Below are positions 1 through 64,000 of a stretch of 64,000 nucleotides of DNA, piece after piece. Each line of letters begins with the position of its first letter. Within the stretch, counting starts at the first letter, position 1. Source of the DNA: Rhodobiaceae bacterium (GTDB taxonomy: Bacteria; Pseudomonadota; Alphaproteobacteria; Parvibaculales; Parvibaculaceae); the NCBI GenBank assembly GCA_003330885.1, contig CP030277.1:2964001-3028000 (forward strand), in the 5' to 3' direction. A model generated the notes under the pieces. That model made no database searches. It was not told the origin of the DNA and worked only from the letters and a program-made list of their open reading frames with translations. The translations under genes and the position numbers were made by a program.

Positions 1-2
1 TC

Positions 3-545
3 GGCTTTGAAAAAGGCGACGCGGTCTCCATCGATGGCGTGGCCATGAGCCCTGCAACGCTTCTTACCAAACTCAATGAGTATGGTGGGGCCAACGGCAT
101 AGGGCGCCTCGACCTTGTCGAGAACCGCTTTGTCGGCATGAAATCCCGCGGTGTTTATGAAACACCTGGCGGCACCGTCCTGCTCGCCGCTCACCGTGGC
201 ATCGAATCGCTGACCCTCGACCGGGGTGCTGCACATCTCAAAGACGAGCTGATGCCGCGCTATGCAGAACTCCTCTACAATGGCTTCTGGTGGAGCCCTG
301 AGCGGGAGATGTTGCAAGCCATGATCGACAAGTCTCAGGAATGTGTCACTGGCTCTGTGCGTGTGAAACTCTATAAGGGATCGGCAACCGTTGTTGGCCG
401 GTCTTCCCCCTATTCCCTGTACTCCGAAGAACATGTGACGTTTGAAGAGGACACGGTTTACGACCAGCGTGACGCGCAAGGCTTTATTAAGCTGAACGCA
501 TTACGCCTGCGTCTCCTCCAAGCCCGTAACAACCGGATTAAATAA
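3..545 (+). CDS. argG: Argininosuccinate synthase, C-terminal part (cut by window edge)
   Basis: Argininosuccinate synthase joins citrulline and aspartate with ATP in the cytoplasmic arginine pathway. Only the last 180 or so codons are present; the frame is open through the left edge, so the start lies outside the window. The C-terminal multimerisation region is recognisable from the segments [37 protein letters not shown] and [19 protein letters not shown], which are near-invariant in ArgG. Its TAA stop overlaps the ATG of ppa by one base (TAATG), so the two are probably translationally coupled. Confidence 0.97.
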
Positions 546-1072
546 TGCGTATCGACGAAATCCCCATTGGCGCCAACCCCCCTTACGACCTCAACGTCAT
601 CATCGAGGTTCCTCACGGTGGCCATCCAGTAAAGTACGAACTCGACAAAGCGTCCGGCACGCTCTTCGTGGATCGCTTCATGCACACAGCCATGAACTAT
701 CCGTGCAATTATGGGTTCGTGCCGCACACGCTGTCCGATGACGGGGACCCGGTTGACGTACTTGTTGTGAGTCGCATTCCTGTTGTGCCCGGCGCTGTCA
801 TTCGCTCACGCCCCATCGGAGTTCTACTGATGGAAGACGAAGCCGGTCAGGACGAAAAAATCCTTGCCGTGCCGGTCGATGCGCTGAACCCGTACTACAA
901 GGAAGTCTCGTCCTATCGGGACATGCCAAAAATCCTGCTCGACCGCATTGCCCACTTCTTCGATCACTATAAGGACCTGGAAGAAGGGAAATGGGTGAAG
1001 GTGGAACGGTGGGGCTCTGCCGAAGAAGCCATGGACCTCATCCGCAAGGGTATTGAAGCCGCCAAGAAATAG
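545..1072 (+). CDS. ppa: Inorganic pyrophosphatase (family I)
   Basis: This is a soluble family I pyrophosphatase that hydrolyses PPi to phosphate and pulls PPi-releasing reactions forward. One such reaction is that of ArgG, encoded directly upstream. The protein has 175 residues, the usual bacterial length. The metal-binding signature DGDPVDVLV lies at about residues 66-74, and the family segments [15 protein letters not shown] and the C-terminal FFDHYKDLE are present. The start ATG overlaps the argG stop, and a strong hairpin terminator follows 20 bases after the stop. Confidence 0.97.
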
Positions 1073-1091
1073 GCGCACCTTCCCGACAAAC

Positions 1092-1120
1092 AAAAGCCGG
1101 CCTCCTCAGGCCGGCTTTTT
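1092..1120. terminator. Bidirectional rho-independent terminator
   Basis: A perfect 7-bp GC-rich stem (GCCGGCC / GGCCGGC) with a 6-base loop is flanked by an A-run on the left and a T-run on the right. It can stop transcription from both sides: ppa on the plus strand and the glycosylase operon on the minus strand. Confidence 0.9.
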
Positions 1121-1138
1121 GCTGCGCAGATCTAAACC

Positions 1139-1810
1139 TTACCCATCTGCCGACAGCGCCAAAACCCGGCTGATTTCGGTAAGCGACCGGCCACTCTCCT
1201 CACGCCAAACATTGAAGGCATCCTGAGTAGCCTTGAGCGCCTTTTTGGATGTCGGCGCCTTATCCACCACACCGGCCTGCTTCAACGCTGCCACAACAGA
1301 CCCGGACATGATCCAACTATCAACCCCAGAAAACCTGAGAAAATACTGAGCAGAACCGCCAGAGAGATAGCTTCCGCGTTTTTTCAGAACTTCCAGCAGA
1401 TCGATGTAGTTTTCGGGTTTGGAATTGGCAAAGAACGCACCGGCGCTGCCATGCTCCGCCGCCAACTCTGCCACCAACCGTGCGTTGGTAATGGTGGCTT
1501 TAATCTTCGCCCCATTCCGTACGATGCGTTTGTCAGAGACGAGACGCTCCAATTCCTCGTCCGCGTAAAACGCGACACGGGGTGCATCAAAGCCTTCAAA
1601 GGCTTCTTCAAAACCAGGCCACTTAGCGTCGATCACCTTCCAGGAGAAACCCGCCTGAAAGACAGCCCGTGTCATGCCAGCAAGCCAGCGATCATCAGGA
1701 ATCTTCTTAAGCGCAGCTTTTGACTTGGGCTTGGATAGCTGCGACGCAACTTCTTTCTCGCCTCCATGACGTTTGCATGCCCGTTTGAAAATCACATCGA
1801 AAGACTGCAT
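1139..1810 (-). CDS. DNA-3-methyladenine glycosylase I (Tag) family protein
   Basis: Predicted base-excision repair glycosylase of the Tag family, 223 residues from the ATG at 1810. An upstream extension is open but runs into the neighbouring gene. Family-like segments are FQAGFSWKVIDAKWPGF and RIVRNGAKIKATITNARL, which correspond to the QQAGLSW and IIRHRGKI regions of E. coli Tag. The N-terminal and C-terminal Cys/His zinc ligands of classical Tag are missing, and the catalytic glutamate position before QQAG is not obviously kept. It therefore belongs to the longer alphaproteobacterial subgroup and its substrate is uncertain. It is the last gene of a minus-strand run, 22 bases after the serine hydrolase gene. 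Confidence 0.8.
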   Translation of the reverse strand: MQSFDVIFKRACKRHGGEKEVASQLSKPKSKAALKKIPDDRWLAGMTRAVFQAGFSWKVIDAKWPGFEEAFEGFDAPRVAFYADEELERLVSDKRIVRNGAKIKATITNARLVAELAAEHGSAGAFFANSKPENYIDLLEVLKKRGSYLSGGSAQYFLRFSGVDSWIMSGSVVAALKQAGVVDKAPTSKKALKATQDAFNVWREESGRSLTEISRVLALSADG

Positions 1811-1832
1811 CCCAATCTCCTCCAACCAGGCC

Positions 1833-3311
1833 TTACGGCAGCGACCAGCCTGGCGTTTCCCCCATGACGTGACCAGCAATCTCCTGCACCAAAGGCCCCG
1901 CCGTCGACGAATTCGTAAGCACAACAATGCCCGCGCGCCGCTTCGGATCAATAACCATAAGCGATTGAAATCCGGGATTTGAGCCCCATTGCCAACCAGT
2001 AAGGCCACTCTTGCCCTCACGTGTGCCAAAGCCCAGCCCCCAGCCGATGCCAGCCTCGATCGGAACGTTCTCCACCAACACACGGTCTCGAAGCTCAGAT
2101 CCAATCACGTCGCCTCGAAGCACCCCTTCAACAAAGAGACCCAGGTCATGGGCACTTGCCCGAAGCGATGAGGCAGGATTGATCACGTCCCCTGCCGTTG
2201 CTGGAACAGGCGTGTTTCGACCCATGATCAAGAGGCTGAGCGCGAACACAAGCCCAACGGCAACAGCAACGGCGGCCGGATTGGTCTGCTGACCACCGCG
2301 TGACAACGTGCCATCCGCTGGCCCCAGGAGACCGAGAAAGGCAAAGGCTGTGATGAGCACCAATACACCTAGAAAAAATAGAAGCAGGTAGACAATCACA
2401 CTGCCAAGAACGAAGAGCAGGCCCCAACCGCCCAGAAGAAGCCAGATGAGCCCAAGCGTTCCCACCAGCGATACAAACACCGCCGGCGCGAAATCCACGG
2501 GCTCCAGCTTCAAACGGTTAAGGCCAAACCGCACAACCAGAAAGGTGAGTAGAGCGGAGACGACCGAGAGAAGAAGAAGCGGTAAAAAAAATGCGAGCTG
2601 TACCTGATAGAAAGGGACGAAACCGCGGGCGACCGTCGCCACCAAGGGCTCGGCCAAACCATATCCCGATGATGCCATGCCGAGCGGTCCTAACACACGA
2701 GCCCGCATGACGCTTTCGAAAGGCTTCTCATCATGCGCCGCCATGACATGGCCCATATACATATAGCCCACGCCGGAATAGGAGAAGTTTTCGCCGGGTG
2801 CTGTCCAACTTTCATCACTGCAACACCGGATAAAATTGGTGAGCCCCGATGTATGGGTGAGAACATGGCGCAGGGTAATCAACTGATGGTCGTCACCATC
2901 GCCAAGCCAGGGCTCGGTAAGCTTTGCACCAAGCGGCATATCCAGGTCGAGCGCCCCCTCCCGAACCATGGACAGCGCCCCGACAGCAGCGACCGACTTC
3001 CCGAGCGAGGCTGCCTCGAACAGTGTATTGGCCGTGACGGGTTCGGACCCAAAAGTGTCCGCCCTACCATAGCCCTGCTCGAAGACAATTTCCCCGTCTG
3101 CGATAACCGCAACGGAAAGGGCGCGCACATCCTCTTCTGCCATGCGTCGTGGAATATAGAGTGAAAGCGCCCGCGCCATTTCGGCGCGCGGCCAGGTCAA
3201 CATGCCACCTTCTTGCGTGCCAGGAAGTGCCGACTGTGCCGGAACAGCCCATGCCAAGAAAAGCAGGCAGACCGTGAGAAGCAGTTTTAGGTGATGCACG
3301 GACGCCTCCAC
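1833..3311 (-). CDS. Serine hydrolase of the beta-lactamase/PBP family with internal membrane region
   Basis: Predicted exported class C beta-lactamase/D-Ala-D-Ala-peptidase-like hydrolase, 492 residues. An N-terminal signal peptide (about 1-27) precedes the SxxK nucleophile motif SLGK at 102-105, HTSGL near 153, and a YSG tyrosine motif at 178-180. A hydrophobic stretch of about 110-130 residues (about 233-363, four or more membrane spans) then interrupts the enzyme. The C-terminal piece carries WGSNPGF, the likely counterpart of the KTG/HxG motif. The start is GTG at 3311; a second GTG at 3299 has a better GGAGG site, so the true N-terminus may be four residues shorter. Its substrate is unknown. 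It lies within the FolD-AKR-Tag run. Confidence 0.85.
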   Translation of the reverse strand: MEASVHHLKLLLTVCLLFLAWAVPAQSALPGTQEGGMLTWPRAEMARALSLYIPRRMAEEDVRALSVAVIADGEIVFEQGYGRADTFGSEPVTANTLFEAASLGKSVAAVGALSMVREGALDLDMPLGAKLTEPWLGDGDDHQLITLRHVLTHTSGLTNFIRCCSDESWTAPGENFSYSGVGYMYMGHVMAAHDEKPFESVMRARVLGPLGMASSGYGLAEPLVATVARGFVPFYQVQLAFFLPLLLLSVVSALLTFLVVRFGLNRLKLEPVDFAPAVFVSLVGTLGLIWLLLGGWGLLFVLGSVIVYLLLFFLGVLVLITAFAFLGLLGPADGTLSRGGQQTNPAAVAVAVGLVFALSLLIMGRNTPVPATAGDVINPASSLRASAHDLGLFVEGVLRGDVIGSELRDRVLVENVPIEAGIGWGLGFGTREGKSGLTGWQWGSNPGFQSLMVIDPKRRAGIVVLTNSSTAGPLVQEIAGHVMGETPGWSLP

Positions 3312-3338
3312 TTTCTGCCTCGCCCCAAGGCTAAAGCC

Positions 3339-4340
3339 CTAGTCCAGGGGCATGCGAGGTATTTGGAAGTTCAGGCGGAGCGCATCAATTCGCGCAACAA
3401 TCTCAGGATCGAGCGGACCCTTATTAACGCCGTCGACCAGATCATTGAGCTCCTGCCGGTTCTTCACACCGAGAATGACGGTGTCGACACCAGGCATAGC
3501 CAATGCATAGCGGTGCGCCAGGACGGCAGGATCTTCACCCAACTCAGCCGCCAAAGCCCGGTAGGGCGCCGCCTTGTCATAATCAGCATGTTCTTCCGGC
3601 GCCGCTTCCCGGTCCAAGGCTGCGGTCAAAGCCCCAGCCTGGACGGCACGAATACCCAGAACACCAACACCATTATTTGCCGCCGTACGCGCAATGTTGC
3701 GAGGCTCCGGCGGCTCCTCATATCGTTTCATGCTGCCGGCGCTATCCAGGAAATTGGTGACCACTTGCACCACCGCAGGACGCTTGTCAGCACGCAGCGC
3801 ATCCATAATGGTCTTTGGCAGACCAGTGCCGGTAATACCCCAATCTGCGATAAGGCCTTTTTCTTTCAACTTCTCGAAAGCGGGGATGAGAGTGTTTTCG
3901 TAGAGCGACCATTTGGTCGCAAAAACATGCTGCACATCTGCATTTTGAGCATAGATGTAATCATCGGGGCAGATATTCGAATGCAGGAAAAAGAGATCCA
4001 CACGATCAATCTTCATGGTCTTCAATGACCGCACGACCGATTTTTCAAGCTTCTCATAGACGTCGTCAGCTGGTGGCGATCCGACCTGGCACTTCGTTGT
4101 GAACCGCGCGCCCGCAGGTGGAGAGCCATCAAAGGCCTCCCCGAAAACCATCTCAGCTTCACCCCGCCCATACATGGGCGCAGCATCAAATAGATTGATC
4201 CCCGCATCGGCCGCAGAACGTACTGTCGCGACGGCCTCCTCCCGAGAGGTTTCCCCCCAGATCTGACCAAGGCCACCGCCGCCGAGTGTAAGCAGGCTAA
4301 CAGGCCAGAGAGATCCAAGAGTGCGGGTTTCCATGGACAA
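3339..4340 (-). CDS. Aldo/keto reductase
   Basis: Cytoplasmic NADPH-dependent oxidoreductase with a TIM barrel. It has 333 residues with the full catalytic tetrad visible: Asp52 and Tyr57 in FDAAPMYGRGEAE, Lys83 in TTKC and His120 in LFFLHSN. The C-terminal cofactor segment VDTVILGVKNRQEL is also present. It resembles the D-threo-aldose dehydrogenase/general stress branch, but the substrate cannot be read from sequence. It begins 5 bases after folD and ends 27 bases before the serine hydrolase, so it is probably cotranscribed with both. Confidence 0.92.
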   Translation of the reverse strand: MSMETRTLGSLWPVSLLTLGGGGLGQIWGETSREEAVATVRSAADAGINLFDAAPMYGRGEAEMVFGEAFDGSPPAGARFTTKCQVGSPPADDVYEKLEKSVVRSLKTMKIDRVDLFFLHSNICPDDYIYAQNADVQHVFATKWSLYENTLIPAFEKLKEKGLIADWGITGTGLPKTIMDALRADKRPAVVQVVTNFLDSAGSMKRYEEPPEPRNIARTAANNGVGVLGIRAVQAGALTAALDREAAPEEHADYDKAAPYRALAAELGEDPAVLAHRYALAMPGVDTVILGVKNRQELNDLVDGVNKGPLDPEIVARIDALRLNFQIPRMPLD

Positions 4341-4345
4341 TCCTT

Positions 4346-5254
4346 TTAGAGATCAACAGGCGGTGCAATGCCGTTTTGCATGAAGGCGGCAACGACAGTA
4401 TTGCGAATAAGGCAGGCGACCGTCATGAGACCAACCCCACCTGGAACAGGCGTAATCGCAGATGCACGGGACAAAGCGGCCTGATAGTCCACATCGCCAA
4501 CAAGACGCGTTTTGCCTTCGCCTTTATCCGGAGCGGGGACACGGTTGATGCCAACGTCAATAACCACCGCGCCTTCTTTGAGCCAACTTCCTTCAACCAT
4601 CTTCGGGCGCCCCACGGCAGCCACAAGAATATCGGCCTGACCAATAATCTCAGGCAGGTTTTCCGTCCGCGAATGAGCGATGGTTACAGTGCAGTTTTCA
4701 TTGAGCAGCAGCTGTGCCACCGGCTTGCCGACCAAGTTCGACCTGCCAAGAACCACAGCATGTTTGCCCGAAAGCCCTCCCTCAACGCTTGCGCGCGCCA
4801 TAATAAGGCACCCAAGCGGCGTACAGGAAACAAGACCAGGAAGACCGGACGACAAACGCCCCGCGTTCAATGGATGGAGTCCATCCACATCCTTTGCAGG
4901 GTCAATCGCATCAATCACGGTCTGTTGGGATATCTGATCGGGCACAGGAAACTGAACGAGCACGCCGTGCACATCTTCATCTGCATTGAGAGCACGCACG
5001 CGGTCGAGGACTTCTTCCTCAGTGGCATCGGCGGGCAGCCTGAACTCGATGGAGTGCATGCCTGCTTCACGGGTCGCAATGCCCTTGTTGCGCACATAAA
5101 CCTCAGACGCTGGATCATCACCGACCAGAACAACTGCAAGTCCTGGCGTGATGCCGTGCTCCTTCTGCAGCCAGGCTACATGACCAGCCACCTTCTCCCG
5201 CAACTGAGAGGAGAAAACCTTGCCTTCTATCCGTGTCGCCTCAGTCATCGTCAA
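4346..5254 (-). CDS. folD: Bifunctional methylenetetrahydrofolate dehydrogenase / methenyltetrahydrofolate cyclohydrolase
   Basis: FolD interconverts 5,10-methylene-, 5,10-methenyl- and 10-formyl-tetrahydrofolate for one-carbon supply. It has 302 residues. The catalytic Tyr53 and Lys57 lie in [10 protein letters not shown], followed by the [13 protein letters not shown] segment, the Rossmann motif [14 protein letters not shown] and the C-terminal signature [11 protein letters not shown]. The start could be the ATG at 5254 or the ATG two codons later. It lies about 90 bases after yggT, in the same minus-strand run. Confidence 0.97.
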
Positions 5255-5344
5255 CAGCTATCCATGCCTATGTCACAAATCAATTTCACTGAGCTGAACC
5301 CTACAGCGTAACCACGCTCCCGTGGGTTGCTCACAGCCCGTTGC

Positions 5345-5641
5345 TCACAGTCCGGCGCGGACCGACCCAAACAGCTCGATGATCAAGTTCTGAAGGAATA
5401 TCAGGCCGAGAATAAGCACCACCGGCGAGATATCCACGCCGCCCAGATCCGGCATGATCCGTCGGATTGGCCGAAGGGCGGGTTCGGTCAGCCGGTAGAG
5501 AATATCGACCACTGTGTAAACAAAGCGATTTTGCGGGTTTATGACATTGAAAGCGACCAGCCAGCTAAATATGGCGCTGGCGACGACCACGTAAATGTAG
5601 AGATTGATGACTTGGTAAATCAGGATTAGGAGTGATTGCAT
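5345..5641 (-). CDS. YggT family integral membrane protein
   Basis: A 98-residue YggT-family membrane protein with two hydrophobic spans (about 5-28 and 66-90) separated by the family motif NRFVYTVVDILYRLTEPALRPIRRIMP. The family is linked to cell shape, division and osmotic response in several bacteria and chloroplasts, but its biochemical role is not settled. The inner ATG at 5641 is preferred because it gives the usual length of about 96 residues; an ATG six codons upstream is also in frame. Confidence 0.93.
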   Translation of the reverse strand: MQSLLILIYQVINLYIYVVVASAIFSWLVAFNVINPQNRFVYTVVDILYRLTEPALRPIRRIMPDLGGVDISPVVLILGLIFLQNLIIELFGSVRAGL

Positions 5642-5830
5642 GAGACCCGCCGCTTTCAATTTCGCTTGCGCCGATAAGATACCCGCTTTCTACCACGGTT
5701 TTCCAGTTCGCATACCCCTTGATACCATCTCATTATTCGCGTCTAACCTTGTCGCCCACCCGCACATGTAAGAAGATGCGACCAGGGAAATGCTTGCGAC
5801 TGGCCTTAGGCCAGGGACTGGGGAACAGGA

Positions 5831-6616
5831 ATGTCCAACTTTGAAATCACCCTTCTGGGGTTGGTGGCGGTGAGCCTCGGTCTGGCTGCCTGGGCATTAA
5901 AATACGGTTTGAAGGAAAGACGTCGACGCAAAGGACGCCCACTCTTCGACGGTGATGCTCTTCCCGAGGTGAATCCACAGGATGTGGATGAAATATTTTC
6001 AGAGACCGAGACCGGAACAGCTCTGAGCGCTGAAGCGGTTGTCATCGGCGAACAAGGGTCACAGGCCTCCACCACCATAGATGAAGTCTGGGTCCTGGCA
6101 GCTCTAGCGAAAAAGTCCAAGACGATATTTGAGTTTGGAACCTGCACCGGGCGCACAACCTACCTTCTCGCACGCAATGCGCCTGAAGGTGCCCGCATAG
6201 GGACCATCACGCTGACTCCGGATACGCTGGACACATATCGTGCCGAGAGTGACGATCCAGACAATGCGCGCTGGACCCAGATTGCGAAGGAAGAAAGCAC
6301 GTTCACGAACTTCCACTACTCAGGAACACCTGTCGAAGGAAAGGTCGAACAATTCTTTGGCGACAGCAAAGAATTTGACGATACGCCTTGGGCTGGAACC
6401 TGTGACCTCGTCTTTATTGACGGCAGTCACGCCTATTCCTACGTGAAGAGTGACACGGAGAAAGCCATCGCCATGACAAAAAAAGGAGGTTTGGTTTTCT
6501 GGCACGATTATTCGCCACCCTGCCCTGGTGTTTGGAAATATCTGAATGAGCTAGGCAAAACCCACCCGATCAAACACATCAAGGGCACACGCCTCGCCGT
6601 CCTGCGGGTTTCCTGA
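5831..6616 (+). CDS. Membrane-anchored class I SAM-dependent methyltransferase
   Basis: 261 residues. One N-terminal transmembrane helix (about 5-27) with a basic flank (KERRRRKGR) anchors the protein. The rest is a Methyltransf_24-like Rossmann domain: the glycine motif I is FEFGTCTGRTT near residue 100, the acidic strand LVFIDGSHAYSYV lies near 193, and GGLVFWHDYSPPCPGV follows. This family includes O-methyltransferases acting on sugars and cell-surface components, but the substrate is unknown. It stands alone, facing a convergent TetR gene 14 bases downstream. Confidence 0.85.
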   Translation: MSNFEITLLGLVAVSLGLAAWALKYGLKERRRRKGRPLFDGDALPEVNPQDVDEIFSETETGTALSAEAVVIGEQGSQASTTIDEVWVLAALAKKSKTIFEFGTCTGRTTYLLARNAPEGARIGTITLTPDTLDTYRAESDDPDNARWTQIAKEESTFTNFHYSGTPVEGKVEQFFGDSKEFDDTPWAGTCDLVFIDGSHAYSYVKSDTEKAIAMTKKGGLVFWHDYSPPCPGVWKYLNELGKTHPIKHIKGTRLAVLRVS

Positions 6617-6630
6617 GGTAGCTAAACCGG

Positions 6631-7242
6631 TTAGGCATCCTTACTGGGAGCAACCTCACCTGCCGCAGCGATCGCAGCTCCACGTACCGATGCGGCTATC
6701 AGCGCTGCAAGGTCTGAGTCAGCGACGGCCCGTGACACCGTCAGCCCGCCGATAAGGGTCGACAACAAAGCCCAGCCCCGGCCCTCCCGGTCATCCACTG
6801 CCTTCTCTTCTGATGGAGGAGAGAGACCACGTGCGATCTGGGCGACGATTATAGTCATTTTCTCTTCATAAACCGCGTGAAGCGAGTGGTCCCGCCGCAC
6901 GACCTCTGGAGACAGCGTCGTCATGGCACAACCACAATCCAGATCCTGCCGATGATCAGCACCTAGGTAATAGTCTGCAAAAGCAACAACCCATTGATCT
7001 CCATGGTCACGCTGGAAGACAGGGATGGCGTCTATCACCTCATCCAACCCGCGTTCGAGCGCCGCCACGAATGCCAAATCCTTCGACCCAAAATGGGCAT
7101 AAAGCGCACCTGAGGTAACGCCAGCGGCCTCAGCGATCCCATCAACCCCTGTGCCTGCATAGCCGTACCGCCGGAAATTTCGTCCTGCGGCCTCAAGGAT
7201 TTTTTCGCGCGTTCTCTCACGTTTTGTCAGTTTTTCAGTCAT
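6631..7242 (-). CDS. TetR/AcrR family transcriptional regulator
   Basis: 203 residues from the ATG at 7242, chosen because the HTH then starts at the usual distance (TKRERTREKILEAAGRNFRRYG). The DNA-binding helix-turn-helix covers about residues 6-52 (VDGIAEAAGVTSGALYAHFGSKDLAF). The C-terminal half is the ligand-binding and dimer domain, with CGCAMTTLSPEV typical of the TetR subgroup near AcrR/YcdC-like repressors. It is divergent from a secreted-protein gene, with a palindromic operator in between, so autoregulation and control of that neighbour are likely. Confidence 0.93.
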   Translation of the reverse strand: MTEKLTKRERTREKILEAAGRNFRRYGYAGTGVDGIAEAAGVTSGALYAHFGSKDLAFVAALERGLDEVIDAIPVFQRDHGDQWVVAFADYYLGADHRQDLDCGCAMTTLSPEVVRRDHSLHAVYEEKMTIIVAQIARGLSPPSEEKAVDDREGRGWALLSTLIGGLTVSRAVADSDLAALIAASVRGAAIAAAGEVAPSKDA

Positions 7243-7315
7243 GTGAGCATCCAAACAGGGGAAAGGGATCAATTTCTCCTTGAAAATATAACGACCCCTA
7301 TATAAATAGCAATTA

Positions 7316-7327
7316 TAACGATCGTTA
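7316..7327. promoter_or_regulatory. Palindromic operator (probable TetR site)
   Basis: The perfect 12-bp palindrome TAACGATCGTTA lies between the divergent TetR gene (start 7242) and the secreted-protein gene (start 7398). A second partial copy of the half-site, ATAACGA, occurs near 7287-7293. The position and symmetry fit a TetR-family operator controlling both directions. Confidence 0.65.
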
Positions 7328-7397
7328 CATTTAGAAACCAAGCACCCACGGCGGATGACCTCAATTCATCCACCGTGGCGTGATGACGGAGAAACAC

Positions 7398-7883
7398 ATG
7401 TTGAAAAACGCTTTTTACGGGTTGGCCTTTGTCGCAACCATCCTGATCACCAGTACCCCCCCATCACAGGCAGCAGAAAACTCCTGTATGACGATTGGCG
7501 GTGTTGGAATTCCCAACTTCTTCTCAGAAGGCGAAGGTCAGCCCATGATCATCTCCGCGGCTCTGACTGGGAGCGTCAGCATGGCCGCTGGAAAAATCGT
7601 CGCCCAGCGAGAAACCGTCACCGGTCTAGAGATGGACATGGAGCACTATTTCGGGCGCGATGACGGCGGTGCCTTCTGGACAAAAGATCTCGGTGTTTTG
7701 ACGGCTGTGCCCGGCAAACCCGGTCGGTTCATGATCGAGATCACCTATGACATCCAGGAAAATGTCACTCGGGGAACGCTGAAAGGATATTCGGGCCAGT
7801 TCAAGTCCTACGGATTGGTGGACCTCCGGGACCCGGACAACCTGGTCGGCCTCGTTCGATATAACGGAGAAATTTGTAAATAG
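7398..7883 (+). CDS. Small exported protein of unknown function
   Basis: 161 residues from the ATG at 7398, which has a GGAG site 6 bases upstream; an in-frame ATG at 7380 lacks one. A signal peptide of about 27 residues ends at QAAENS. The mature part is a soluble domain with two cysteines near its ends (SCMTIGG and EICK), possibly disulfide-bonded in the periplasm. I do not recognise the family. The TetR gene is divergent, with the operator about 70 bases upstream, so its expression is probably repressor controlled. Confidence 0.8.
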   Translation: MLKNAFYGLAFVATILITSTPPSQAAENSCMTIGGVGIPNFFSEGEGQPMIISAALTGSVSMAAGKIVAQRETVTGLEMDMEHYFGRDDGGAFWTKDLGVLTAVPGKPGRFMIEITYDIQENVTRGTLKGYSGQFKSYGLVDLRDPDNLVGLVRYNGEICK

Positions 7884-8019
7884 GACATCGCCAATGCAGG
7901 GTGCACCGCGCAACCTGCATTGGTCCACATGGGCATTTGCCGTGCTAAGGTTCTCCCAATTCTAATCACGCCGCCCCTGCAATAATCAAATCGGCGGCAC
8001 CTACGAATGGGAGTAAAAA

Positions 8020-9150
8020 ATGTCCAAAGGACTACAAATGCTGTCAAAGATCAGCAAGGCGGGAGAGCTGGAGCTCTACCTCACCGACGTTGATGTGCCG
8101 ACACCCACGAAAGACCAGGTGGTCATCCGTATGGAAGCTGCTCCAATCAACCCATCAGACATGGGACCTATGTTTGGACCGGCCGCTATCACCGACGGCA
8201 AGGAAACCTCCGTTGGAGGCAAGCCAGCCTTTATGGCGCCTGTGCCAGAAAAGCGCCTCGGTATGGTGCGCTCCCGATTGGACATGGCCGTTCCCGTGGG
8301 CAATGAAGGAGCAGGAACAGTTATCGCCGCAGGTGACGATCCCGCGGCGCAGGCATTGATGGGGAAAGTGGTCTCCGCAACATCCGGCGCCTCTTATGCA
8401 CAATATGTCTGCGTGCCAGCCGCAGCTTGTCTGGTCCACAATGACGGCACCACGGCCATAGAAGCCGCTTCCAGCTTCGTCAACCCACTGACCGCTCTCG
8501 GCATGGTCGAAACCATGAAGCTTGAAGGGCACAAAGCACTCGTGCACACCGCAGCCGCCTCAAACCTTGGTCAGATGTTGAACAAGATCTGTCTCGCTGA
8601 CGGCGTCGATCTCGTGAACATCGTTCGCAAACAAGAACAGGCTGACCTTCTAAAATCGCTCGGCGCAAAATATGTCTGCGACTCATCCAAAGACAGTTTC
8701 TTCAATGACCTCACCGATGCACTCGAAGCAACCGGCGCAACCATCGCATTTGACGCAACCGGCGGCGGAAAGCTTGCCGACACCATTCTGACCTGCATGG
8801 AACGTGCTGCAAGTCGCGACGCAAGTGGTCTCAACACCTATGGATCGTCGACCATGAAGCAGGTCTATCTCTATGGAGGTCTGGATCTCTCCCCAACGGT
8901 GCTGAACCGCGGCTATGGCATGTCCTGGAGCGTCGGTGGATGGTTGCTCCCTCTCTTCCTTGGTCGCGTAGGCATGGAGAAAGCTGCCGAGCTGCAAAAA
9001 CGTGTCGCTGACGAAATCAAGACAACCTTTGCAAGTTCCTATACCGGCGAACTGTCGCTGGAAGAAGCTTTGTCTTCTGGCGCGGTGCAAGACTATGTCG
9101 CCAAAAGAACCGGCGAGAAATACATCATCTTGCCCAACAAAGGCCTCTAG
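8020..9150 (+). CDS. Zinc-binding-type (MDR) alcohol dehydrogenase / quinone reductase family protein
   Basis: A 376-residue medium-chain dehydrogenase/reductase. The N-terminal GroES-like domain contains the MEAAPINPSDMG segment typical of quinone reductase-like and trans-enoyl reductase-like members. The Rossmann domain follows (VHTAAASNLGQMLNKI, where the usual GxGxxG is degenerate). No cysteine-rich structural zinc loop is visible, so this is probably an NADPH-dependent, zinc-free enzyme. The start is supported by GGGAG 6 bases upstream. Its substrate is unknown, and it is monocistronic. Confidence 0.88.
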   Translation: MSKGLQMLSKISKAGELELYLTDVDVPTPTKDQVVIRMEAAPINPSDMGPMFGPAAITDGKETSVGGKPAFMAPVPEKRLGMVRSRLDMAVPVGNEGAGTVIAAGDDPAAQALMGKVVSATSGASYAQYVCVPAAACLVHNDGTTAIEAASSFVNPLTALGMVETMKLEGHKALVHTAAASNLGQMLNKICLADGVDLVNIVRKQEQADLLKSLGAKYVCDSSKDSFFNDLTDALEATGATIAFDATGGGKLADTILTCMERAASRDASGLNTYGSSTMKQVYLYGGLDLSPTVLNRGYGMSWSVGGWLLPLFLGRVGMEKAAELQKRVADEIKTTFASSYTGELSLEEALSSGAVQDYVAKRTGEKYIILPNKGL

Positions 9151-9188
9151 ACAAGCCTAAGGCGACACTGAACGCCCGTCGGCATTGG

Positions 9189-9683
9189 CTATGCAGTGCC
9201 GACGGTGCCCTTTATGCCTAAGCGCACCGTGAAATCCAGAAGCGCATTGGCTCTCACGACCTCATCCCGCTCCTTCACATTTACGGCAATTGCATCCTTG
9301 ACGACATGAGGCCAAAGACGGCGCACCTCGTCAACGGCGGCCTGAACCGGTGAGTGACCCTCACACGTAAAGAAGAGAGCTGTCTCGCGCCCAAGCGACT
9401 GCGCATTGGCAAAGAAGCTGCGAACCGGCAAGGCCGGGTAGCTGGTCCAAATCGGCGCCCCAACAAGCACCAGATCGTAAGCCCCAAAGTCGAGGGCTGG
9501 CGCATCAATCGGCGGCAGCTTTCCTCGCACACTGTCAAACCCGGCCCGCAAATATCCAAGCGGACCCAGGCGGAACCGAGGGCTGGTAATCTCTGCAATG
9601 TCAGCATCTAAAGTTCGGGCCAACTCTTCAGCGACGCTGCGCGTGGCGCCTGTTCGAGAGTAGTAAACCACGAGCGTTTTCAT
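9189..9683 (-). CDS. Flavodoxin family protein
   Basis: A 164-residue FMN-binding flavodoxin-fold protein. The phosphate-binding loop is YYSRTGATRSVAEELA at about residues 7-22, and the second FMN loop is VGAPIWTSYPALPVRSF near 81. It resembles the MioC/NADPH-oxidoreductase-like flavodoxins of alphaproteobacteria and presumably carries electrons to an unknown partner. The start ATG at 9683 lies 5 bases after the stop of the DUF2189 gene, so the two form an operon. Confidence 0.9.
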   Translation of the reverse strand: MKTLVVYYSRTGATRSVAEELARTLDADIAEITSPRFRLGPLGYLRAGFDSVRGKLPPIDAPALDFGAYDLVLVGAPIWTSYPALPVRSFFANAQSLGRETALFFTCEGHSPVQAAVDEVRRLWPHVVKDAIAVNVKERDEVVRANALLDFTVRLGIKGTVGTA

Positions 9684-9688
9684 GAGCG

Positions 9689-10480
9689 TCAGCTCTCTGG
9701 CTCGATAGCGCGGCGATAGAGATGCCAGGTCGTGTGTCCAAGAACCGGCAAAACGACCAGCAGCCCTAGGAAGAACGGAACGCAGGCGATCATCACGGTC
9801 AGTGTCACAATCACACCCCAAATCAACATCACCCGAGGGCTGGCCACAACACACCTGACGCTGGTGATCATAGCCGTCACAATATCAAGGCTGCGGTCCA
9901 TCAGAAGCGGCATGGAAAAAACGGTGATAGAAAACAGGATCAGAGCAAGTGCGGCACCAACAACATGACCGACACCTAAGAAAATCAGGCCTTCCTGTGT
10001 CGTCAAAATGACCGTCAGGAACTCCTGAAAACTGGCAAAGGACACAAGCCCAAGACACAAGGCAATCAGCAACCGTACCTGATACATCCAGATCCAAAAC
10101 ACAAACAGCATCACAAACGCCATCCAGCCGAGCTCTCTTCGCCTCTGTGCCCACATAGCCGAAAACACTGAAGCAAGGGTCGGTGTTTCATCGCGCTCCA
10201 GCATGCGGCTCACTTCATAGATTCCGGCTGCCGCAAAAGGACCAACCAACGGAAACCCAATGGCAAAAGGGTAGGCAAGCCATGGCGCGTCAGAGGCAAA
10301 CAGGCTCAACACGATAACAATCCCAATCGCCGCAAAGATCGCGCCAAGCACAATGCCGATAAGAGGAGCGCGCGCAAAGTCTGAAAGCCCAAGCTGCAAA
10401 CACTCCCGAACATCCCGTGCCGTCAGGGCATTGATTTCTGGCAGGCTGGAGCCTGACTTTTGTGCTGGTGCCTCACTCAT
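9689..10480 (-). CDS. DUF2189 integral membrane protein
   Basis: 263 residues with about six transmembrane helices (roughly 40-62, 70-90, 113-145, 162-190, 205-225, 232-250). It matches the DUF2189 family (predicted integral membrane proteins) through the segments GLSDFARAPLIG, FPLVGPFAAAGIYEVSR and the C-terminal LPVLGHTTWHLYRRAI. Its function is unknown. The ATG at 10480 has a GGAGG site 5 bases upstream; a GTG two codons earlier is less likely. It is cotranscribed with the flavodoxin, which could hint at a membrane redox role. Confidence 0.9.
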   Translation of the reverse strand: MSEAPAQKSGSSLPEINALTARDVRECLQLGLSDFARAPLIGIVLGAIFAAIGIVIVLSLFASDAPWLAYPFAIGFPLVGPFAAAGIYEVSRMLERDETPTLASVFSAMWAQRRRELGWMAFVMLFVFWIWMYQVRLLIALCLGLVSFASFQEFLTVILTTQEGLIFLGVGHVVGAALALILFSITVFSMPLLMDRSLDIVTAMITSVRCVVASPRVMLIWGVIVTLTVMIACVPFFLGLLVVLPVLGHTTWHLYRRAIEPES

Positions 10481-10828
10481 ATCCACCTCCCCAGTTGATT
10501 GAGTGCCGCGTCGTCTCTGTCAGACCTGACTGGCATCCGTCCGATCGACCGCGTGCGATTGTAAGCATCGCAGCTGACGCCTACAAATTGCATTGTCGGA
10601 GATCAATTTGGGAAAGAAACTCGATTGCGCGGTCTCTAGGGGCTTACCCAGAGCTACCTAGGCCTGGGCTCCCTGGCGAAGGCAGATCCTTTTCGCCTTA
10701 AGCGCAGATACCGCCTCTATGGATTGCCCTCAGAGCGGGTATTGGGGCTGCAGTTACGCAACCGCCCCAACATTTTTGTGGGACTAAACGCCGGCGCTTG
10801 AGACACCGGCAAGAGCTACACGCTCAAA
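10481..10828. other. Intergenic stretch without a recognised gene
   Basis: About 350 bases between the DUF2189 start and the stop of the next minus-strand gene. It must hold the promoter of the DUF2189-flavodoxin pair. A GGGGC...GCCCC inverted repeat near 10745-10769 is the only structure seen and could be a weak terminator for the gene ending at 10829. No convincing small reading frame was found. Confidence 0.5.
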
Positions 10829-11164
10829 CTACTCAATCGAAACGATTGTAGCAGTGCCGGCTGTACCAGTATTTGTTGTGTAAGGACCAGACTGACCGAC
10901 CGTTGGCTCTTCAGAAGGGCCTTCAAAAGTTGCGCAGAGCTCCGCGCCATCCGGGCCAGCACCACAGATCGTGTTTGATGCTTCATCAAACGTGTATGGA
11001 GCAGCATCGCCGGTTGCCAGGTTTGTTGAGGTATTTGCTTCTGTGTCAAAAGCAAATGACACAGCTTCGCCACCAGCAGGTTCAAACTTGATCGTGATCA
11101 CGTTTGCAAATGCGCTTGTCGCAAAGAGAAGAGCAGCGCTCAGCGCTACAATAAATTTGGGCAT
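10829..11164 (-). CDS. Small exported protein of unknown function
   Basis: 111 residues with a clear signal peptide (MPKFIVALSAALLFATSAFA) and a GGGAGG ribosome site 8 bases before the ATG. The mature part is acidic, threonine- and glycine-rich, and has two cysteines (TICGAGPDGAELC) that may form a disulfide. I do not recognise a family. It stands alone, with gaps of more than 300 bases on both sides. Confidence 0.75.
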   Translation of the reverse strand: MPKFIVALSAALLFATSAFANVITIKFEPAGGEAVSFAFDTEANTSTNLATGDAAPYTFDEASNTICGAGPDGAELCATFEGPSEEPTVGQSGPYTTNTGTAGTATIVSIE

Positions 11165-11506
11165 TAATTTGCCTCCCAGTTCTTGTCAATTGCACGACCG
11201 CGAGCAAGCTTTGCGGTCGCTACGTAGACAGCTTTTATAGCGACTTCATTCGTATAAAGACAGTCATCCGATTGGCAGTCTGAGCAGATATTTTTGCCAC
11301 TTGTTCAGGCGCAGTTCATGTTGCAACGCGAGATCACGCCCCCCCCAACCTTGCTGCAGACAGAAAAGCACACCAAACATCGCGGTGCCGCAAAGGCCGG
11401 CAAGTTGGGAACAGATGGTATCACTGCGGTTTCACATTTGAGAAAGTAGCGAAACAGAGACGAAATACCTATCTTGGACCCAACAAACCAACGGGGAGTT
11501 CAACAG
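11165..11506. other. Divergent intergenic region
   Basis: About 340 bases between the small secreted-protein gene and the GST gene, which are divergently transcribed. It presumably contains both promoters. No operator-like palindrome, hairpin or small gene stood out. Confidence 0.5.
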
Positions 11507-12277
11507 ATGATTGATGTATATTTCTGGCCGACACCGAACGGCCGCAAGATCACCATCATGCTCGAAGAGTGTGAAATGCCATACACCATCGTGCCAGTAG
11601 ATATTGGCGGTGGTGATCAGTTCAAACCGGAATTCCTGCGTATCTGTCCAAATAACCGCATGCCCGCGATCATCGACAAAGAGCCGCTGGGCGGTGGAGA
11701 GCCCATTGCCATTTTTGAATCCGGCGCCATCATGGAGTACCTAGCCGAGAAATCAGGCAAGTTCCTCCCCAAAGATCCCGCCGGAAAATATGCGGTCCTG
11801 CAGTGGGTACACTGGCAGATGGCGAACTTAGGTCCGATGATGGGCAATGCCAATCATTTCAAGAACTACGCAAAAACCATCGTTGATGACGAGAGCAAAC
11901 TAGAATACGGACAGCGACGGTTCATCGGAGAAGTCGACCGGTTGGCAGGTGTTATGGACACGCAGCTCTCCATCCATCCCTTTCTCGCAGGCACTGACTA
12001 TTCCATCGCAGACATGATTACCTGGCCCTGGGCCATGTTCCTCAATCGCCTCGCCGCGCCAGAAGGAACCGATGGAGGGTGGGATGCCTATCCAAACGTC
12101 AAACGATGGGTGGACGAAGTTGGCTCACGTGACGCTGTCAAACGCGGCCAGGCCGCAGGTGGAGATCTTGGCAAACAGGAACTCACAAAAGAACAGGAAG
12201 AGGCGCGGCGCAAACTCCTGTTCAATCAAACCAATGAATCCGTTCGCAAGGCCCGCGAGGCAGCTCTCAAAGGATAG
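11507..12277 (+). CDS. Glutathione S-transferase family protein
   Basis: 256 residues from the ATG at 11507, chosen because GGGGAG lies 8 bases upstream and because the thioredoxin-fold domain then starts correctly with MIDVYFWPTPNGRKITIMLEE. The N-terminal thioredoxin fold contains the cis-proline NNRMPAI and the glutathione-contact ESGAIMEYLAEK. The C-terminal all-helical domain includes YSIADMITWPW. It resembles the YfcG/YghU-like nu-class, which have disulfide-bond reductase activity. An extra charged helical tail of about 40 residues (KQELTKEQEEARRK...) follows the usual end. Confidence 0.92.
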   Translation: MIDVYFWPTPNGRKITIMLEECEMPYTIVPVDIGGGDQFKPEFLRICPNNRMPAIIDKEPLGGGEPIAIFESGAIMEYLAEKSGKFLPKDPAGKYAVLQWVHWQMANLGPMMGNANHFKNYAKTIVDDESKLEYGQRRFIGEVDRLAGVMDTQLSIHPFLAGTDYSIADMITWPWAMFLNRLAAPEGTDGGWDAYPNVKRWVDEVGSRDAVKRGQAAGGDLGKQELTKEQEEARRKLLFNQTNESVRKAREAALKG

Positions 12278-12302
12278 GCGCTCCAAACAGCCAGCACAGA
12301 GA

Positions 12303-12332
12303 AACGCTGCGGTACAAGCCGCGGCGTTTTTT
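12303..12332 (+). terminator. Probable rho-independent terminator after the GST gene
   Basis: An AACGC-GCGG / CCGC-GCGTT stem with a small bulge and a loop around GTACAAG is followed by a T6 run. It lies 26 bases downstream of the GST stop. Confidence 0.75.
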
Positions 12333-12569
12333 GATGGTTCCGCTCAACCCAGCAGCACAAAGGGGTGCTTAGAGAGTTAAAACGCGCTCAGAACTCTGTC
12401 CGCATACATACGATTATTCAAGCAAAAACAATAAGTTAGAACAACTGACACGCGGGCTTTGTAAAATAGATTGTTCATTTAACCATTTTTTCAAAAGACG
12501 CATAGACCATTGGGAGTGCATTTCGAGCCGGAAAACCACATCGAAACGACCATGCGGGAAGACAGACCG

Positions 12570-13754
12570 ATGTCAGATATAGAAAACACCGCTGATGACA
12601 CCAGAGCCAAAGATGGCACGAGTGCACGCGCTCCAGAGCCGCAGAAGCTGCCGGGACAGGTTCTCTCCATCGTGTTTGATCAGAAGACTCAAAGCTCCGC
12701 ATCGGACCTAGAACGCATCATCGCCGACCATCTGACACCGTGGGACCTGATATTGCCGGTCGGGAGAGACAGCTTCCTGATCCTCTTTGATAGGGATGAT
12801 GTCGATACAGCAGCACGAAAAAGCAAGATTGTGATGCAGAGGATTAAGGCAGCAGACGTTGGACCGTTTGAGTCCCAAACCATCGACATTCGCCCGCGAG
12901 GGGGCAAGCTAGTACGTACCGTCATATTGGAGAACATCACGCCAGCGCACGGCCAGCCAGTTAAAACAGAAAATGACCTCAGCGCAAAGAGCTCCGTGAG
13001 CGCAGATGGGAATACCGACTTTGAAGTTGGCTATGCGCCCATGTGGAACATCCGCAACGAGGTGCTTATGGGCTACGCCGTTCTCCCAGTAATACGCAAC
13101 ACGCAGGAAGGCGATCTGTATGGCCGGCAAGTTTTGGGCACATCGAACGATCCCGAACAGCTCTACGCGCTTGATACCCAGATGCTCAAAACTCAAATTG
13201 AGACAGCGGAAACGTTGCTGCCCAAGAACTTCACATCGCTCCTAGTATCGCAGATTCATTTCGACACATTGTCTTCTTCAACAAACCGCAAAACCATTCT
13301 GGAGATCGCCAAGAAGATTCCTCCCTATATGAAGGGAAATCTGATGGCGTCGATCGTCGACATACCTGCGAGCACGCCCTCATCAACCCTGGCGCAGCGG
13401 ATATCTGGCCTGTCGGAATATTTCCGGGCAGTCTCAATTACCATACCCAGCTCAGACTTTCCGATCGCACCCTGCGCGTCAATGGGCGCTACATCTGTGT
13501 CCTACCGAATTCCTGCTAACCTCTCCAATGCCGCCATAGTGGCAGAGGCCAGAAAGATTATCGGCGCGGCAAAGTCAGCAAAACTCCTGACAGTTTTTGA
13601 AGAGGTCAGCGACCTCAACCTAGCGGTCGCACTCAAGAAGCTGGGCGGGGTCTTTATCACGGGAACCTGTCTGGGCGGCATCGAACAAGCACCAGGAAAC
13701 ATGAAACAACTCACCGTCAAGGATATACAGGGTCGTTCGCAATCTGCCGCTTAA
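12570..13754 (+). CDS. Degenerate GGDEF/EAL-like protein, probably without catalytic activity
   Basis: 394 residues from the ATG at 12570 (GGGAAG 8 bases upstream). A partial GGDEF-like fold is suggested at about residues 30-100, where LILPVGRDSFLILF sits in the position of the GGDEF turn. The second half resembles an EAL domain: YAPMWNIRNEVLMGYAVL lines up with the usual YQPI...GxxVGxEAL, and LTVFEEVSDLNLAVALKKLGGVFITGT with the VAEGVET...QGY end region. The EAL glutamate is replaced and no DDFGTG is found. It may be a c-di-GMP receptor or scaffold; the assignment rests on pattern matching only. It is convergent with the next gene, overlapping by 4 bases. Confidence 0.6.
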   Translation: MSDIENTADDTRAKDGTSARAPEPQKLPGQVLSIVFDQKTQSSASDLERIIADHLTPWDLILPVGRDSFLILFDRDDVDTAARKSKIVMQRIKAADVGPFESQTIDIRPRGGKLVRTVILENITPAHGQPVKTENDLSAKSSVSADGNTDFEVGYAPMWNIRNEVLMGYAVLPVIRNTQEGDLYGRQVLGTSNDPEQLYALDTQMLKTQIETAETLLPKNFTSLLVSQIHFDTLSSSTNRKTILEIAKKIPPYMKGNLMASIVDIPASTPSSTLAQRISGLSEYFRAVSITIPSSDFPIAPCASMGATSVSYRIPANLSNAAIVAEARKIIGAAKSAKLLTVFEEVSDLNLAVALKKLGGVFITGTCLGGIEQAPGNMKQLTVKDIQGRSQSAA

Positions 13755-15067
13755 TCCCCGGCCCAGCTGACACGCCAGATTGTTCCACCTTCATCATCAG
13801 CAATGAGCAAATGGCCGTCATGTGTCAGAGTGAGGCCGGCTGGACGCCCCCAGACACGCGCAGGCGTGTCCCCTTCGGTCCAAAACCCAGCGACAAAAGT
13901 TTCATAGGATCCAACCGGACTGCCATTCTCAAAATGGACTCGGACCACTTTGTATCCTGTAGGCACAGATGCATTCCAAGAACCGTGAAACGCCACAAAG
14001 GCATCCCCCTCATAGGCTTCTGGAAATTGACCGCCGTCATAGAAAACAAGGTCCAGCGCAGCGGAATGGGCTGCCAGAAGAACATCAGGCTCTAACGTTG
14101 CGGCAACAAGATCAGGTCGAATATCACCAAATTTCGGATCGGCGTTTTGCCCCAGATAGGCATAGGGCCATCCATAGAAACCACTCTCGGTTACCTCAGT
14201 CAAAAAATCCGGAACCAGTTTGTCACCCAACCCGTCACGTTCATTCACAACCGTAAAGAGACGATCTGAGCCAGGATAAAAAGCAAGGCCAATCGGATTT
14301 CTAAGGCCTGACGCATAAACCGTTTGAGCGCCGCTCTCCAGATCAAACCGTTGAATGGTCGCCCTCGGTTTCGGTTCCTCGTTCACATTGCTTTCGCTGC
14401 CGACAGAGACGAAGAAACTCTTCCCATCAGGAGAGAATTTCAGCATGCGAGTCCAATGGCCGCCTGCATCCCCAAGCGCGCCGGCCCGCGTGATCGGCCG
14501 CCTTCCCTCCGCGGTCTCACGCCCGTCCACGGCGCCAAGCCACCAGACAGCCCGCTCATCCGCGATGTAGAGATCACCGTCATGGATCGCAATGCCCGAA
14601 GGCAGACGAAAGTCACGGGCAAAAACTGTCTTCGTGTCCGCCTGACCATCACCGTCCTGGTCAACGAGACGTGTTACCTGCCCCACATTCGCTTCTGTGA
14701 GGAAGATTGCACCATCCGGCGCCACCACCATGCCGCGTGGGTGTTGAAGTCCATCAGCGAAAAGAGAAACTTCAAACCCTTCGGGGACGCGCAATTGGGC
14801 ACCTGCGGGGCGGTCAATGACAACGGGGCGGTTTCCAACCGATTGCGTCGCATAGGGGGCTGGCAGGTCGTCTACGCGTATATGGTAGTGCGTGCCGATC
14901 GCTTCATCCGCACCGATCGATGCTGCGGGAGCCTCGTCGGTCGCCAGAGCAGGGCAAATAAGGAGCGCGGTTACTGCAACAACAATACTCGTGCGCTGAA
15001 CGCCAACACACTTTGCCCGTCCTTGTCGATCAAACTGCAATTGCATCACAGACAGAACCGCTCCCAT
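13751..15067 (-). CDS. Exported PQQ-dependent sugar dehydrogenase-like beta-propeller protein
   Basis: 438 residues with an N-terminal export signal (hydrophobic core about 27-42, cut near ALATDEA) and a six-bladed propeller of the soluble glucose/sorbosone dehydrogenase class. Typical segments are ADGLQHPRGMVVAPDGAIFLTEAN, FVSVGSESNVNEE, ASGLRNPIGLAFYPG, SGFYGWPYAYLGQ, VAFHGSWNASVPTGYKV and RPAGLTLTHDGHLLIADDE. The family oxidises sugars with PQQ in the periplasm; whether PQQ is bound here is inferred. The start is one of two ATGs at 15067 and 15046. Confidence 0.88.
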   Translation of the reverse strand: MGAVLSVMQLQFDRQGRAKCVGVQRTSIVVAVTALLICPALATDEAPAASIGADEAIGTHYHIRVDDLPAPYATQSVGNRPVVIDRPAGAQLRVPEGFEVSLFADGLQHPRGMVVAPDGAIFLTEANVGQVTRLVDQDGDGQADTKTVFARDFRLPSGIAIHDGDLYIADERAVWWLGAVDGRETAEGRRPITRAGALGDAGGHWTRMLKFSPDGKSFFVSVGSESNVNEEPKPRATIQRFDLESGAQTVYASGLRNPIGLAFYPGSDRLFTVVNERDGLGDKLVPDFLTEVTESGFYGWPYAYLGQNADPKFGDIRPDLVAATLEPDVLLAAHSAALDLVFYDGGQFPEAYEGDAFVAFHGSWNASVPTGYKVVRVHFENGSPVGSYETFVAGFWTEGDTPARVWGRPAGLTLTHDGHLLIADDEGGTIWRVSWAGD

Positions 15068-15198
15068 TCCTCAACACCCACGACAGACCCCAGCTTGCGC
15101 ACAGATGTTAAAACGACGCAACACCAGCCCGGCCATAAACATTCTTTGGTGACAAAACCCGCTCTTAGGTCGACACCTGGTGTGCATAACAATTCTCT

Positions 15199-16008
15199 CT
15201 ATTCGCCGGTAAAGTGCGGCGTGCGTTTCTCCAAAAAGGCCGCAATTGCTTCTGTCTGATCTTTGGAAGTTGCCGCCAGCGCAAATTGATCACGGTCCAT
15301 ATAGGTCGTCGCATGATTGAGCGCCTTGGCCGCCATATCGATAGACTGTTTTGACATACGAACCGCAACGGGAGGCAATGCGCCAAAACGTGCCGCAAGA
15401 TCAATAGCTTCCGCCCGCGCAGAACCCGCCTCAACAACCTTTTCAATGAGGCCCCAGTCTAGGGCCTCAACGGCTGGGAGACTTTCGCCCAGGATGGTGA
15501 AGAGTTTCGCCTTGGCAGGACCCATAAGGTTCACCAACCGAGGATTGGAGTGCCAGCTCATGTTCATGCCCAAGGGAATCTCAGGCAATCTGAAATTGGC
15601 CGATGCGCCTGCAACCCGGATATCACATGCCGCCACCAGAGCTGAGCCACCACCAATACAGAAGCCTTCAACTGCGGCAATGGTAACCTGTTCAAGTCGT
15701 TCCCACGCCGCGCACATGTTGGGGCCGGCCTTGAGGGCGTGTCGACGATGGAGAAGGCCGGATGGGCGTTCGGCAAGCGCGGGATCTTTAAGGTCCGCCC
15801 CAGCAGAAAAGGCCTTGCCGGTGCCGGTAAGAACAATTGCCGAGGTCTCCAAGTCATCTTCAAAACTATCGGCCACTGCCGTCAGTTCCTTCATGGCAGC
15901 GACAGAAAGCGCATTAAGGCCATCGCCCCGATCAAATGTTACGACCGCAACGCGGCCTTCGCGGGCAATGGAGGTGAAATCACCAAACGGTTCGGCTTTG
16001 TCCAACAT
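15199..16008 (-). CDS. Enoyl-CoA hydratase/isomerase family protein
   Basis: 269 residues of crotonase fold. The oxyanion-hole segments AFSAGADLKD and GFCIGGGSALVAACDIRVA are present, as is the acyl-CoA site FRLPEIPLG. Of the two catalytic glutamates of classical enoyl-CoA hydratase, the first (GGGCEL) is alanine here while the second (PEI) is kept. Plain hydratase chemistry is therefore doubtful, and an isomerase, dehalogenase or other crotonase reaction is possible. It is monocistronic. Its substrate is unknown. Confidence 0.9.
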   Translation of the reverse strand: MLDKAEPFGDFTSIAREGRVAVVTFDRGDGLNALSVAAMKELTAVADSFEDDLETSAIVLTGTGKAFSAGADLKDPALAERPSGLLHRRHALKAGPNMCAAWERLEQVTIAAVEGFCIGGGSALVAACDIRVAGASANFRLPEIPLGMNMSWHSNPRLVNLMGPAKAKLFTILGESLPAVEALDWGLIEKVVEAGSARAEAIDLAARFGALPPVAVRMSKQSIDMAAKALNHATTYMDRDQFALAATSKDQTEAIAAFLEKRTPHFTGE

Positions 16009-16106
16009 TTTTCCAACCCTAGAAATTGATGTGTTTGTGAATGTTTACCGGAAGGCTTGAGCCAAGGCGACAGGGTCACGGAGAACCCAGCAGGCGCCAG
16101 CGCACG

Positions 16107-16134
16107 AAAAAGGGCCCCGGAAGTCCGGAGCCCC
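16107..16134 (-). terminator. Terminator after the Ycf48-like gene
   Basis: Read on the minus strand, a GGGGCTCCGGA/TCCGGGGCCC hairpin with a short loop is followed by a T5 run. It lies 27 bases past the stop of the gene ending at 16161. Confidence 0.85.
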
Positions 16135-16160
16135 AATTCGAAAATTGCTCAGCACAGCCT

Positions 16161-17228
16161 TTAGCTGCTGCTGCCACCGGCAGCAAGCGCCGCGGCTGCA
16201 GTGTTTGGCATGATCTTCACACCAGACTCACCGAAGATGGCGATCTGGTCTCCAGAAGCGCCGATAACCGCATTGTAACCTTCACGATCAGCACGGCTGA
16301 TAGTAGTGAAGGACTTGCCAAGGTCATCCGAATAGGCCACAGCCCCGTTCAAGCCCGCAAGCACCACGGTACCATTGGCAAGCTCAACACTGCCGCCAAA
16401 AGACTTGGTCACACCGGTCTCAATTTTGGTCCAGGTCGCACCAGCATCAGCAGTGCGGAACACGTTGCCACGCATACCAAAAATCAAGACAGAGCCATCG
16501 CTCAGGCCAATACCACCCCAGAAAGAGCCTTCATAAGGCGTCTGGAGGCGCTCAAAAGTCACGCCGGCGTCACCAGATCGGTAAACGGTACCAAATTCAG
16601 CAGCTACCCAGAGCGATCCGTCTTTTGCACGAAAGGAATCGTTCAGATGAAAATCATCTTCGCCACCTTCAACAATTGGACGCTGTGCCCAAGAGGCACC
16701 GCCGTCTTTCGTCTCCAGGACAAACCCGAACGCACCCATGGCCAAGCCATAAGACGGCGTATTGAAGAAAACGTTCATCAGCGGTGTCTCGGCGTCAAAA
16801 TCCTCGTAGATCTGAGCCCAGTTCTCGCCGCCATCCTCTGTTTTCAGAATGACCGCATCATGACCAACCGCATAGCCAACCTCTTTCGAGGGGAAATCGA
16901 CAGAGGTCAGTGTGACCTGCGTCGCGACACAATTAGCCTGAGTCCAGGTGGTGCCATCATCGTCTGAATAAACGATGTGACCGAATTCACCGACAGCCAC
17001 CATACGACCATTTGCTTTAGCGACATCAAGGAGCAATTTCTTGGCGGCAAGGTCTGACGGTGTCGCCTTGCTCTCGGCAGCTTCACAAGCTGCAGCAATA
17101 TCGCCCTCTGCCTGCGCGACCCCTACAGTCCCAACAACCATTGAAAGGCCCAACAGCGTTGCTGACGCGGACCGAAATGCCCGCGGCCCAATTTGGCGCA
17201 CGGTTGAAGTGATCTTATTTACATTCAT
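16161..17228 (-). CDS. Exported Ycf48/BNR-type beta-propeller protein
   Basis: 355 residues. The N-terminal signal is long and ends at AQAEGDIAA. The rest is a propeller of repeated BNR/Asp-box units: YSDDDGTTW, KTEDGGENW, ETKDGGASW, RSGDAGVTF, RTADAGATW and YSDDLGKSF, spaced about 40-45 residues apart. It is related to the photosystem II assembly factor Ycf48/Hcf136, but in non-photosynthetic proteobacteria such proteins sit beside DUF1302/DUF1329 genes and RND-type transporters. It is the last gene of this locus and is probably a periplasmic adaptor. The C-terminus is alanine- and serine-rich. Confidence 0.9.
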   Translation of the reverse strand: MNVNKITSTVRQIGPRAFRSASATLLGLSMVVGTVGVAQAEGDIAAACEAAESKATPSDLAAKKLLLDVAKANGRMVAVGEFGHIVYSDDDGTTWTQANCVATQVTLTSVDFPSKEVGYAVGHDAVILKTEDGGENWAQIYEDFDAETPLMNVFFNTPSYGLAMGAFGFVLETKDGGASWAQRPIVEGGEDDFHLNDSFRAKDGSLWVAAEFGTVYRSGDAGVTFERLQTPYEGSFWGGIGLSDGSVLIFGMRGNVFRTADAGATWTKIETGVTKSFGGSVELANGTVVLAGLNGAVAYSDDLGKSFTTISRADREGYNAVIGASGDQIAIFGESGVKIMPNTAAAALAAGGSSS

Positions 17229-17352
17229 GACCTGTTACTCGCGTTTCCCCGCTAGAAGCCGGTTTTTCGGACCGTCGGGACTGGTGCCCCTTGTTATGTC
17301 AGACCATACCCGTTTTGACTTGGGATAGGGCCCTTTTTGCCCGAAAATCGGC

Positions 17353-17388
17353 AAAAAATATGGGCTGGCCCCTCAAGGGAGCCAACCC
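17353..17388 (-). terminator. Terminator after DUF1329 copy 3
   Basis: On the minus strand, a GGGTTGGCtccc...GGCCAGCCC hairpin with mismatches is followed by a run of T. It sits 20 bases past the stop of the gene ending at 17408. Confidence 0.7.
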
Positions 17389-17407
17389 ACCTATTCTATA
17401 TGCTAAC

Positions 17408-18763
17408 TCAGCGAACGCCAAGCTGGCGGATTGAGGAGGGCGTATATCGGTTAACGTCCAGTTCATCGGCGAAATAGTTCACCGGTGGTTCCTCATTCTG
17501 CATGGCCAGGGCTAGATACCGGCCTGCTTGAAGGTCATAAACGATCTCAGCGGCAGATCCACAAAGAGGCACATTGTACCGCTGCAGCGAATGCAGCTCC
17601 TGGTACCGCCAGAGCTCACCGCGTCCATCATACATTTCAGACCCGGCAATCTGCCAATTGTCTTCATTCAGCATTTTGACTCGCCGGGCATACACATGGC
17701 GTGTATCTGGGCGGAGGCTCGCCTGAATCCGCCAGACCCGCTGCAACTCATAGCGGATCTTGTCCTGATTCAGATGGAGTGGGCTAATGAATTCATTATA
17801 GGGCGATGCTTCAGCGTCATACGCATTGTAAGCAATAAACTGCTCATCCTTGCCCAATACCGTCCAGTCATAGCGATCTGGAGCGCCATTATATCCATCA
17901 AATGAGTCTGACGTGCTCAAACCATCCGAGTTCGTGCCTGGATTGTCATATGCAATATTTGGCGCACGACGAACCCGTCTGGTACCCGGGCTGTACTGCC
18001 AGGCCTTGCGTGGATCCAGGGCCCGATTAAGTGTTTCATGCACCAGGATCACGCTACCGGCAGCACGTGCTGGCGCCACGGTGTTCGCAATATAGTAGAT
18101 CGAAATATTATCCAGCTCTTCAGCCGATCCTTTTGTTGGATCCGACCATTGCAGGATCGCTTCGTCCTGCACGGTCTGCAAAGTGTATTCTCCAGACCGG
18201 GTTACTGCCGCGGCTGTAAACTGGCGGGTCGCCTTAAAGGACCTGAACCGCAATGTGTGGTTCCAAATGACCTCGATGGCATTGTTTGGGATCGGGAATG
18301 GGAAACCCATAATCGCCTGACTGACCCCGGTTCCAGATTCAGCGAGGTCGCCCACTTCAGCGTTCCGACGCGTCGCCTGATAGACAGAGTCAGGATACGC
18401 GCAAGATCTGCGCGATTGGTACACATTCATCTTATAGGACGGATAGGAGGACAGCAGCGCCTTGTAACCATCCGACAGCTGATCTGCATATTGACCCATA
18501 TTAGCAGCGGTAATCGTAAACTTGATCGCGTCACTGGCGAACGGATTCTGCAACCTGTCGCCAGGTGTATACGTCACATTGCTTGGCACCGTGGGCAAGC
18601 CGCCAGTCCAAGCTGGGATGTCGCCACTTCCGGCTTTCTCCGCGCCCACTGGCGTCAGGTCTGCGCCCAGGCGGTTCACCTGAGACGCCGGTACACTCGC
18701 AAATGCGCTTGTCGCCAATGCACTGGCAGCAACAAGCGTCACTATTCCTGTTGTCTTTTTCAT
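17408..18763 (-). CDS. DUF1329 exported protein, copy 3
   Basis: 451 residues from the ATG at 18763 (GGAGGG upstream). The signal peptide MKKTTGIVTLVAASALATSAFA is followed by the conserved start VPASQVNRLGADLTPVGAEKAG. Family hallmarks are GDIPAWTGGL, SYPSYKMNVYQSRRSCAYPD, NAIEVIWNHTLRFRS, SPGTRRVRRAPNIAYDNPGTNSDGLSTSDSFDGYNGAPDRYDW and the C-terminal LQAGRYLALAMQNEEP. DUF1329 proteins have a LolA/LolB-like fold and are thought to handle lipid or hydrophobic cargo in the periplasm. It is the most divergent in codon choice of the three paralogues by eye. Confidence 0.93.
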   Translation of the reverse strand: MKKTTGIVTLVAASALATSAFASVPASQVNRLGADLTPVGAEKAGSGDIPAWTGGLPTVPSNVTYTPGDRLQNPFASDAIKFTITAANMGQYADQLSDGYKALLSSYPSYKMNVYQSRRSCAYPDSVYQATRRNAEVGDLAESGTGVSQAIMGFPFPIPNNAIEVIWNHTLRFRSFKATRQFTAAAVTRSGEYTLQTVQDEAILQWSDPTKGSAEELDNISIYYIANTVAPARAAGSVILVHETLNRALDPRKAWQYSPGTRRVRRAPNIAYDNPGTNSDGLSTSDSFDGYNGAPDRYDWTVLGKDEQFIAYNAYDAEASPYNEFISPLHLNQDKIRYELQRVWRIQASLRPDTRHVYARRVKMLNEDNWQIAGSEMYDGRGELWRYQELHSLQRYNVPLCGSAAEIVYDLQAGRYLALAMQNEEPPVNYFADELDVNRYTPSSIRQLGVR

Positions 18764-18996
18764 GGTTCCCTCCACGAGGTTTCAGTCTCGTTATTGCAGG
18801 CATGGAAGAAATCCTGTCAGCATCGGGATACGCAACACGCCCGTCTAATCGAGGACCCCCTACCCAATAGGGAAAGGATACCGATTGAATCCCGGCACGG
18901 CGATTCAAAGCTCCGCATGCGAACAGTTATGTCAGTAGAAAAACGGCAGAAAAGCCGGAAAAAAACGCGTCCAAAACATTAAAATTTCGTAATCTC

Positions 18997-19030
18997 AAAA
19001 AGAAACGGCCAGCCCCGAAGGAGCTGGCCG
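18997..19030 (-). terminator. Terminator after DUF1329 copy 2
   Basis: A perfect 8-bp stem CGGCCAGC/GCTGGCCG lies 30 bases past the stop. On the minus strand it is followed by TTTCTTTTT. Confidence 0.9.
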
Positions 19031-19059
19031 CCTGACACTCAAGAGTGTGTTTTGCTAGA

Positions 19060-20418
19060 TCAGCGAACGCCGAGCTGGCGGATCGATGCAGGCGTAAAGT
19101 GACCTGAGTCGAGCTCATCAGCTGTGTAGTTCGTTGGTGGCTCTTCGTTTTCCATGGTCAGTGCCAGGTAACGTCCTGCCTGCAAATCATAGACAATTTC
19201 AGCTGCCTTGTTGCAGAGCGGCACATGATAGCGCTGCACTCCGTGCTCTTCCTGAACACGCCACAGCTCACCACGTCCGTCATAGTTTTCTGAAGCAGCA
19301 AGCGTCCAGCTGTCTTCGTTCATATGCATCACGCGACGTGCATACACATGACGATTGCCAGGCTTGAGGTTTGCTTCAATGGTCCATACACGACGCAATT
19401 CATAGCGAAGCACGTCCTGGTTCAGGTGAAGCGGCTGAATAAAGTCAGAGTACGGTACATTGAAAGAATCATAGGAATTCTCAGCAATGTATTTCGCGGT
19501 CTTCCCAACAACAGTCCAGTCATAGCGGTCTGGCGCGCCATTATAGCCATCGAATGAATCCGAAGTGCTGAGGCCGTCAGAGTTAGTGCCTGGGTTGTCA
19601 TAAGAGATGTTTGGCGCACGACGCACACGACGTGTACCTGGGCTATACTGCCACGCTTTCCGAGGATCGATTGACCGGTCCAACGTTTCGTGCACGAGGA
19701 TCACAGAACCAGCTGAACGCGCTGGCGCAACCGTGTTCGCGATGAAGTAGATCGATATGTTGTCGAGCTCTTCCGCAGCGGTCTTGCTTGGATCAGACCA
19801 ACGAAGGATCACATCCTGCTGCGAGATCACATTGGTATAGTCACCAGAGCGTGTGACAGCGGCATTCGCTGTTTGACGCGTGATCTTAAAGTCGCGATAG
19901 CGCAGTGTGTGGTTCCAGATGATCTCAAGAGCGTTGTTTGGGATCGGGAACGGGAATCCATTGATGGCTTTGCCAACACCGTTACCACCACCAACAAGCT
20001 CGCCGACTGCAGCGTTGTTACGCGTCGCGGCGTATACTGCATCCGGGTAGGCGCAAGTACGACGGCCCTGATACACATTCATTTTGTATGATGGGTAGGT
20101 CGACAGAAGCAGCTTATAGCCGTCTGTCAGTTGATCCGCATACTGGCCCATGTTTGCGCCGGTAATGCTGAATTTCACCGAGTCCCCTGAGAATGGATTC
20201 GGAATATGTTCTCCGGCCTGAACGCTCACGCCAGATGGAATGCTCGACAATCCGCCGGACCAAGCCGGAATATCGCCAATGCCTGCTTTTTCTGACCCCA
20301 TAGGTGTCAGATCAGCCCCAAGCCGCGCGGCCTGAGAAGCTGGGACCGATGCCATGGCGCTGGTCGCAAGGACGCCAGCGGTCAAGCACGATGCCAACCC
20401 TAGTGTTAGGTTTTTCAT
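19060..20418 (-). CDS. DUF1329 exported protein, copy 2
   Basis: 452 residues from the ATG at 20418 (GGAGGG 5 bases upstream). The signal peptide ends near SAMASVPAS. The whole length aligns by eye with the neighbouring copies, including the invariant block from SPGTRRVRRAPN to GAPDRYDWTVVGK. Differences cluster in the first third (SVQAGEHIPNPF) and near VGELVGGGNGVGKAING. It is the middle of three tandem paralogues, flanked by hairpins on both sides, so it is probably transcribed from its own promoter as well as by read-through. Confidence 0.93.
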   Translation of the reverse strand: MKNLTLGLASCLTAGVLATSAMASVPASQAARLGADLTPMGSEKAGIGDIPAWSGGLSSIPSGVSVQAGEHIPNPFSGDSVKFSITGANMGQYADQLTDGYKLLLSTYPSYKMNVYQGRRTCAYPDAVYAATRNNAAVGELVGGGNGVGKAINGFPFPIPNNALEIIWNHTLRYRDFKITRQTANAAVTRSGDYTNVISQQDVILRWSDPSKTAAEELDNISIYFIANTVAPARSAGSVILVHETLDRSIDPRKAWQYSPGTRRVRRAPNISYDNPGTNSDGLSTSDSFDGYNGAPDRYDWTVVGKTAKYIAENSYDSFNVPYSDFIQPLHLNQDVLRYELRRVWTIEANLKPGNRHVYARRVMHMNEDSWTLAASENYDGRGELWRVQEEHGVQRYHVPLCNKAAEIVYDLQAGRYLALTMENEEPPTNYTADELDSGHFTPASIRQLGVR

Positions 20419-20627
20419 TAGTTCCCTCCTCAAAATGCCCCCGCATTTTTATGACACCGATCGATCCAATTGTGGGACTTGACCCAAATGGTGGGGCTAC
20501 GCCTGGTGCCAACTTTGGGACGGTAGCATAGTCCGTCGGCGAATAGTTCCTACGGATTGGTCATAATTGGCGCAAAAACCCGCAGAAAACCTGGCATTCC
20601 GTGGGGAGATTTATTAAATCTTCGTAA

Positions 20628-20660
20628 CAAAAAACCCCGGAGCAGGTTTTGCTCCGGGGT
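20628..20660 (-). terminator. Terminator after DUF1329 copy 1
   Basis: A perfect 10-bp stem CCCCGGAGCA/TGCTCCGGGG with a 5-base loop is followed on the minus strand by T6. It lies 43 bases past the stop of the gene ending at 20703. Confidence 0.93.
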
Positions 20661-20702
20661 CGATTCTTGTGAGAGACCCTGGGGTCTCATGAGCAGTACG
20701 CG

Positions 20703-22058
20703 TTAGCGTGTACCCATTTGACGAATGGAAGCCGGTGTGTACCGGTCAGGATTCAACTCATCTGCAAAATAGTTGATCTGCGGCTCTTCGTTCGTCATTG
20801 CCAAAGCAAGGTAGCGTCCGGCCTGGAGGTCATAAACGATCTCCGCGGCAGTTCCGCAAAGTGGAATCTGATAGCGCTGCAGCTGCTGAAGCTCTTGAAC
20901 ACGCCACAACTCACCACGAGCATCATACATGTCGGATGACGAGATCGACCAATTGTCTTCATTGATCGTTTTCACACGACGACCATAGACATGGCGATTG
21001 CCAGCCTTCAACGTCGCTTCAATCCGCCATGTGCGGGCAAGCTCATAACGAACCGCATCCTGGTTTACGTGCAATGGCGCGATAAAGCTGTCGTAAGGCG
21101 CTGACTCTGCGTCATAATTGTTGAACGCAATGGCCTTCACTTCTTTCCCGACGACAGTCCAATCGTAACGGTCAGGCGCACCATTATATCCATCGAAAGA
21201 ATCCGATGTGCTCAAACCATCTGAGTTCGTACCTGGATTGTCATAAGCAATGTTAGGCGCACGACGCACCCGACGGGTACCAGGGCTGTAGGACCAAGCC
21301 TTACGCGGATCGATAGAACGGTCCAAAGTTTCATGCACCAAAATCACATTACCCGCGGAGCGAGCCGGAGCGACGGTGTTAGCGATGTAATAGATCGAGA
21401 TATTGTCCAGATCTTCAGCCGATGCCTTGCTTGGATCGGACCAGCGCAGAATGGCTTCATCCTGAACCGTCTGAAGGGTGTAATCGCCAGAGCGCGTTAC
21501 AGCTGCAGCCGTAAACTGTCGAGTAAGCTTGAACGACCGGAAACGAAGCGTGTGGTTCCAGATAATCTCAAGCGCATTGTTTGGGATCGGGAATGGGAAG
21601 CCCATAATGGCCTTACCCACACCATTACCACCGCCGACAAGAATACCGGTGCCCGCATTCGCACGCGTTGCAGCATATACATTATCGGGGAACGCACAGG
21701 AGCGGCGCGTTGGGTAGATGTCCATCTTGTATGAAGGATAGGTGCTCAGGAGCGAACGGTACCCATCAGTCAGATACTGGTCGTACTGAGCCATATTCGC
21801 GCCAGTGATTGTGAACTTCACGCTGTCACTCGCAAACGGGTTCGGCAATTTTTCGCCTGGCGTGTAGGAAACGCTGCTCGGCACAGCTGGCAAGCCACCT
21901 GTCCAGGCAGGAATATCGCCACCGCCGGCTTTCTCTGCGCCAACCGGCGTCAGGTCAGCACCTAGCCGACTAACTTGGGCGTCTGGTACTGCTGCCATTG
22001 CACCCGTCGCAATTGCGCTGGCTGCAAAAAGCGAGACCATTGCGGTCGTCTTTTTCAT
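20703..22058 (-). CDS. DUF1329 exported protein, copy 1
   Basis: 451 residues. The signal peptide MKKTTAMVSLFAASAIATGAMA is followed by the same conserved architecture as the other two copies: GADLTPVGAEKAGGGDIPAWTGGLP, SYKMDIYPTRRSCAFPD, NALEIIWNHTLRFRSFKLTRQF and the SDSFDGYNGAPDRYDW block. It is closest by eye to copy 3. It directly follows the DUF1302 gene, the arrangement usual for this pair, suggesting a periplasmic partner of that outer-membrane protein. Confidence 0.93.
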   Translation of the reverse strand: MKKTTAMVSLFAASAIATGAMAAVPDAQVSRLGADLTPVGAEKAGGGDIPAWTGGLPAVPSSVSYTPGEKLPNPFASDSVKFTITGANMAQYDQYLTDGYRSLLSTYPSYKMDIYPTRRSCAFPDNVYAATRANAGTGILVGGGNGVGKAIMGFPFPIPNNALEIIWNHTLRFRSFKLTRQFTAAAVTRSGDYTLQTVQDEAILRWSDPSKASAEDLDNISIYYIANTVAPARSAGNVILVHETLDRSIDPRKAWSYSPGTRRVRRAPNIAYDNPGTNSDGLSTSDSFDGYNGAPDRYDWTVVGKEVKAIAFNNYDAESAPYDSFIAPLHVNQDAVRYELARTWRIEATLKAGNRHVYGRRVKTINEDNWSISSSDMYDARGELWRVQELQQLQRYQIPLCGTAAEIVYDLQAGRYLALAMTNEEPQINYFADELNPDRYTPASIRQMGTR

Positions 22059-22153
22059 AAAAAATCCCTCTCTAGTTACACGAGGATATCGCTCTTCCGG
22101 CGCTCACCTCAACTGACATACTTGTAGAATGTCATGCGACATGACGCAAAGAA

Positions 22154-22182
22154 AAGGGCCCGGCAGAAGCCTGCCGGGCCCT
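22154..22182 (-). terminator. Terminator/attenuator between DUF1302 and DUF1329 copy 1
   Basis: A 13-bp near-perfect stem (AAGGGCCCGGCAG / CTGCCGGGCCCTT) stands 44 bases after the DUF1302 stop. The minus-strand T-run is short (TTTTC), so it may allow partial read-through. Confidence 0.85.
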
Positions 22183-22225
22183 TAAATTTTCGTAATGTCG
22201 GAGCGCAAATGCTCCAGCTAGATCC

Positions 22226-24994
22226 TTAGAATGAGTAGCTCAGGTTAACCGAAACGAAGTCCCGGTCGCCGTCTTTGGAGTATTTCTCATTGCCGAAGAA
22301 GTTCGTGTAAGAAATACCACCACGCCACGTATTCTGATAGCTGCCGTTCAGTGCAAGGCTTACGCGCTTGCGACCTTCACGATAGTTCGACAACGGAGCT
22401 GGCGAGTTACCTTTCACATCATGCTGCCAAACCATTGTTGGGTTCAGCGTGATAGGCGTGCCAAATGCGTTGTTGTACTGCAGCTGGCCAAGGAGCAGAT
22501 AGCCGTAGGAGAACTCGGTTGCCCGACATCCACTACGTTGGTCTAGTCCCAGGAACCCAGCGAGAGGCAGGTCTGTACCCGATGTACAAACATTTCCGAG
22601 ACGAGCGACACCTACAGGCGCATCTTCACCGGGAACATCCGGTACATGCATGACGCCAACCTCAGTGACGAGGATACCCAAATCCGCGCCAAGAGCTCCA
22701 ACAGCTGGGTTGGAGTTTGTGTAAGTAGCCGTGGTACCGAGTGATGCTGTGAGAACTTCCTCACGAACAAAGCCATTTAGCTCTGTACCGCCGGTTCCAA
22801 ACCCATTGCCACACGACGTGCCAGCTGAGTTGAACGTGTTACCACCGTCGAAGATGGCCCCAGTGTTCGCCCCGAACGTAACGTCGAAGAAGCAGGTGTT
22901 CAGAAGAGACGCAATCGTCAGCTGGTCAGTATCAAGCTGCAGTGGCTGGTTCTGGCGGAAGGCAACTTCGCCCTGCACACCCCAGTCACCGATGGTTGTG
23001 TTGAAGGAAACACCATAGAGCTTGATGTCTTCTGGATATTCCAGGAAGAGACCAATTGGCGGGATCCCGCTAGCTGCACGAGTACCAAGAACCTGAGCAC
23101 CATCAACAAGCACATTAGCTGTACCAAGAGGCGTTCCAGGTGCTGGGATTGTCGCGCTTTGAGCACCCACCAGACCACAGTTCGTGATTGCTGCTTCAAG
23201 GCCTGAGCCTGGAGCAACAATGATAGGTGCTGCTGCACCAGCCGCAGCAGCCGCAGCAGCCACGGTCGCACCTGGAGCCAAACCAGCAGCGGCACTCTGG
23301 CCGATCGACGTAATAGCCGCAACCATTGGTCCGATATTCGCCCCAGCGACACCGCCCGCAAATGGGCTAGCACCTAAACCAGCCGCCGCGAGGGCACCTG
23401 AAAGAGGGTTACTGCCAGCAGCAACGGGTCCGAGGCCTGCAAAGAAGGCAGTTGCCGTAGGTCCAACAGCTGCAATCAGCCCAGCAGGGTCACTCGTGTT
23501 AGCTGGGTTTGCAAGCACAGCCAACTTAGCTGGATTGGCAAGAACGCCCAAAGGCAGACCAAATGTCTGGTCAGCAGTAAGGAGAACACCCTGGTTAGCA
23601 GCCGTTAGCGGATTAGCATTCGCCGCAGTCAGGTTACAGCCACCAAAGGAAATACCGCGACCTGCAACATCACCATTTTGTCCAGCAGCAAGGAATGAAT
23701 TGAGCACCGAGCCGCCGGTAGTCGCTCCATCACGAACACGCTGAGACGCAATTGGGAGACGCGAATGGTAGTTCATGAAGTAGAAGCCGAACTCAGTCGA
23801 ATTCAGATCTTCTGAATACCAGCGCATGGCAACACCATACTGGCCTGAATCGCTCGCTTCGCGGTCCTGCAATCGATTGATCACACCTGTGTGATTGACG
23901 ATGTTGGGATCGAGCAGATTTGCTTCAGCTTGCCCGATTGGCAGGTTTGTCGTGAAGTTTGCGAATGGGTTTGTGCCACTACACGTTTCATTGTCAAAAA
24001 ACGTACCTGGTGCCGCAACGAGAGCCGCATCAATGGCCGCTGCGATTGGGTTGCCAGCAAGCCCGCCACAATCACGGAAAGACCCTGTTGTAGGGTTCCC
24101 ACCGGTAATAAAGGAAGTTGCGTTCTGGTTACCACCGAGTTGACTGCTCTGGAACAGAACATCTGAGCCAGAGAACGGAGTGCCTGGACGGTCAAGTTGG
24201 AACTCTTCCCATTCAAGCTGATAAAACGCTTCCAAAGAAAGATCATAAGGGAGGCCGAGAGACCCATAAACAGCCCATACAGGCAGTAGACCCTCTTTGA
24301 TCTCCACGCCTGGACGCCGGAAGGCGCTGACGTCAATCGGGTTAATTGCGTTAATGCCGTTCAGGAAGAACGTGCCTTCACCCCAACTGATAACCTGCTT
24401 ACCCAAGCGGACGTTCAGTGGAAGATCACCAACATTGAAGTCACCCGACACATAGAAGTCGAGCAGATCAATGTCACGCGCGGTGTCCGTTTTGGCGCCA
24501 TCACCAATAGCTGACCGTTCAAATGAACTGCTATTGTCTAGTACGGCATCATAAAAAGAGCTGACACGGGCAAAGAACTTGTAGTTCTCATAATTTGCCT
24601 GAATGTCGTTTGTCATTTTGACAACACCAGACGTCAGATCGCCTTTGTCAAAGTTCAACCGTCCATCATCAGTATTGATGGAGCCGTCGAAATTGTCCCC
24701 GGCAGTGTTGGTATCCAAAGTCACCACTTGACCAGCAAGACCGCCCAGCGTGGGAAGACCTGGAATGGTCAAAACATCAGCGGTGCTTTCACTAGCACCA
24801 CCGTTTGACTCTGGCAGGAACAACGCATTGCGGTCTGCAACACGGACAGACACACCAGCCGAAACTGTTGTGTCCAAAAAGACTTGAACGCCGCCGAAAT
24901 TATACTCCAGCGCGTTCGCAGTAGTCGATGCAGCTATAAGGCCAACGCCAACGGCGCTACCCAATAGTGCAGAGCGCACTCTGCTAGTTATCAT
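22226..24994 (-). CDS. DUF1302 outer-membrane beta-barrel protein with a large Ala/Gly-rich insertion
   Basis: 922 residues, which is unusually long for the family (commonly about 550-700). The signal peptide ends at ANALEYNFG. Barrel-type segments include SPLAYGDL-like motifs here seen as LRLGKQVISWGEGTFF-type text around 197-210 (VRLGKQVISWGEGTFFLNG), NPIDVSAFRRPG, YNYHSRLP-like MNYHSRLP near 418, and a C-terminal strand ending in aromatic residues (VNLSYSF), as expected for an outer-membrane barrel. Residues about 425-655 are a low-complexity Ala/Gly/Pro-rich insertion with two cysteines. The start has GGAGG-like GGAGGATC upstream. It probably forms the outer-membrane element used by the adjacent DUF1329 proteins. 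Confidence 0.9.
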   Translation of the reverse strand: MITSRVRSALLGSAVGVGLIAASTTANALEYNFGGVQVFLDTTVSAGVSVRVADRNALFLPESNGGASESTADVLTIPGLPTLGGLAGQVVTLDTNTAGDNFDGSINTDDGRLNFDKGDLTSGVVKMTNDIQANYENYKFFARVSSFYDAVLDNSSSFERSAIGDGAKTDTARDIDLLDFYVSGDFNVGDLPLNVRLGKQVISWGEGTFFLNGINAINPIDVSAFRRPGVEIKEGLLPVWAVYGSLGLPYDLSLEAFYQLEWEEFQLDRPGTPFSGSDVLFQSSQLGGNQNATSFITGGNPTTGSFRDCGGLAGNPIAAAIDAALVAAPGTFFDNETCSGTNPFANFTTNLPIGQAEANLLDPNIVNHTGVINRLQDREASDSGQYGVAMRWYSEDLNSTEFGFYFMNYHSRLPIASQRVRDGATTGGSVLNSFLAAGQNGDVAGRGISFGGCNLTAANANPLTAANQGVLLTADQTFGLPLGVLANPAKLAVLANPANTSDPAGLIAAVGPTATAFFAGLGPVAAGSNPLSGALAAAGLGASPFAGGVAGANIGPMVAAITSIGQSAAAGLAPGATVAAAAAAAGAAAPIIVAPGSGLEAAITNCGLVGAQSATIPAPGTPLGTANVLVDGAQVLGTRAASGIPPIGLFLEYPEDIKLYGVSFNTTIGDWGVQGEVAFRQNQPLQLDTDQLTIASLLNTCFFDVTFGANTGAIFDGGNTFNSAGTSCGNGFGTGGTELNGFVREEVLTASLGTTATYTNSNPAVGALGADLGILVTEVGVMHVPDVPGEDAPVGVARLGNVCTSGTDLPLAGFLGLDQRSGCRATEFSYGYLLLGQLQYNNAFGTPITLNPTMVWQHDVKGNSPAPLSNYREGRKRVSLALNGSYQNTWRGGISYTNFFGNEKYSKDGDRDFVSVNLSYSF
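23030..23722 (-). repeat. Low-complexity Ala/Gly-rich insertion inside the DUF1302 gene
   Basis: In the protein this stretch (about residues 425-655) is built of short hydrophobic-Ala-Gly units such as VLANPAKLAVLANPAN, GALAAAGLGASPF and an uninterrupted run of alanines near 589-595. It separates two recognisable barrel parts and would form a large loop. Confidence 0.7.
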
Positions 24995-25551
24995 GGAACG
25001 ATCCTCCTCGATCCTCGATGCGTTTACACATTGCAGCTGGATCGGGAGGCGGTTGTTTGTCCCCTCATAGGCAAACTAGTCCCCCCTGGCCAGTCAGCAT
25101 CCCTCCCCTACATCCCGCCGGGAAAGGCCAAGTGAGTCAAGGCATTTGGACTAAATTGTCGCACGCGAGGTAACGGTTGCGTGACGGGTATGGCAATTAT
25201 GCCACGCAATTGAGCACCAAAGAGTCTTTTGAGAAATATTCGCAGCTTGTCAGTGCCTCAAAGGCACGATCGAAGAGGGCCAGCAGAATCAGCGTTAACA
25301 CCTTGTTAACATGAGATATTTTGCGGCGATTTTGCCAATGTCACACATCGATTTCGACGGACGAAATCCGAAAAAAAGACGCCCAACCAGGCAGCTGAAA
25401 TGATGGACGCCCTGCCTATTCTGGACGCAAATAGACCGTCACAATCGCACCCGCAGGCGGCGATATTGGACACAGAAAATAACGACAGATCACGCCAACA
25501 AACGGGAGACGATAAAGTCGATCCGGAAGCGTAACAATCGTCAAAATGGAC
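24995..25551. other. Long intergenic region upstream of the DUF1302 gene
   Basis: About 560 bases between the DUF1302 start and the stop of the peroxiredoxin gene, containing the promoter region of the envelope locus. Two palindromic GTTAAC hexamers separated by 5 bases (25294-25310) are a possible regulator site. A 41-codon frame near 25414-25539 was considered and not accepted. No other gene or RNA was recognised. Confidence 0.5.
25294..25310. promoter_or_regulatory. Possible operator: paired GTTAAC hexamers
   Basis: GTTAAC-acctt-GTTAAC gives two palindromes with an 11-base repeat distance, one helical turn, about 300 bases upstream of the DUF1302 start. This spacing suggests a dimeric regulator binding one face of DNA, but chance is possible. 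Confidence 0.3.
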
Positions 25552-26208
25552 CTATACGACTCTGCTAGCGGTCTCTAGAGCAGCAATTGGTTCATCAGGC
25601 TCAGCGCGGGTCCGATAGTCCCGGGCAATATGGGCATAGAGGATCACACCGTCTTTGCCGACAACATAGGTCGCAGGAATAGGCAGCCGCCAACCGGCCT
25701 CACCATGGGCTTCCGGCAAGTTATTGCCAAACATCTCATAGAGCTTTTCAAGCTCAGGCGGCAGGGTGAAGACAATGCCCAAAGCCTCGGCAAGACTGTT
25801 TTGAGGATCAGTCAAAACCGGGTAGGACACCGCGTTCTTGGCAGCCGTCGCTTCCGCCCGGTCGGGGGTTTCTGGGGAAATGGCAACCAGCTCAGCCCCA
25901 AGAGACCGAATTGTCTCTAATTCATTCTGATAGGCTTTGAGCTCCAGATTGCAGTAGGGACACCAGCCGCCCCGATAGAAATTGATCAAAACCGGGCCCT
26001 TTGCGAACAAAGAGGAAAGATCAAAGTCTGCACCGTCCGAGTTCTGAAGCCCAACCTTCGGGAAAGGGTCACCAACAGAGAGCGCAGTGTCTCCAATTCC
26101 CTGAGCATCGAGTTCCTGCGCTGCCTTCATCATCACAGCCCGTGCTTCCTCAGGAATACGTTTGGCAGATCCCGCACTCATCGCCTCAAGTTGTTCCGCA
26201 AGTGACAT
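25552..26208 (-). CDS. Peroxiredoxin-like (AhpC/TSA) family protein
   Basis: 218 residues from the ATG at 26208, where GGGGAGGTGG lies just upstream. It has a thioredoxin-like fold: VGDPFPKVGLQNSDGADFDLSSL, then NFYRGGWCPYCNLELKAYQ with a CxxC motif in the position of the peroxidatic cysteine, then AISPETPD and LPIPATYVVGKDGVI. The CPYC pair makes it like the AhpC/TSA-type redoxins that use a CxxC site rather than classical 2-Cys Prx. It probably reduces peroxides or disulfides in the cytoplasm. A helical extension of about 50 residues precedes the domain. Confidence 0.9.
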   Translation of the reverse strand: MSLAEQLEAMSAGSAKRIPEEARAVMMKAAQELDAQGIGDTALSVGDPFPKVGLQNSDGADFDLSSLFAKGPVLINFYRGGWCPYCNLELKAYQNELETIRSLGAELVAISPETPDRAEATAAKNAVSYPVLTDPQNSLAEALGIVFTLPPELEKLYEMFGNNLPEAHGEAGWRLPIPATYVVGKDGVILYAHIARDYRTRAEPDEPIAALETASRVV

Positions 26209-26301
26209 AGCCACCTCCCCGTCCATCATTCTGTTTTCTGTTAAACCATACCTAGGAGCACGCCAGGCAATCACCAATCACAAAAAGGTGACGCTGGGCA
26301 C

Positions 26302-27360
26302 TCAGTCGCTTTCATCAATTGTCAAAAGCGCCCCCACGAGCTCGTCGACAAGGCCCTCTACCACCTGGTCGCAATAAAGCACCTCGCCCAGCACCCCGCC
26401 CGGCGTCCCCGCAAGCCCACCAACCATAAGGGCCAGCGGACCCGGCAGCGGACCATAAGCGCGGCGGTCTGCGCCGATGCGCACGCCGGTCCGCCGACAG
26501 GTCAACGCTTCCCGATTGCCAACATAGGCGGCGGCGACAAGATCAAACGGGTAGAAGCCATCAATGCCGGCCATTTCCTGCCAGAAGGCCAGCCAGCCCT
26601 CCGACAATAAAACGAGCTCCCCTGCAATCCCGCCCCTCTGAGCGAGAGCCCGCATATCTTCTGATGTGAGTGTCACCTGGCGTGCCGCTTCGTAGGGTAT
26701 GAGTGTCACCGACGAGGACAAGGCCATCACAGCTCTCGCGGCATCAGGGTCCTGCACGAAATTAAAATCTGTGAAGATCGGACCGTGGCCAAAGAAAGCA
26801 GCGCCAGCAGATCCTTCCGCCGGATGAAAGAGATGGCCTTCTCGCTTGCCCATCACGGCAACGACTTCCTCAACATTGCCAACGAGAGACGGACCAGCGG
26901 CAAATACGGCCCCCAGGTTTGTTAAAGGACCAAGAGCAAGAATAGTGAGCGGCTCATCTTCTAAGGCTTGAGCCAACGCGTCAGTTGCGGGCGTCGGCGA
27001 AACGGCTCCTGGCCCCGCTGCGCCACGATAGACCGGCGCTGCACCACCAACTATCTCTCGGGCAATCCTGTCTGTCTCTTCCAAAGGCGCATTCCCAAAC
27101 ACAGTTGAGACACCCACAATCTCAATGTCCGGGCGCGACAGAAGGTAGACAAGCGCAAAGCAATCATCTGGATCAACACGGCCGGGCACACCGCAAGCGG
27201 CATCGGCATCAACCCAGACTCGCTTTGGCAGCGCCTGCCGTTCGTCCCAAGCGACGACGACGGGGCCAGCCACTGGAAGCTCCGCAAGTGCGGGAGAGCC
27301 GAGCAGACACAACAGCAACAGATACATGTATTCAATAGGCAAGGTTTTGCGCATCATCAT
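26302..27360 (-). CDS. Exported nucleoside hydrolase (inosine-uridine-preferring type)
   Basis: 352 residues from the ATG at 27360 (GGAG 5 bases upstream); a longer frame exists but lacks a good start. The signal peptide ends at SPALAELPV. The calcium-binding N-terminal motif of the family appears in an expanded form, DADAACGVPGRVDPDDCFAL, where the aspartates of the usual DTDxGxDDA are kept around a short insertion. LALGPLTNLGAV and FNFVQDPDAARAV (the NxxxDPEA motif) also match. It would hydrolyse nucleosides to base and ribose outside the inner membrane. It is divergent from an MFS carrier gene. Confidence 0.88.
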   Translation of the reverse strand: MMMRKTLPIEYMYLLLLCLLGSPALAELPVAGPVVVAWDERQALPKRVWVDADAACGVPGRVDPDDCFALVYLLSRPDIEIVGVSTVFGNAPLEETDRIAREIVGGAAPVYRGAAGPGAVSPTPATDALAQALEDEPLTILALGPLTNLGAVFAAGPSLVGNVEEVVAVMGKREGHLFHPAEGSAGAAFFGHGPIFTDFNFVQDPDAARAVMALSSSVTLIPYEAARQVTLTSEDMRALAQRGGIAGELVLLSEGWLAFWQEMAGIDGFYPFDLVAAAYVGNREALTCRRTGVRIGADRRAYGPLPGPLALMVGGLAGTPGGVLGEVLYCDQVVEGLVDELVGALLTIDESD

Positions 27361-27497
27361 TTTGGCTCCGGCGCAATGCCGCGAAACGCAGGTCAATGAA
27401 GAGCCAAATCTGATGTCATGTTTGTAACCGCAGTGTTTCAGACGCTGAACAGGTGCAGACGCTTGCATGATGTGGAAACTAGGCGTAGCAGGGGCAC

Positions 27498-28751
27498 ATG
27501 TTCGCGCCGTTCCTGTCCTATCTGCGTTTCATACGTGGTCATAAATCCTTGCTGACCTTTGGGCTGCTCATGACTTTCGGGTCGAGCTTCGGTCAGTCCT
27601 TCTTTGTCGGCCTTTACCAGATGCCGCTCCGGGAGATGTATGACCTGTCAGCCTCTGCCTTTGGTGGTGCTTTTTCATTCGTCACGCTCTTAAGTGCAGC
27701 CGCCCTGCCCTGGACCGGACGCGTGATTGATCAGGTTAAGCTTCGCACCTTTTCGACCACGGTCATTCTGGTGCTCAGCGCAGCGGCCCTCGCGATTGCA
27801 TTGGTCCCGTCTTTCTGGATGTTTGTTGTCGCTCTCTTTTTCCTGCGCCATTTCGGGCAGGGGCTTATGTCCCATACGTCGTCCACCGCCATGGGGCGCT
27901 ACTTCTCCGTCAATCGCGGCAAGGCCGTTACCATCTCCGCGGCTGGCTACAGTTTTGGCGAAGCCATCTTCCCCGCCATCGCAGTCGCACTGATCGCACT
28001 CGTCGGCTGGCGCGAAAGTTGGATCATCTACGCCGCCGTTCTCTTGCTGGTTTTACTGCCGCTCACTTATGGCTTGGTGCGCACGGATCCAAAACCAGAA
28101 ACCGTGGCAAACTCAGCCGATGAAACCGGACCTATGGACCGCACCGCCAAGCGAGACTGGACCCGCGCAGAAGTCATGCGCGATCCCCGCTTTTACATTC
28201 TGGTGCCCGCCATGATGGCACCCGCCTTCATCCTCACAGGCTTTTTTGTGCACCAGGGTTACCTCGCTCAATCAAAGGGCTGGCCCATTGAACTTGTGGC
28301 AGCCGGTTTCTCTGTCTTTGCAATTGTAAAACTGGTGGCCTCACTTCTTGCCGGGCCTTTTGCTGATCGGTTCGGTTTTCGACCGCTCATCGCCCTCTAC
28401 ATGGTGCCGCTTGCCTTCTCCATGATCGCTTTGGGTACAATAGACGCGACCTATGGCATCTTTCTTTATTTCACACTGGCTGGCATTTCGACCGGCGGCG
28501 CCATGGCAGTCGGCGGCCTGTTGTGGCCAGAGCTCTATGGCACCAAGCATCTCGGCGCCATCCGCTCGCTCAGCGTGTCGCTCATGGTTTTCGCAACGGC
28601 GCTTGCACCAGTAACCTTTGGATGGCTGATAGATGCCGGTCTCGGCGCCAACATGATCGCCCATATTTCACTTGGCTATAGCGTGGTGGCCGTGGCGCTC
28701 GTAATTTTCTTCCTTTGGCGGGAAAAATCTCAGAACCGGGCGCCCACCTGA
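27498..28751 (+). CDS. MFS transporter
   Basis: 417 residues with 12 predicted transmembrane helices and the usual central cytoplasmic loop (about 195-230, rich in charge). It has no exact specificity signature. The GRVIDQVKLRTFSTTV segment after helix 2 is the family's motif A region (G-x-x-x-D-R-x-G type), and SLLAGPFADRFGFRPL repeats it in the second half. Since it is divergent from a nucleoside hydrolase, import of a nucleobase, nucleoside or sugar is a reasonable guess, but monocarboxylate-type carriers look similar. AGGGG lies 4 bases before the ATG. Confidence 0.88.
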   Translation: MFAPFLSYLRFIRGHKSLLTFGLLMTFGSSFGQSFFVGLYQMPLREMYDLSASAFGGAFSFVTLLSAAALPWTGRVIDQVKLRTFSTTVILVLSAAALAIALVPSFWMFVVALFFLRHFGQGLMSHTSSTAMGRYFSVNRGKAVTISAAGYSFGEAIFPAIAVALIALVGWRESWIIYAAVLLLVLLPLTYGLVRTDPKPETVANSADETGPMDRTAKRDWTRAEVMRDPRFYILVPAMMAPAFILTGFFVHQGYLAQSKGWPIELVAAGFSVFAIVKLVASLLAGPFADRFGFRPLIALYMVPLAFSMIALGTIDATYGIFLYFTLAGISTGGAMAVGGLLWPELYGTKHLGAIRSLSVSLMVFATALAPVTFGWLIDAGLGANMIAHISLGYSVVAVALVIFFLWREKSQNRAPT

Positions 28752-28794
28752 CCTAGCCCTTGATATGCCCGCGCACCACGCTAAGTCCGTCTGA

Positions 28795-29010
28795 ATGGCT
28801 ATAAGTGAAGACACAACTCAGACGAACCCAGACGTTTCCCAAACAGCCCGAACTCTGGTCGGTCAGTATGGCGATGATGCTGCCGTGATTGCCACCCTGC
28901 GGGCCGCTGAGCTCGCCGCAACAGGAAATGTGGATGGCTTGTTCTTTTGGGATTCCGTTATCGAACTGATCGAGGACATGGCCGAAGGCAAAGCGCCTCA
29001 GGACGCTTAA
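28795..29010 (+). CDS. Small conserved-type hypothetical protein
   Basis: 71 residues, acidic, predicted helical, with TLRAAELAATGNVDGLFFWDSVIELIEDM as its core. It has no signal peptide or membrane span. It starts 43 bases after the MFS gene and ends 11 bases before the convergent monooxygenase gene. It fills the gap with coding-like codon use and resembles the short alphaproteobacterial proteins of unknown function that carry this kind of helical core. The ribosome site is weak. Confidence 0.65.
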   Translation: MAISEDTTQTNPDVSQTARTLVGQYGDDAAVIATLRAAELAATGNVDGLFFWDSVIELIEDMAEGKAPQDA

Positions 29011-29021
29011 AGCTGAGCCAA

Positions 29022-30257
29022 CTAATCTCCAGAACCACTCTGCTCAATCTCAATGCCGGGCGGCACCAGCGTCCCGCCAACCGTATGCCCGAGCACTGTC
29101 GGCACGAAGGGAAACTTGGTAGCAGGCATAAAGAACCGATCTCTAAGCCAGGGCAGAACCCGACTGTCTGATTGATAGACCGGCGTAAAGACGTGACTGG
29201 CAGCCTGATAGAAACGCAGATGAAACCGCCGCGCTCGCGCATAAGCCCTGAACGCCTGCTCGGGATCTGGAGCCCCCGCAAACACCCGGCCCAACGCATA
29301 GGCATCGAGCAGAGCCATATTCACCCCCTGCCCCAATTGCGGACTGGTGGCATGTGCTGCATCCCCAATGGAAACGACCCGCCCCTTGTACGGGGTCATG
29401 AGCGTGTGATGCCCATAGCGTGCAAAGGTGAGGTCATGCACATCTGTGATGAGGGACAGCAACCCCTCTGTCTCGGGCCACAAGGCGAGCACTTGGTCTT
29501 TCCAGGCATCAAGGCCACCAGCCTGCCAGGCGGCAAACCCTTCCTGCTTCAAACTCCAGAAGAACGCGGTGTAGGTGCTGCTTGAAGAAGTGATGCGCCC
29601 GATAGGAAGGACGCCCACCATTTTGCTCGAGCGGGAATAAACCTGCTCAAGGGTCGACGACGAAAACGCTGACAGCGTCGTTCCGCCATTTGTTTCAAGG
29701 CTCGCCCAGAGTGCACCAAACGGCAGCTCCCGCATTTTGTGGTGTGGCCAGATCTGCCGACGAATAGGCGAACGCGAGCCCAGCGCATCAATCACAAAAT
29801 CAAACGGACCGACAAGACGGGCGGACTGAGTTTCAAACGAGGGACGCCGGTCGCCCCCCTCTTGCACCCCTGTCACCGTCGCACCCGTCTCAACATCAAT
29901 GCCCGCGTGCGCGACCGCATCAAACAACACATTAAAGAGGGCGGCGCGATGAACCGCCAGTCCGTGGCGCCCCGGCTGCGCCCAATCGTAGCGCACATCA
30001 AGAACACGCCGCCGCGACGGGTGCGCATGTCCGAGCATGCGGTCGATCTGGACACCGAGCGCGCGAATGCCCCCCTCAAGTCCAAGCGATGCGAGAACCG
30101 CGACGCCCGTGGGTTGCAACACAAGCCCTGAGCCAATGGGCTGAGGTTCTTCCAGCTGATCAACAAGCGTGACGCGGTGACCTTGGGCTTTGAGGAAAAG
30201 CGCAATCGACAGTCCCGCCGGCCCGCATCCCGCAATTCCGATATGATATTTTTTCAT
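29022..30257 (-). CDS. FAD-dependent monooxygenase
   Basis: 411 residues from the ATG at 30257, which has a GGGGGTGG site just upstream. It has the N-terminal FAD Rossmann motif YHIGIAGCGPAGLSIALFLKAQGHRVTLVDQ and the class A second FAD motif GRVVSIGDAAHATSPQLGQGVNMALLDA near residue 285. This is the p-hydroxybenzoate hydroxylase-like/UbiH-like group, which hydroxylates aromatic or related compounds using NAD(P)H and O2. The substrate is not evident. It is divergent from the SRPBCC gene, with about 175 bases between the two starts. Confidence 0.92.
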   Translation of the reverse strand: MKKYHIGIAGCGPAGLSIALFLKAQGHRVTLVDQLEEPQPIGSGLVLQPTGVAVLASLGLEGGIRALGVQIDRMLGHAHPSRRRVLDVRYDWAQPGRHGLAVHRAALFNVLFDAVAHAGIDVETGATVTGVQEGGDRRPSFETQSARLVGPFDFVIDALGSRSPIRRQIWPHHKMRELPFGALWASLETNGGTTLSAFSSSTLEQVYSRSSKMVGVLPIGRITSSSSTYTAFFWSLKQEGFAAWQAGGLDAWKDQVLALWPETEGLLSLITDVHDLTFARYGHHTLMTPYKGRVVSIGDAAHATSPQLGQGVNMALLDAYALGRVFAGAPDPEQAFRAYARARRFHLRFYQAASHVFTPVYQSDSRVLPWLRDRFFMPATKFPFVPTVLGHTVGGTLVPPGIEIEQSGSGD

Positions 30258-30433
30258 CCACCCCCAACCGACTTCATCTGTCTTCGCTTCACGCACCTAT
30301 AAAGCACAGAAATCGGGCGGTGAGCAGTGCGGCCCGCCGTCGCGAGGCAAACCTGCACCAACCGACAAGAGATTGCAGGCCCAAGGGCCCGTGCCCATAT
30401 GGAAAGGAAATCACCCGTGCGAGGAGGGGCTCC

Positions 30434-30862
30434 ATGAAAGTTGAACATACAATCGAGATCGACGCGCCGGCCGAAACCGTTTGGGCGGTGACAACAGACA
30501 TCAACAATTGGCCGGACTGGACCCCAACCGTCGAAAAGGCCGCCCGTCAGGACGACGGGCCTTTCCGCGTCGGCAGCCATGCCCGCATGCAACAGCCCGG
30601 CATGCCGGAAGCCATCTGGACGGTGATTGAAGTGGACGACGGACAGAGCTTCGCCTGGGATACGCACATGCGCGGCATCCACTTCACCGCAACCCATCAC
30701 ACAGTGCCAACAGAAACGGGCTGCACCAACACGCTGGGTCTCGAGCTAAAAAGCGTGCTCGCTTTCCTGCTTTGGCCCCTCGCCAAACGCCAGGCACTTA
30801 AGACGCTGGAAACAGAGAACAAGGGCCTCAAAGAGTTTTGTGAGGCAAAAACCTCAACGTAG
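30434..30862 (+). CDS. SRPBCC (START/Bet v1-like) family protein
   Basis: 142 residues from the ATG at 30434 with a strong GAGGAGGGG site; a longer frame upstream is not needed. It starts MKVEHTIEIDAPAETVWAVTTDINNWPDWTPTV, the classic first strand and helices of polyketide-cyclase/SRPBCC proteins, and continues with the IPGxxxxW-like WTVIEVDDGQSFAWDT strand. It probably binds a hydrophobic ligand. Its link to the divergent monooxygenase is possible but unproven. Confidence 0.9.
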   Translation: MKVEHTIEIDAPAETVWAVTTDINNWPDWTPTVEKAARQDDGPFRVGSHARMQQPGMPEAIWTVIEVDDGQSFAWDTHMRGIHFTATHHTVPTETGCTNTLGLELKSVLAFLLWPLAKRQALKTLETENKGLKEFCEAKTST

Positions 30863-30879
30863 GACCAACACCATCTGCA

Positions 30880-31326
30880 CTACTCGCCGCACTCTTGCGT
30901 CAAAGCAGCTTCAGCAAGGAATCCAAGCAGCGCCTTTCGATCATCCGCGTCCTTGACACCCGCATAACCCATGAAGGTACCAGGAACTGTTCCACGCGGA
31001 TCTTCAATGAAGGAGAGAAGTTTCTCCTCTTCCCACACAAGCCCACTTGAGAGCATCGCGCCAGAGTAACGAAACCCTGGCACAGTGCCCGCCGCGCGCC
31101 CTACCACACCACACAGGCGCGGACCGGTTCGATTGCGGGCAAGCGAGTGACAGGCCTGACACCGGCTGAAAACCTTTTCGCCGAGACCTGCCTGCCCCCC
31201 CGGGGCATGCGCCACGGCCATAGAACTCGAATTGGAACTGGAACCGGCACCGGCACCGGCACCAAACAAACCCAACGCCACAGCCAGCCCCGACAGGAAT
31301 AACACAAACCTTGAATGGCCCATCAT
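30880..31326 (-). CDS. Exported class I cytochrome c
   Basis: 148 residues. The signal peptide is followed by a Gly/Ala/Ser low-complexity linker (GAGAGAGSSSNSSSM). One CxxCH heme site, CQACHSL, lies near residue 56, and the distal Met is probably in PGTFMGYAGVKDADD. The segment KVFSRCQACHSLARNRTGPRLCGVVGRAAG matches the mitochondrial-like cytochrome c2 family. The start overlaps the stop of the ferritin-like gene (ATGA), indicating one operon and probable coupling. It likely passes electrons in the periplasm. Confidence 0.92.
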   Translation of the reverse strand: MMGHSRFVLFLSGLAVALGLFGAGAGAGSSSNSSSMAVAHAPGGQAGLGEKVFSRCQACHSLARNRTGPRLCGVVGRAAGTVPGFRYSGAMLSSGLVWEEEKLLSFIEDPRGTVPGTFMGYAGVKDADDRKALLGFLAEAALTQECGE

Positions 31327-31904
31327 TCGACAAAGGCAACGGGAACAGGGTCTTCACCAAGAGCATTGCGAAGGACCGCCCAGTGCATCGCCTCGTCCCC
31401 AAGAATAGAGGCGGCAACTTTCGCAAGCCCTCGATCATCGAGAATAGGAACCGCACCGAGATAGGCACTCACCGCCCCCTTCTCAAGCCCTGCAGCAAGA
31501 CGCAACACCGCCGCTTCATCTGTCAGCTTATCGAGAGGAAAGCCATAGTCCGCGAGAGGTTCATTCGGCGTGCCGCCCAGTTTCTGTACGGTGGCAACAA
31601 GTGCCTCCGCATGCTCTTGATGGTGATCGCGAAAGCTGATGCCAAGTTTCAAAGCACCGGCAGAGAGCAACCCGCTTGCAGCACCCAGTTCATAAGCAGC
31701 AATCGCTTCATACTCTGTGGAGACCGCAGCGTTCAGTATGGCAACATCGTTTTCACTTGCCTGAGCCTCACCAATCAACGTGCGGCCGCCTGCGCCCGCC
31801 ATCATCGCGAGGGCTGCGCCAGACAACACCATCGTGCTGCCATTGGTGAGGAAGCGGCGCCTCCCCGCCACAATTGTTTTTTTGGACTTGTTCGTCTCAG
31901 TCAT
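31323..31904 (-). CDS. Tat-exported ferritin-like domain protein
   Basis: 193 residues. A twin-arginine signal (GRRRFLTNGSTMVLSGAALAMMAGAGG) predicts export in the folded state. The mature part is a four-helix bundle with EYEAIAAYELG, FRDHHQEHAEALV, and GDEAMHWAVLR, giving the Glu/His pattern of a di-iron or ferritin-like site. It is close to Ferritin_2/DUF4439-type proteins. It is followed by a cytochrome c overlapping by 4 bases and preceded by the ECF sigma fusion, so the three may form a stress- or redox-responsive operon. Confidence 0.9.
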   Translation of the reverse strand: MTETNKSKKTIVAGRRRFLTNGSTMVLSGAALAMMAGAGGRTLIGEAQASENDVAILNAAVSTEYEAIAAYELGAASGLLSAGALKLGISFRDHHQEHAEALVATVQKLGGTPNEPLADYGFPLDKLTDEAAVLRLAAGLEKGAVSAYLGAVPILDDRGLAKVAASILGDEAMHWAVLRNALGEDPVPVAFVE

Positions 31905-31996
31905 TGCCGTCTCCCGGTCAGGTGGTCATGCGGCCAAGTTGGCCGTACCCCCTTAACCCAGGCGCAGCGCGAATGGATGCGAAAGCGCAACCAAAT

Positions 31997-32908
31997 TCAT
32001 CCAAGTAAATAGATGCCCATCAGTACAAAGAATGTTGCAAGAAGCACCAGGCCATGCTGCCCCCGAAATGGCATCCCGCGACCGGCAATGGTTTCTCGCG
32101 AGATGACATCCCAGACTGCATCGCGGGGACGCACGGGCGCTAACAGGGTGAGCAGTGCGGAAAAATCGTCTGCCCATCTATCTGCAGCAGCGCAATATTT
32201 GGCATCTAAATCACGCCGTCGCTGAAAAGCCGGGGTCGCAGTGGGCGGAAGCACACCCAACTCATGTTCTGCGGCCAGAAGGTCATGAACCGCCTCACCA
32301 CGCAGATCTGTACTGTCGCCAAGACATCGCCCCATCTGATGCAGGCCTCGTCGGACCCAGCTTTTTGCTGTACCAAGCGGCACCTCCAATCGGCTGGCAA
32401 GCTCTTGATGGGTGAGCCCCTCAAAATAGACCAGGAGAAGCGCACGCTTCTTTTCCGCATCGACATTCCCAAGGCATGCCCTGACACGACGGACCCGCTC
32501 CGCTGATAATACTTTGTCAAAGCCCGAAACAGCATGCGCATCCGGGGCGTCCGCCATGTCATACCCATCATCGACAGCCGCCGACTGTCGGTGTGCTTTT
32601 GCGCCAAGTGTTCGTGCCCGGTTGCGCACCACGGTGGTAATCCAGGCGAGCGCTGTACCGCGCAAGTGGTCAAACTGCGAAGCTGACTTCCAGACACGGA
32701 TGTAACCTTCCTGCAGAGCTTCTTCAGCAAGGTCGGCACGTCCCGTCGTTCTGAGGCAAAGCGCATAGAGCCGTGGACTTGTTAGCTCATAAAGCTCTGA
32801 AAAGGCGCGGCGATCGGAGCGCGCGACGGCATGGAGGAGAGCGCGCAGTGGGTCCTGCGACGGCACTTCTGCCATATCTTCAAACATTACATCAGCGCTC
32901 TGCACCAT
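31997..32908 (-). CDS. ECF sigma factor fused to an anti-sigma-like domain and a C-terminal membrane anchor
   Basis: 303 residues from the ATG at 32908, chosen for its GGAGG site 7 bases upstream; an ATG 12 codons earlier lacks one. Region 2 (about 32-100: RAFSELYELTSPRLYALCLR...EEALQEGYIRVWKSASQFD) binds core polymerase and the -10 element. Region 4 (about 145-196: LLLVYFEGLTHQELASRLEVPLGTAKSWVRRGL) binds -35. Without a stop, residues 207-271 continue into text typical of the RskA-type anti-sigma N-domain (LLAAEHELGVLPPTATPAFQ, ADDFSALLTLLAPVRPRDAVWDVI). The protein ends in one transmembrane helix (286-302) with no periplasmic domain. The first gene of an operon with the ferritin-like and cytochrome c genes. 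Confidence 0.85.
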   Translation of the reverse strand: MVQSADVMFEDMAEVPSQDPLRALLHAVARSDRRAFSELYELTSPRLYALCLRTTGRADLAEEALQEGYIRVWKSASQFDHLRGTALAWITTVVRNRARTLGAKAHRQSAAVDDGYDMADAPDAHAVSGFDKVLSAERVRRVRACLGNVDAEKKRALLLVYFEGLTHQELASRLEVPLGTAKSWVRRGLHQMGRCLGDSTDLRGEAVHDLLAAEHELGVLPPTATPAFQRRRDLDAKYCAAADRWADDFSALLTLLAPVRPRDAVWDVISRETIAGRGMPFRGQHGLVLLATFFVLMGIYLLG

Positions 32909-33040
32909 GAGGAAGCCTCCTGTCATAGCTTCAAATAAAGGCAACTCGACCTTTACCCCTCAAATATGGGAACGGATGCATCAAAGTGCGGCCACCTTGG
33001 TGTGAAAGCACACCAAAAGGGTGCCCCTACGGCGTTTTCA

Positions 33041-33214
33041 TTGACTTACCCGTCAGAACCCCTATATGTGCACGTACTGATTACATTCGATGTGCGCTAC
33101 GTGACCGACCGGCTTGCCGATCAGCTTATTTATCCCCTGAAAATGTGACCAATTGCGACCCGCATGTGCACAAGGCCCGTGTGGACTTAATCACTTACGT
33201 CAGAGGAAAAATCC
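33041..33214 (+). promoter_or_regulatory. Promoter and structured 5' leader of csp copy 1
   Basis: TTGACT (33041-33046) with TATATG 16 bases later fits a sigma-70 promoter. The leader contains ACATTCGATGTGCGCT (33083-33098), a hairpin with a CUUG tetraloop (stem 33110-33112/33117-33119), and CTTATTTATCCCCTGA (within 33122-33148). All three elements recur at exactly 500 bases further right before copy 2. This is likely a temperature- or translation-sensing leader, as known for cold-shock mRNAs. Confidence 0.7.
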
Positions 33215-33424
33215 ATGACAACCGGAACAGTTAAATTCTTCAACGCTTCTAAAGGCTTCGGCTTCATTGAGCCAGAAGATGGCGGCAAAGACGCATTCGT
33301 GCACATTTCTGCTGTTGAACGCGCAGGTCTCTCAACACTCAACGAAGGCCAGAAGGTCTCTTATGAGCTTGAGCCAGGCCGCGACGGCAAGTCTTCTGCT
33401 GAGAACATCTCAGTCGTCGACTAA
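33215..33424 (+). CDS. Cold-shock protein (CspA family), copy 1
   Basis: 69 residues, the standard length of a single OB-fold cold-shock domain. The RNA-binding motifs RNP1 (KGFGFIEPE) and RNP2 (DAFVHIS) are intact. It acts as an RNA chaperone in the cytoplasm. An AGAGGAA site stands before the ATG, a structured leader precedes it, and a terminator follows. The next gene is a near-identical paralogue with the same leader. Confidence 0.97.
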
Positions 33425-33460
33425 TAGCGACTTGCATTCGGTCGGCAACGACCGGTGACG

Positions 33461-33495
33461 AAACCGCCTCCAGCCTTTGTTGGGGGCGGTTTTTC
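33461..33495 (+). terminator. Terminator after csp copy 1
   Basis: AACCGCCTCCA / TGGGGGCGGTT hairpin with a loop around GCCTTTGT is followed by TTTT. It lies 37 bases after the stop codon. Confidence 0.88.
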
Positions 33496-33538
33496 TATGC
33501 GCGCTGTCCAACAAAGTGAAATCTCAATTCTCCTTTTA

Positions 33539-33717
33539 TTGACTTGGGCGCAAAAATCGGCGTAAATCCTCGAATACGTTCTACATTCGATGCGCGCTAA
33601 ATGAATTTCCGGTTCGCCGGCGAGCTTATCTATCCCCTGACAATGTGATCGTTGAAGACCCGTTCTTGCGCGCGGTGCGCAGGTGCGGACTAAATACGTG
33701 TTAGAGGAACTACCAAT
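33539..33717 (+). promoter_or_regulatory. Promoter and structured 5' leader of csp copy 2
   Basis: TTGACT at 33539-33544 is followed by a weak -10 (TAAATC, near 33563). The leader repeats the elements of copy 1: ACATTCGATGCGCGCT (33583-33598), a CCGG-UUCG-CCGG tetraloop hairpin (33609-33620), and CTTATCTATCCCCTGA (within 33622-33648). The hairpin keeps its place while its loop changes from CUUG to UUCG, which supports a selected RNA structure. Confidence 0.7.
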
Positions 33718-33927
33718 ATGCCTACAGGCACAGTCAAATTTTTCAACGCAACCAAAGGCTACGGCTTCATCGAGCCAGAAGACGGCAGCAAAGATGCATT
33801 TGTGCACATTTCTGCTGTTGAGCGTGCAGGTCTCTCCACGCTGAACGAAGGCCAGAAAGTTTCTTTCGAGCTGGAAGTCGGCCGCAATGGCAAGTCTTCC
33901 GCTGAGAACCTCTCGGTTGTTGAATAA
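33718..33927 (+). CDS. Cold-shock protein (CspA family), copy 2
   Basis: 69 residues, differing from copy 1 at only about nine positions (for example KGYGFIEPE versus KGFGFIEPE in RNP1). RNP2 DAFVHIS is unchanged. It has the same leader design, ribosome site AGAGGAA and individual terminator as copy 1, so the pair arose by duplication of the whole transcription unit. Confidence 0.97.
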
Positions 33928-33948
33928 GCTCTAGTCATACAGAGTTTT

Positions 33949-33986
33949 AAGCCGCCCTTGGGTGATCCTGAGGGCGGCTTTTTTGT
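33949..33986 (+). terminator. Terminator after csp copy 2
   Basis: AAGCCGCCCTTGGG / CCTGAGGGCGGCTT hairpin (stem of about 9 bp, AAGCCGCCC/GGGCGGCTT) is followed by a T6 run. It could also act for the convergent YjbR gene. Confidence 0.9.
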
Positions 33987-34004
33987 GCTCGCCGCTGTGA
34001 GCAA

Positions 34005-34385
34005 TCACCCCCCCTGATTGAGACCCAGTTCTTTCTGTTTCTTCTTCGAAAGTCCGAGCGACACGATCCGGTGAGACTCTTTGATATAGGCCTTGAGATC
34101 CTTGTCGGAGAGGCCGGGCTTCTCGTAATTCTGGATCCAGCTCATGCCGCGCGAAGCGAGATAAGGTGCGGGGCGCAAGCCCGGCTCTTCCTTCAACATC
34201 TCAAAGGCAATCTTGGAGACTTTGAAGGTCACCGCAGCCTTGGGTTTTCCTGACGTGGCCTCATCCCAGCCGCCAATGGCAAAAACCTTGCCGCCCACTT
34301 TCCAGACGTGAGACCCACCCCACTGCACCACGTGAGTGGTCGCCGGAAGGCTGCCGCAGAACTTGTTATATTGCTCATAGGTCAA
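34005..34385 (-). CDS. MmcQ/YjbR family DNA-binding protein
   Basis: 126 residues of the YjbR/MmcQ (CyaY-like fold) family. Signatures are LPATTHVVQWGGSHVWKVGGKVFAIGG and the C-terminal SHRIVSLGLSKKKQKEL. The only usable start is a TTG at 34385, 9 bases past the stop of the cyclopropane synthase gene, so translation is probably coupled. YjbR proteins are annotated as possible DNA-binding or metal/ligand proteins and the true role is unknown. Confidence 0.9.
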   Translation of the reverse strand: MTYEQYNKFCGSLPATTHVVQWGGSHVWKVGGKVFAIGGWDEATSGKPKAAVTFKVSKIAFEMLKEEPGLRPAPYLASRGMSWIQNYEKPGLSDKDLKAYIKESHRIVSLGLSKKKQKELGLNQGG

Positions 34386-34394
34386 GGGCGTGCC

Positions 34395-35657
34395 TCAGGT
34401 GTTCGAACTGTCCTGCCCAGTTGCGTCTCGGGCAATCATGGCGCGCTCCGCATCCACAATGAAGTTCCGATTGAGCGGCACGGCATCCCGTGCGGGCGAG
34501 AGCAGAAGCTGGAACACCATGTTGGACCCATGCAGGAAGCCAAGCTCAGCGGCGCCTAGATAAAACTCCCACATGCGACAGAAGCGTTCGTCATAAAGTT
34601 CTGCGGCTTTTGCGCGGTTCGCCGTAAAGCGCGTCCGCCAATCTCTGAGCGTGTAATAATAATGGAGACGTAACACTTCCATATCATCAACCCAGAGGCC
34701 CTGCCGCTCCAGCGCTTCAAACGTCTCTGACAGCGCAGGCACATAGCCCCCCGGGAAAATATACTTCCGGAAGAAAGGCCCGGTTGTGCCCGGCTGGGTG
34801 CTGCGCCCAATGGAATGGATAAAGGCATAGCCATCGGGTTTCAGGAGATCGCGCACCGTACCGAAATAATCGTCAAAATGCCCAATGCCCACATGTTCCA
34901 TCATGCCGACGGAAACCACCCGGTCGAACTGACCTTCATATTCCCGGTAGTCCTTCAACACGAAATCAACACGGTCGGACACACCCGCTTCTTCTGCTTT
35001 CTGTTCGGCAATCGCCACCTGTTCCGGCGACACATTAAGCGAGGTCACATGCGCGCCCTCTTTCGCCATGCGAATGGCAAAGGCACCCCAGCCGCCGCCA
35101 ATCTCCAACACGGTCATGCCGGGCTTGAGGCCGAGCTTCGCCGTGGCGCGGGTGAGCTTGGCAGCTTGTGCATCTTCAAGCGATGTCTCCGGCGTCTCAT
35201 AAAACGCGCAGGTATAGTTCAGCTCCTCATCCAGGAAGAGCTGATACATCTCCGTTGAAAGGTCATAGTGGGAGCGCGCCTGTTTCTTCGCATTGTCTAC
35301 ATCATTCGCCTGCTGGCGCCGACGCATGGACCGCCAGAAACGTCGCAGCCCGCCCTGCACCTTATGGCTCGCAAGCGGCCCGCGATTGATGGAAAAGAGA
35401 AAGAGAAGGTCGTAGCAGCCGGACCCTGCCTCAAAGCTAAGGCCGCCATCCATGTAAGCCTCAGCGGCAATCAATTCCGGATTGAGGAAGAGCTTCCACT
35501 TAAGCGCCTTATCATGCAGTCGCATGGTGACATGCACCGCCTCGTCGCCCTCGCCTGCGGTCCCGAATTCGTGCTGAGACCCATCCACGTCAAAGACGGT
35601 CAGCCGCCCCTTCTGAACAAACGTATTCAGCAGATTGTTTAGTGGCCACAGACTCAT
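34395..35657 (-). CDS. Cyclopropane-fatty-acyl-phospholipid synthase family methyltransferase
   Basis: 420 residues. An N-terminal lipid-recognition part leads into a SAM-dependent domain. HYDLSTEMYQLFLDEELNYTCAFYE is the diagnostic CFA motif, followed by motif I VLEIGGGWGAFAIRMA, LNVSPEQVAIAEQKA, and VSVGMMEHVGIGHFDDYF. FFRKYIFPGGYVPALS is the conserved downstream block. CFA enzymes methylenate unsaturated fatty acids in membrane phospholipids under stress, but close relatives make other methylated lipids. It forms a pair with the YjbR gene. Confidence 0.93.
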   Translation of the reverse strand: MSLWPLNNLLNTFVQKGRLTVFDVDGSQHEFGTAGEGDEAVHVTMRLHDKALKWKLFLNPELIAAEAYMDGGLSFEAGSGCYDLLFLFSINRGPLASHKVQGGLRRFWRSMRRRQQANDVDNAKKQARSHYDLSTEMYQLFLDEELNYTCAFYETPETSLEDAQAAKLTRATAKLGLKPGMTVLEIGGGWGAFAIRMAKEGAHVTSLNVSPEQVAIAEQKAEEAGVSDRVDFVLKDYREYEGQFDRVVSVGMMEHVGIGHFDDYFGTVRDLLKPDGYAFIHSIGRSTQPGTTGPFFRKYIFPGGYVPALSETFEALERQGLWVDDMEVLRLHYYYTLRDWRTRFTANRAKAAELYDERFCRMWEFYLGAAELGFLHGSNMVFQLLLSPARDAVPLNRNFIVDAERAMIARDATGQDSSNT

Positions 35658-35813
35658 AACGCTTCCCCCAAAGCATCATCCGACCGGAGTGAAACGAGGA
35701 TCGATAAGATGATGCGTCAACAAAATGTATTCAGTTTCTTGGAAGAGAGCATAGAACATTCAGCGCGCAAGCAAGGCATCAATTTTGGGAGACCGGTCAC
35801 CCTTCACTCTCTT

Positions 35814-35846
35814 TGTCATTACCCGGCTTGTCCGGGTAATCCAGGG
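35814..35846. repeat. REP-like palindrome, copy 1
   Basis: TTACCCGG-cttg-TCCGGGTAA-type hairpin (8-bp arms around CTTG/T) flanked by TGTCA on the left and TCCAGGG on the right. The same flanks and core occur inverted at 35949-35982. Palindromes of this ACCCGG-CTTGT-CCGGGT type are common intergenic repeats in alphaproteobacteria. Confidence 0.8.
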
Positions 35847-35948
35847 CGGCACGCACTGTCACCAATGAAAGCCTCAGAAGTTGCATTCCTAAGAACGAAC
35901 CAGATTTCTACCACCTCTTCAGAATAGCGCGACGGCAGAAGTCTCTCA

Positions 35949-35982
35949 CCCTGGACCACCCGAACAAGTCGGGTGGTGACAG
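35949..35982. repeat. REP-like palindrome, copy 2 (inverted relative to copy 1)
   Basis: CCCTGGA then CCACCCGA-acaag-TCGGGTGG and TGACAG. Its reverse complement matches copy 1 at most positions, with paired changes in the stem (TTACCC/GGGTAA versus CCACCC/GGGTGG). The two copies face each other 102 bases apart, forming a BIME-like unit in a 345-base region between the cyclopropane synthase and a small membrane protein. No gene was found between them. Confidence 0.8.
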
Positions 35983-36002
35983 CCTGTGTTTAGGGCACCC
36001 CC

Positions 36003-36236
36003 TCACCCTCGCCCGCCAAACACCCGGCGAAAGCGCGCCACCTCATCATTATCGTCATTCGCCGGACGCCCCGTTGGCGGCGCGGTGTACCGCGCCAAAG
36101 CCAGCCAGTAGCGCAACACCAGCGCCACGACACCGAGCCAGAAGACAGACCATGTCACCAGCCACAGAGCCTTCACCCAATCCGCCGTGGAGCGAACCGT
36201 GTCGAGCAGATCTGCCCAGAAATTATACCCCTCCAT
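36003..36236 (-). CDS. Small membrane protein of unknown function
   Basis: 77 residues with one strong transmembrane helix (about 24-48, WLVTWSVFWLGVVALVLRYWLAL) and a basic/polar tail ending RRVFGGRG. AGGAG lies 7 bases before the ATG. It is divergent from the XRE regulator gene with two operator-like palindromes in between, so it may be under that regulator's control. No family was recognised. Confidence 0.7.
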   Translation of the reverse strand: MEGYNFWADLLDTVRSTADWVKALWLVTWSVFWLGVVALVLRYWLALARYTAPPTGRPANDDNDEVARFRRVFGGRG

Positions 36237-36268
36237 CGCCCGCTCCTGATTTCAGCCTGAAACCAATA

Positions 36269-36302
36269 TATCCCAAAATGGGATAATCCGAAAACAGGAT
36301 TA
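36269..36302. promoter_or_regulatory. Two palindromic operators in the XRE divergent region
   Basis: Site 1 is TATCCC-aaaat-GGGATA (36269-36285) and site 2 is TAATCC-gaaaaca-GGATTA (36284-36302). Both use ATCC/GGAT half-sites, with centres about 16 bases apart, and lie just before the XRE gene start at 36308 and 33 bases upstream of the divergent gene. This is the layout of an autoregulatory XRE operator. Confidence 0.65.
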
Positions 36303-36307
36303 TTCCA

Positions 36308-36571
36308 GTGCTTCAAGATTCTTTGGAGCAGGCGGTGAAGAGTTTTCATACTCAAGAATATGCGGACCTTATTCAGGGCCTCATCGAGGCACGCAAAAGC
36401 GCAGGCCTCACGCAGCAGGAAGTTGCCGATGCGCTCGGAAAACCACAATCCTATGTTGCAAAAATAGAAGGCTGCGAGCGCCGCTTAGACATCGCCGAAT
36501 TTGTCGATTATGCCCGCGCCCTCATGTGCGATCCCGCTGAGCTCCTGCACGCGACGCCTAAAGCAACATAG
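36308..36571 (+). CDS. XRE-family (Cro/C1-type) transcriptional regulator
   Basis: 87 residues, a stand-alone helix-turn-helix: LIQGLIEARKSAGLTQQEVADALGKPQSYVAKIEGCERRLDIAEFVDYARAL, with the Q-Q-E-V and QSYVAKIE recognition helix. It starts at GTG 36308; a second GTG at 36335 has a better GGAG site and would give 78 residues. Two palindromic operators sit immediately upstream. It lies 100 bases before the three-gene cassette starting at 36675, so it may repress that operon or be its antitoxin-like regulator. Confidence 0.92.
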   Translation: MLQDSLEQAVKSFHTQEYADLIQGLIEARKSAGLTQQEVADALGKPQSYVAKIEGCERRLDIAEFVDYARALMCDPAELLHATPKAT

Positions 36572-36674
36572 CGCCCAGACTTCTTGCGGCGTTACAAAAA
36601 CTTCACACTGTACATTTTGAATTTTACTATTAGGGTTTGGCCTCGGTTACACTGCCAATAGATGAGGGCCACTC

Positions 36675-37280
36675 ATGTACATTCAGTGGTGTTTGAAGGG
36701 AATTCCCGAGAGCAGTCAATTCTCCGACGCTGAAGCAGAAAATATTCTGTCGACCGGAATACTCAGCTCTTGGATGCGAAACAATAGCGGAGACACACTC
36801 GCTGACGGTATTCCTTCCGCGCACGATGCGCTCACCCCGCTGGCACTCGACGACCACGTAAACAATTACTCGATGGTACAAAACGACACGCCCTACGTGT
36901 CACTGTCCGCGGGTGCCGTAACCCCCGATCCCGGAGCCGGCGGTGTTCACATTCGGCCTGCGTGGAGAACAGCTTTGGATTTTGCGACCCAAGGTGGAAG
37001 GACCAATGGCTTCGTCTTCCGATGTTGGACGATAGTCTCGCCCAAACCGTGTCCGGGTTTGTCAAATATCTCCGACGAGGTACGCGACCTTAATCTGTTT
37101 AGGCAGTTTTGGCTCTTTCATGACGAAGGCGAGATCGCGGCCAAACTGCTTGTGCCAGGACGACAAATTGAGTGGGTAATAAAGTACGACGAAAATCTCC
37201 ACCAAACAGGCTGGAGAGAGCGCAATATGGATTTCATTGATCCAGCGAACATCAGCAATCTAGTTGAGGCAGTCGCATGA
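36675..37280 (+). CDS. Unrecognised protein, first gene of a three-gene cassette (possible ADP-ribosyltransferase-like fold)
   Basis: 201 residues, soluble, no signal peptide. GAGGG lies 7 bases before the ATG. Not assigned to a family. The strand TPYVSLSAG (about 72-80) followed by a helix with ALDFA and a later EGEIAAKLLVPGRQIEWVIKY (about 151-171) resembles the order S-T-S, helix, E-containing strand of ADP-ribosyltransferase-like folds; this is weak inference. It overlaps the next gene by ATGA. Codon use and AT content look unlike the flanking core genes, suggesting horizontal transfer. Confidence 0.7.
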   Translation: MYIQWCLKGIPESSQFSDAEAENILSTGILSSWMRNNSGDTLADGIPSAHDALTPLALDDHVNNYSMVQNDTPYVSLSAGAVTPDPGAGGVHIRPAWRTALDFATQGGRTNGFVFRCWTIVSPKPCPGLSNISDEVRDLNLFRQFWLFHDEGEIAAKLLVPGRQIEWVIKYDENLHQTGWRERNMDFIDPANISNLVEAVA

Positions 37281-38149
37281 GCCGCTTACCAAACACCGAA
37301 AATTGGGATGTCAAATCCGTGAGCACACGAACCGCATTCCTAGTCTCTTGCGCGATGCGCGCAAGCGAGCTCTCTGACCAACTAGGTCCAGCGCAACATC
37401 TCGCAAAACGAAGTAGCACAATTGGCGCTACGGAGTCTTTTTTGGAGGCAGCAGAGATAAACTTCGTTACGGACAATTTCAGCGAGGGATTTGAACTCCT
37501 TCAACAGGCCAGATCTGCCAGCAGCCTTTTTACCTTCGACATACAAGACGTCTTGCGCTCGTGCGTACTGATGACACTCACAGACCCTGTCTCCATTTCC
37601 CTTACGGGGGACGGCATAGAAATCGCACAACCGCAAAGTCCAATTTTCATAAAGTGGGCGCACCTAGGTTCCTTAGTGAACATTTCACGAGCCCTACTGA
37701 CTCTCATCCTCGTAGCAATTTGTTCGGGCGGGCATATAAATCTGTCCAACTCGAAACCAGCTGACCGAACTGGAATTGAGACGGCGCTATACGCCGCTGC
37801 TGCGTCGCCAGGTTTCTCTGTACTCGGATTTTTCGGCACGCCAAACGAAACGCTGGGGGTTTCCGACACAACAGTGTCCATCTCTTGGTCACCACTTTAC
37901 GCATTGCAGATAATGGAATTCAACTTCGAGAATCGGGTGCGGCATTTGGCTCAAGACATTTATTATTGGAACACGCTTCGCGCGCGAGCGGAAATAATCG
38001 ATTTGCGCCTGCTCACGGTCTATATCGCCCTTTTCCGCTCGGATCGATCACACTGGTTCCATGAGATTCCCGCTGCCGGAGAAGCCTCACAGTTTCTGCG
38101 AGAGTTGGCTGAAAGGATACATTCACGGACACAGGGCGCCAAAAGATGA
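37277..38149 (+). CDS. Unrecognised protein, second gene of the cassette
   Basis: 290 residues, predicted mixed helix/strand, with no signal peptide. A moderately hydrophobic stretch at about 136-153 (LVNISRALLTLILVAICSGG) followed by HINLSN is vaguely like the central helix and strand of histidine kinase-like ATPase or phosphotransferase folds, but no N- or G-box is present. The four-base ATGA overlaps on both sides tie it to its neighbours as one translation-coupled unit. I cannot name a function. Confidence 0.7.
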   Translation: MSRLPNTENWDVKSVSTRTAFLVSCAMRASELSDQLGPAQHLAKRSSTIGATESFLEAAEINFVTDNFSEGFELLQQARSASSLFTFDIQDVLRSCVLMTLTDPVSISLTGDGIEIAQPQSPIFIKWAHLGSLVNISRALLTLILVAICSGGHINLSNSKPADRTGIETALYAAAASPGFSVLGFFGTPNETLGVSDTTVSISWSPLYALQIMEFNFENRVRHLAQDIYYWNTLRARAEIIDLRLLTVYIALFRSDRSHWFHEIPAAGEASQFLRELAERIHSRTQGAKR

Positions 38150-38712
38150 CGAACACCGAACTCGTTTTTGCGATTGCTTCACCGGCGCTGACGATCTTTG
38201 GATTTTTCCTTGGATGGTTTAGTTGGCGACGGCGCGAACTTCGTCGCGATGAAGTGCTTAGTTGGGCAGATGACTGCATCGAGTGTCTGCAAACACTACT
38301 GTTAATTTCTCTTCTGAGGGATCCAATACTCAGCGCAGAGAAAATCGAACAAATTCGTCTAAAGGTAATTTTTGACACATCGATCTTAATCGAACGAGGT
38401 CGTCTATTTTTCAAGAACGAGGTCGTAGACGATTTCGGATCAGATAAGCTGTCCGCGTATAGAGGGTATCGCCCACGCATTCTGGATCATCTTGTAGTTG
38501 GACATCAAATTGCTCGATTCTGGCCCGACAGCAGCGACGACGACAAAAGGCGCCGCACTGTTGTTGCGCGCAACAGCCTAAAAGGCTTCGTATCACTGGC
38601 ACAAAAGGAAGTGGGTAGAGATCGCGCTGCCTCGGCAGAAGCATTGAGGGGCGGGGACGGCGTCAAATTATCAGCACTGATGGCTGCTGTGAAGCCCGAA
38701 GAGCTCGATTAG
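38146..38712 (+). CDS. Membrane-anchored unrecognised protein, third gene of the cassette
   Basis: 188 residues. One N-terminal transmembrane helix (about 6-25, FAIASPALTIFGFFLGWFSW) is followed by RRRELRRDE, which places the rest in the cytoplasm. The soluble part contains FDTSILIERGRLFFKNE and AYRGYRPRILDHLVVGHQIARF. The ERGRLFF-N segment recurs in small membrane proteins of unknown function in many bacteria (memory-based, unverified). In this cassette it could be a membrane effector or an immunity partner. It ends 130 bases before the convergent MsrQ-like gene. Confidence 0.7.
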   Translation: MTNTELVFAIASPALTIFGFFLGWFSWRRRELRRDEVLSWADDCIECLQTLLLISLLRDPILSAEKIEQIRLKVIFDTSILIERGRLFFKNEVVDDFGSDKLSAYRGYRPRILDHLVVGHQIARFWPDSSDDDKRRRTVVARNSLKGFVSLAQKEVGRDRAASAEALRGGDGVKLSALMAAVKPEELD

Positions 38713-38841
38713 CCCCTTTGCATTCAGCCAATGCAGTTCTACAAAATGAACGGAGCGGTTGGGCGAATAGACCGTCTAGCTCTCTTTCGTTTTTGTAGAG
38801 TGGCGTTATCTGCATCTGAACAATTGCGAGGACCCGGCACC

Positions 38842-39450
38842 CTACGTCGTAGCTGAACCGGTTTCATCTGAGTTTCTATCGATCCTGACCTTCCAAATCC
38901 GGTAAGCTTCCAGCGCTGCCAGCGGCAGGAAGTGCGCAAGCGCGCCACCAAACGTATTGTGGATGGTGATCCAGTGAAGCAGCGTCATAACAGCCGCCAG
39001 ATAGACGAGCCGCTGAAGCGTTTGCCAGCCAGGGCCCATCGCCCTGACCGACGCGGTGTTAGACGTAAGCACCAGGGGTACAAAGATCAGGAACGCGACC
39101 CAGCCTGTCCAGATGCCGAGCTTCACCACATCGGTCATCACCGCATCAAGCGTGCCGAGATCAATCACATAATAGAGCGTGTGAAGCGCCGCATAGCCGA
39201 ACGCCGCGACACCGAGATACCGCCGCCGCGCCATCAGCCAACGGATGGGACGCGCACTCGGGAACATCATGCGGAGCGGTGTCAGCATCATGGCGATAAT
39301 CATGAAACGCGCGGCAAACTCCCCCGTCGGATGCAACAGGCTTTCAAGGTCACGCCCGCTGAGCGCCCCATTGATCATTGCCACAGACGGCAGGGCGATG
39401 AGCGCCCAGAAAAAATACGGGGAATTGAAGAAGGCTTTGAGAGACGTCAT
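38842..39450 (-). CDS. MsrQ-like heme-binding membrane protein (ferric reductase-like domain)
   Basis: 202 residues from the ATG at 39450; a longer frame upstream has no better ribosome site. It has about six transmembrane helices with the family segments LHPTGEFAARFMIIAMMLTPLRM, RRRYLGVAAFGYAALHTLYYVID and WQTLQRLVYLAAVMTLLHWI, which carry the heme-ligand histidines. MsrQ anchors electron supply for the periplasmic methionine sulfoxide reductase MsrP. No msrP is seen next to it, so another partner is possible. Confidence 0.85.
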   Translation of the reverse strand: MTSLKAFFNSPYFFWALIALPSVAMINGALSGRDLESLLHPTGEFAARFMIIAMMLTPLRMMFPSARPIRWLMARRRYLGVAAFGYAALHTLYYVIDLGTLDAVMTDVVKLGIWTGWVAFLIFVPLVLTSNTASVRAMGPGWQTLQRLVYLAAVMTLLHWITIHNTFGGALAHFLPLAALEAYRIWKVRIDRNSDETGSATT

Positions 39451-39572
39451 GTGCTGGGCAAGGTCCTTTGGACAAAACAAGACAGGCCAAAGCAAGCCCG
39501 CGCGCCCCAAGGATAGGAACGCACGCGCGGCCCTTCCAGCAAAACACTGTTACAAATTGTAATGAGGGAGGC

Positions 39573-40109
39573 TCAGTCCGCCTCGATCACACCGCAGGCA
39601 ACCCGCGCACCCGCGCCACCAATCGGCTGGGTCAGGTGATCATCTGCATTTTCATGAATGATGAAGGTGGAGCCGTCGTCATCCAGCAGATTGTTCGGCC
39701 CCTCAACAAGGGATACGAGGGAGGTAAAGGCCTCCATCTCGCCCACACCGTCAGCACCGACAAAGATGTTTGGAATATCGCCAGGCTCCGGCCCTTCAGG
39801 GTTCAACAGCCCATGGCCGCCGGGAACCTTGCCCACATGGCCTTTGGCTGTTTTGAAGCCTTCATGAGGTTCGCACACACCGTGAGCGTGGAGGTGCAGC
39901 CCGTGCTTGCCGGGGGTAAGACCTTCTACCTTCACATGAATAAGCACACCGCTCGGACCCTGGGTGAGCGTGGCCATGCCTGCTTCCTCACCGTCCGTAT
40001 TGATCAGCGTGGCCTTGGCCATCACGGGCTGGGCCGCGTCCTCAGCAAAACTCGGTGTCGCAGAGAACAAAGCAACAGTCAGGGCGGCGGCGAAGACAGA
40101 ACGGGACAT
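39573..40109 (-). CDS. sodC: Periplasmic Cu/Zn superoxide dismutase
   Basis: 178 residues from the ATG at 40109, with a GTG three codons upstream as an alternative. The signal peptide ends at SFAEDAAQ. Copper ligands are in LHLHAHGVC, the zinc loop in KVPGGHGLLNPEGPEPGDIPN, the last copper histidine in FIIHENADDH, and the C-terminal GGAGARVACGVIE carries the disulfide cysteine and the catalytic arginine. It removes extracytoplasmic superoxide. It lies next to the MsrQ-like gene, another envelope oxidative-repair function. Confidence 0.93.
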   Translation of the reverse strand: MSRSVFAAALTVALFSATPSFAEDAAQPVMAKATLINTDGEEAGMATLTQGPSGVLIHVKVEGLTPGKHGLHLHAHGVCEPHEGFKTAKGHVGKVPGGHGLLNPEGPEPGDIPNIFVGADGVGEMEAFTSLVSLVEGPNNLLDDDGSTFIIHENADDHLTQPIGGAGARVACGVIEAD

Positions 40110-40273
40110 GGACCACACTCTACGTTAGGGACAACATACTATTTGACGACCGAGCTTAAGCGCCTGTGACAGCATAGGCAAACCTAGCTTCGTCACAAAA
40201 ACGTGCCCCTGCGCCAATTTGCACGCCGACGCACTCCATCAGCATGCGATAGGCTCTAGCGAGACACTGCGCG

Positions 40274-41950
40274 ATGAAGCAGGAGCAGACTTTGAAAATA
40301 CTGATTATGGGAGGATATGGCGTCTTCGGAGGAAGACTAGCCGAACTCCTTTCCGACGTTTCTGACCTCGAACTGATTATCGCTGGCAGGTCACACATGA
40401 AAGCGTCTGCCTTCTGCAAGTCCTATAAAGGCGCAGCAACGGTCACACCTCTTCAACTAGACCGCAGCAACATCGAAGAAGGCATTCAGACAGCACAGCC
40501 AGATGTGGTCGTTGATGCCTCGGGACCTTTTCAGAACTACGGAAGCAACCCCTACAGTGTAATCACTGCCTGCATTAAGCAGAAAACAAACTATCTGGAT
40601 TTTGCAGATTCAGCAGACTTCGTCTTCGGGGTTTCCCAGTTCGACGCAGCTGCCAAAGAAGCCAACATCTATATCCTGTCGGGAGTGAGCAGCTTCCCCG
40701 TCTTAACCGCAGCCGTTCTGCGCGAGATAGCCAAGGACATGGACATAGTCACAGTGGAAGGCGGCATTGCACCTTCACCCTATGCAGGGATTGGGCTAAA
40801 CGTGATGCGTGCTGTTGTCGGCTATGCAGGAAGCCGGGTGAAGCTGACACGAGGCGGCAAGCCGGGAACAGCCATCGGCCTTGCCGAACATAGAAGATTC
40901 ACCATCGCCCCACCAGGCGAGATACCCCTACGCAATATCCACTTCTCACTGGTAGATGTGCCAGACCTTCAGGTGATCCCGCCTGAACATGAAACACTCC
41001 GCGACATCTGGATGGGCGCGGGGCCTGTTCCCGAAACACTGCACCGCATTCTCAATCTACTCGCCAAAGCGCGAGCGGTATTTGGGTTACCGTCCTTTGT
41101 CCCGCTCGCCCCACTTTTCTATCGAGTTCTGAACTTGATGAAGTTTGGGGAGCATCGCGGCGGCATGTTTGTCCACGTGCGAGGAACGAAGAACGACATC
41201 GAGACGGAACGAACCTGGCATTTGCTCGCAGAGGGGGATGACGGCCCTTACATCCCGTCCATGGCCATCGAATGCCTCGTAAGGAAACGCCTCAAGGGTA
41301 ACATCCCCGACCCCGGCGCAAGGCCGGCAACCCGTGCGCTTGATCTTGCTGACTACCAAACATTGTTTGCAAAGCGCACAATCTCTACGGGGTTTCGCGC
41401 AGGCGACGAAAAGACCAAGCCCCTATATCAGCAAATACTGGGGACCGCGTTCACCGTGCTGCCCACCCCAGTGCAAGCGCTCCACGCCACCCGCGAACCC
41501 CGCAGGTGGGCCGGTACGGCATGCGTCCAACGTGGTAAAAACATTTTCGCCAGAACAATCGCACGGGCGATCGGCTTTCCCAACAGTGGCACGAGCACCC
41601 CCATCACTGTGGAACTCGTTCCATCTGAAAAGGGGGAACGATGGACCAGAAACTTCGGCAGTAAAACCTTCAGCTCCCTTCAACAGATCGGCGCGGGTAA
41701 AAACAACCACCTATTGCTAGAACGCTTTGGACCAATTGAGGTGGCGCTGGCTCTCACCGTCAAAGACAACAGGCTTTTCCTCATTCCACGTAGGTGGACC
41801 CTGTTTGGCCTGCCCATGCCAAAATTTCTATTGCCCGCCGGAAACAGCCATGAGCGGGAACAGAACGGGCATTTCTATTTCGATGTTGAAATTGCGGTAC
41901 CCCTCATCGGACTGATCGTATCCTATGAAGGAGAACTGCGCCCTGCCTGA
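40274..41950 (+). CDS. Saccharopine dehydrogenase-like NAD(P)-binding protein fused to DUF4166
   Basis: 558 residues in two parts. The N-terminal part (about 1-350) starts with a Rossmann motif ILIMGGYGVFGGRLAELLSD and the saccharopine dehydrogenase-like VVDASGPFQNYG and DFADSADFV segments. The C-terminal part (about 395-555) matches DUF4166: FARTIARAIGFPNSGTSTPITVEL, GERWTRNFGSKTFSS, LLERFGPIEVALAL, and FDVEIAVPLIGLIVSYEGEL. The fusion is known from several proteobacteria. The substrate of the oxidoreductase half is unknown. It is monocistronic. Confidence 0.9.
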   Translation: MKQEQTLKILIMGGYGVFGGRLAELLSDVSDLELIIAGRSHMKASAFCKSYKGAATVTPLQLDRSNIEEGIQTAQPDVVVDASGPFQNYGSNPYSVITACIKQKTNYLDFADSADFVFGVSQFDAAAKEANIYILSGVSSFPVLTAAVLREIAKDMDIVTVEGGIAPSPYAGIGLNVMRAVVGYAGSRVKLTRGGKPGTAIGLAEHRRFTIAPPGEIPLRNIHFSLVDVPDLQVIPPEHETLRDIWMGAGPVPETLHRILNLLAKARAVFGLPSFVPLAPLFYRVLNLMKFGEHRGGMFVHVRGTKNDIETERTWHLLAEGDDGPYIPSMAIECLVRKRLKGNIPDPGARPATRALDLADYQTLFAKRTISTGFRAGDEKTKPLYQQILGTAFTVLPTPVQALHATREPRRWAGTACVQRGKNIFARTIARAIGFPNSGTSTPITVELVPSEKGERWTRNFGSKTFSSLQQIGAGKNNHLLLERFGPIEVALALTVKDNRLFLIPRRWTLFGLPMPKFLLPAGNSHEREQNGHFYFDVEIAVPLIGLIVSYEGELRPA

Positions 41951-41990
41951 GCAGCTTAGACCATCTAATGTAGTGGAAGCAGAGTGAAAG

Positions 41991-42066
41991 TGGTGCCGCT
42001 TGGGTGATTTGAACACCCGACCCCATCATTACGAATGATGTGCTCTACCAACTGAGCTAAAGCGGC
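41991..42066 (-). tRNA. tRNA-Thr (anticodon CGT)
   Basis: A 76-base cloverleaf with encoded CCA. The acceptor stem GCCGCTT pairs with AAGCGGC, the D-arm is AGCTCAGTTGGTAGAGCA, the anticodon stem CATCA/TGATG has the loop TTCGTAA (anticodon CGT, reading ACG), and the T-arm is GGGTGTTCAAATCACCC. No introns. Confidence 0.97.
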
Positions 42067-42204
42067 TCACATGTCTCCGACAATAACAGAGTCAGAGACC
42101 GAAATTCCGGCAAATCCTTAAACCGATCCGTGGGTCTTGGCAAGATTCATCAAGCGCTTTTCCAGAGAAGCGCACGGATCATGGTATCAGACAATGGTTG
42201 CGTG

Positions 42205-43092
42205 TCACTTTGACAGCCCTTCCGAGAGGAGATCGAAAACCAAGCGAATGCGGAGGCTTGTTCTGAGCTCCCGATGTGCAACCAGCCAGGTCTCAACTTC
42301 TATGGGATCAAACCCCGGAAAGGGATTTTCCAGCTCTGGATACATCTCTGCTATCTCGGCAGGAAGAAAACCGATCCCAAAGCCCTCGCGGATGAGTTCC
42401 AGAGACAAGGTCGCACTGGTCGTTGCGAAATTAAAATTCGCTGTCGTGAGAGTGAGCCCACGCGATGCGAACAGTCCAAGACGCTGCTCAGGATAATCAA
42501 ACCCCACAAACTGCATCTGCGCCAAATCAGAGATCTGGGACGGACGGCCTACCTCATCCAGATAGTGTGATGACGCATATAGATGGGCGGTTCTATCACG
42601 CAACTGTTTCGCGAACAGGCTCTCGTCTTGAGGACGAACATGACGGATTGCAATATCGGCTTCTCGCCGCCGGAGGTCGCTTAACTCGTTCGACGTAATG
42701 ATTTCAATCTGAAGGTCTGGCGCTCTGCTCTCAAGCTTTTTGAGGATCGGCGGCAGATAGTGAGTAGCCATGAGATTCGTGGCAGCGATCGTAACCTGTC
42801 CGGTAACGCTCTGCGATTGTCCAGTGGCCGCAATAGATATGCGGTTTGCCGCTTCCCCCATGCTGCGAAAATGCTCTAGCAAATCCGTTCCCGCCTGGGT
42901 GAGCAGCAAGGCGCGCGACGTCCTTTCAAACAGGGTCACCTCCAGCGCCTCTTCAAGACTGGCGACCTGTCGACTGAGTGTTGGCTGAGTAAGACCAAGC
43001 GCACGGGCCGCTGCCGAAAGCGACCCCTCCTCAGCAGTTACAAGAAAAGCGCGAGCCTGATTCCAATCGAAAGCTGATTTTTGCCTATCCAT
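42205..43092 (-). CDS. LysR-family transcriptional regulator
   Basis: 295 residues. The N-terminal winged helix-turn-helix is classic: FDWNQARAFLVTAEEGSLSAAARALGLTQPTLSRQVASLEEALEVTLFER (about 8-57). A substrate-binding co-inducer domain follows. It is divergent from a methyltransferase gene with about 170 AT-rich bases in between, which may carry its binding site, so it may control itself and that gene. The inducer is unknown. Confidence 0.93.
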   Translation of the reverse strand: MDRQKSAFDWNQARAFLVTAEEGSLSAAARALGLTQPTLSRQVASLEEALEVTLFERTSRALLLTQAGTDLLEHFRSMGEAANRISIAATGQSQSVTGQVTIAATNLMATHYLPPILKKLESRAPDLQIEIITSNELSDLRRREADIAIRHVRPQDESLFAKQLRDRTAHLYASSHYLDEVGRPSQISDLAQMQFVGFDYPEQRLGLFASRGLTLTTANFNFATTSATLSLELIREGFGIGFLPAEIAEMYPELENPFPGFDPIEVETWLVAHRELRTSLRIRLVFDLLSEGLSK

Positions 43093-43263
43093 TATTTTCG
43101 TATACCAGAACTATAAAAATATGCAATTTTCCGCCAGTTAGGTTTAGGATAGAGAAGGCAGCAGCATTCTTTTCTGCACCGTAGGAACTATGCAGTTCCT
43201 ACCAAGCATCCGACATGAGGCATTTTCGAGCGAGATTGTTCTGAGTTCATGGGAAGCCACTAG

Positions 43264-43908
43264 ATGAATAAGCCAAAAGAATTCTGGGATAAGTCGGCGG
43301 AAAACTACGACAGAACCGAAGAACGGTTTGAACATATCCATCAAACATCAAGGGAATGCGCAATGCGGCATCTCGAAGAGAGTGATGTTGTTTTGGACTA
43401 TGGGTGTGGAACCGGCACAACAGCCTGTGAACTAGCTGGCCATGTGGCAGAAATCCAAGGCATCGATATCTCGACAAGAATGATTGAGCTTTCAACCCAA
43501 AAAGCCAATGTAAACGGCGTCGATAATGTCAGCTTTGCACAGGCAGACATATTTGACGGCGGCTACAGCAAGGGTTCATTTGATGTCGTCTTAGCCTTCA
43601 ATATGCTCCATACAGTTCCCGATCCGCAGCGCGTCGTGCAAAGGGTCCATGAACTTCTAAAGCCTGAGGGGTTGTTCATTTCCCTAACCCCCTGCCTGCG
43701 GGAGAGGATGTCACTTTTAGTCAGTGCGCAAATTCAGCTTGTTCGTCTTTTATGTAAGCTTGGGATCATTCCTGTCCCAATACGTAGGCTTCAAAGTTCT
43801 GACTTGGATGACTTAGTCAGTGGCGGAAACTTTTATGCTGCAGAAACAAAGACAATATTTTCAGGGGCATCGAGCTATTTCATTGCCGCCAAGAAGAAGG
43901 CAGATTGA
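43264..43908 (+). CDS. Class I SAM-dependent methyltransferase
   Basis: 214 residues. Motif I is VVLDYGCGTGTTACELA (about 42-58), followed by IQGIDISTRMIELST, SFAQADIFDGGYSKGSFDVVLAFNMLHTVPDPQ and a C-terminal helical domain ending YFIAAKKK. It belongs to the UbiE/Methyltransf_11-like group. The substrate is unknown. It is divergent from the LysR gene, and the sequence around it is more AT-rich than the core genome by eye. Confidence 0.9.
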   Translation: MNKPKEFWDKSAENYDRTEERFEHIHQTSRECAMRHLEESDVVLDYGCGTGTTACELAGHVAEIQGIDISTRMIELSTQKANVNGVDNVSFAQADIFDGGYSKGSFDVVLAFNMLHTVPDPQRVVQRVHELLKPEGLFISLTPCLRERMSLLVSAQIQLVRLLCKLGIIPVPIRRLQSSDLDDLVSGGNFYAAETKTIFSGASSYFIAAKKKAD

Positions 43909-44001
43909 ATTTTTCTCGCAGGTTGATTGGACGCCTAGTCCGGTTCTTTGAATGTTCGAGCCAGGTTTCCGCCTTGGACCAACAAAGCGCACACCAAAAC
44001 T

Positions 44002-45069
44002 TCAGCCGCCACACCTGAAGGGTTCTGGGATCACTGCACCTTCTGCAATCGGTGCAACCTCGCCGCAGAGGACCATCGGTGGAACGGCTTCCTGAGGCAC
44101 GGCAGTCACCTGCGCCATAAAGGCGCGGACCTCGGCAGCACTTTCTTCCGGCACTTCTTCCATGGCGATGTGTCCCACATTCTCATAAATCACGAGCTTC
44201 GCCTGAGGCAGTGCCTCTTTCATCTTGTGCGCACTCTCAACGGGAATAAGAGGATCATTCTCCCCCCAGATGATGAGTGCGGGAAGCTCGATTGACGGGA
44301 TTTGCTCTGCAAGCGCCGCATCAGCCACACCGCGATTTGCGTAGCCCTGGAACCGTGCCCGCGTCGCACCGCGATTGCCGTCATGAAGCGTCATATCAAA
44401 ATAGCGATCAATCATCGCCTCGGTGACCAGTCCGTCATCCTCAATCGAATGCTTCAGCCCATTTTCCACAATGGAGCGTGGCGTGATGACAAGCATCAAC
44501 TGGTTGACCACCGGTGTCGCTGCCAACCGGAAGGCAAGTGGCGGAGACGCATTCCCCACATCGCGCGGCATGCCGGAGGAAGACACAGGGATAATGCCAA
44601 GCAGATCTTCCCCATGGGTCACCGCATATTGCAGCGTTACGCCGCCGCCCATGGAATTTCCGCCCATAACGAACTTGTCGAGCTCAAGAGCGGTCACGAG
44701 TTCTTTCACAAAGGCGACCTGACCTGCGCGGCTATAATCATCAGTTTCATGGGTTCCCGTCAGACCATGGCCAGGCAGGTCGAGAGTAATCACCCGATAG
44801 TCATCACCAAGAATTTTGACCCAGGGCTCCCACGTATGAAGGGAGGCGTTGGACCCGTGCACCAGAAGAAGAACAGGACCGTCCTTGTTCCCTTCATCGC
44901 GATAGTGGGCCGTGGCACCAGAGGGAAGCGTCAGAAAGGTCGAAGCCTCGTTCGCATATTTCGGCAACAATTCTGCGGTGGTTTTGTCAAGAGCGCCCCA
45001 CATCGCAAAAAGCGCAACAAACGCAACCAGCACCAGCGCAACAAGTCCGCCTAAAAATTTTCCCATCAT
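44002..45069 (-). CDS. Membrane-anchored alpha/beta hydrolase
   Basis: 355 residues from the ATG at 45069; longer starts run back into the HemY-like gene. An N-terminal anchor helix (about 5-24) precedes the hydrolase fold: LLVHGSNASLHTWEPWVKIL (oxyanion loop), VMGGNSMGGGVTLQYA with the nucleophile serine in GNSMGG, a probable catalytic Asp in IWGENDPLIP, and a His in ENVGHIAMEE. It is a probable esterase or lipase. It begins 10 bases after the HemY-like gene and is the last gene of the hem cluster. Confidence 0.92.
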   Translation of the reverse strand: MMGKFLGGLVALVLVAFVALFAMWGALDKTTAELLPKYANEASTFLTLPSGATAHYRDEGNKDGPVLLLVHGSNASLHTWEPWVKILGDDYRVITLDLPGHGLTGTHETDDYSRAGQVAFVKELVTALELDKFVMGGNSMGGGVTLQYAVTHGEDLLGIIPVSSSGMPRDVGNASPPLAFRLAATPVVNQLMLVITPRSIVENGLKHSIEDDGLVTEAMIDRYFDMTLHDGNRGATRARFQGYANRGVADAALAEQIPSIELPALIIWGENDPLIPVESAHKMKEALPQAKLVIYENVGHIAMEEVPEESAAEVRAFMAQVTAVPQEAVPPMVLCGEVAPIAEGAVIPEPFRCGG

Positions 45070-45079
45070 TTTGTTCGGC

Positions 45080-46624
45080 CTACCATTTTGGCGACTCCCC
45101 CTTGGCGCCATTTTCATCAATCCCCGAACCTTCCGGCCCCGGATCATCTGGCGCGATTACCACATGCTCTGGAAGCCTATCACGGGGTTCTGCCTCGTCC
45201 AGCGTGGGGACATTTTCCGGCGTTTCAGCAGGAGTTTCTTCTTCTCTCCTAGCCTCAGCAGGCAGGGTTTGTTGCAGGTCTTCCTCGCCATGTGGTTCCG
45301 ACGCCGTCGGGGTTGGGGGCACCAGCGCCGCCCGCGCCCCGGCCCGTTTGACGGGCACCTGCCAGTTGAGCGTATCAAACGCGCCGGTCTCCGGCACCAC
45401 AGGAACCCAGATATGAGACTGATAGCCTTCAGCGACCCAACAAGCATCGGCAGGCGCATGAATGGCGCGGGTGAGCCAGACCTGCGCCGCCGCGGCATGA
45501 TCTTCCGCCCCTTCCAGCGCACCCATCAACTCGCACACCCGTTGAGTGGGATCGCCAACCAGAAGAGGTTCCAGCGCTTCTCGAGCCGTTTCAAAATCTC
45601 GCGCAGCAAGAGCTGCACGTGCCAACACTGTCTGACTTTCACCCGCACCGGGGTTGCGGGCCGCCAGGCCCTTGACCCGACGCAGCCGGTCAAACGGCTT
45701 CTCATCTGACACGAGTATCAGATAAACATCCGCAAGATCAGGGTGAGGATGTGTTGCCCAGGCCCGTTCAATGAGACGTCCGGCTTTGCGCGTCTGCCCG
45801 GCCTCGCCCAAAAGACGCGCGGCTAGCGCAACAGGCGGCGCAAAAGTCGGTTCCATCTCCACCGCGTCGCTCGCAAGCTGAAGAGCTTTGTCACTTGCCT
45901 CGCCATCGGCAAGACTCATCGCCTGTGCCGTCAACAAGACAGCGCGGCGGCGCCTGGCCACATCGCGCGTGAGAAGTTTGACCTGCAGCATTCTGTCGAG
46001 TGTCGCCGCCGCTGGTTCGAACTCACCTGCAGCCACCTGTGCGGTGAAAGCTGCCTCTGCCGCCCAAGGCGTATTGGGCCGAAGAGCAAAAGCCTTCTCC
46101 GCATAAGCTCGTTCGGCAGCCTTGTTGCCAACACGCCCAGCCTGAACATAAAGACCCCGAAGTCCCAGAAATTCTGTTTCTGAATGGCCCCGCATTTCTT
46201 CAAAAAAACGGGTGGCTCCAGCGCTGTCGCCTTTCATCTGCGCGGCCTGGGCTGCAAGCAATAAGGTCATGGCAGGTTCATCGAGCAGCTTATGCGCCTG
46301 GCCCGCATAATGATCTGCCTCACGGCTGTCGCCCGCCGCAATTGCAACCATGCCTTTGGAAAGCGCATCATATCCCTTCTTGCGTTTTCGCGTCGCAAGG
46401 AAGGAGGTGAAGCCCGCAGGGCTTTTCATAAACGTCGCAAACAAACGATAGCCAAGCACGCCGATGATGGTCGACAGGGAAATAACAAGCAGACCCATCA
46501 CAAAACTGGTGCGGATTTCATAACCTTGCCACGTGACCGTTACGACACCTGGATGATCCGCCAGCCAGACAGCGGCGGCACACAAAACGGCAATGATCGA
46601 GAAAGGAACAAGAACACGCCACAT
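45080..46624 (-). CDS. HemY N-terminal domain protein (TPR membrane protein of the heme cluster)
   Basis: 514 residues. Two N-terminal transmembrane helices (about 3-22 and 42-63) with the HemY_N motif ADHPGVVTVTWQGYEIRTS are followed by TPR-like repeats (about 90-390) and an acidic, Pro/Glu-rich tail. This is the HemY_N family protein found beside hemC and hemD (different from protoporphyrinogen oxidase HemY). It is suggested to act in heme biosynthesis or its membrane organisation. It starts 6 bases after the mitofilin-like gene. Confidence 0.92.
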   Translation of the reverse strand: MWRVLVPFSIIAVLCAAAVWLADHPGVVTVTWQGYEIRTSFVMGLLVISLSTIIGVLGYRLFATFMKSPAGFTSFLATRKRKKGYDALSKGMVAIAAGDSREADHYAGQAHKLLDEPAMTLLLAAQAAQMKGDSAGATRFFEEMRGHSETEFLGLRGLYVQAGRVGNKAAERAYAEKAFALRPNTPWAAEAAFTAQVAAGEFEPAAATLDRMLQVKLLTRDVARRRRAVLLTAQAMSLADGEASDKALQLASDAVEMEPTFAPPVALAARLLGEAGQTRKAGRLIERAWATHPHPDLADVYLILVSDEKPFDRLRRVKGLAARNPGAGESQTVLARAALAARDFETAREALEPLLVGDPTQRVCELMGALEGAEDHAAAAQVWLTRAIHAPADACWVAEGYQSHIWVPVVPETGAFDTLNWQVPVKRAGARAALVPPTPTASEPHGEEDLQQTLPAEARREEETPAETPENVPTLDEAEPRDRLPEHVVIAPDDPGPEGSGIDENGAKGESPKW

Positions 46625-46630
46625 GGGGGC

Positions 46631-47806
46631 TTACTCCTCGCCTGCGGCGACATGCGCCAATACACGAGCCGACAAGTCCCGCACCAGGAGATCGGTTTGC
46701 TGCCGAGCTTCAACATCACCGACCCAGGTCGCAGCGACCTCAGCGGCAGGTCCGGTGAGAAGTTTCGCTTCGCTCAAGGCGCCGGCCAAATCCTCCTGAG
46801 CCAACCGTGTTTCAATGCGGGCAACAATTGCTTCAACCGTGTCCCCCTCCACATCGCCCACACGGCGCACCGTGATGATCGAAAGCGCACTGCCAACAAT
46901 GCGCTCATAAAACGTTTCTCGGCCAGCGCGGCGCTCCGCCGTCAGAAGTGGATCAACAAGATCAGAAAACTCTTGGGTAAGAGAAGCAAAAGACCGAACA
47001 CCTTTTGGGGCCACCTCTGCAAGAGCGACAACCGCGGGGTCTTCAGGAGCAAGCGCGGCTATCGCACCAAGCTCTGCGTCAAAGGCCGTTCCTGCATCAA
47101 TCGCACGGGTGAGGTTCGCAAGGGCAATCCCCAACGCTGCCTCCGCCGTCGGGTCAGGACGTGAGACCTCATCCTCCAAGGCGGCAACCTGAAGCGTGAG
47201 GACATTGATCTGCTCAGCCGCAGCATTCACCCCTTGAGCAATCTGACCGACCCGTTCTGGAATGTCGGCGGGCAGTTGCGCTTCTTTCAGAGCGCGCACA
47301 TCTTCAGAGGCAGTTCGCAATGTATCTGCCAGAAGAGCGAGCTCTGATGTCAGCCTCTCCGGATCAACCGCTGCTAACCGGTCTTCAAACTTGGCCGCAT
47401 CATCCTGCATCTGAGCAGCCAGACCCTCAAGCGCCTGCAACCGCTCGGCAATTGGGGCCGCGCCAATTTGATTTGAGTGTTGTGCTGCGAGTTCCTCAAC
47501 ACTCGAAAGTCGGGTGAAGAGCCCATCGGTGCGCGTCTGGAAAAGGTCGCCCAATTCGCTCACCCGTGTATCCAGGGCTGCAACTTGACCGTCATCTGCT
47601 CCGCCGGTTTGAGGCATCACATAGAGGATCCCGAAGCCGACAACCGCCGCCCCGATCAACCCGCCGGCAAGGCCCGCCCCAAGCGCAACAGATCGGTTCT
47701 TCCCCGTGACATCTACTGCGGTGGCATCAATGGTCTGGGGCTCGTCTGAGGATTTGTCGCTCGCGCCGCCCGGTGAGCTGGAAGAGGAACCGTCTTTATC
47801 TGTCAT
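46631..47806 (-). CDS. Mitofilin (Mic60)-like membrane protein
   Basis: 391 residues. A Ser/Asp-rich N-terminus precedes one transmembrane helix (about 40-64), a long coiled coil (about 75-230), and a C-terminal mitofilin-type domain (about 265-390: VRSFASLTQEFSDLVDPLLTAERRAG, SALSIITVRRVGDVEGD, LSEAKLLTGPAAEVAATWVGDVEAR). Alphaproteobacterial Mic60 homologues are encoded within the hem cluster and bend the inner membrane. The placement here between hemD and the HemY-like gene is exactly this arrangement. Confidence 0.9.
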   Translation of the reverse strand: MTDKDGSSSSSPGGASDKSSDEPQTIDATAVDVTGKNRSVALGAGLAGGLIGAAVVGFGILYVMPQTGGADDGQVAALDTRVSELGDLFQTRTDGLFTRLSSVEELAAQHSNQIGAAPIAERLQALEGLAAQMQDDAAKFEDRLAAVDPERLTSELALLADTLRTASEDVRALKEAQLPADIPERVGQIAQGVNAAAEQINVLTLQVAALEDEVSRPDPTAEAALGIALANLTRAIDAGTAFDAELGAIAALAPEDPAVVALAEVAPKGVRSFASLTQEFSDLVDPLLTAERRAGRETFYERIVGSALSIITVRRVGDVEGDTVEAIVARIETRLAQEDLAGALSEAKLLTGPAAEVAATWVGDVEARQQTDLLVRDLSARVLAHVAAGEE

Positions 47807-47961
47807 TACCCAACTGCCTTGTTACTTCCCAAATGCCTTACTGCGCCCTTGACGAGAGAGCCCGTGAGGGCCCGGTCGCCGTCTTTATACTCCCTCGATA
47901 GATCAGGCGAGTATACGTGAAATCAAGAAGGGGGAGCGAAACTCACCGCCTTTGTTTTTGC

Positions 47962-48693
47962 CTATTTCTCAGGCCCTGATGCCGGGTCAAGCAAGGCCAG
48001 AAGATCTGCTTCATTTGGCGCGGACGCAACGTGGATCCCTCGCAACCCGATATTTTGCAATGGCAGCGCGGCATTTGCTGAGAGACAATAAGCATTCAAG
48101 CCGGACAAGTGATCCCTAAGGCCCGCCAGCCTGCATAGATCGACAAATGTCTCCGCAGACCGCTTTGAATAGAGAAGTACTCCGTCAATGACTCCTGAAC
48201 GCAAACCCTCAACCGTTTTCAGTGAAAGGCCGGCTGCCGTCTTCGCCTCATAGAGGACAGCACGCTCCACCCAAAAACCATCCGCCTCAAGCGAACCCTT
48301 TAGGTCTCCAGCCACGATAGTTCCTGCGATGTGCAGGAGAGGCCCCCGATCTGGTTCCAGCCTCTGTTGCACCAGCTTAACGAGAGACACCACATCGCCT
48401 TCCGCCTCAAAAACGTCCGGAAAACCGGCGTCCCGAGCCAGGGCTGCAGTCGTCGGCCCCACCGCCACAAGCGGAAGTTTCAGCCATTCGGAGAAATCAT
48501 TGCGGCTCTTCATTGCTCGAAGGCCATTCGCGCTTGTGATCAGCAGCGCCTGAACACCCGTGCGCGTGAGCGGTGTCTCGGGGTGAAATTCAATCGACAT
48601 AAGAGGGTCAACGGTAATGTCATGACCACGGGCCTGAAGCGCCTGCGCCAGAGCCTCGGCATCCTTTCGGGGGCGGGTCACCAGCAGGTGCAT
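47962..48693 (-). CDS. hemD: Uroporphyrinogen-III synthase
   Basis: 243 residues. HemD cyclises hydroxymethylbilane, the HemC product, to uroporphyrinogen III in heme synthesis. This family is poorly conserved, but LLVTRPRKDAEALAQALQARGHDITVDPLM, ALLITSANGLRAM, VAVGPTTAALARDAGF and GVLLYSKRSAETFVDL are typical, and the position directly after hemC fixes the assignment. The intergenic gap to hemC is 18 bases; about 150 bases follow before the Mic60-like gene. Confidence 0.92.
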   Translation of the reverse strand: MHLLVTRPRKDAEALAQALQARGHDITVDPLMSIEFHPETPLTRTGVQALLITSANGLRAMKSRNDFSEWLKLPLVAVGPTTAALARDAGFPDVFEAEGDVVSLVKLVQQRLEPDRGPLLHIAGTIVAGDLKGSLEADGFWVERAVLYEAKTAAGLSLKTVEGLRSGVIDGVLLYSKRSAETFVDLCRLAGLRDHLSGLNAYCLSANAALPLQNIGLRGIHVASAPNEADLLALLDPASGPEK

Positions 48694-48711
48694 GAAAACA
48701 ACCTCTCGGAA

Positions 48712-49635
48712 TCACCAGGTCGCGAAAAACTCCGGGCCACCTTTGGCCTTAAGCTCCGTCGCAGCATCAGCGCCAAGGGCAGCCGACAAAGCAGGCGAGC
48801 CATCGCGCTCAGCCGTGTGAACAATCTTACCGTCAGGCGTCAGAATTTGCCCTCGAAACCGGATCCGGCCTTTTTCATAAACGGCATGGGCCGCAAGCGG
48901 CGTCCGGCAAGAGCCATCAAGGGCCGCCAAGAACGTGCGTTCGGCTGCCATCACAATAGCCGTCTCCACATGATGGATCGGCGACAGAATATGGGCAATG
49001 TCTTCATCTTCCACCCGGCGTTCAATACCGACAATGCCCTGGGCCACAGCGGGGATCATCTTCTCAATGGGAACGGGGTCCGTTGCCACCTCCGGCATAC
49101 CGAGCCGGTTGAGGCCTGCCATTGCCAACAGGGTCGCGGAAGCGACACCATCTTCCAGCTTTCTCAGCCGCGTGCCGACATTCCCCCGAAACTGCACAAT
49201 TTCAAGGTCGGGACGTTGAGCCAAGATCTGAGCGGCGCGGCGCAGCGATGAGGTGCCAAATTTGGCACCCTGCGGCAAGGTCTCAATCGAACGGGCGTTC
49301 GGACTAATAAAAGCGTCCCGCGGATCTTCACGCTCCAGCACACAATCAATGATGAGGCCTGGGGGCAATTCGGTGGGCATGTCCTTCATGGAATGCACGG
49401 CCAGATCGATACGCTTGTCGTAGAGCGCTTCTTCTATCTCTTTGGTAAAGAGCCCTTTGCCGCCCACTTCCGACAGACGTTGCTCCTGCAGGAGATCCCC
49501 CGAGGTCTTGATCGGGACGATTTCAAGAGCCCCCTCTTCAAGATGGTGCGCCTTGGCGAGCAGCGAGGCGACGGTGTTCGCCTGCGCGAGAGCAAGGTCA
49601 GATCCCCGGGTGCCGATACGAATGGGTCGTTGCAT
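48712..49635 (-). CDS. hemC: Hydroxymethylbilane synthase (porphobilinogen deaminase)
   Basis: 307 residues. HemC condenses four porphobilinogens to hydroxymethylbilane. Signatures are IGTRGSDLALAQAN, KTSGD, GLFTKEIEEALYDKRIDLAVHSMKDMPT, GTSSLRRAAQ and RGNVGTRLRKL. Cys243 in LDGSCRTPLAAHA holds the dipyrromethane cofactor. It is the first gene of the hem-Mic60 cluster and divergent from tsaD, with about 140 bases between starts. Confidence 0.97.
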   Translation of the reverse strand: MQRPIRIGTRGSDLALAQANTVASLLAKAHHLEEGALEIVPIKTSGDLLQEQRLSEVGGKGLFTKEIEEALYDKRIDLAVHSMKDMPTELPPGLIIDCVLEREDPRDAFISPNARSIETLPQGAKFGTSSLRRAAQILAQRPDLEIVQFRGNVGTRLRKLEDGVASATLLAMAGLNRLGMPEVATDPVPIEKMIPAVAQGIVGIERRVEDEDIAHILSPIHHVETAIVMAAERTFLAALDGSCRTPLAAHAVYEKGRIRFRGQILTPDGKIVHTAERDGSPALSAALGADAATELKAKGGPEFFATW

Positions 49636-49774
49636 GGAAATGGAACCAGATGGTAAGCGTGCGTGGTCTTCTTATACCGGGTTTCGTGCAGCGCGCGAGC
49701 CCTGATTGCTGGCTCAGCAGGGCGAATGGCCGCACTGGGGGCACTCAAAAGTAACGGAACGGAAAACTGAAATC

Positions 49775-50833
49775 GTGACCTCGCTCACTGTTATGGGTAT
49801 TGAGACCAGCTGCGACGAAACAGCCGTGGCGATCGTGCGCCAGATTGACGGAGCGGGCCCGGAGCTCCTTGCCAACGAAGTTCTGAGCCAGATTGAAGAC
49901 CATGCCCCCTATGGGGGCGTCGTGCCCGAGATTGCGGCACGCTCTCACCTGGTCCACCTGGATGGCCTTGTGAAGCGGGCTCTCAACACAGCAGATCTCA
50001 CCTTCAACGAGCTGGACGGTGTGGCAGCAACAGCGGGACCGGGGCTCATTGGCGGGGTAATCGTAGGTCTCATGACCGCCAAAGCCATTGCCCTTGTGCA
50101 CAAACTGCCCTTTGTCGGCGTGAACCACCTGGAAGGCCATGCACTCACAACCCGGCTCACCAACGAGACCCCCTTCCCCTATTTATTACTGCTTGTTTCC
50201 GGTGGCCATTGCCAGCTGCTGCACGTGAAGGGCCTTGGGGAGTATGAGCGCCTCGGTTCAACCATCGATGACGCGGTGGGAGAGGCCTACGACAAAACCG
50301 CAAAAATGATGGGGCTGCCCTATCCCGGCGGGCCGGCCCTTGAAGTTATTGCCAGAAAGGGTGATCCAACCCGCTTTGACCTGCCCCGTCCTCTCCTGAA
50401 CCGAAAAGATTGCGACTTTTCATTTTCAGGCCTGAAGACAGCCGTGCGCAAACATGTGCTTGAGCTTGCAGAAAGGAATGAGCTTGGGGACCAGGACAGG
50501 GCCGACATCGCTGCCTGCTTTCAGGCCGCAGTTGCCGACGTCCTCGACAATCGCGTGGGCCGCGCCATGACCAAGACCAAGGATCAACTGGGAGAGCAGC
50601 CACGCCTGGTCGTTGCCGGTGGCGTTGCCGCCAATCAGGCGCTCCGCGCTCGGCTGGCACAGACCTGCGAAGCAAACGGCTTCACCTTGGAAGTCCCCCC
50701 TGTGGGACTCTGTACCGACAATGGCGCGATGATCGCTTGGGCTGGGCTGGAACATCTGGCGGCAGGCCACATCTCGCCCATGGATCTCGAGCCCCGTGCC
50801 CGCTGGCCGCTCGACAAGTCGACCACGCGGTAA
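49775..50833 (+). CDS. tsaD: tRNA N6-threonylcarbamoyladenosine synthase subunit TsaD
   Basis: 352 residues from a GTG at 49775, which gives the usual N-terminus (TVMGIETSCDETAVAI); the ATG at 49793 would trim the first strand. TsaD transfers threonylcarbamoyl to A37 of ANN-decoding tRNAs. The ASKHA fold is shown by HLEGH (metal His118 and His122), LVSGGHCQLL, GEAYDKTAKMMGLPYPGGP and VVAGGVAANQALR. The divergent hemC arrangement is common in alphaproteobacteria. gpsA, often the next gene, comes here after a 1.4-kb interruption. Confidence 0.96.
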   Translation: MTSLTVMGIETSCDETAVAIVRQIDGAGPELLANEVLSQIEDHAPYGGVVPEIAARSHLVHLDGLVKRALNTADLTFNELDGVAATAGPGLIGGVIVGLMTAKAIALVHKLPFVGVNHLEGHALTTRLTNETPFPYLLLLVSGGHCQLLHVKGLGEYERLGSTIDDAVGEAYDKTAKMMGLPYPGGPALEVIARKGDPTRFDLPRPLLNRKDCDFSFSGLKTAVRKHVLELAERNELGDQDRADIAACFQAAVADVLDNRVGRAMTKTKDQLGEQPRLVVAGGVAANQALRARLAQTCEANGFTLEVPPVGLCTDNGAMIAWAGLEHLAAGHISPMDLEPRARWPLDKSTTR

Positions 50834-50852
50834 CCCGGCTTCACTTACAGCA

Positions 50853-50888
50853 CAAAAAAAGAGACGCCGGAGGGGGGTCCGGCGTCTC
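50853..50888 (-). terminator. Terminator for the two tiny minus-strand genes
   Basis: A perfect 11-bp stem GAGACGCCGGA/TCCGGCGTCTC has its T7 run only on the minus strand. It therefore terminates transcription coming from the right, where the 37- and 41-codon genes lie, rather than tsaD. Confidence 0.88.
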
Positions 50889-50967
50889 AGTATGCCTTTA
50901 GCGGGGGGACGCTTGGGGCAATGTCCAGGCCCCTAGGGAGGGGAAAGGGAACCTGGACGAAGGATTG

Positions 50968-51081
50968 TTAGATCAGGTTGCTTGCCTGCGCGAACAGCAC
51001 AGCGCCGTAACCGGTGAGGACAACTGTCACAGCAGTTGTGCTGAAACGGTCGAGGAAGTTTGAAAGTCCGTTGCCAAACAT
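50968..51081 (-). CDS. Tiny single-span membrane protein (37 residues)
   Basis: ATG at 51081, TAA at 50968. The predicted protein begins MFGNGLSNFLDRFSTTAVTV and contains one hydrophobic segment (about 15-32, TAVTVVLTGYGAVLFAQA). AGGTG lies 6 bases before the ATG and a strong terminator stands 80 bases after the stop. No family was recognised. Size and context suggest a small subunit or regulator of a membrane complex. Confidence 0.6.
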   Translation of the reverse strand: MFGNGLSNFLDRFSTTAVTVVLTGYGAVLFAQASNLI

Positions 51082-51124
51082 GGGAACACCTATTGCTTTG
51101 AGTAGAGGGAACTAAGGTGAGGGA

Positions 51125-51250
51125 TCAGAAGGAATATTGACCAGCGACCTGGATGACGAGCCCAACGCTGTAGAGCATCAGTGCGAGGGTGCTGACGCCA
51201 AGGGGACCCAAAAATGGAGGAGGGGTCTGTCTTTGTGCAGCTTCATTCAT
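51125..51250 (-). CDS. Tiny single-span membrane protein (41 residues)
   Basis: ATG at 51250, TGA at 51125. The protein starts MNEAAQRQTPPPFLGPLGVS and has one hydrophobic span (about 17-36, LGVSTLALMLYSVGLVIQVA). GGAACGAG is a weak ribosome site. It is in tandem with the 37-residue gene, 43 bases upstream, and both end before one terminator. The PPPFLGPLG lead and the paired small spans recall small subunits of membrane enzymes, but nothing can be named. Confidence 0.55.
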   Translation of the reverse strand: MNEAAQRQTPPPFLGPLGVSTLALMLYSVGLVIQVAGQYSF

Positions 51251-51533
51251 GGGCTCGTTCCAGTTCACTTAAGTCTCGCGCCCCTTGCTCTGGGCCGGTT
51301 GAGGGTTCCGACCCCCCACCTGCTTCAATGGAGGAGCGCGTCTATGACAAGTAGATAGGAAGCCCTAAATGAAAAACAATGAATGATTTCAAAAATATTC
51401 ATTATTCACAATATGGTCACAATTCGCTGCTTTTCGCCTTGTTTGCAGCGCTGAGCGAACCCCTCCGCTCAGCAGGACTCGCGGTCAGCAAATATTGTGG
51501 AGATTCAACAACTTAAAGGGGGGGTAAGCCTGG

Positions 51534-52124
51534 TCAGGCAGCTTTCGCAGGTGCCAAGCCCCGCACAATCAGCTGGTAGACCCCATTCAATTCCAGCTCA
51601 AGTTTTTCGAGACTGAGGCGGGAAAAAAGCTGCGGATAGGAGAATTTGAGGGTTGCCGCCTGGATCATTTCAGCGGTGAAATCAGGATCAGCAACCTCAA
51701 ACTCACCCGCCTCACGGCCCATGCTCAGAATGCCTGACAACACGTCCCGCTCCCGCTTCAGCCCTTCATTGTGGAATTCAGGCCTTTCAGCTGTTATCAG
51801 CTGCGCCATTTCTACAATTCGGTGGTTCTTCTCCAAGGCGTGAAACGTTGTCCGAAGGTCCTGGAACAAGAATTCCTTCAACCGTTCTGAGGCGCTCATG
51901 CCTGGACTATCCAAAATAGCAGTCAGCGCGTCCGCCGTTTGAATGGAGGCACGGCGACAGATTTCCTCAGCTATATCGAGCTTGCTGGGGAAAAACCGGT
52001 AGAGATTGCCAGAAGACATATCGCAGTCACGTGCCAGCTCTGCCATTGTCGTCTTCCCATAGCCATAATGGGTAAAACGCTCTTCAGCAGCTTTTATGAT
52101 TCTTTCGCAGATATCTTCACTCAT
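51534..52124 (-). CDS. TetR/AcrR family transcriptional regulator
   Basis: 196 residues from the ATG at 52124, where the HTH domain begins normally (MSEDICERIIKAAEERFTHYGYGKTTMAELARDCDMSSGNLYRFFPSKLDI). Longer in-frame starts overlap the upstream intergenic region and add no homology. The C-terminal domain binds an unknown ligand. It is divergent from gpsA by about 110 bases and upstream of the two tiny genes with a 283-base gap, in which no operator was clear. Confidence 0.92.
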   Translation of the reverse strand: MSEDICERIIKAAEERFTHYGYGKTTMAELARDCDMSSGNLYRFFPSKLDIAEEICRRASIQTADALTAILDSPGMSASERLKEFLFQDLRTTFHALEKNHRIVEMAQLITAERPEFHNEGLKRERDVLSGILSMGREAGEFEVADPDFTAEMIQAATLKFSYPQLFSRLSLEKLELELNGVYQLIVRGLAPAKAA

Positions 52125-52232
52125 AGGGAGTGAGTGTAGAGCGGTGGCCTGAACAATCAACAAATCGTTCAATATTTCGCATTTGCGAGAAATCGGGCGA
52201 AATGCAGCAAAAACGACCGAACCTGAGGCACC

Positions 52233-53231
52233 ATGACACCAATCAGAACTCTTGCAGTAGTGGGCGGCGGCGCCTGGGGCACGGCACTGGCGACAGCGGC
52301 AGCGCGCGCCGGTCGCGACGTTCAGCTGTGGGTGCATGAGCCGGAAGTTGCTGAGGAAATAAACGCAGACCACGAGAACAAGACCTATCTCCCGGGCATC
52401 CCCCTCGATCCGAGCATCAAGGCCACAAGCGATATGGGAGATCTGATCGGCACGGACGCCTTTCTGCTCGTACCCCCTGCTCAACATTTACGTGCGGTGA
52501 CGACCAAGCTCCATGACGTCTTGCAAAGGGGATCCCTGGTTGCCGTCTGCGCAAAAGGCATTGAGCAGAATTCCGGAAAACTTATGAGCGAGATTCTGAA
52601 AGAGACATTGCCAGATGCCGTGCCAGCTATTCTGTCCGGACCAAGTTTTGCCGCAGATGTCGCACAGGGCCTGCCGACTGCGGTCACCCTCGCCTGCGCG
52701 GAAGAAGAAGCCGCCATCGCACTGGTGGATGCCATTGGCTCTCCCACGTTCCGGCCCTATTGGACATCAGATGTGATCGGCACCCAGATTGGTGGCGCCA
52801 TTAAAAATGTGCTGGCCATTGCCTGCGGTATTGTTGATGGGAAAAAGCTTGGCGAGAGCGCGCGGGCTGCCCTCACCGCCCGCGGCTTTGCGGAAATGGT
52901 CCGGCTGGGAAAACGCCTGGGCGCAAGACCTGAAACCCTGTCGGGTCTCTCAGGCCTCGGCGATCTCATCCTCACCTGCTCAAGCAGGCAGAGCCGCAAC
53001 ATGTCGTTGGGCATAGCCCTTGGCGAAGGAAAAACGCTGAAAGAGATTATGGGCGACCGCAACTCCGTCGCTGAAGGCGTACACACCGCAGCGGCGGTGA
53101 AAACGATGGGCGAAAAGCGCCACCTGGAAATGCCCATCTGTGACGCCGTTGCAGATATTGTGTCGGGAACCAAAACGGTGGATGAAGCAATTGCCTCGCT
53201 CCTCGCCCGCCCCTTCACCGCAGAAATTTGA
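52233..53231 (+). CDS. gpsA: NAD(P)-dependent glycerol-3-phosphate dehydrogenase
   Basis: 332 residues. It reduces dihydroxyacetone phosphate to sn-glycerol 3-phosphate for phospholipids. The Rossmann motif VVGGGAWGTALATAAARAG is at about 9-27. The family segments VCAKGIEQNSGKLMSEIL, LSGPSFAADVAQGLPTAVTLA, the catalytic Lys in QIGGAIKNVLAIACGIVDG, and LSGLGDLILTCSSRQSRN follow. It leads a plus-strand run with YciI, EVE and Rieske genes. Confidence 0.97.
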   Translation: MTPIRTLAVVGGGAWGTALATAAARAGRDVQLWVHEPEVAEEINADHENKTYLPGIPLDPSIKATSDMGDLIGTDAFLLVPPAQHLRAVTTKLHDVLQRGSLVAVCAKGIEQNSGKLMSEILKETLPDAVPAILSGPSFAADVAQGLPTAVTLACAEEEAAIALVDAIGSPTFRPYWTSDVIGTQIGGAIKNVLAIACGIVDGKKLGESARAALTARGFAEMVRLGKRLGARPETLSGLSGLGDLILTCSSRQSRNMSLGIALGEGKTLKEIMGDRNSVAEGVHTAAAVKTMGEKRHLEMPICDAVADIVSGTKTVDEAIASLLARPFTAEI

Positions 53232-53297
53232 GCCTGTTCAAGACGAGCGCGGCCTCTTAAGCTCATTTCAAAACCAACCCAACTCACGGAAAAACAC

Positions 53298-53576
53298 ATG
53301 CTCTTTTGTATTGTCGGAATCGATAAACCAGATTCACTCGACCTGCGTATGGCGAACCGCGACAACCACCTGAAGCACTGGGCAGAGACAGGCGCGGTGA
53401 AACTCGGCGGCCCCTTCACATCTGACGATGGCGAACGTCTGGAAGGCTCCATGCTGGTGATCGACGTTGCCGACCGGGCCACAGCGCAAAAGCTTGCCGA
53501 CGAAGACCCTTATGTAAAAGCAGGTCTCTTCGGCACACGCGAACTGCGCGCCTGGAAGTGGTTGCTCAAGGAGTAG
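53298..53576 (+). CDS. YciI family protein
   Basis: 92 residues of the YciI-like (dimeric alpha-beta barrel) fold: LFCIVGIDKPDSLDLRMANRDNHLKHWAETGAVKLGGPF carries the conserved His/Asp pair, and DPYVKAGLFGTRELRAWKW the C-terminal motif. Function is generally unknown, with occasional enzymes. It is adjacent to gpsA, a conserved alphaproteobacterial order. A palindromic repeat starts directly after the stop. Confidence 0.93.
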   Translation: MLFCIVGIDKPDSLDLRMANRDNHLKHWAETGAVKLGGPFTSDDGERLEGSMLVIDVADRATAQKLADEDPYVKAGLFGTRELRAWKWLLKE

Positions 53577-53578
53577 GA

Positions 53579-53621
53579 GCATTTTCAACAAAAGTTGCAG
53601 ACTTTTGTGGTTCGAAAATGC
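53579..53621. repeat. Intergenic palindrome after the YciI gene
   Basis: Nested arms GCATTTTC...GAAAATGC (8 bp) and CAAAAGT...ACTTTTG (7 bp) form a long imperfect hairpin around a TGCAG loop. It resembles the GCATTTTC-type repeats common in Rhizobiales genomes. It may act as a stabiliser or partial terminator. Confidence 0.7.
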
Positions 53622-53647
53622 GACCTAACAAAGGATCGGGAATCCAA

Positions 53648-54085
53648 ATGGCTTATTGGCTTTTCAAATCAGAACCAAACACCTGGGGCTGGAATGATCA
53701 GGTGAAACGCGGTGGCAAAGGCGAGCATTGGGATGGCGTGCGCAACTACCAGGCCAACAACAATATGAAGGCCATGAAGATCGGCGATCTGGGCTTCTTC
53801 TATCACTCCGTGGATGAAAAATCCGTCGTCGGCATCGTCCGTGTCATCAAGGAACATTATCCCGACCACACCGACCCTAAAGAACGCTTTGGCATGGTCG
53901 ACATTGAAGCTGTGGAGCCGCTGCCTAAGCCTGTCACCCTGCAAGATGTAAAAGACACGCCGGAATTGAAAGACATGGTACTCGTCAACAATTCACGCCT
54001 GTCCGTCCAGCCCGTGACAGCGGACGAATGGAAACGGGTGTGCAAAATGGGTGGCCTTAAAAAAGTCCCCACGGCAAAAAAATAG
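53648..54085 (+). CDS. EVE domain protein (YTH-related)
   Basis: 145 residues from the ATG at 53648. The EVE-domain hallmarks are YWLFKSEPNTWGWND, WDGVRNYQANNNMKAMKIGDLGFFYHSV and VVGIVRVIKEHYPDHTDP, followed by the MVDIEAVEPLPKPVTLQDVK segment. EVE domains bind modified bases in nucleic acids and are relatives of YTH. In alphaproteobacteria a stand-alone EVE gene beside YciI and gpsA is typical and is not a defence gene. Confidence 0.95.
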   Translation: MAYWLFKSEPNTWGWNDQVKRGGKGEHWDGVRNYQANNNMKAMKIGDLGFFYHSVDEKSVVGIVRVIKEHYPDHTDPKERFGMVDIEAVEPLPKPVTLQDVKDTPELKDMVLVNNSRLSVQPVTADEWKRVCKMGGLKKVPTAKK

Positions 54086-54093
54086 TCGCTAGC

Positions 54094-54498
54094 GTGACCA
54101 GGCCCTCCAAGAGCTTTGGCGACGAACAACGCCGAGAAAGATGGTTGGCCAAAGTGCCACCCGCCGGCACGCACCTCTGTGCGCTGGATGACATTGATGT
54201 GCCCGGTGCCAAAGGTTTCACCTTTGGCGACGGGCGCGAGCGGTTCGACATGTTTATTGTGCGAACCCAAACGGACTGCGTGGCTTATGTGAATGCCTGC
54301 CCCCACGCTTTCACGCCCCTCGAAACCTTCACCGACAGGTTTCTGACCCGCAACAAGGATCAGATCCTCTGCACAACCCATGGCGCACTGTTCAATCTCG
54401 ACGATGGGTTTTGTACCAGCGGTCCCTGCGCAGGAAAGAGCCTTGTCGCAATCCCAATTGAGACGACCGACGGTCAGGTCACCATCGCGTCAGCCTGA
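54094..54498 (+). CDS. Rieske [2Fe-2S] ferredoxin-like protein
   Basis: 134 residues with a GTG start at 54094 and no clear ribosome site. The cluster ligands are Cys69 and His71 (CPHAFTPLE) and Cys93 and His96 (CTTHGALF), the standard Rieske pattern. It probably delivers electrons to an oxygenase or reductase. It follows the EVE gene by 8 bases and abuts the convergent creatininase-family gene with no gap. Confidence 0.92.
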   Translation: MTRPSKSFGDEQRRERWLAKVPPAGTHLCALDDIDVPGAKGFTFGDGRERFDMFIVRTQTDCVAYVNACPHAFTPLETFTDRFLTRNKDQILCTTHGALFNLDDGFCTSGPCAGKSLVAIPIETTDGQVTIASA

Positions 54499-55245
54499 TC
54501 AGCTTGCGACAAACGCGGCAAAGTCTTCGATCAAGCCCTTGGACGAGAGCTCGACAAGTTTTTTGCCATCAGCGGGGTTGGCAAGCGACGGGTCTGACCC
54601 GATCCGGCCGTCAGGGAATTTCTCCCGATAATCTTCAGCATCCGTGTAACGCGCAGACGGCGCTATCTTCGGATCCATCTCAACCTGCTTGATGGCGTCG
54701 GGATAAGCATATTGCGTGACCGCGACTTCCGACGGCGTCGCATGCGCGCCATGTGATTTGCCATAGGTATCCATGCAATATTTGTAGACTGGTTTGTAGT
54801 CCCACCAATTGGCAAGTTTGCACTTCACCGGTCCGCGATTGCTGCCGTCGCGCGCAAGCGACCGGTCAGCATAAATCTCAGAGAACGCCGCCTGAATGGT
54901 CGACACATTGCCACCATGCCCATTGAAGAAATAGATCCGGTCAAATCCGTGACGCCCAAGCGACAGCACCCAGTCATAGATCACCGCGATCATGGTGGAG
55001 GGACGCAATGTCATCGAACCTGGGAAAGCCATATGGTGCTGCGCGCACCCCACATTAAACGTCGGCGCCACCAGCATGTCGGCTTGCGCACCGGCGTGGG
55101 CGGCAATCACTTCCGGACAAATGGCATCCGTCCCGATAAGACCATTGGGGCCGTGCTGTTCCGTTGACCCGATAGGAATGACAATCCCTTTTGAGCGGGT
55201 GAGATAGGCCTCAACTTCCGGCCAGCTGGACGTGTGCAATTGCAT
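54499..55245 (-). CDS. Creatininase family amidohydrolase
   Basis: 248 residues. The metal site of the family is visible: GSTEQHGPNGLIGTD (Glu29, His31 and Asp40) and FFNGHGGN (His110). SPSEVAVTQY-like HATPSEVAVTQY carries the later glutamate. Members hydrolyse cyclic amides and formamides (creatinine, FAPy-type riboflavin intermediates, mycofactocin-type peptides), and the exact substrate here is not clear. It is encoded tail-to-tail with the Rieske gene. Confidence 0.92.
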   Translation of the reverse strand: MQLHTSSWPEVEAYLTRSKGIVIPIGSTEQHGPNGLIGTDAICPEVIAAHAGAQADMLVAPTFNVGCAQHHMAFPGSMTLRPSTMIAVIYDWVLSLGRHGFDRIYFFNGHGGNVSTIQAAFSEIYADRSLARDGSNRGPVKCKLANWWDYKPVYKYCMDTYGKSHGAHATPSEVAVTQYAYPDAIKQVEMDPKIAPSARYTDAEDYREKFPDGRIGSDPSLANPADGKKLVELSSKGLIEDFAAFVAS

Positions 55246-55284
55246 GAACCTTCCTTTCGATAGGCCAGTGTCGCGGACAGCGCG

Positions 55285-55764
55285 TCACAAAGCCAGTCGG
55301 AATTCTATTTCGTGATCAATCGGCACGCCATCAAGGCCATGGGTTGGGATTTCCGGCTTAAGACGCCGAGACCGCGCGAGCGCCCCATGATGGAGCGCCA
55401 CCATGTCCCAGCCGCGGCGCTGATAAAACCCGATCGCCGGGATGTTGTCGTTGGTGGTGATCAGCCAAAGGGAAGCCTTGCCCTGATCGCGAGCTGCATC
55501 TGCAACGGCCTCAAGAAGCGCGCTGCCCACACCCACGCCTTCCGCGAAACTATCGAGTGTCACAACTTCCGTGACGGCAGCCTCATGTCGATAGGTGACG
55601 AGACCCACAAGGTTTCCCCCACGTTCCGCGACAATGCCCGGCAGATCAAGCGGGTTCCAGAGCTTACCGCGAGAGACAACACGTACAGAACCCCAAGCTT
55701 CATTAAGGGCACCTTCAACCAGCGCCCTATCCTCTGCCTCTATTGGCCGAACGTGAAAGCTCAT
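55285..55764 (-). CDS. GNAT family N-acetyltransferase
   Basis: 159 residues from the ATG at 55764 with GGAG just upstream; a longer frame overlaps the repeat region. Acetyl-CoA binding motif A is EVVTLDSFAEGVGVGSALLEAVADAARDQG, and ITTNDNIPAIGFYQRRGWDMVALHHGAL is motif B. Substrate unknown. It is divergent from a second GNAT gene, with palindromic repeats between. Confidence 0.92.
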   Translation of the reverse strand: MSFHVRPIEAEDRALVEGALNEAWGSVRVVSRGKLWNPLDLPGIVAERGGNLVGLVTYRHEAAVTEVVTLDSFAEGVGVGSALLEAVADAARDQGKASLWLITTNDNIPAIGFYQRRGWDMVALHHGALARSRRLKPEIPTHGLDGVPIDHEIEFRLAL

Positions 55765-55787
55765 GACTTTTCTCCTCCGTTCAAGAT

Positions 55788-55835
55788 CACGATCGTTTTG
55801 GGTGGAAACACCCCAAAACGATAAACGCGATCGTG
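55788..55835. repeat. Nested palindrome between two GNAT genes
   Basis: Outer arms CACGATCG (55788-55795) and CGATCGTG (55828-55835), and inner arms ATCGTTTTGGG (55792-55802) and CCCAAAACGAT (55812-55822), around a TGGAAACAC loop. The inner stem is 11 bp and perfect. Confidence 0.75.
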
Positions 55836-55843
55836 TTACATGG

Positions 55844-55897
55844 TCTGGAGCGGGATCGGACGGAAAACCGCACACACTTTTCCTGATCCCGCTCTAG
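55844..55897. repeat. RIME-like palindrome
   Basis: CTGGAGCGGGATC...GATCCCGCTCTAG with inner GGAAAA/TTTTCC arms. This GAGCGGGATC...GGAAAA design is widespread in alphaproteobacterial intergenic regions. It lies directly next to the previous palindrome. Confidence 0.75.
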
Positions 55898-55926
55898 TAT
55901 CGAACGAAGCGCTGAGAGGAGTCCAG

Positions 55927-56391
55927 ATGAGCAAGGTCAATATAGAACGCGCGCGAAGCGCCGATGGCGCAGGCATCGCGACGATCTATCTGACGGCCAC
56001 GGCTAAGCTTGGCTTTCTTCCAAGGCGTCACAACGCCGCCGACATGTGGCATCATTTTTCCACCATGCCGACACAACAGGAAACCTGGGTCGCAAAGCAC
56101 AACGGGCGCATCGCGGCCTTTCTCGCCATATCGGCTGGCCGGCCGAACTGGATTGACCATCTCTATGTCCATCCCTCAGCGCAGAACAAAAATCTTGGCG
56201 CCCTATTGCTCGACCAGGCAAAAATATCTGCCCCACACGGGTTTCAACTCTGGACCTTTCGCCAAAACAGAGGTGCCCAAAGGTTTTACAGACGCCACGG
56301 CTTGACGATCGCAGAGCGGACAGATGGCAGACGCAATGAAGAGCATCTCGCCGATTTGAGATATGTATGGCGGCCCACCAAGGGTCTTTGA
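55927..56391 (+). CDS. GNAT family N-acetyltransferase
   Basis: 154 residues from the ATG at 55927 with GAGAGGAG upstream. Motif A is WIDHLYVHPSAQNKNLGALLLDQAK; the QxxGxG/A loop is modified to QNKNLG. FRQNRGAQRFYRRHGLTIAERTDG is motif B. Substrate unknown. It is followed 11 bases later by the CoA transferase gene. Confidence 0.92.
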   Translation: MSKVNIERARSADGAGIATIYLTATAKLGFLPRRHNAADMWHHFSTMPTQQETWVAKHNGRIAAFLAISAGRPNWIDHLYVHPSAQNKNLGALLLDQAKISAPHGFQLWTFRQNRGAQRFYRRHGLTIAERTDGRRNEEHLADLRYVWRPTKGL

Positions 56392-56402
56392 AGGAAAACA
56401 CA

Positions 56403-57635
56403 GTGAGCACCAAAAATAGCGCCACGCCCAAAGGAGCCTTGGACGGTATCCGCGTCATCGATCTCACAAGTGTTGTACTTGGAGCCTATGCCACAGCCAT
56501 GCTTGGCGACATGGGCGCAGACGTGATCAAGGTGGAAAGCCCCAGTCCTAAGAACGGACAAGGCGGTGACATTATGCGGTGGGCGGGTGACACACCGTCG
56601 GGGGAAACATCCGGCCTCGGCCCTATGTTTCTATCCATCAACCGCAACAAACGTTCCGTCCTGCTTGATCTCAAAAAGGAAGAAGCACGTGACGCCCTTC
56701 TGAAGCTCATCGCAACCGCAGATGTGTTCGCCGCCAACGTTCGCTATGACGGATTGAAACGTCTCGGCCTTTCTTATGAAGACGTGAAAGCCGTGAAGCC
56801 CGACATCGTCTATGTCATCGGCACCGGTTATGGCGAAAAAGGCCCCTATGGTGGTCGCCCCGCCTATGACGACATGATCCAGGCGGCATCGGGCATTGCC
56901 TCCATGATGTCGGAAGTGGACGGCGACCCGCGCCCCCGCTTTTTCCCGACACTCATCGCAGACAAAACCACGGGCCTCTTCATGACCAACGCCGTCCTCT
57001 CGGCCCTTTTCCATCGCGAACGCACCGGTGAAGGCCAATATGTGGAAGTTCCCATGATGGAAAGCATGGTGTCATTCCTCCTCGCAGAACATCTCTATGG
57101 CGAAGTCTACGATCCGCCAACCGGCCCAATCGGCTATGTCCGCGTGACGGCACCAGATCGCAAACCCTACAAAACCGCCGACGGCTACATTGCCATCCTC
57201 CCCTACTCAGATCAGCAATGGCGCGACTTCTTCACCCTTGGCGGCAAACCGGACCTCTTTGAAACAGACGAGCGCTTTGCAACCTACGAGAACCGCACCC
57301 GTAATATTCGCGCGCTCTATGCCATGGTGGAGGATGTCTCCGTTCAAAAGACGACAGAGGAATGGGAAAAACTTCTTTTTGCAAACGACATTCCCCATGC
57401 CCGGGTGAACAGACTGGGCGACCTGCGCACAAATCCTCACCTGGAGGCGGTTGGACTCTTTGAGAAAAGAAACCACCCCCACGAAGGTCCCTATTGGAGC
57501 GTTAGACACCCGGTAAAATATGAGGGAAGTCCGGCAAGTGTGCGTCGCGACGCGCCCCTCTTAGGAGAGCACACAGAAGAGATATTGAAGGAAGCCGGCT
57601 TGTCCGACGCAGAGATAAAAGGATTGAGCACTTAG
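56403..57635 (+). CDS. Family III CoA transferase (CaiB/BaiF type)
   Basis: 410 residues from the GTG at 56403, with AAGGA 7 bases upstream; an ATG 12 codons earlier overlaps the GNAT gene. Family segments are ALDGIRVIDLTSVVLGAYATAMLGDMGADVIKVE, LSINRNKRSVLLDLKKEEA, GTGYGEKGPYGGRPAYDDMIQAASGIASMM, and FPTLIADKTTGLFM, whose aspartate aligns with the residue forming the CoA-linked intermediate. It moves CoA between organic acids, probably in carbon catabolism. It overlaps the convergent GGDEF-EAL gene by 4 bases. Confidence 0.94.
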   Translation: MSTKNSATPKGALDGIRVIDLTSVVLGAYATAMLGDMGADVIKVESPSPKNGQGGDIMRWAGDTPSGETSGLGPMFLSINRNKRSVLLDLKKEEARDALLKLIATADVFAANVRYDGLKRLGLSYEDVKAVKPDIVYVIGTGYGEKGPYGGRPAYDDMIQAASGIASMMSEVDGDPRPRFFPTLIADKTTGLFMTNAVLSALFHRERTGEGQYVEVPMMESMVSFLLAEHLYGEVYDPPTGPIGYVRVTAPDRKPYKTADGYIAILPYSDQQWRDFFTLGGKPDLFETDERFATYENRTRNIRALYAMVEDVSVQKTTEEWEKLLFANDIPHARVNRLGDLRTNPHLEAVGLFEKRNHPHEGPYWSVRHPVKYEGSPASVRRDAPLLGEHTEEILKEAGLSDAEIKGLST

Positions 57636-59812
57636 GCTTTTTGAGCCGCCGCTGCGACGCGTTCCGCTTTGCCGCGCATCAGCTCTTCAAACTCAGGCCG
57701 CTCAATCGGCTTGGAGAGAAGGAAGCCCTGCAATTCATCGCAACCGATAGCGGTCATGAAGTCGGCCTGCGCGTCTGTCTCCACACCTTCCGCCACAATC
57801 TTGAGATCAAGCGACTTCCCGATCGACACAATCTGCCGCGCCAGAATAGCGCTGGTGGCCTCAGCCACATTGGACACAAAGCTTCGGTCAATCTTTAGCT
57901 CATGCGCGTGGAAGCGATGAAGGTAAGACAGCGATGAATATCCTGTGCCAAAATCATCAATCAGAATATGAATACCAGCATCTGCAAGGGCCTTGATCTG
58001 CGAACTTGCAGACTCTTCATCTGTGATCATGGTGGATTCTGTCACTTCCACCTGCAGACATTTCGCGGGCACATTGTACTTTTTGAGCGCCCCAAAAACA
58101 TCCTCAAGTACACACCCAGCCGCCAGATGCACCGCGGAGATATTTACAGACATCGGCCCGACATCGAGGCCAAGCTCCCGCCAGCGCGCAATGTCAGAGA
58201 CAACTTGATCAAGCACAACACGTCCAAGATCAATGACCAGACCGGTTTCCTCGGCGATGGGAATGAAAATACCGGGGGAGACAAGACCCTTTTCAGGATG
58301 CTTCCAGCGAGCCAGCGCCTCACCAGCAACGGGTTCGCGTGTCTCTGCGTCAAAACGTGGCTGATACATCACGAAGAGCTCGTCTGTCTCAACAGCGACG
58401 CGCAGGTCGCGTTCCATATCCATGCGTTCGTGCACCGCGCGCGAGAGTTCTTCATCAAACATATGAAAACATCCGCGCCCCTCGTCCTTGGCTCGATAAA
58501 GAGCAAGGTCAGCGTGCTGCATCAGGAGCTCCGGGTCACCTTTGTCCCAGGGATAGTGGGCAATCCCGATGGAACACCCCACATTCGCAGTCACACCGTC
58601 AATCTCGAAGGGAGCAGCCAACGAGTCGATGATTTTTTGAGCAAGGACGGTCACACCGCGGGTCTTGTCCAGATGACGCGCGATAATGGCAAACTCATCG
58701 CCGCCAATGCGCGCCACCGTATCTGTCGTGCGTAAAAGTGCGTCAAGTCGCTTGGACGTTTCGACAAGGAGCTTGTCGCCGACACTGTGACCGCGTGTGT
58801 CATTGACCATCTTGAAATTGTCGAGGTCCAGCAACAGAAGGGCAAAACCTTCATCCGTGCGGTTAGAAACAGAGATCGCAAACTCCAGCTGAGACAACAG
58901 CTCCGTGCGGTTGGCGACACCGGTCAACGGGTCAGACGTTGCCTGGGTGCGCAGCTTTTGCTCCAACTCCCGACGTTCCGTCACATCCAATAGGATCAGG
59001 TACGCGCAGGGTTCACCTTCATAGTCGACAATCAGGCCTTTGATGAGGAGCCATAAGGGGGTCCCATCCGCGCGTTTGAGTGAAAGTTCAAAATTGTCAG
59101 TGGACCCTTTTGCAAGCAATTGCTCACGGAGTTTTTCGTAGGTCTCCTTGTCAGCCATAAGGTCCGGGACGCTCAGCGTATCAGCGGGCTTTCCCAGTTC
59201 GTCCAACAGGTCGACAGCCCGCTGATTGACATAGCGGAGTGTCTTGTCGCTGGGTCGCGTAATGACAACTGGGAAAGGTGCGCTGTCGATCAGCGAGCGA
59301 AACCGCAACTCCGAGCGTTGCAGTTCGTTCAGCGTCTCAACCTGATAGGTCGTGTCTTCAATCGAGCCAGCAAACATGACGGGCTCGCCTGAAGCATCAA
59401 TCGAGACATGGCCGCGCGCACGGATCCAGCGCACTTCGCCATCCGGGCGCCGGATGCGGCAGGCAAGATCATAATTTTCTCGCGAGTCCAGATGCTGCCG
59501 AACCTTGTTGCTCACTTCTTCACGATCATCCTCGTGAATGGCTGCCATGATGCTTTCGAATTCGCTGATGCCCACTTCCACCCCAAGCACAGCGCACGCA
59601 TTTGGGGTCATATAGAAGGAACCGGTTGGGAGGTTCCAGAACCAGGCTCCGTACCCCGCCTGACGTTCTGCGAGCTCGAGACCAGCTTTTGCAAACGCCA
59701 CGTCATCAAAGACGCTCTCATCTGCCGTCTGGTCATGCGCAACCGTCCTCGCGCGGGCGCGCAGCCCGGAGGTCTTGATCAGCTTTTTTCGGCGCGGCAA
59801 ACGGCGTCCCAT
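57632..59812 (-). CDS. PAS-PAS-GGDEF-EAL cyclic-di-GMP signalling protein
   Basis: 726 residues, cytoplasmic. Two PAS sensor domains (about 45-155 and 168-285) precede a diguanylate cyclase domain with an intact GGDEF (370-374) and a phosphodiesterase domain (about 470-715) with intact EAL (498-500, GEALARW) and DDFGTGYSSL. Both enzyme activities are therefore possible, with one often dominant. The I-site RxxD upstream of GGDEF is RTTD. No membrane span. It overlaps the CoA transferase gene tail-to-tail. Confidence 0.95.
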   Translation of the reverse strand: MGRRLPRRKKLIKTSGLRARARTVAHDQTADESVFDDVAFAKAGLELAERQAGYGAWFWNLPTGSFYMTPNACAVLGVEVGISEFESIMAAIHEDDREEVSNKVRQHLDSRENYDLACRIRRPDGEVRWIRARGHVSIDASGEPVMFAGSIEDTTYQVETLNELQRSELRFRSLIDSAPFPVVITRPSDKTLRYVNQRAVDLLDELGKPADTLSVPDLMADKETYEKLREQLLAKGSTDNFELSLKRADGTPLWLLIKGLIVDYEGEPCAYLILLDVTERRELEQKLRTQATSDPLTGVANRTELLSQLEFAISVSNRTDEGFALLLLDLDNFKMVNDTRGHSVGDKLLVETSKRLDALLRTTDTVARIGGDEFAIIARHLDKTRGVTVLAQKIIDSLAAPFEIDGVTANVGCSIGIAHYPWDKGDPELLMQHADLALYRAKDEGRGCFHMFDEELSRAVHERMDMERDLRVAVETDELFVMYQPRFDAETREPVAGEALARWKHPEKGLVSPGIFIPIAEETGLVIDLGRVVLDQVVSDIARWRELGLDVGPMSVNISAVHLAAGCVLEDVFGALKKYNVPAKCLQVEVTESTMITDEESASSQIKALADAGIHILIDDFGTGYSSLSYLHRFHAHELKIDRSFVSNVAEATSAILARQIVSIGKSLDLKIVAEGVETDAQADFMTAIGCDELQGFLLSKPIERPEFEELMRGKAERVAAAAQKA

Positions 59813-60048
59813 AAAAATCCCTCACAGTTGCTGAGAGAATGCGCGCTGAACCCGTAAAAAAGCTTGAATCAGGCGAAGGCCGCGAACCAGATCGAAATGT
59901 AGGGTTAATTTAGAGTTACACCGCCCCACCAGAGAAAATGGTCTGTACAAAAACAAGAGAGAAAAAGGCACAAACAAGCCAATTTCCGCCTATAGTGCCG
60001 AAAACGAAAGCGCGGCAGAAACCAGAAGCCGCCGCAAGGGAGGCCATA

Positions 60049-61989
60049 ATGACAGACACCTCAATTTTCCCTGTGAGCGCAGAATGGGCAGGCCGAGCCC
60101 ATGTAGACGCCGCCGGTTACCAGAAGATGTACGATTCCAGCATTGCCGACCCAGAAGGGTTTTGGCGCGAACAAGGTCAGCGCATCGACTGGATCAAGCC
60201 CTACACGAAAATCAAGGATACCTCCTACGACAAAGACAATCTCCACGTGAGATGGTTTGAAGATGGAACCTTGAATGCCAGTGTGAATTGTATCGACCGT
60301 CACCTTGCGACCAGGGCCGATCAGACCGCCATCATCTGGGAAGGCGATGAGCCGACAGACGACAAGAAGATCACCTACCGGGAACTGCACGAAGAGGTCT
60401 GCAAGTTTGCGAATGTCTTGAAAGCGCGAGGCATCAAGAAGGGCGACCGCGTCACCATTTACATGCCAATGATTGTGGAAGCAGCCTATGCCATGCTCGC
60501 CTGCACCCGCATTGGCGCCGTCCACTCAGTTGTCTTTGGCGGCTTTTCACCCGATGCCCTGGCAGGCCGCATTATTGACTGCGACTCCAACTGCGTCATC
60601 ACCGCCGATGAAGGTGTGCGCGGCGGCCGAAAAATTCCACTAAAGGCAAACACTGACGAAGCTGTCGCCCAATGCCCTGGGGTTAAATCTGTCATTGTTG
60701 TGGAACGCACCGCGTCTGGCGTGCCGATGAAGGACGGCAGGGATATCTGGTATCACGAGGCCGCCGCTTCCGTCAGCACCGACTGCCCGCCAGAAGAGAT
60801 GAACGCAGAAGACCCACTCTTCATTCTCTACACATCAGGCTCAACGGGGAAACCCAAAGGCGTCATGCACACGACCGGCGGCTATATGGTCTACGCCGCC
60901 ATCACCCACCAATATGTTTTCGACTACCACGATGGCGACATCTACTGGTGCACCGCCGACGTTGGGTGGGTGACCGGCCACAGCTACATCCTCTATGGAC
61001 CCCTTGCGAACGGCGCGACCACGCTCATGTTTGAAGGCGTGCCCAACTATCCAGATGCATCACGCTTCTGGCAGGTCTGCGACAAGCACCAGGTGAACAT
61101 CTTCTACACAGCCCCAACAGCCATTCGTGCCTTGATGGCAGAAGGCGAAGGACCGGTAAAAGCAACCAACCGCTCCTCGCTGAGGCTCCTGGGTTCTGTG
61201 GGCGAACCGATCAATCCTGAAGCCTGGCTTTGGTATCATGACATCGTCGGCGAGGGGCGCTCGCCCATTGTCGATACCTGGTGGCAAACAGAGACCGGCG
61301 GCATTCTCATCACGCCGCTGCCGGGTGCCGTCGACCAGAAGCCCGGGTCTGCAACAAAACCCTTCTTTGGCGTACGTCCGGTCATTGTCGACAATGAAGG
61401 CAACGAACTTGAGGGCGCCACAGAGGGCAACCTCTGCATTGCCGACAGCTGGCCAGGACAGATGCGCACGGTTTATGGAGACCATGAACGTTTCGCCAGC
61501 ACCTACTTCGTTCAATTCCCAGGCATGTATTTTACGGGAGACGGCTGTCGGCGCGACGAGGATGGCTATTATTGGATCACCGGCCGTGTCGACGATGTGC
61601 TGAATGTTTCTGGTCACCGGATGGGAACAGCCGAAGTCGAAAGCGCCCTTGTCGCTCACGCGCTGGTCGCAGAAGCCGCGGTCGTTGGCTATCCGCACGA
61701 TATTAAGGGTCAGGGCATCTATGCCTATGTGACCTTAAACGCCGGCGAAGAACCCACTGACGAGCTTCGCAAAGAACTTGTGAAATGGGTGCGCAAAGAA
61801 ATCGGACCAATCGCTAGTCCGGATCTCATTCAATGGGCACCGGGTCTTCCGAAAACACGGTCTGGCAAAATCATGCGGCGCATCTTGCGCAAGATTGCTG
61901 AGAATGAATTTTCAAATCTGGGAGACACGTCGACATTGGCGGACCCAAGCGTCGTAGATAATCTGATTGAGAACCGGCAAAACCGCTAA
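60049..61989 (+). CDS. acs: Acetyl-CoA synthetase
   Basis: 646 residues from the ATG at 60049 (AAGGGAGG upstream); a 37-codon upstream extension is not needed. It activates acetate with ATP and CoA. Motifs are [20 protein letters not shown] (P-loop-like), [65 protein letters not shown], and the C-terminal lysine in [17 protein letters not shown], the regulatory acetylation site in Acs. Full length and monocistronic. Confidence 0.97.
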
Positions 61990-62318
61990 AATCTCACAGC
62001 GCCATTCACAGCAGATTGAAGAAGACCTGCAGCTCACGCCCGGCTGAGGATAATCGATTGCGCCTTGAGTGAGCGCTCCCAATACAGGTGAAAAAGCTAT
62101 AGTTTGCCCCAAAAATGGGGCAAACCAACCGTTCTGTTTTATCAATACTTTGAATTGAACCCTCCATGCGAAGCGATCCAGCTGCAGCGGTTCATATCCC
62201 TGTATAGAGAGCTTATTTTACTTTATTCAATTCCCAACACAGAGTTTTTACTGTTTTGAACCTAGGTTTCTGTCATCTTCAGCTCCGGTTGAGACGGTCA
62301 TTCCTGCGGGGACCAGGT
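61990..62318. other. AT-rich intergenic region without a recognised gene
   Basis: About 330 bases between acs and the PAS_5 gene. The right half is clearly AT-rich (near 62200-62260) and probably contains the promoter of the PAS_5 gene. No stable hairpin terminator for acs or small gene was found. Confidence 0.5.
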
Positions 62319-62819
62319 ATGGATTTGAAAACAGAGGGCGCACGGACGCTCTTGGCATACTGGGAGAGCCAGAAGGGTGACGGGCGTTTGCCCTCAACAG
62401 CTCACTTGGATCTGGTAGATCTCGCACCCATCCTGTCAAACATGGTGATCTATGAGCACGGAGGAGGAGACTTCACCACACGTTTCTTCGGAACCGAGAT
62501 GGTGCGGCGATTGGGCGTCGATCTAACAGGCACAAAGACCTCCACCTTCATGGAACTGCCTTTCGGCAAGCTGATCATCGACCACCTCAATCAGGTGATT
62601 AGCGGCCCTGCGATGCTGACATCTGAATACCATTCCCAGACCAACGAGGGTCCTGTGCTGGAGATCGAACAGATCATGCTGCCCTGGGAAAACGAGGAGG
62701 GGCAGGCTCAATGCGTGCTGTCACATGTCACCCGAACCTCTGGTGAAGACTCAACGCTCACCCTGAAGCTGGAGGAAAGCTTCATAGACCTCATCAATCT
62801 GCAAACCATCAGTCTCTAG
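62319..62819 (+). CDS. PAS_5 domain protein
   Basis: 166 residues from the ATG at 62319. It matches the alphaproteobacterial PAS_5 family: LLAYWESQKGDGRLPSTAHLDLVDLAPILSNMVIYEHGGGDFTTRFFGTEMVRRLGVDLTG-type text, with the FFGTEMVRRLGVDLTG core near 65. A stand-alone PAS fold with no output domain, whose ligand and partner are unknown. It overlaps the convergent nuclease gene by 11 bases. Confidence 0.9.
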   Translation: MDLKTEGARTLLAYWESQKGDGRLPSTAHLDLVDLAPILSNMVIYEHGGGDFTTRFFGTEMVRRLGVDLTGTKTSTFMELPFGKLIIDHLNQVISGPAMLTSEYHSQTNEGPVLEIEQIMLPWENEEGQAQCVLSHVTRTSGEDSTLTLKLEESFIDLINLQTISL

Positions 62820-63276
62820 CAGCGACCTCAGAACACCAGCTGCCACGCCGTCCGCCAAGATAGGGCCGCGCCAACCCCGCCTTCATCAAGGAAGGCCCTA
62901 ACGCACCCATTTCGGTGTGAAAAACGTCAGCTAGTACGCGCCCACCAAACTTGTCGCTCTGAATGTTCGTGAGTGAAATCTGGGTCCCCTCAAGGGACTG
63001 GAGGTGCGCTGCAGCGGCTTGCGCTTGGATCCGCTCCTCAGGACATTTACCCCTGAGCTCTGGGGCATCAACACCTGCGAGCCGGACGGCGATCTGAATA
63101 TCCTGACCAAGCCAGATCCGAGCACGCACTTCGACCGTGTCTCCATCAATCACACGCGTCACCGTTGCAGCGATAGGCCCAGAAAGAACCTCAGCCGCCA
63201 GCACCGTTAGCGGCGCGGCCAACACTCCCACAGCCACCCACACGCATAAGGTGAATATTTTCAAATAAGCCCTCAT
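62809..63276 (-). CDS. Exported thermonuclease (SNase) family protein
   Basis: 155 residues from the ATG at 63276; a GTG start at 63303 is equally unproven as neither has a ribosome site. The signal peptide ends at TVLAAEVLS. Catalytic positions of staphylococcal nuclease are seen: VIDGDTVEVRAR, the Arg and Glu of VRLAGVDAPELRGKCP, and the Arg of GRVLADVF. Two extra cysteines (KCPEE and SWCSE) may form a disulfide. It likely cuts DNA or RNA in the periplasm or outside. Confidence 0.9.
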   Translation of the reverse strand: MRAYLKIFTLCVWVAVGVLAAPLTVLAAEVLSGPIAATVTRVIDGDTVEVRARIWLGQDIQIAVRLAGVDAPELRGKCPEERIQAQAAAAHLQSLEGTQISLTNIQSDKFGGRVLADVFHTEMGALGPSLMKAGLARPYLGGRRGSWCSEVAARD

Positions 63277-63329
63277 TACGTGTATATTACTATCTCGATA
63301 CACGCATACCGAGCAAGTGATTTTCTGCG

Positions 63330-63515
63330 CTAAAAGTCGCTGATCAGGCCTTTATGCTCCCAATCCCCGTAGCGGGTGGGCTCAGGTCCTTCTCGCCCGA
63401 GCAATTCGCGCGGCTGCTTTGTCTCCGGCTCTGCTTCAGCTCGGCGGGCAGCTGCTTCGGCAAGGGCGCGCTTAGCGGCTTCGCTCAATGGTTTTTGACT
63501 TTTTTCGTCTGACAT
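63330..63515 (-). CDS. DUF1674 protein (SDHAF4-like succinate dehydrogenase assembly factor)
   Basis: 61 residues from the ATG at 63515. The C-terminal motif EGPEPTRYGDWEHKGLISDF is diagnostic of DUF1674/SDHAF4, which helps load FAD into SdhA. The N-terminal part is Ala/Glu/Lys-rich and probably disordered or helical. It is divergent from htpX, an arrangement kept in many alphaproteobacteria. Confidence 0.95.
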   Translation of the reverse strand: MSDEKSQKPLSEAAKRALAEAAARRAEAEPETKQPRELLGREGPEPTRYGDWEHKGLISDF

Positions 63516-63636
63516 TGGCTCACACCTCAAAACGCCCGCGACAACGGGCATCAGCCAGCATTGAAGGTATCTTCTTCACTCTACATATATGAGTGAAGCT
63601 CTGAACGCCAACACGTTGCCACCAGGAACCTGACGA

Positions 63637-64000
63637 ATGAACATGACAAAGACCGCGATCCTTCTCGCCGCAATGACGGCGCTCTTCATGGGGATTGGGT
63701 TCATGATCGGCGGGGAAGCAGGTGCTGCCATCGCATTTCTCATTGCCGCAGGCATGAATGTCTTTGCCTATTGGAATTCAGACAAAATGGTGCTGCGCAT
63801 GCATGGCGCGCGCGAAGTGACCGAAAGAGACGCGCCAAACTATGTTCGCCTCGTTCAACGCCTGGCTGAAAACGCCAAGCTCCCCATGCCACGCACCTAT
63901 ATTATTGAAACAGCTCAACCAAATGCTTTCGCGACCGGCCGAAATCCCGAAAACGCCGCAGTCGCTGCAACAACTGGCTTGCTCAACATGCTGACGCCGG
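63637..64000 (+). CDS. htpX: Membrane metalloprotease HtpX (N-terminal part; cut by window edge)
   Basis: The first 121 codons are present. Two N-terminal transmembrane helices (about 6-23 and 27-45) are followed by the family's soluble segment [51 protein letters not shown]. The zinc site HExxH lies beyond the window. HtpX degrades damaged inner-membrane proteins under heat or envelope stress. The start could be 63637 or the ATG two codons later; AGGA lies 9 bases upstream of the first. Confidence 0.95.

Follow-up and report, generated by a model that had tools for sequence, protein, structure and literature searches.

The 64-kb stretch of DNA analysed here (the window) holds a single reading frame that appears to encode a sigma factor and, in the same chain, its anti-sigma factor. 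This raises the question of whether such a protein is genuinely made from one gene and, if so, how its sigma part would be held and released when no sensor stands outside the membrane. The frame and its parts are as follows.

31997..32908, minus strand: fused sigma/anti-sigma gene, 303 aa, ATG start at 32908, stop at 31997
32609..32794, minus strand: sigma region 2, residues 39-100 (Pfam PF04542 Sigma70_r2, E 7.4e-14)
32342..32488, minus strand: sigma region 4, residues 141-189 (Pfam PF08281 Sigma70_r4_2, E 1.1e-10)
32075..32305, minus strand: RskA-type class I anti-sigma domain of four helices, residues 202-278 (hhalign 98.8%, E 8e-17)
32003..32065, minus strand: C-terminal transmembrane helix (tail anchor), residues 282-302 (hydropathy; AlphaFold helix with pLDDT >90)
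32474..32476, minus strand: Cys145, the equivalent of SigK Cys133 (alignment to 4nqw)
32324..32326, minus strand: Cys195, the equivalent of SigK Cys183 (alignment to 4nqw)
32192..32194, minus strand: Cys239, in helix 3 of the anti-sigma domain and specific to fusions (19/19 fused proteins, 0/69 separate anti-sigma factors)

An in-frame TTG lies 36 nt upstream of the ATG at 32908 and is the less likely start. The sigma part has the make-up of the ECF class, with sigma2 and sigma4 joined by a short linker and no sigma1.1 or sigma3, and it scores 73 bits against TIGR02937 (cut-off 42.9); both Pfam matches likewise exceed their cut-offs. Its best NCBIfam subfamily is SigK, at 131.6 bits and thus under that model's cut-off of 226, and its best solved structure is SigK as well (4nqw_A, E 1e-25). 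Pfam alone detected no anti-sigma domain after sigma4 of the fusion. Nevertheless, when a profile of the extension was compared with 33 anti-sigma factors of relatives over their first ~ 90 residues, hhalign returned 98.8% (E 8e-17), the best of 50 column-shuffled controls reaching 3.8%. The four helices of this domain in the predicted model span residues 202-217, 225-234, 236-255 and 263-278. Comparison with M. tuberculosis RskA itself is weak; a fold search with the anti-sigma domain alone gave RslA, RskA and ChrR as first matches, also weakly (Foldseek E >1, Z <=6.4), and by sequence RslA was reached at E 0.11 only. The zinc-binding motif Hx3Cx2C is absent from the extension, which has one cysteine and no histidine at the site.

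Only the last 17-20 residues form a strongly hydrophobic helix (mean Kyte-Doolittle 2.48; next best 0.75). In the window fusion the stop falls 1-3 residues past this helix, and the other fusions have short tails too. RskA_C (PF10099) was not found in the fusion by Pfam and no residues are left for a periplasmic domain. Hence the preliminary description, which had read regions 2 and 4 of an ECF sigma factor, an anti-sigma domain and a last membrane helix in one frame with nothing in the periplasm, is borne out by Pfam, hhalign and hydropathy.

A base-call error hiding two separate genes had been put forward as what could undo this reading, as had homologues always encoded as two proteins. Neither holds. 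The one-frame fusion occurs in 19 genomes, some of the proteins being only ~ 40% identical, and sequencing error is rejected since 18 genomes other than that of the window (G000, one contig of 3.86 Mb) carry it. A search across alphaproteobacteria, as had been proposed, placed these genomes in two families. Five belong to the family of the window: G000 itself, G002 (80% identity), G005 (59%), G012 (44%) and G006 (43%). The remaining 14 belong to a second alphaproteobacterial family, f66, which is probably Reyranellaceae given that an unfused f66 sigma factor groups with a Reyranella record in the tree. Screens of 385 genomes from the class and of 398 from the phylum gave no further fusion; these samples were evenly drawn and only the top candidates per genome were scored, so that rare cases may be missed. 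In every one of the 78 other SigK-like loci, which come from named genomes, the sigma frame was taken to stop shortly past sigma4, on the basis of a stop 14-24 residues beyond the PLGTxKS motif in the 72 loci where the motif was matched and of frame length in the rest. An anti-sigma profile match was obtained in 74 of these 78 loci, most of which have the anti-sigma frame directly after the sigma frame. Two candidate fusions, from Paraburkholderia and Methylovorus, were rejected: the tblastn matches extended into the anti-sigma part, but stop codons interrupt the frames and the loci are therefore two genes.

In a tree of the sigma part (19 fused and 56 unfused rows) the fused rows occupy one side of a branch with moderate support (SH-aLRT 84), G067 being the closest of the unfused rows (support 95). 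The G067 locus consists of sigK, then a complete rskA with RskA_C (E 4.6e-21), then a ferritin-like gene. Since this is an ordinary sigK - rskA - ferritin-like cluster, one fusion together with the loss of RskA_C explains the facts and, as judged from the tree and the alignments, the fusion arose once and was retained in two alphaproteobacterial families. One could also regard the gene as the decaying remnant of a broken sigma/anti-sigma pair, in keeping with the lost periplasmic domain and with a patchy presence (4/7 genomes of the genus of the window and 14/~66 of the other genus). We regard this as very improbable: the frame is open, the motif RR-x2-DA-x2-C is invariant in the fusions, and the promoter elements and partner genes described below are conserved across both families.

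The membrane helix itself is absent in two of the 19 fusions (G006 and G435) and shortened in G441; in these genomes the anchor was lost, or shortened, later. Hence the anchor is not indispensable. The two fusions that have no terminal helix lie at L005 1402-2379 (G006) and L195 1474-2451 (G435), and the one in G006 is also devoid of the second SigK cysteine.

As regards the arrangement of the domains, an AlphaFold2 model was calculated from 77 sequences of fused, sigma-only and anti-sigma-only proteins (pLDDT 88, pTM 0.83). Its best match is SigK of the SigK-RskA complex (Z 14.7, 148/148 residues, rmsd 3.5), while RNA-polymerase-bound ECF sigma factors align over both domains only at rmsd 21-28. 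Given that it matches RskA-bound SigK and not the polymerase-bound sigma factors, the model is in the inhibited arrangement, an arrangement that AlphaFold may have learned from 4NQW in training. The earlier proposal of a self-inhibited, membrane-tethered sigma factor therefore fits the predicted structure, from which we infer the self-inhibition itself.

The main rival to self-inhibition is a constitutive or growth-tuned sigma factor, in which the anti-sigma remnant stabilises or activates the sigma part and output is set by an autoregulated promoter. Indeed, RskA can activate as well as inhibit, and since some C-terminal truncations give a 'high on' SigK (PMC7509140) a fused, truncated RskA could be an activator too. 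Furthermore, the periplasmic input domain is lost, and activation needs two sigma cysteines (PMC7509140) that the fusions retain. However, in M. tuberculosis RskA 1-193 activated whereas truncation to 121 or 86 did not, RskA 1-85 inhibited in Yersinia, and the isolated cytoplasmic part inhibits (PMC7509140). The fusions keep the cytoplasmic part and one helix only and are thus nearer to the non-activating lengths; moreover, the four anti-sigma helices and the core residues are well conserved across both families. We therefore hold an activating remnant to be unlikely and retain the self-inhibited form as the preferred reading.

No separate anti-sigma gene adjoins the fused gene. The next genes on the same strand, which the preliminary description had correctly placed after it, are a ferritin-like and a cytochrome c gene, and both are predicted targets.

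31323..31904, minus strand: ferritin-like protein (PF13668, E 1e-29) with a twin-arginine (RRxFL) signal; predicted target
30880..31326, minus strand: cytochrome c550-like secreted protein (CxxCH); predicted target

A ferritin-like gene adjoins 18 of 19 fusions but lies near only 4 of the 78 unfused loci (Fisher p 8e-15, with no correction for relatedness), and in 18 of 19 cases the pair of ferritin-like and c-type cytochrome genes is present beside the fusion. This pair lies downstream on the same strand in the family of the window but is divergent in f66, and because the order differs between families the linkage is not merely inherited gene order. The exception is G469 (L214), where the fusion is kept while the ferritin-like and cytochrome genes are gone, leaving only doubtful remnants.

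Some further observations were made on the surrounding genes. Elsewhere the ferritin-like/cytochrome pair adjoins ordinary sigma/anti-sigma pairs, and the anti-sigma factors beside it at L176 5741-6367 and L177 6520-7164 end in a cupin-like domain of ChrR-type appearance, not in RskA_C. At L166 8641-10600 (G343) and L167 5616-7626 (G040) the pair adjoins ECF sigma factors that distantly match the SigK-like profile and have no detected anti-sigma domain; given these distant neighbours, ECF control over the ferritin/cytochrome module may have been acquired on more than one occasion. One fusion-bearing genome has a second ferritin-like/cytochrome c pair with no SigK-like gene beside it (L168 5411-6704, G104). 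At L004 2404-2955 (G012) and L005 2412-3038 (G006) the gene immediately upstream of the fused one, in the same orientation, encodes a DUF6306 protein. In the window, two near-identical tandem cold-shock (CSD) genes at 33215-33424 and 33718-33927 (plus strand) are transcribed away from the fused gene.

Two promoter-like elements, which the preliminary description had missed, are found at the locus and are the only copies within the window.

32954..32979, minus strand: GCATCC-N15-GGGTA, promoter-like, 46 nt before the ATG of the fused gene
31955..31980, minus strand: GCATCC-N15-GGGTT, promoter-like, in the 92-nt gap before the ferritin-like gene

The own-gene element GCATCC-N15-GGGTA is present in 18 of 19 fusion loci (14/14 in f66, 4/5 in the family of the window). 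In the divergent region of f66 there are two conserved elements facing outwards, the ferritin-facing one (GCATCC-N15/16-GGGTT) being found in 12 of 14 loci. In shuffled sequence the own-gene element occurs at a rate of 7e-5 and the ferritin-facing one at 3e-4. Within the family of the window the ferritin-side element, in its GGGTT or GGGTA version, is found in G000, G002, G005 and G012, and G002, G005 and G012 carry both elements; G006 has neither exactly, although GCATCC-N15-GAGTA can be read before its ferritin-like gene. Two unfused relatives, G067 and G197, also carry the element ahead of their ferritin-like gene, and in G469 the ferritin-facing element is gone along with the ferritin and cytochrome genes.

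Since such elements precede both the fused gene and the ferritin-like gene, autoregulation and a local target are predicted. With a presumed -35/-10 assignment and a presumed pairing of this sigma factor with these promoters, it is strongly suggested that the fused sigma factor is autoregulated and that its main target is the ferritin-like/cytochrome c operon. A published SigK promoter consensus was not confirmed in the literature examined. The whole genome of the window holds five matches to the GGGTA pattern (spacers 14-16) and two to GGGTT (spacer 15). A wider regulon was considered and set aside: the four non-local GGGTA sites examined fall within genes or at their starts (Fe-S assembly genes, a pantoate-beta-alanine-ligase-like gene and others) with no pattern, and given this and a background of ~ 1 per genome no further target is claimed.

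The same linkage allows another reading, in which the periplasmic ferritin-like and cytochrome c proteins are the source of the signal and touch, oxidise or reduce the anchor or its protease, thereby reporting periplasmic iron or redox state. A near-constant linkage kept in two gene orders speaks for it. However, linkage and a common promoter element are already explained if the pair is the target, G469 has kept the fusion despite the loss of both partner genes, and the tail leaves only a few residues outside the membrane. We judge a signal from these partners to be improbable and keep the pair as predicted target.

The lack of a periplasmic sensor would place the trigger in the cytoplasm or at the membrane, and the cysteines are the obvious residues to consider. 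C145 is present in 18/18 aligned fusions and 28/30 unfused sigma factors; the same counts were obtained for C195, yet G006 was noted as having no C195. C239, also missed in the preliminary description, is found in 19/19 fusions (18 aligned and the one at L190 read directly), while the corresponding position in 69 separate anti-sigma factors is R or A and never C. In SigK the oxidation state of C133/C183 changes the SigK-RskA complex and both residues are needed for activity (PMC7509140). In anti-sigma domains of class I, helix 3 makes contact with sigma4 (PMC7406223), so that on geometric grounds C239 could plausibly be linked to the sigma4 cysteines. A three-cysteine switch in a tail-anchored, one-component sigma factor, sensing cytoplasmic redox (or metal) and opening without a periplasmic sensor or a site-1 protease, is a tentative and rather doubtful extension of this; if true, the anti-sigma domain would have gained a cysteine that acts with the two of SigK.

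Taken as a whole, the best explanation, and in our view a fairly probable one, is a tail-anchored, self-inhibited, one-component SigK/RskA switch. An ancestral sigK-rskA-(ferritin-like) cluster lost the stop between sigK and rskA together with the periplasmic domain of RskA, resulting in sigma2, sigma4, anti-sigma domain and membrane helix in one chain, kept with the ferritin-like/cytochrome c pair. The sigma part would recognise GCATCC-N15-GGGTW promoters, one ahead of its own gene and one ahead of the ferritin-like/cytochrome c operon. At rest the anti-sigma domain would occupy the space between sigma2 and sigma4 in the manner of RskA on SigK, the protein being presumably anchored by its tail in the inner membrane. 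The trigger would most likely be the thiol redox state of Cys145, Cys195 and Cys239, and the tail anchor may be cleaved by an RseP-type protease with or without a thiol change. An RseP-type M50 protease is present in the genome of the window. RseP excludes large periplasmic domains (PMC10202637) and, with this size filter removed, a fusion that has no periplasmic domain could be cut directly. Release by proteolysis or by cytosolic redox change, as proposed earlier, would thus be compatible with the three conserved cysteines and with this protease.

Membrane-anchored sigma/anti-sigma fusions form an existing class that the preliminary description had overlooked, while its reading of the architecture stood. 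Examples among the ECF sigma factors are IutY and ECF48/52/53 (PMC8999054). The closest likeness is to SigK/RskA of M. tuberculosis and Yersinia (PDB 4NQW), SigK being placed in ECF18/ECF19 (PMC7509140): the sigma part is nearest to SigK, the anti-sigma domain is of RskA type, the two sigma4 cysteines are shared and one membrane helix stands in the place of that of RskA. In contrast to SigK/RskA, the fusion is one chain and not two genes, has no RskA_C, carries an extra anti-sigma cysteine and has the ferritin-like/cytochrome c operon as its predicted target. IutY of Pseudomonas putida (ECF243) is likewise an ECF sigma factor with a membrane-bound anti-sigma factor fused C-terminally, but it acts in iron-starvation cell-surface signalling, with aerobactin as the signal and Prc and RseP as the cleaving proteases (PMC8999054), whereas the fusion described here is of RskA type with nothing extending into the periplasm. 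An anti-sigma-like extension at the C-terminus, containing one or two membrane helices, is also a feature of the actinobacterial groups ECF48, ECF52 (SCO4117) and ECF53; these differ by a zinc-finger (ZAS) domain, extensions of up to 400 residues and, in SCO4117, a periplasmic region (PMC8999054), the present fusion having neither the ZAS motif nor a periplasmic region. Compared to ECF238 (CorE), there is no cysteine-rich C-terminal domain but one cysteine in the extension. Finally, Nocardia SigK is paired with an RskA that has naturally lost its membrane and periplasmic parts (~ 80 aa remain), although there are still two genes and no anchor, and the sigma cysteines, which the fusions keep, are lost there (PMC7509140).

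The groups of SigK are not listed in a review's table of ECFs with regulatory extensions (PMC8999054), and in the literature searched, with the ECF reclassification judged through that table, we found no report of an RskA-type fusion that has no periplasmic part. What appears to be new is therefore an RskA-type sigma/anti-sigma fusion without a periplasmic sensor, along with its promoter-like elements and the fusion-specific C239. For SigK/RskA, the repeated loss of the outer part of RskA in different lineages has led to the argument that SigK may be a sensor in its own right (PMC7509140). The natural fusion isolates this question: it has no outer part, retains both sigma cysteines, has a third one in addition, and comes with a predicted target promoter. 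It would suit a test of cytoplasmic sensing, self-inhibition and direct intramembrane release in one protein.
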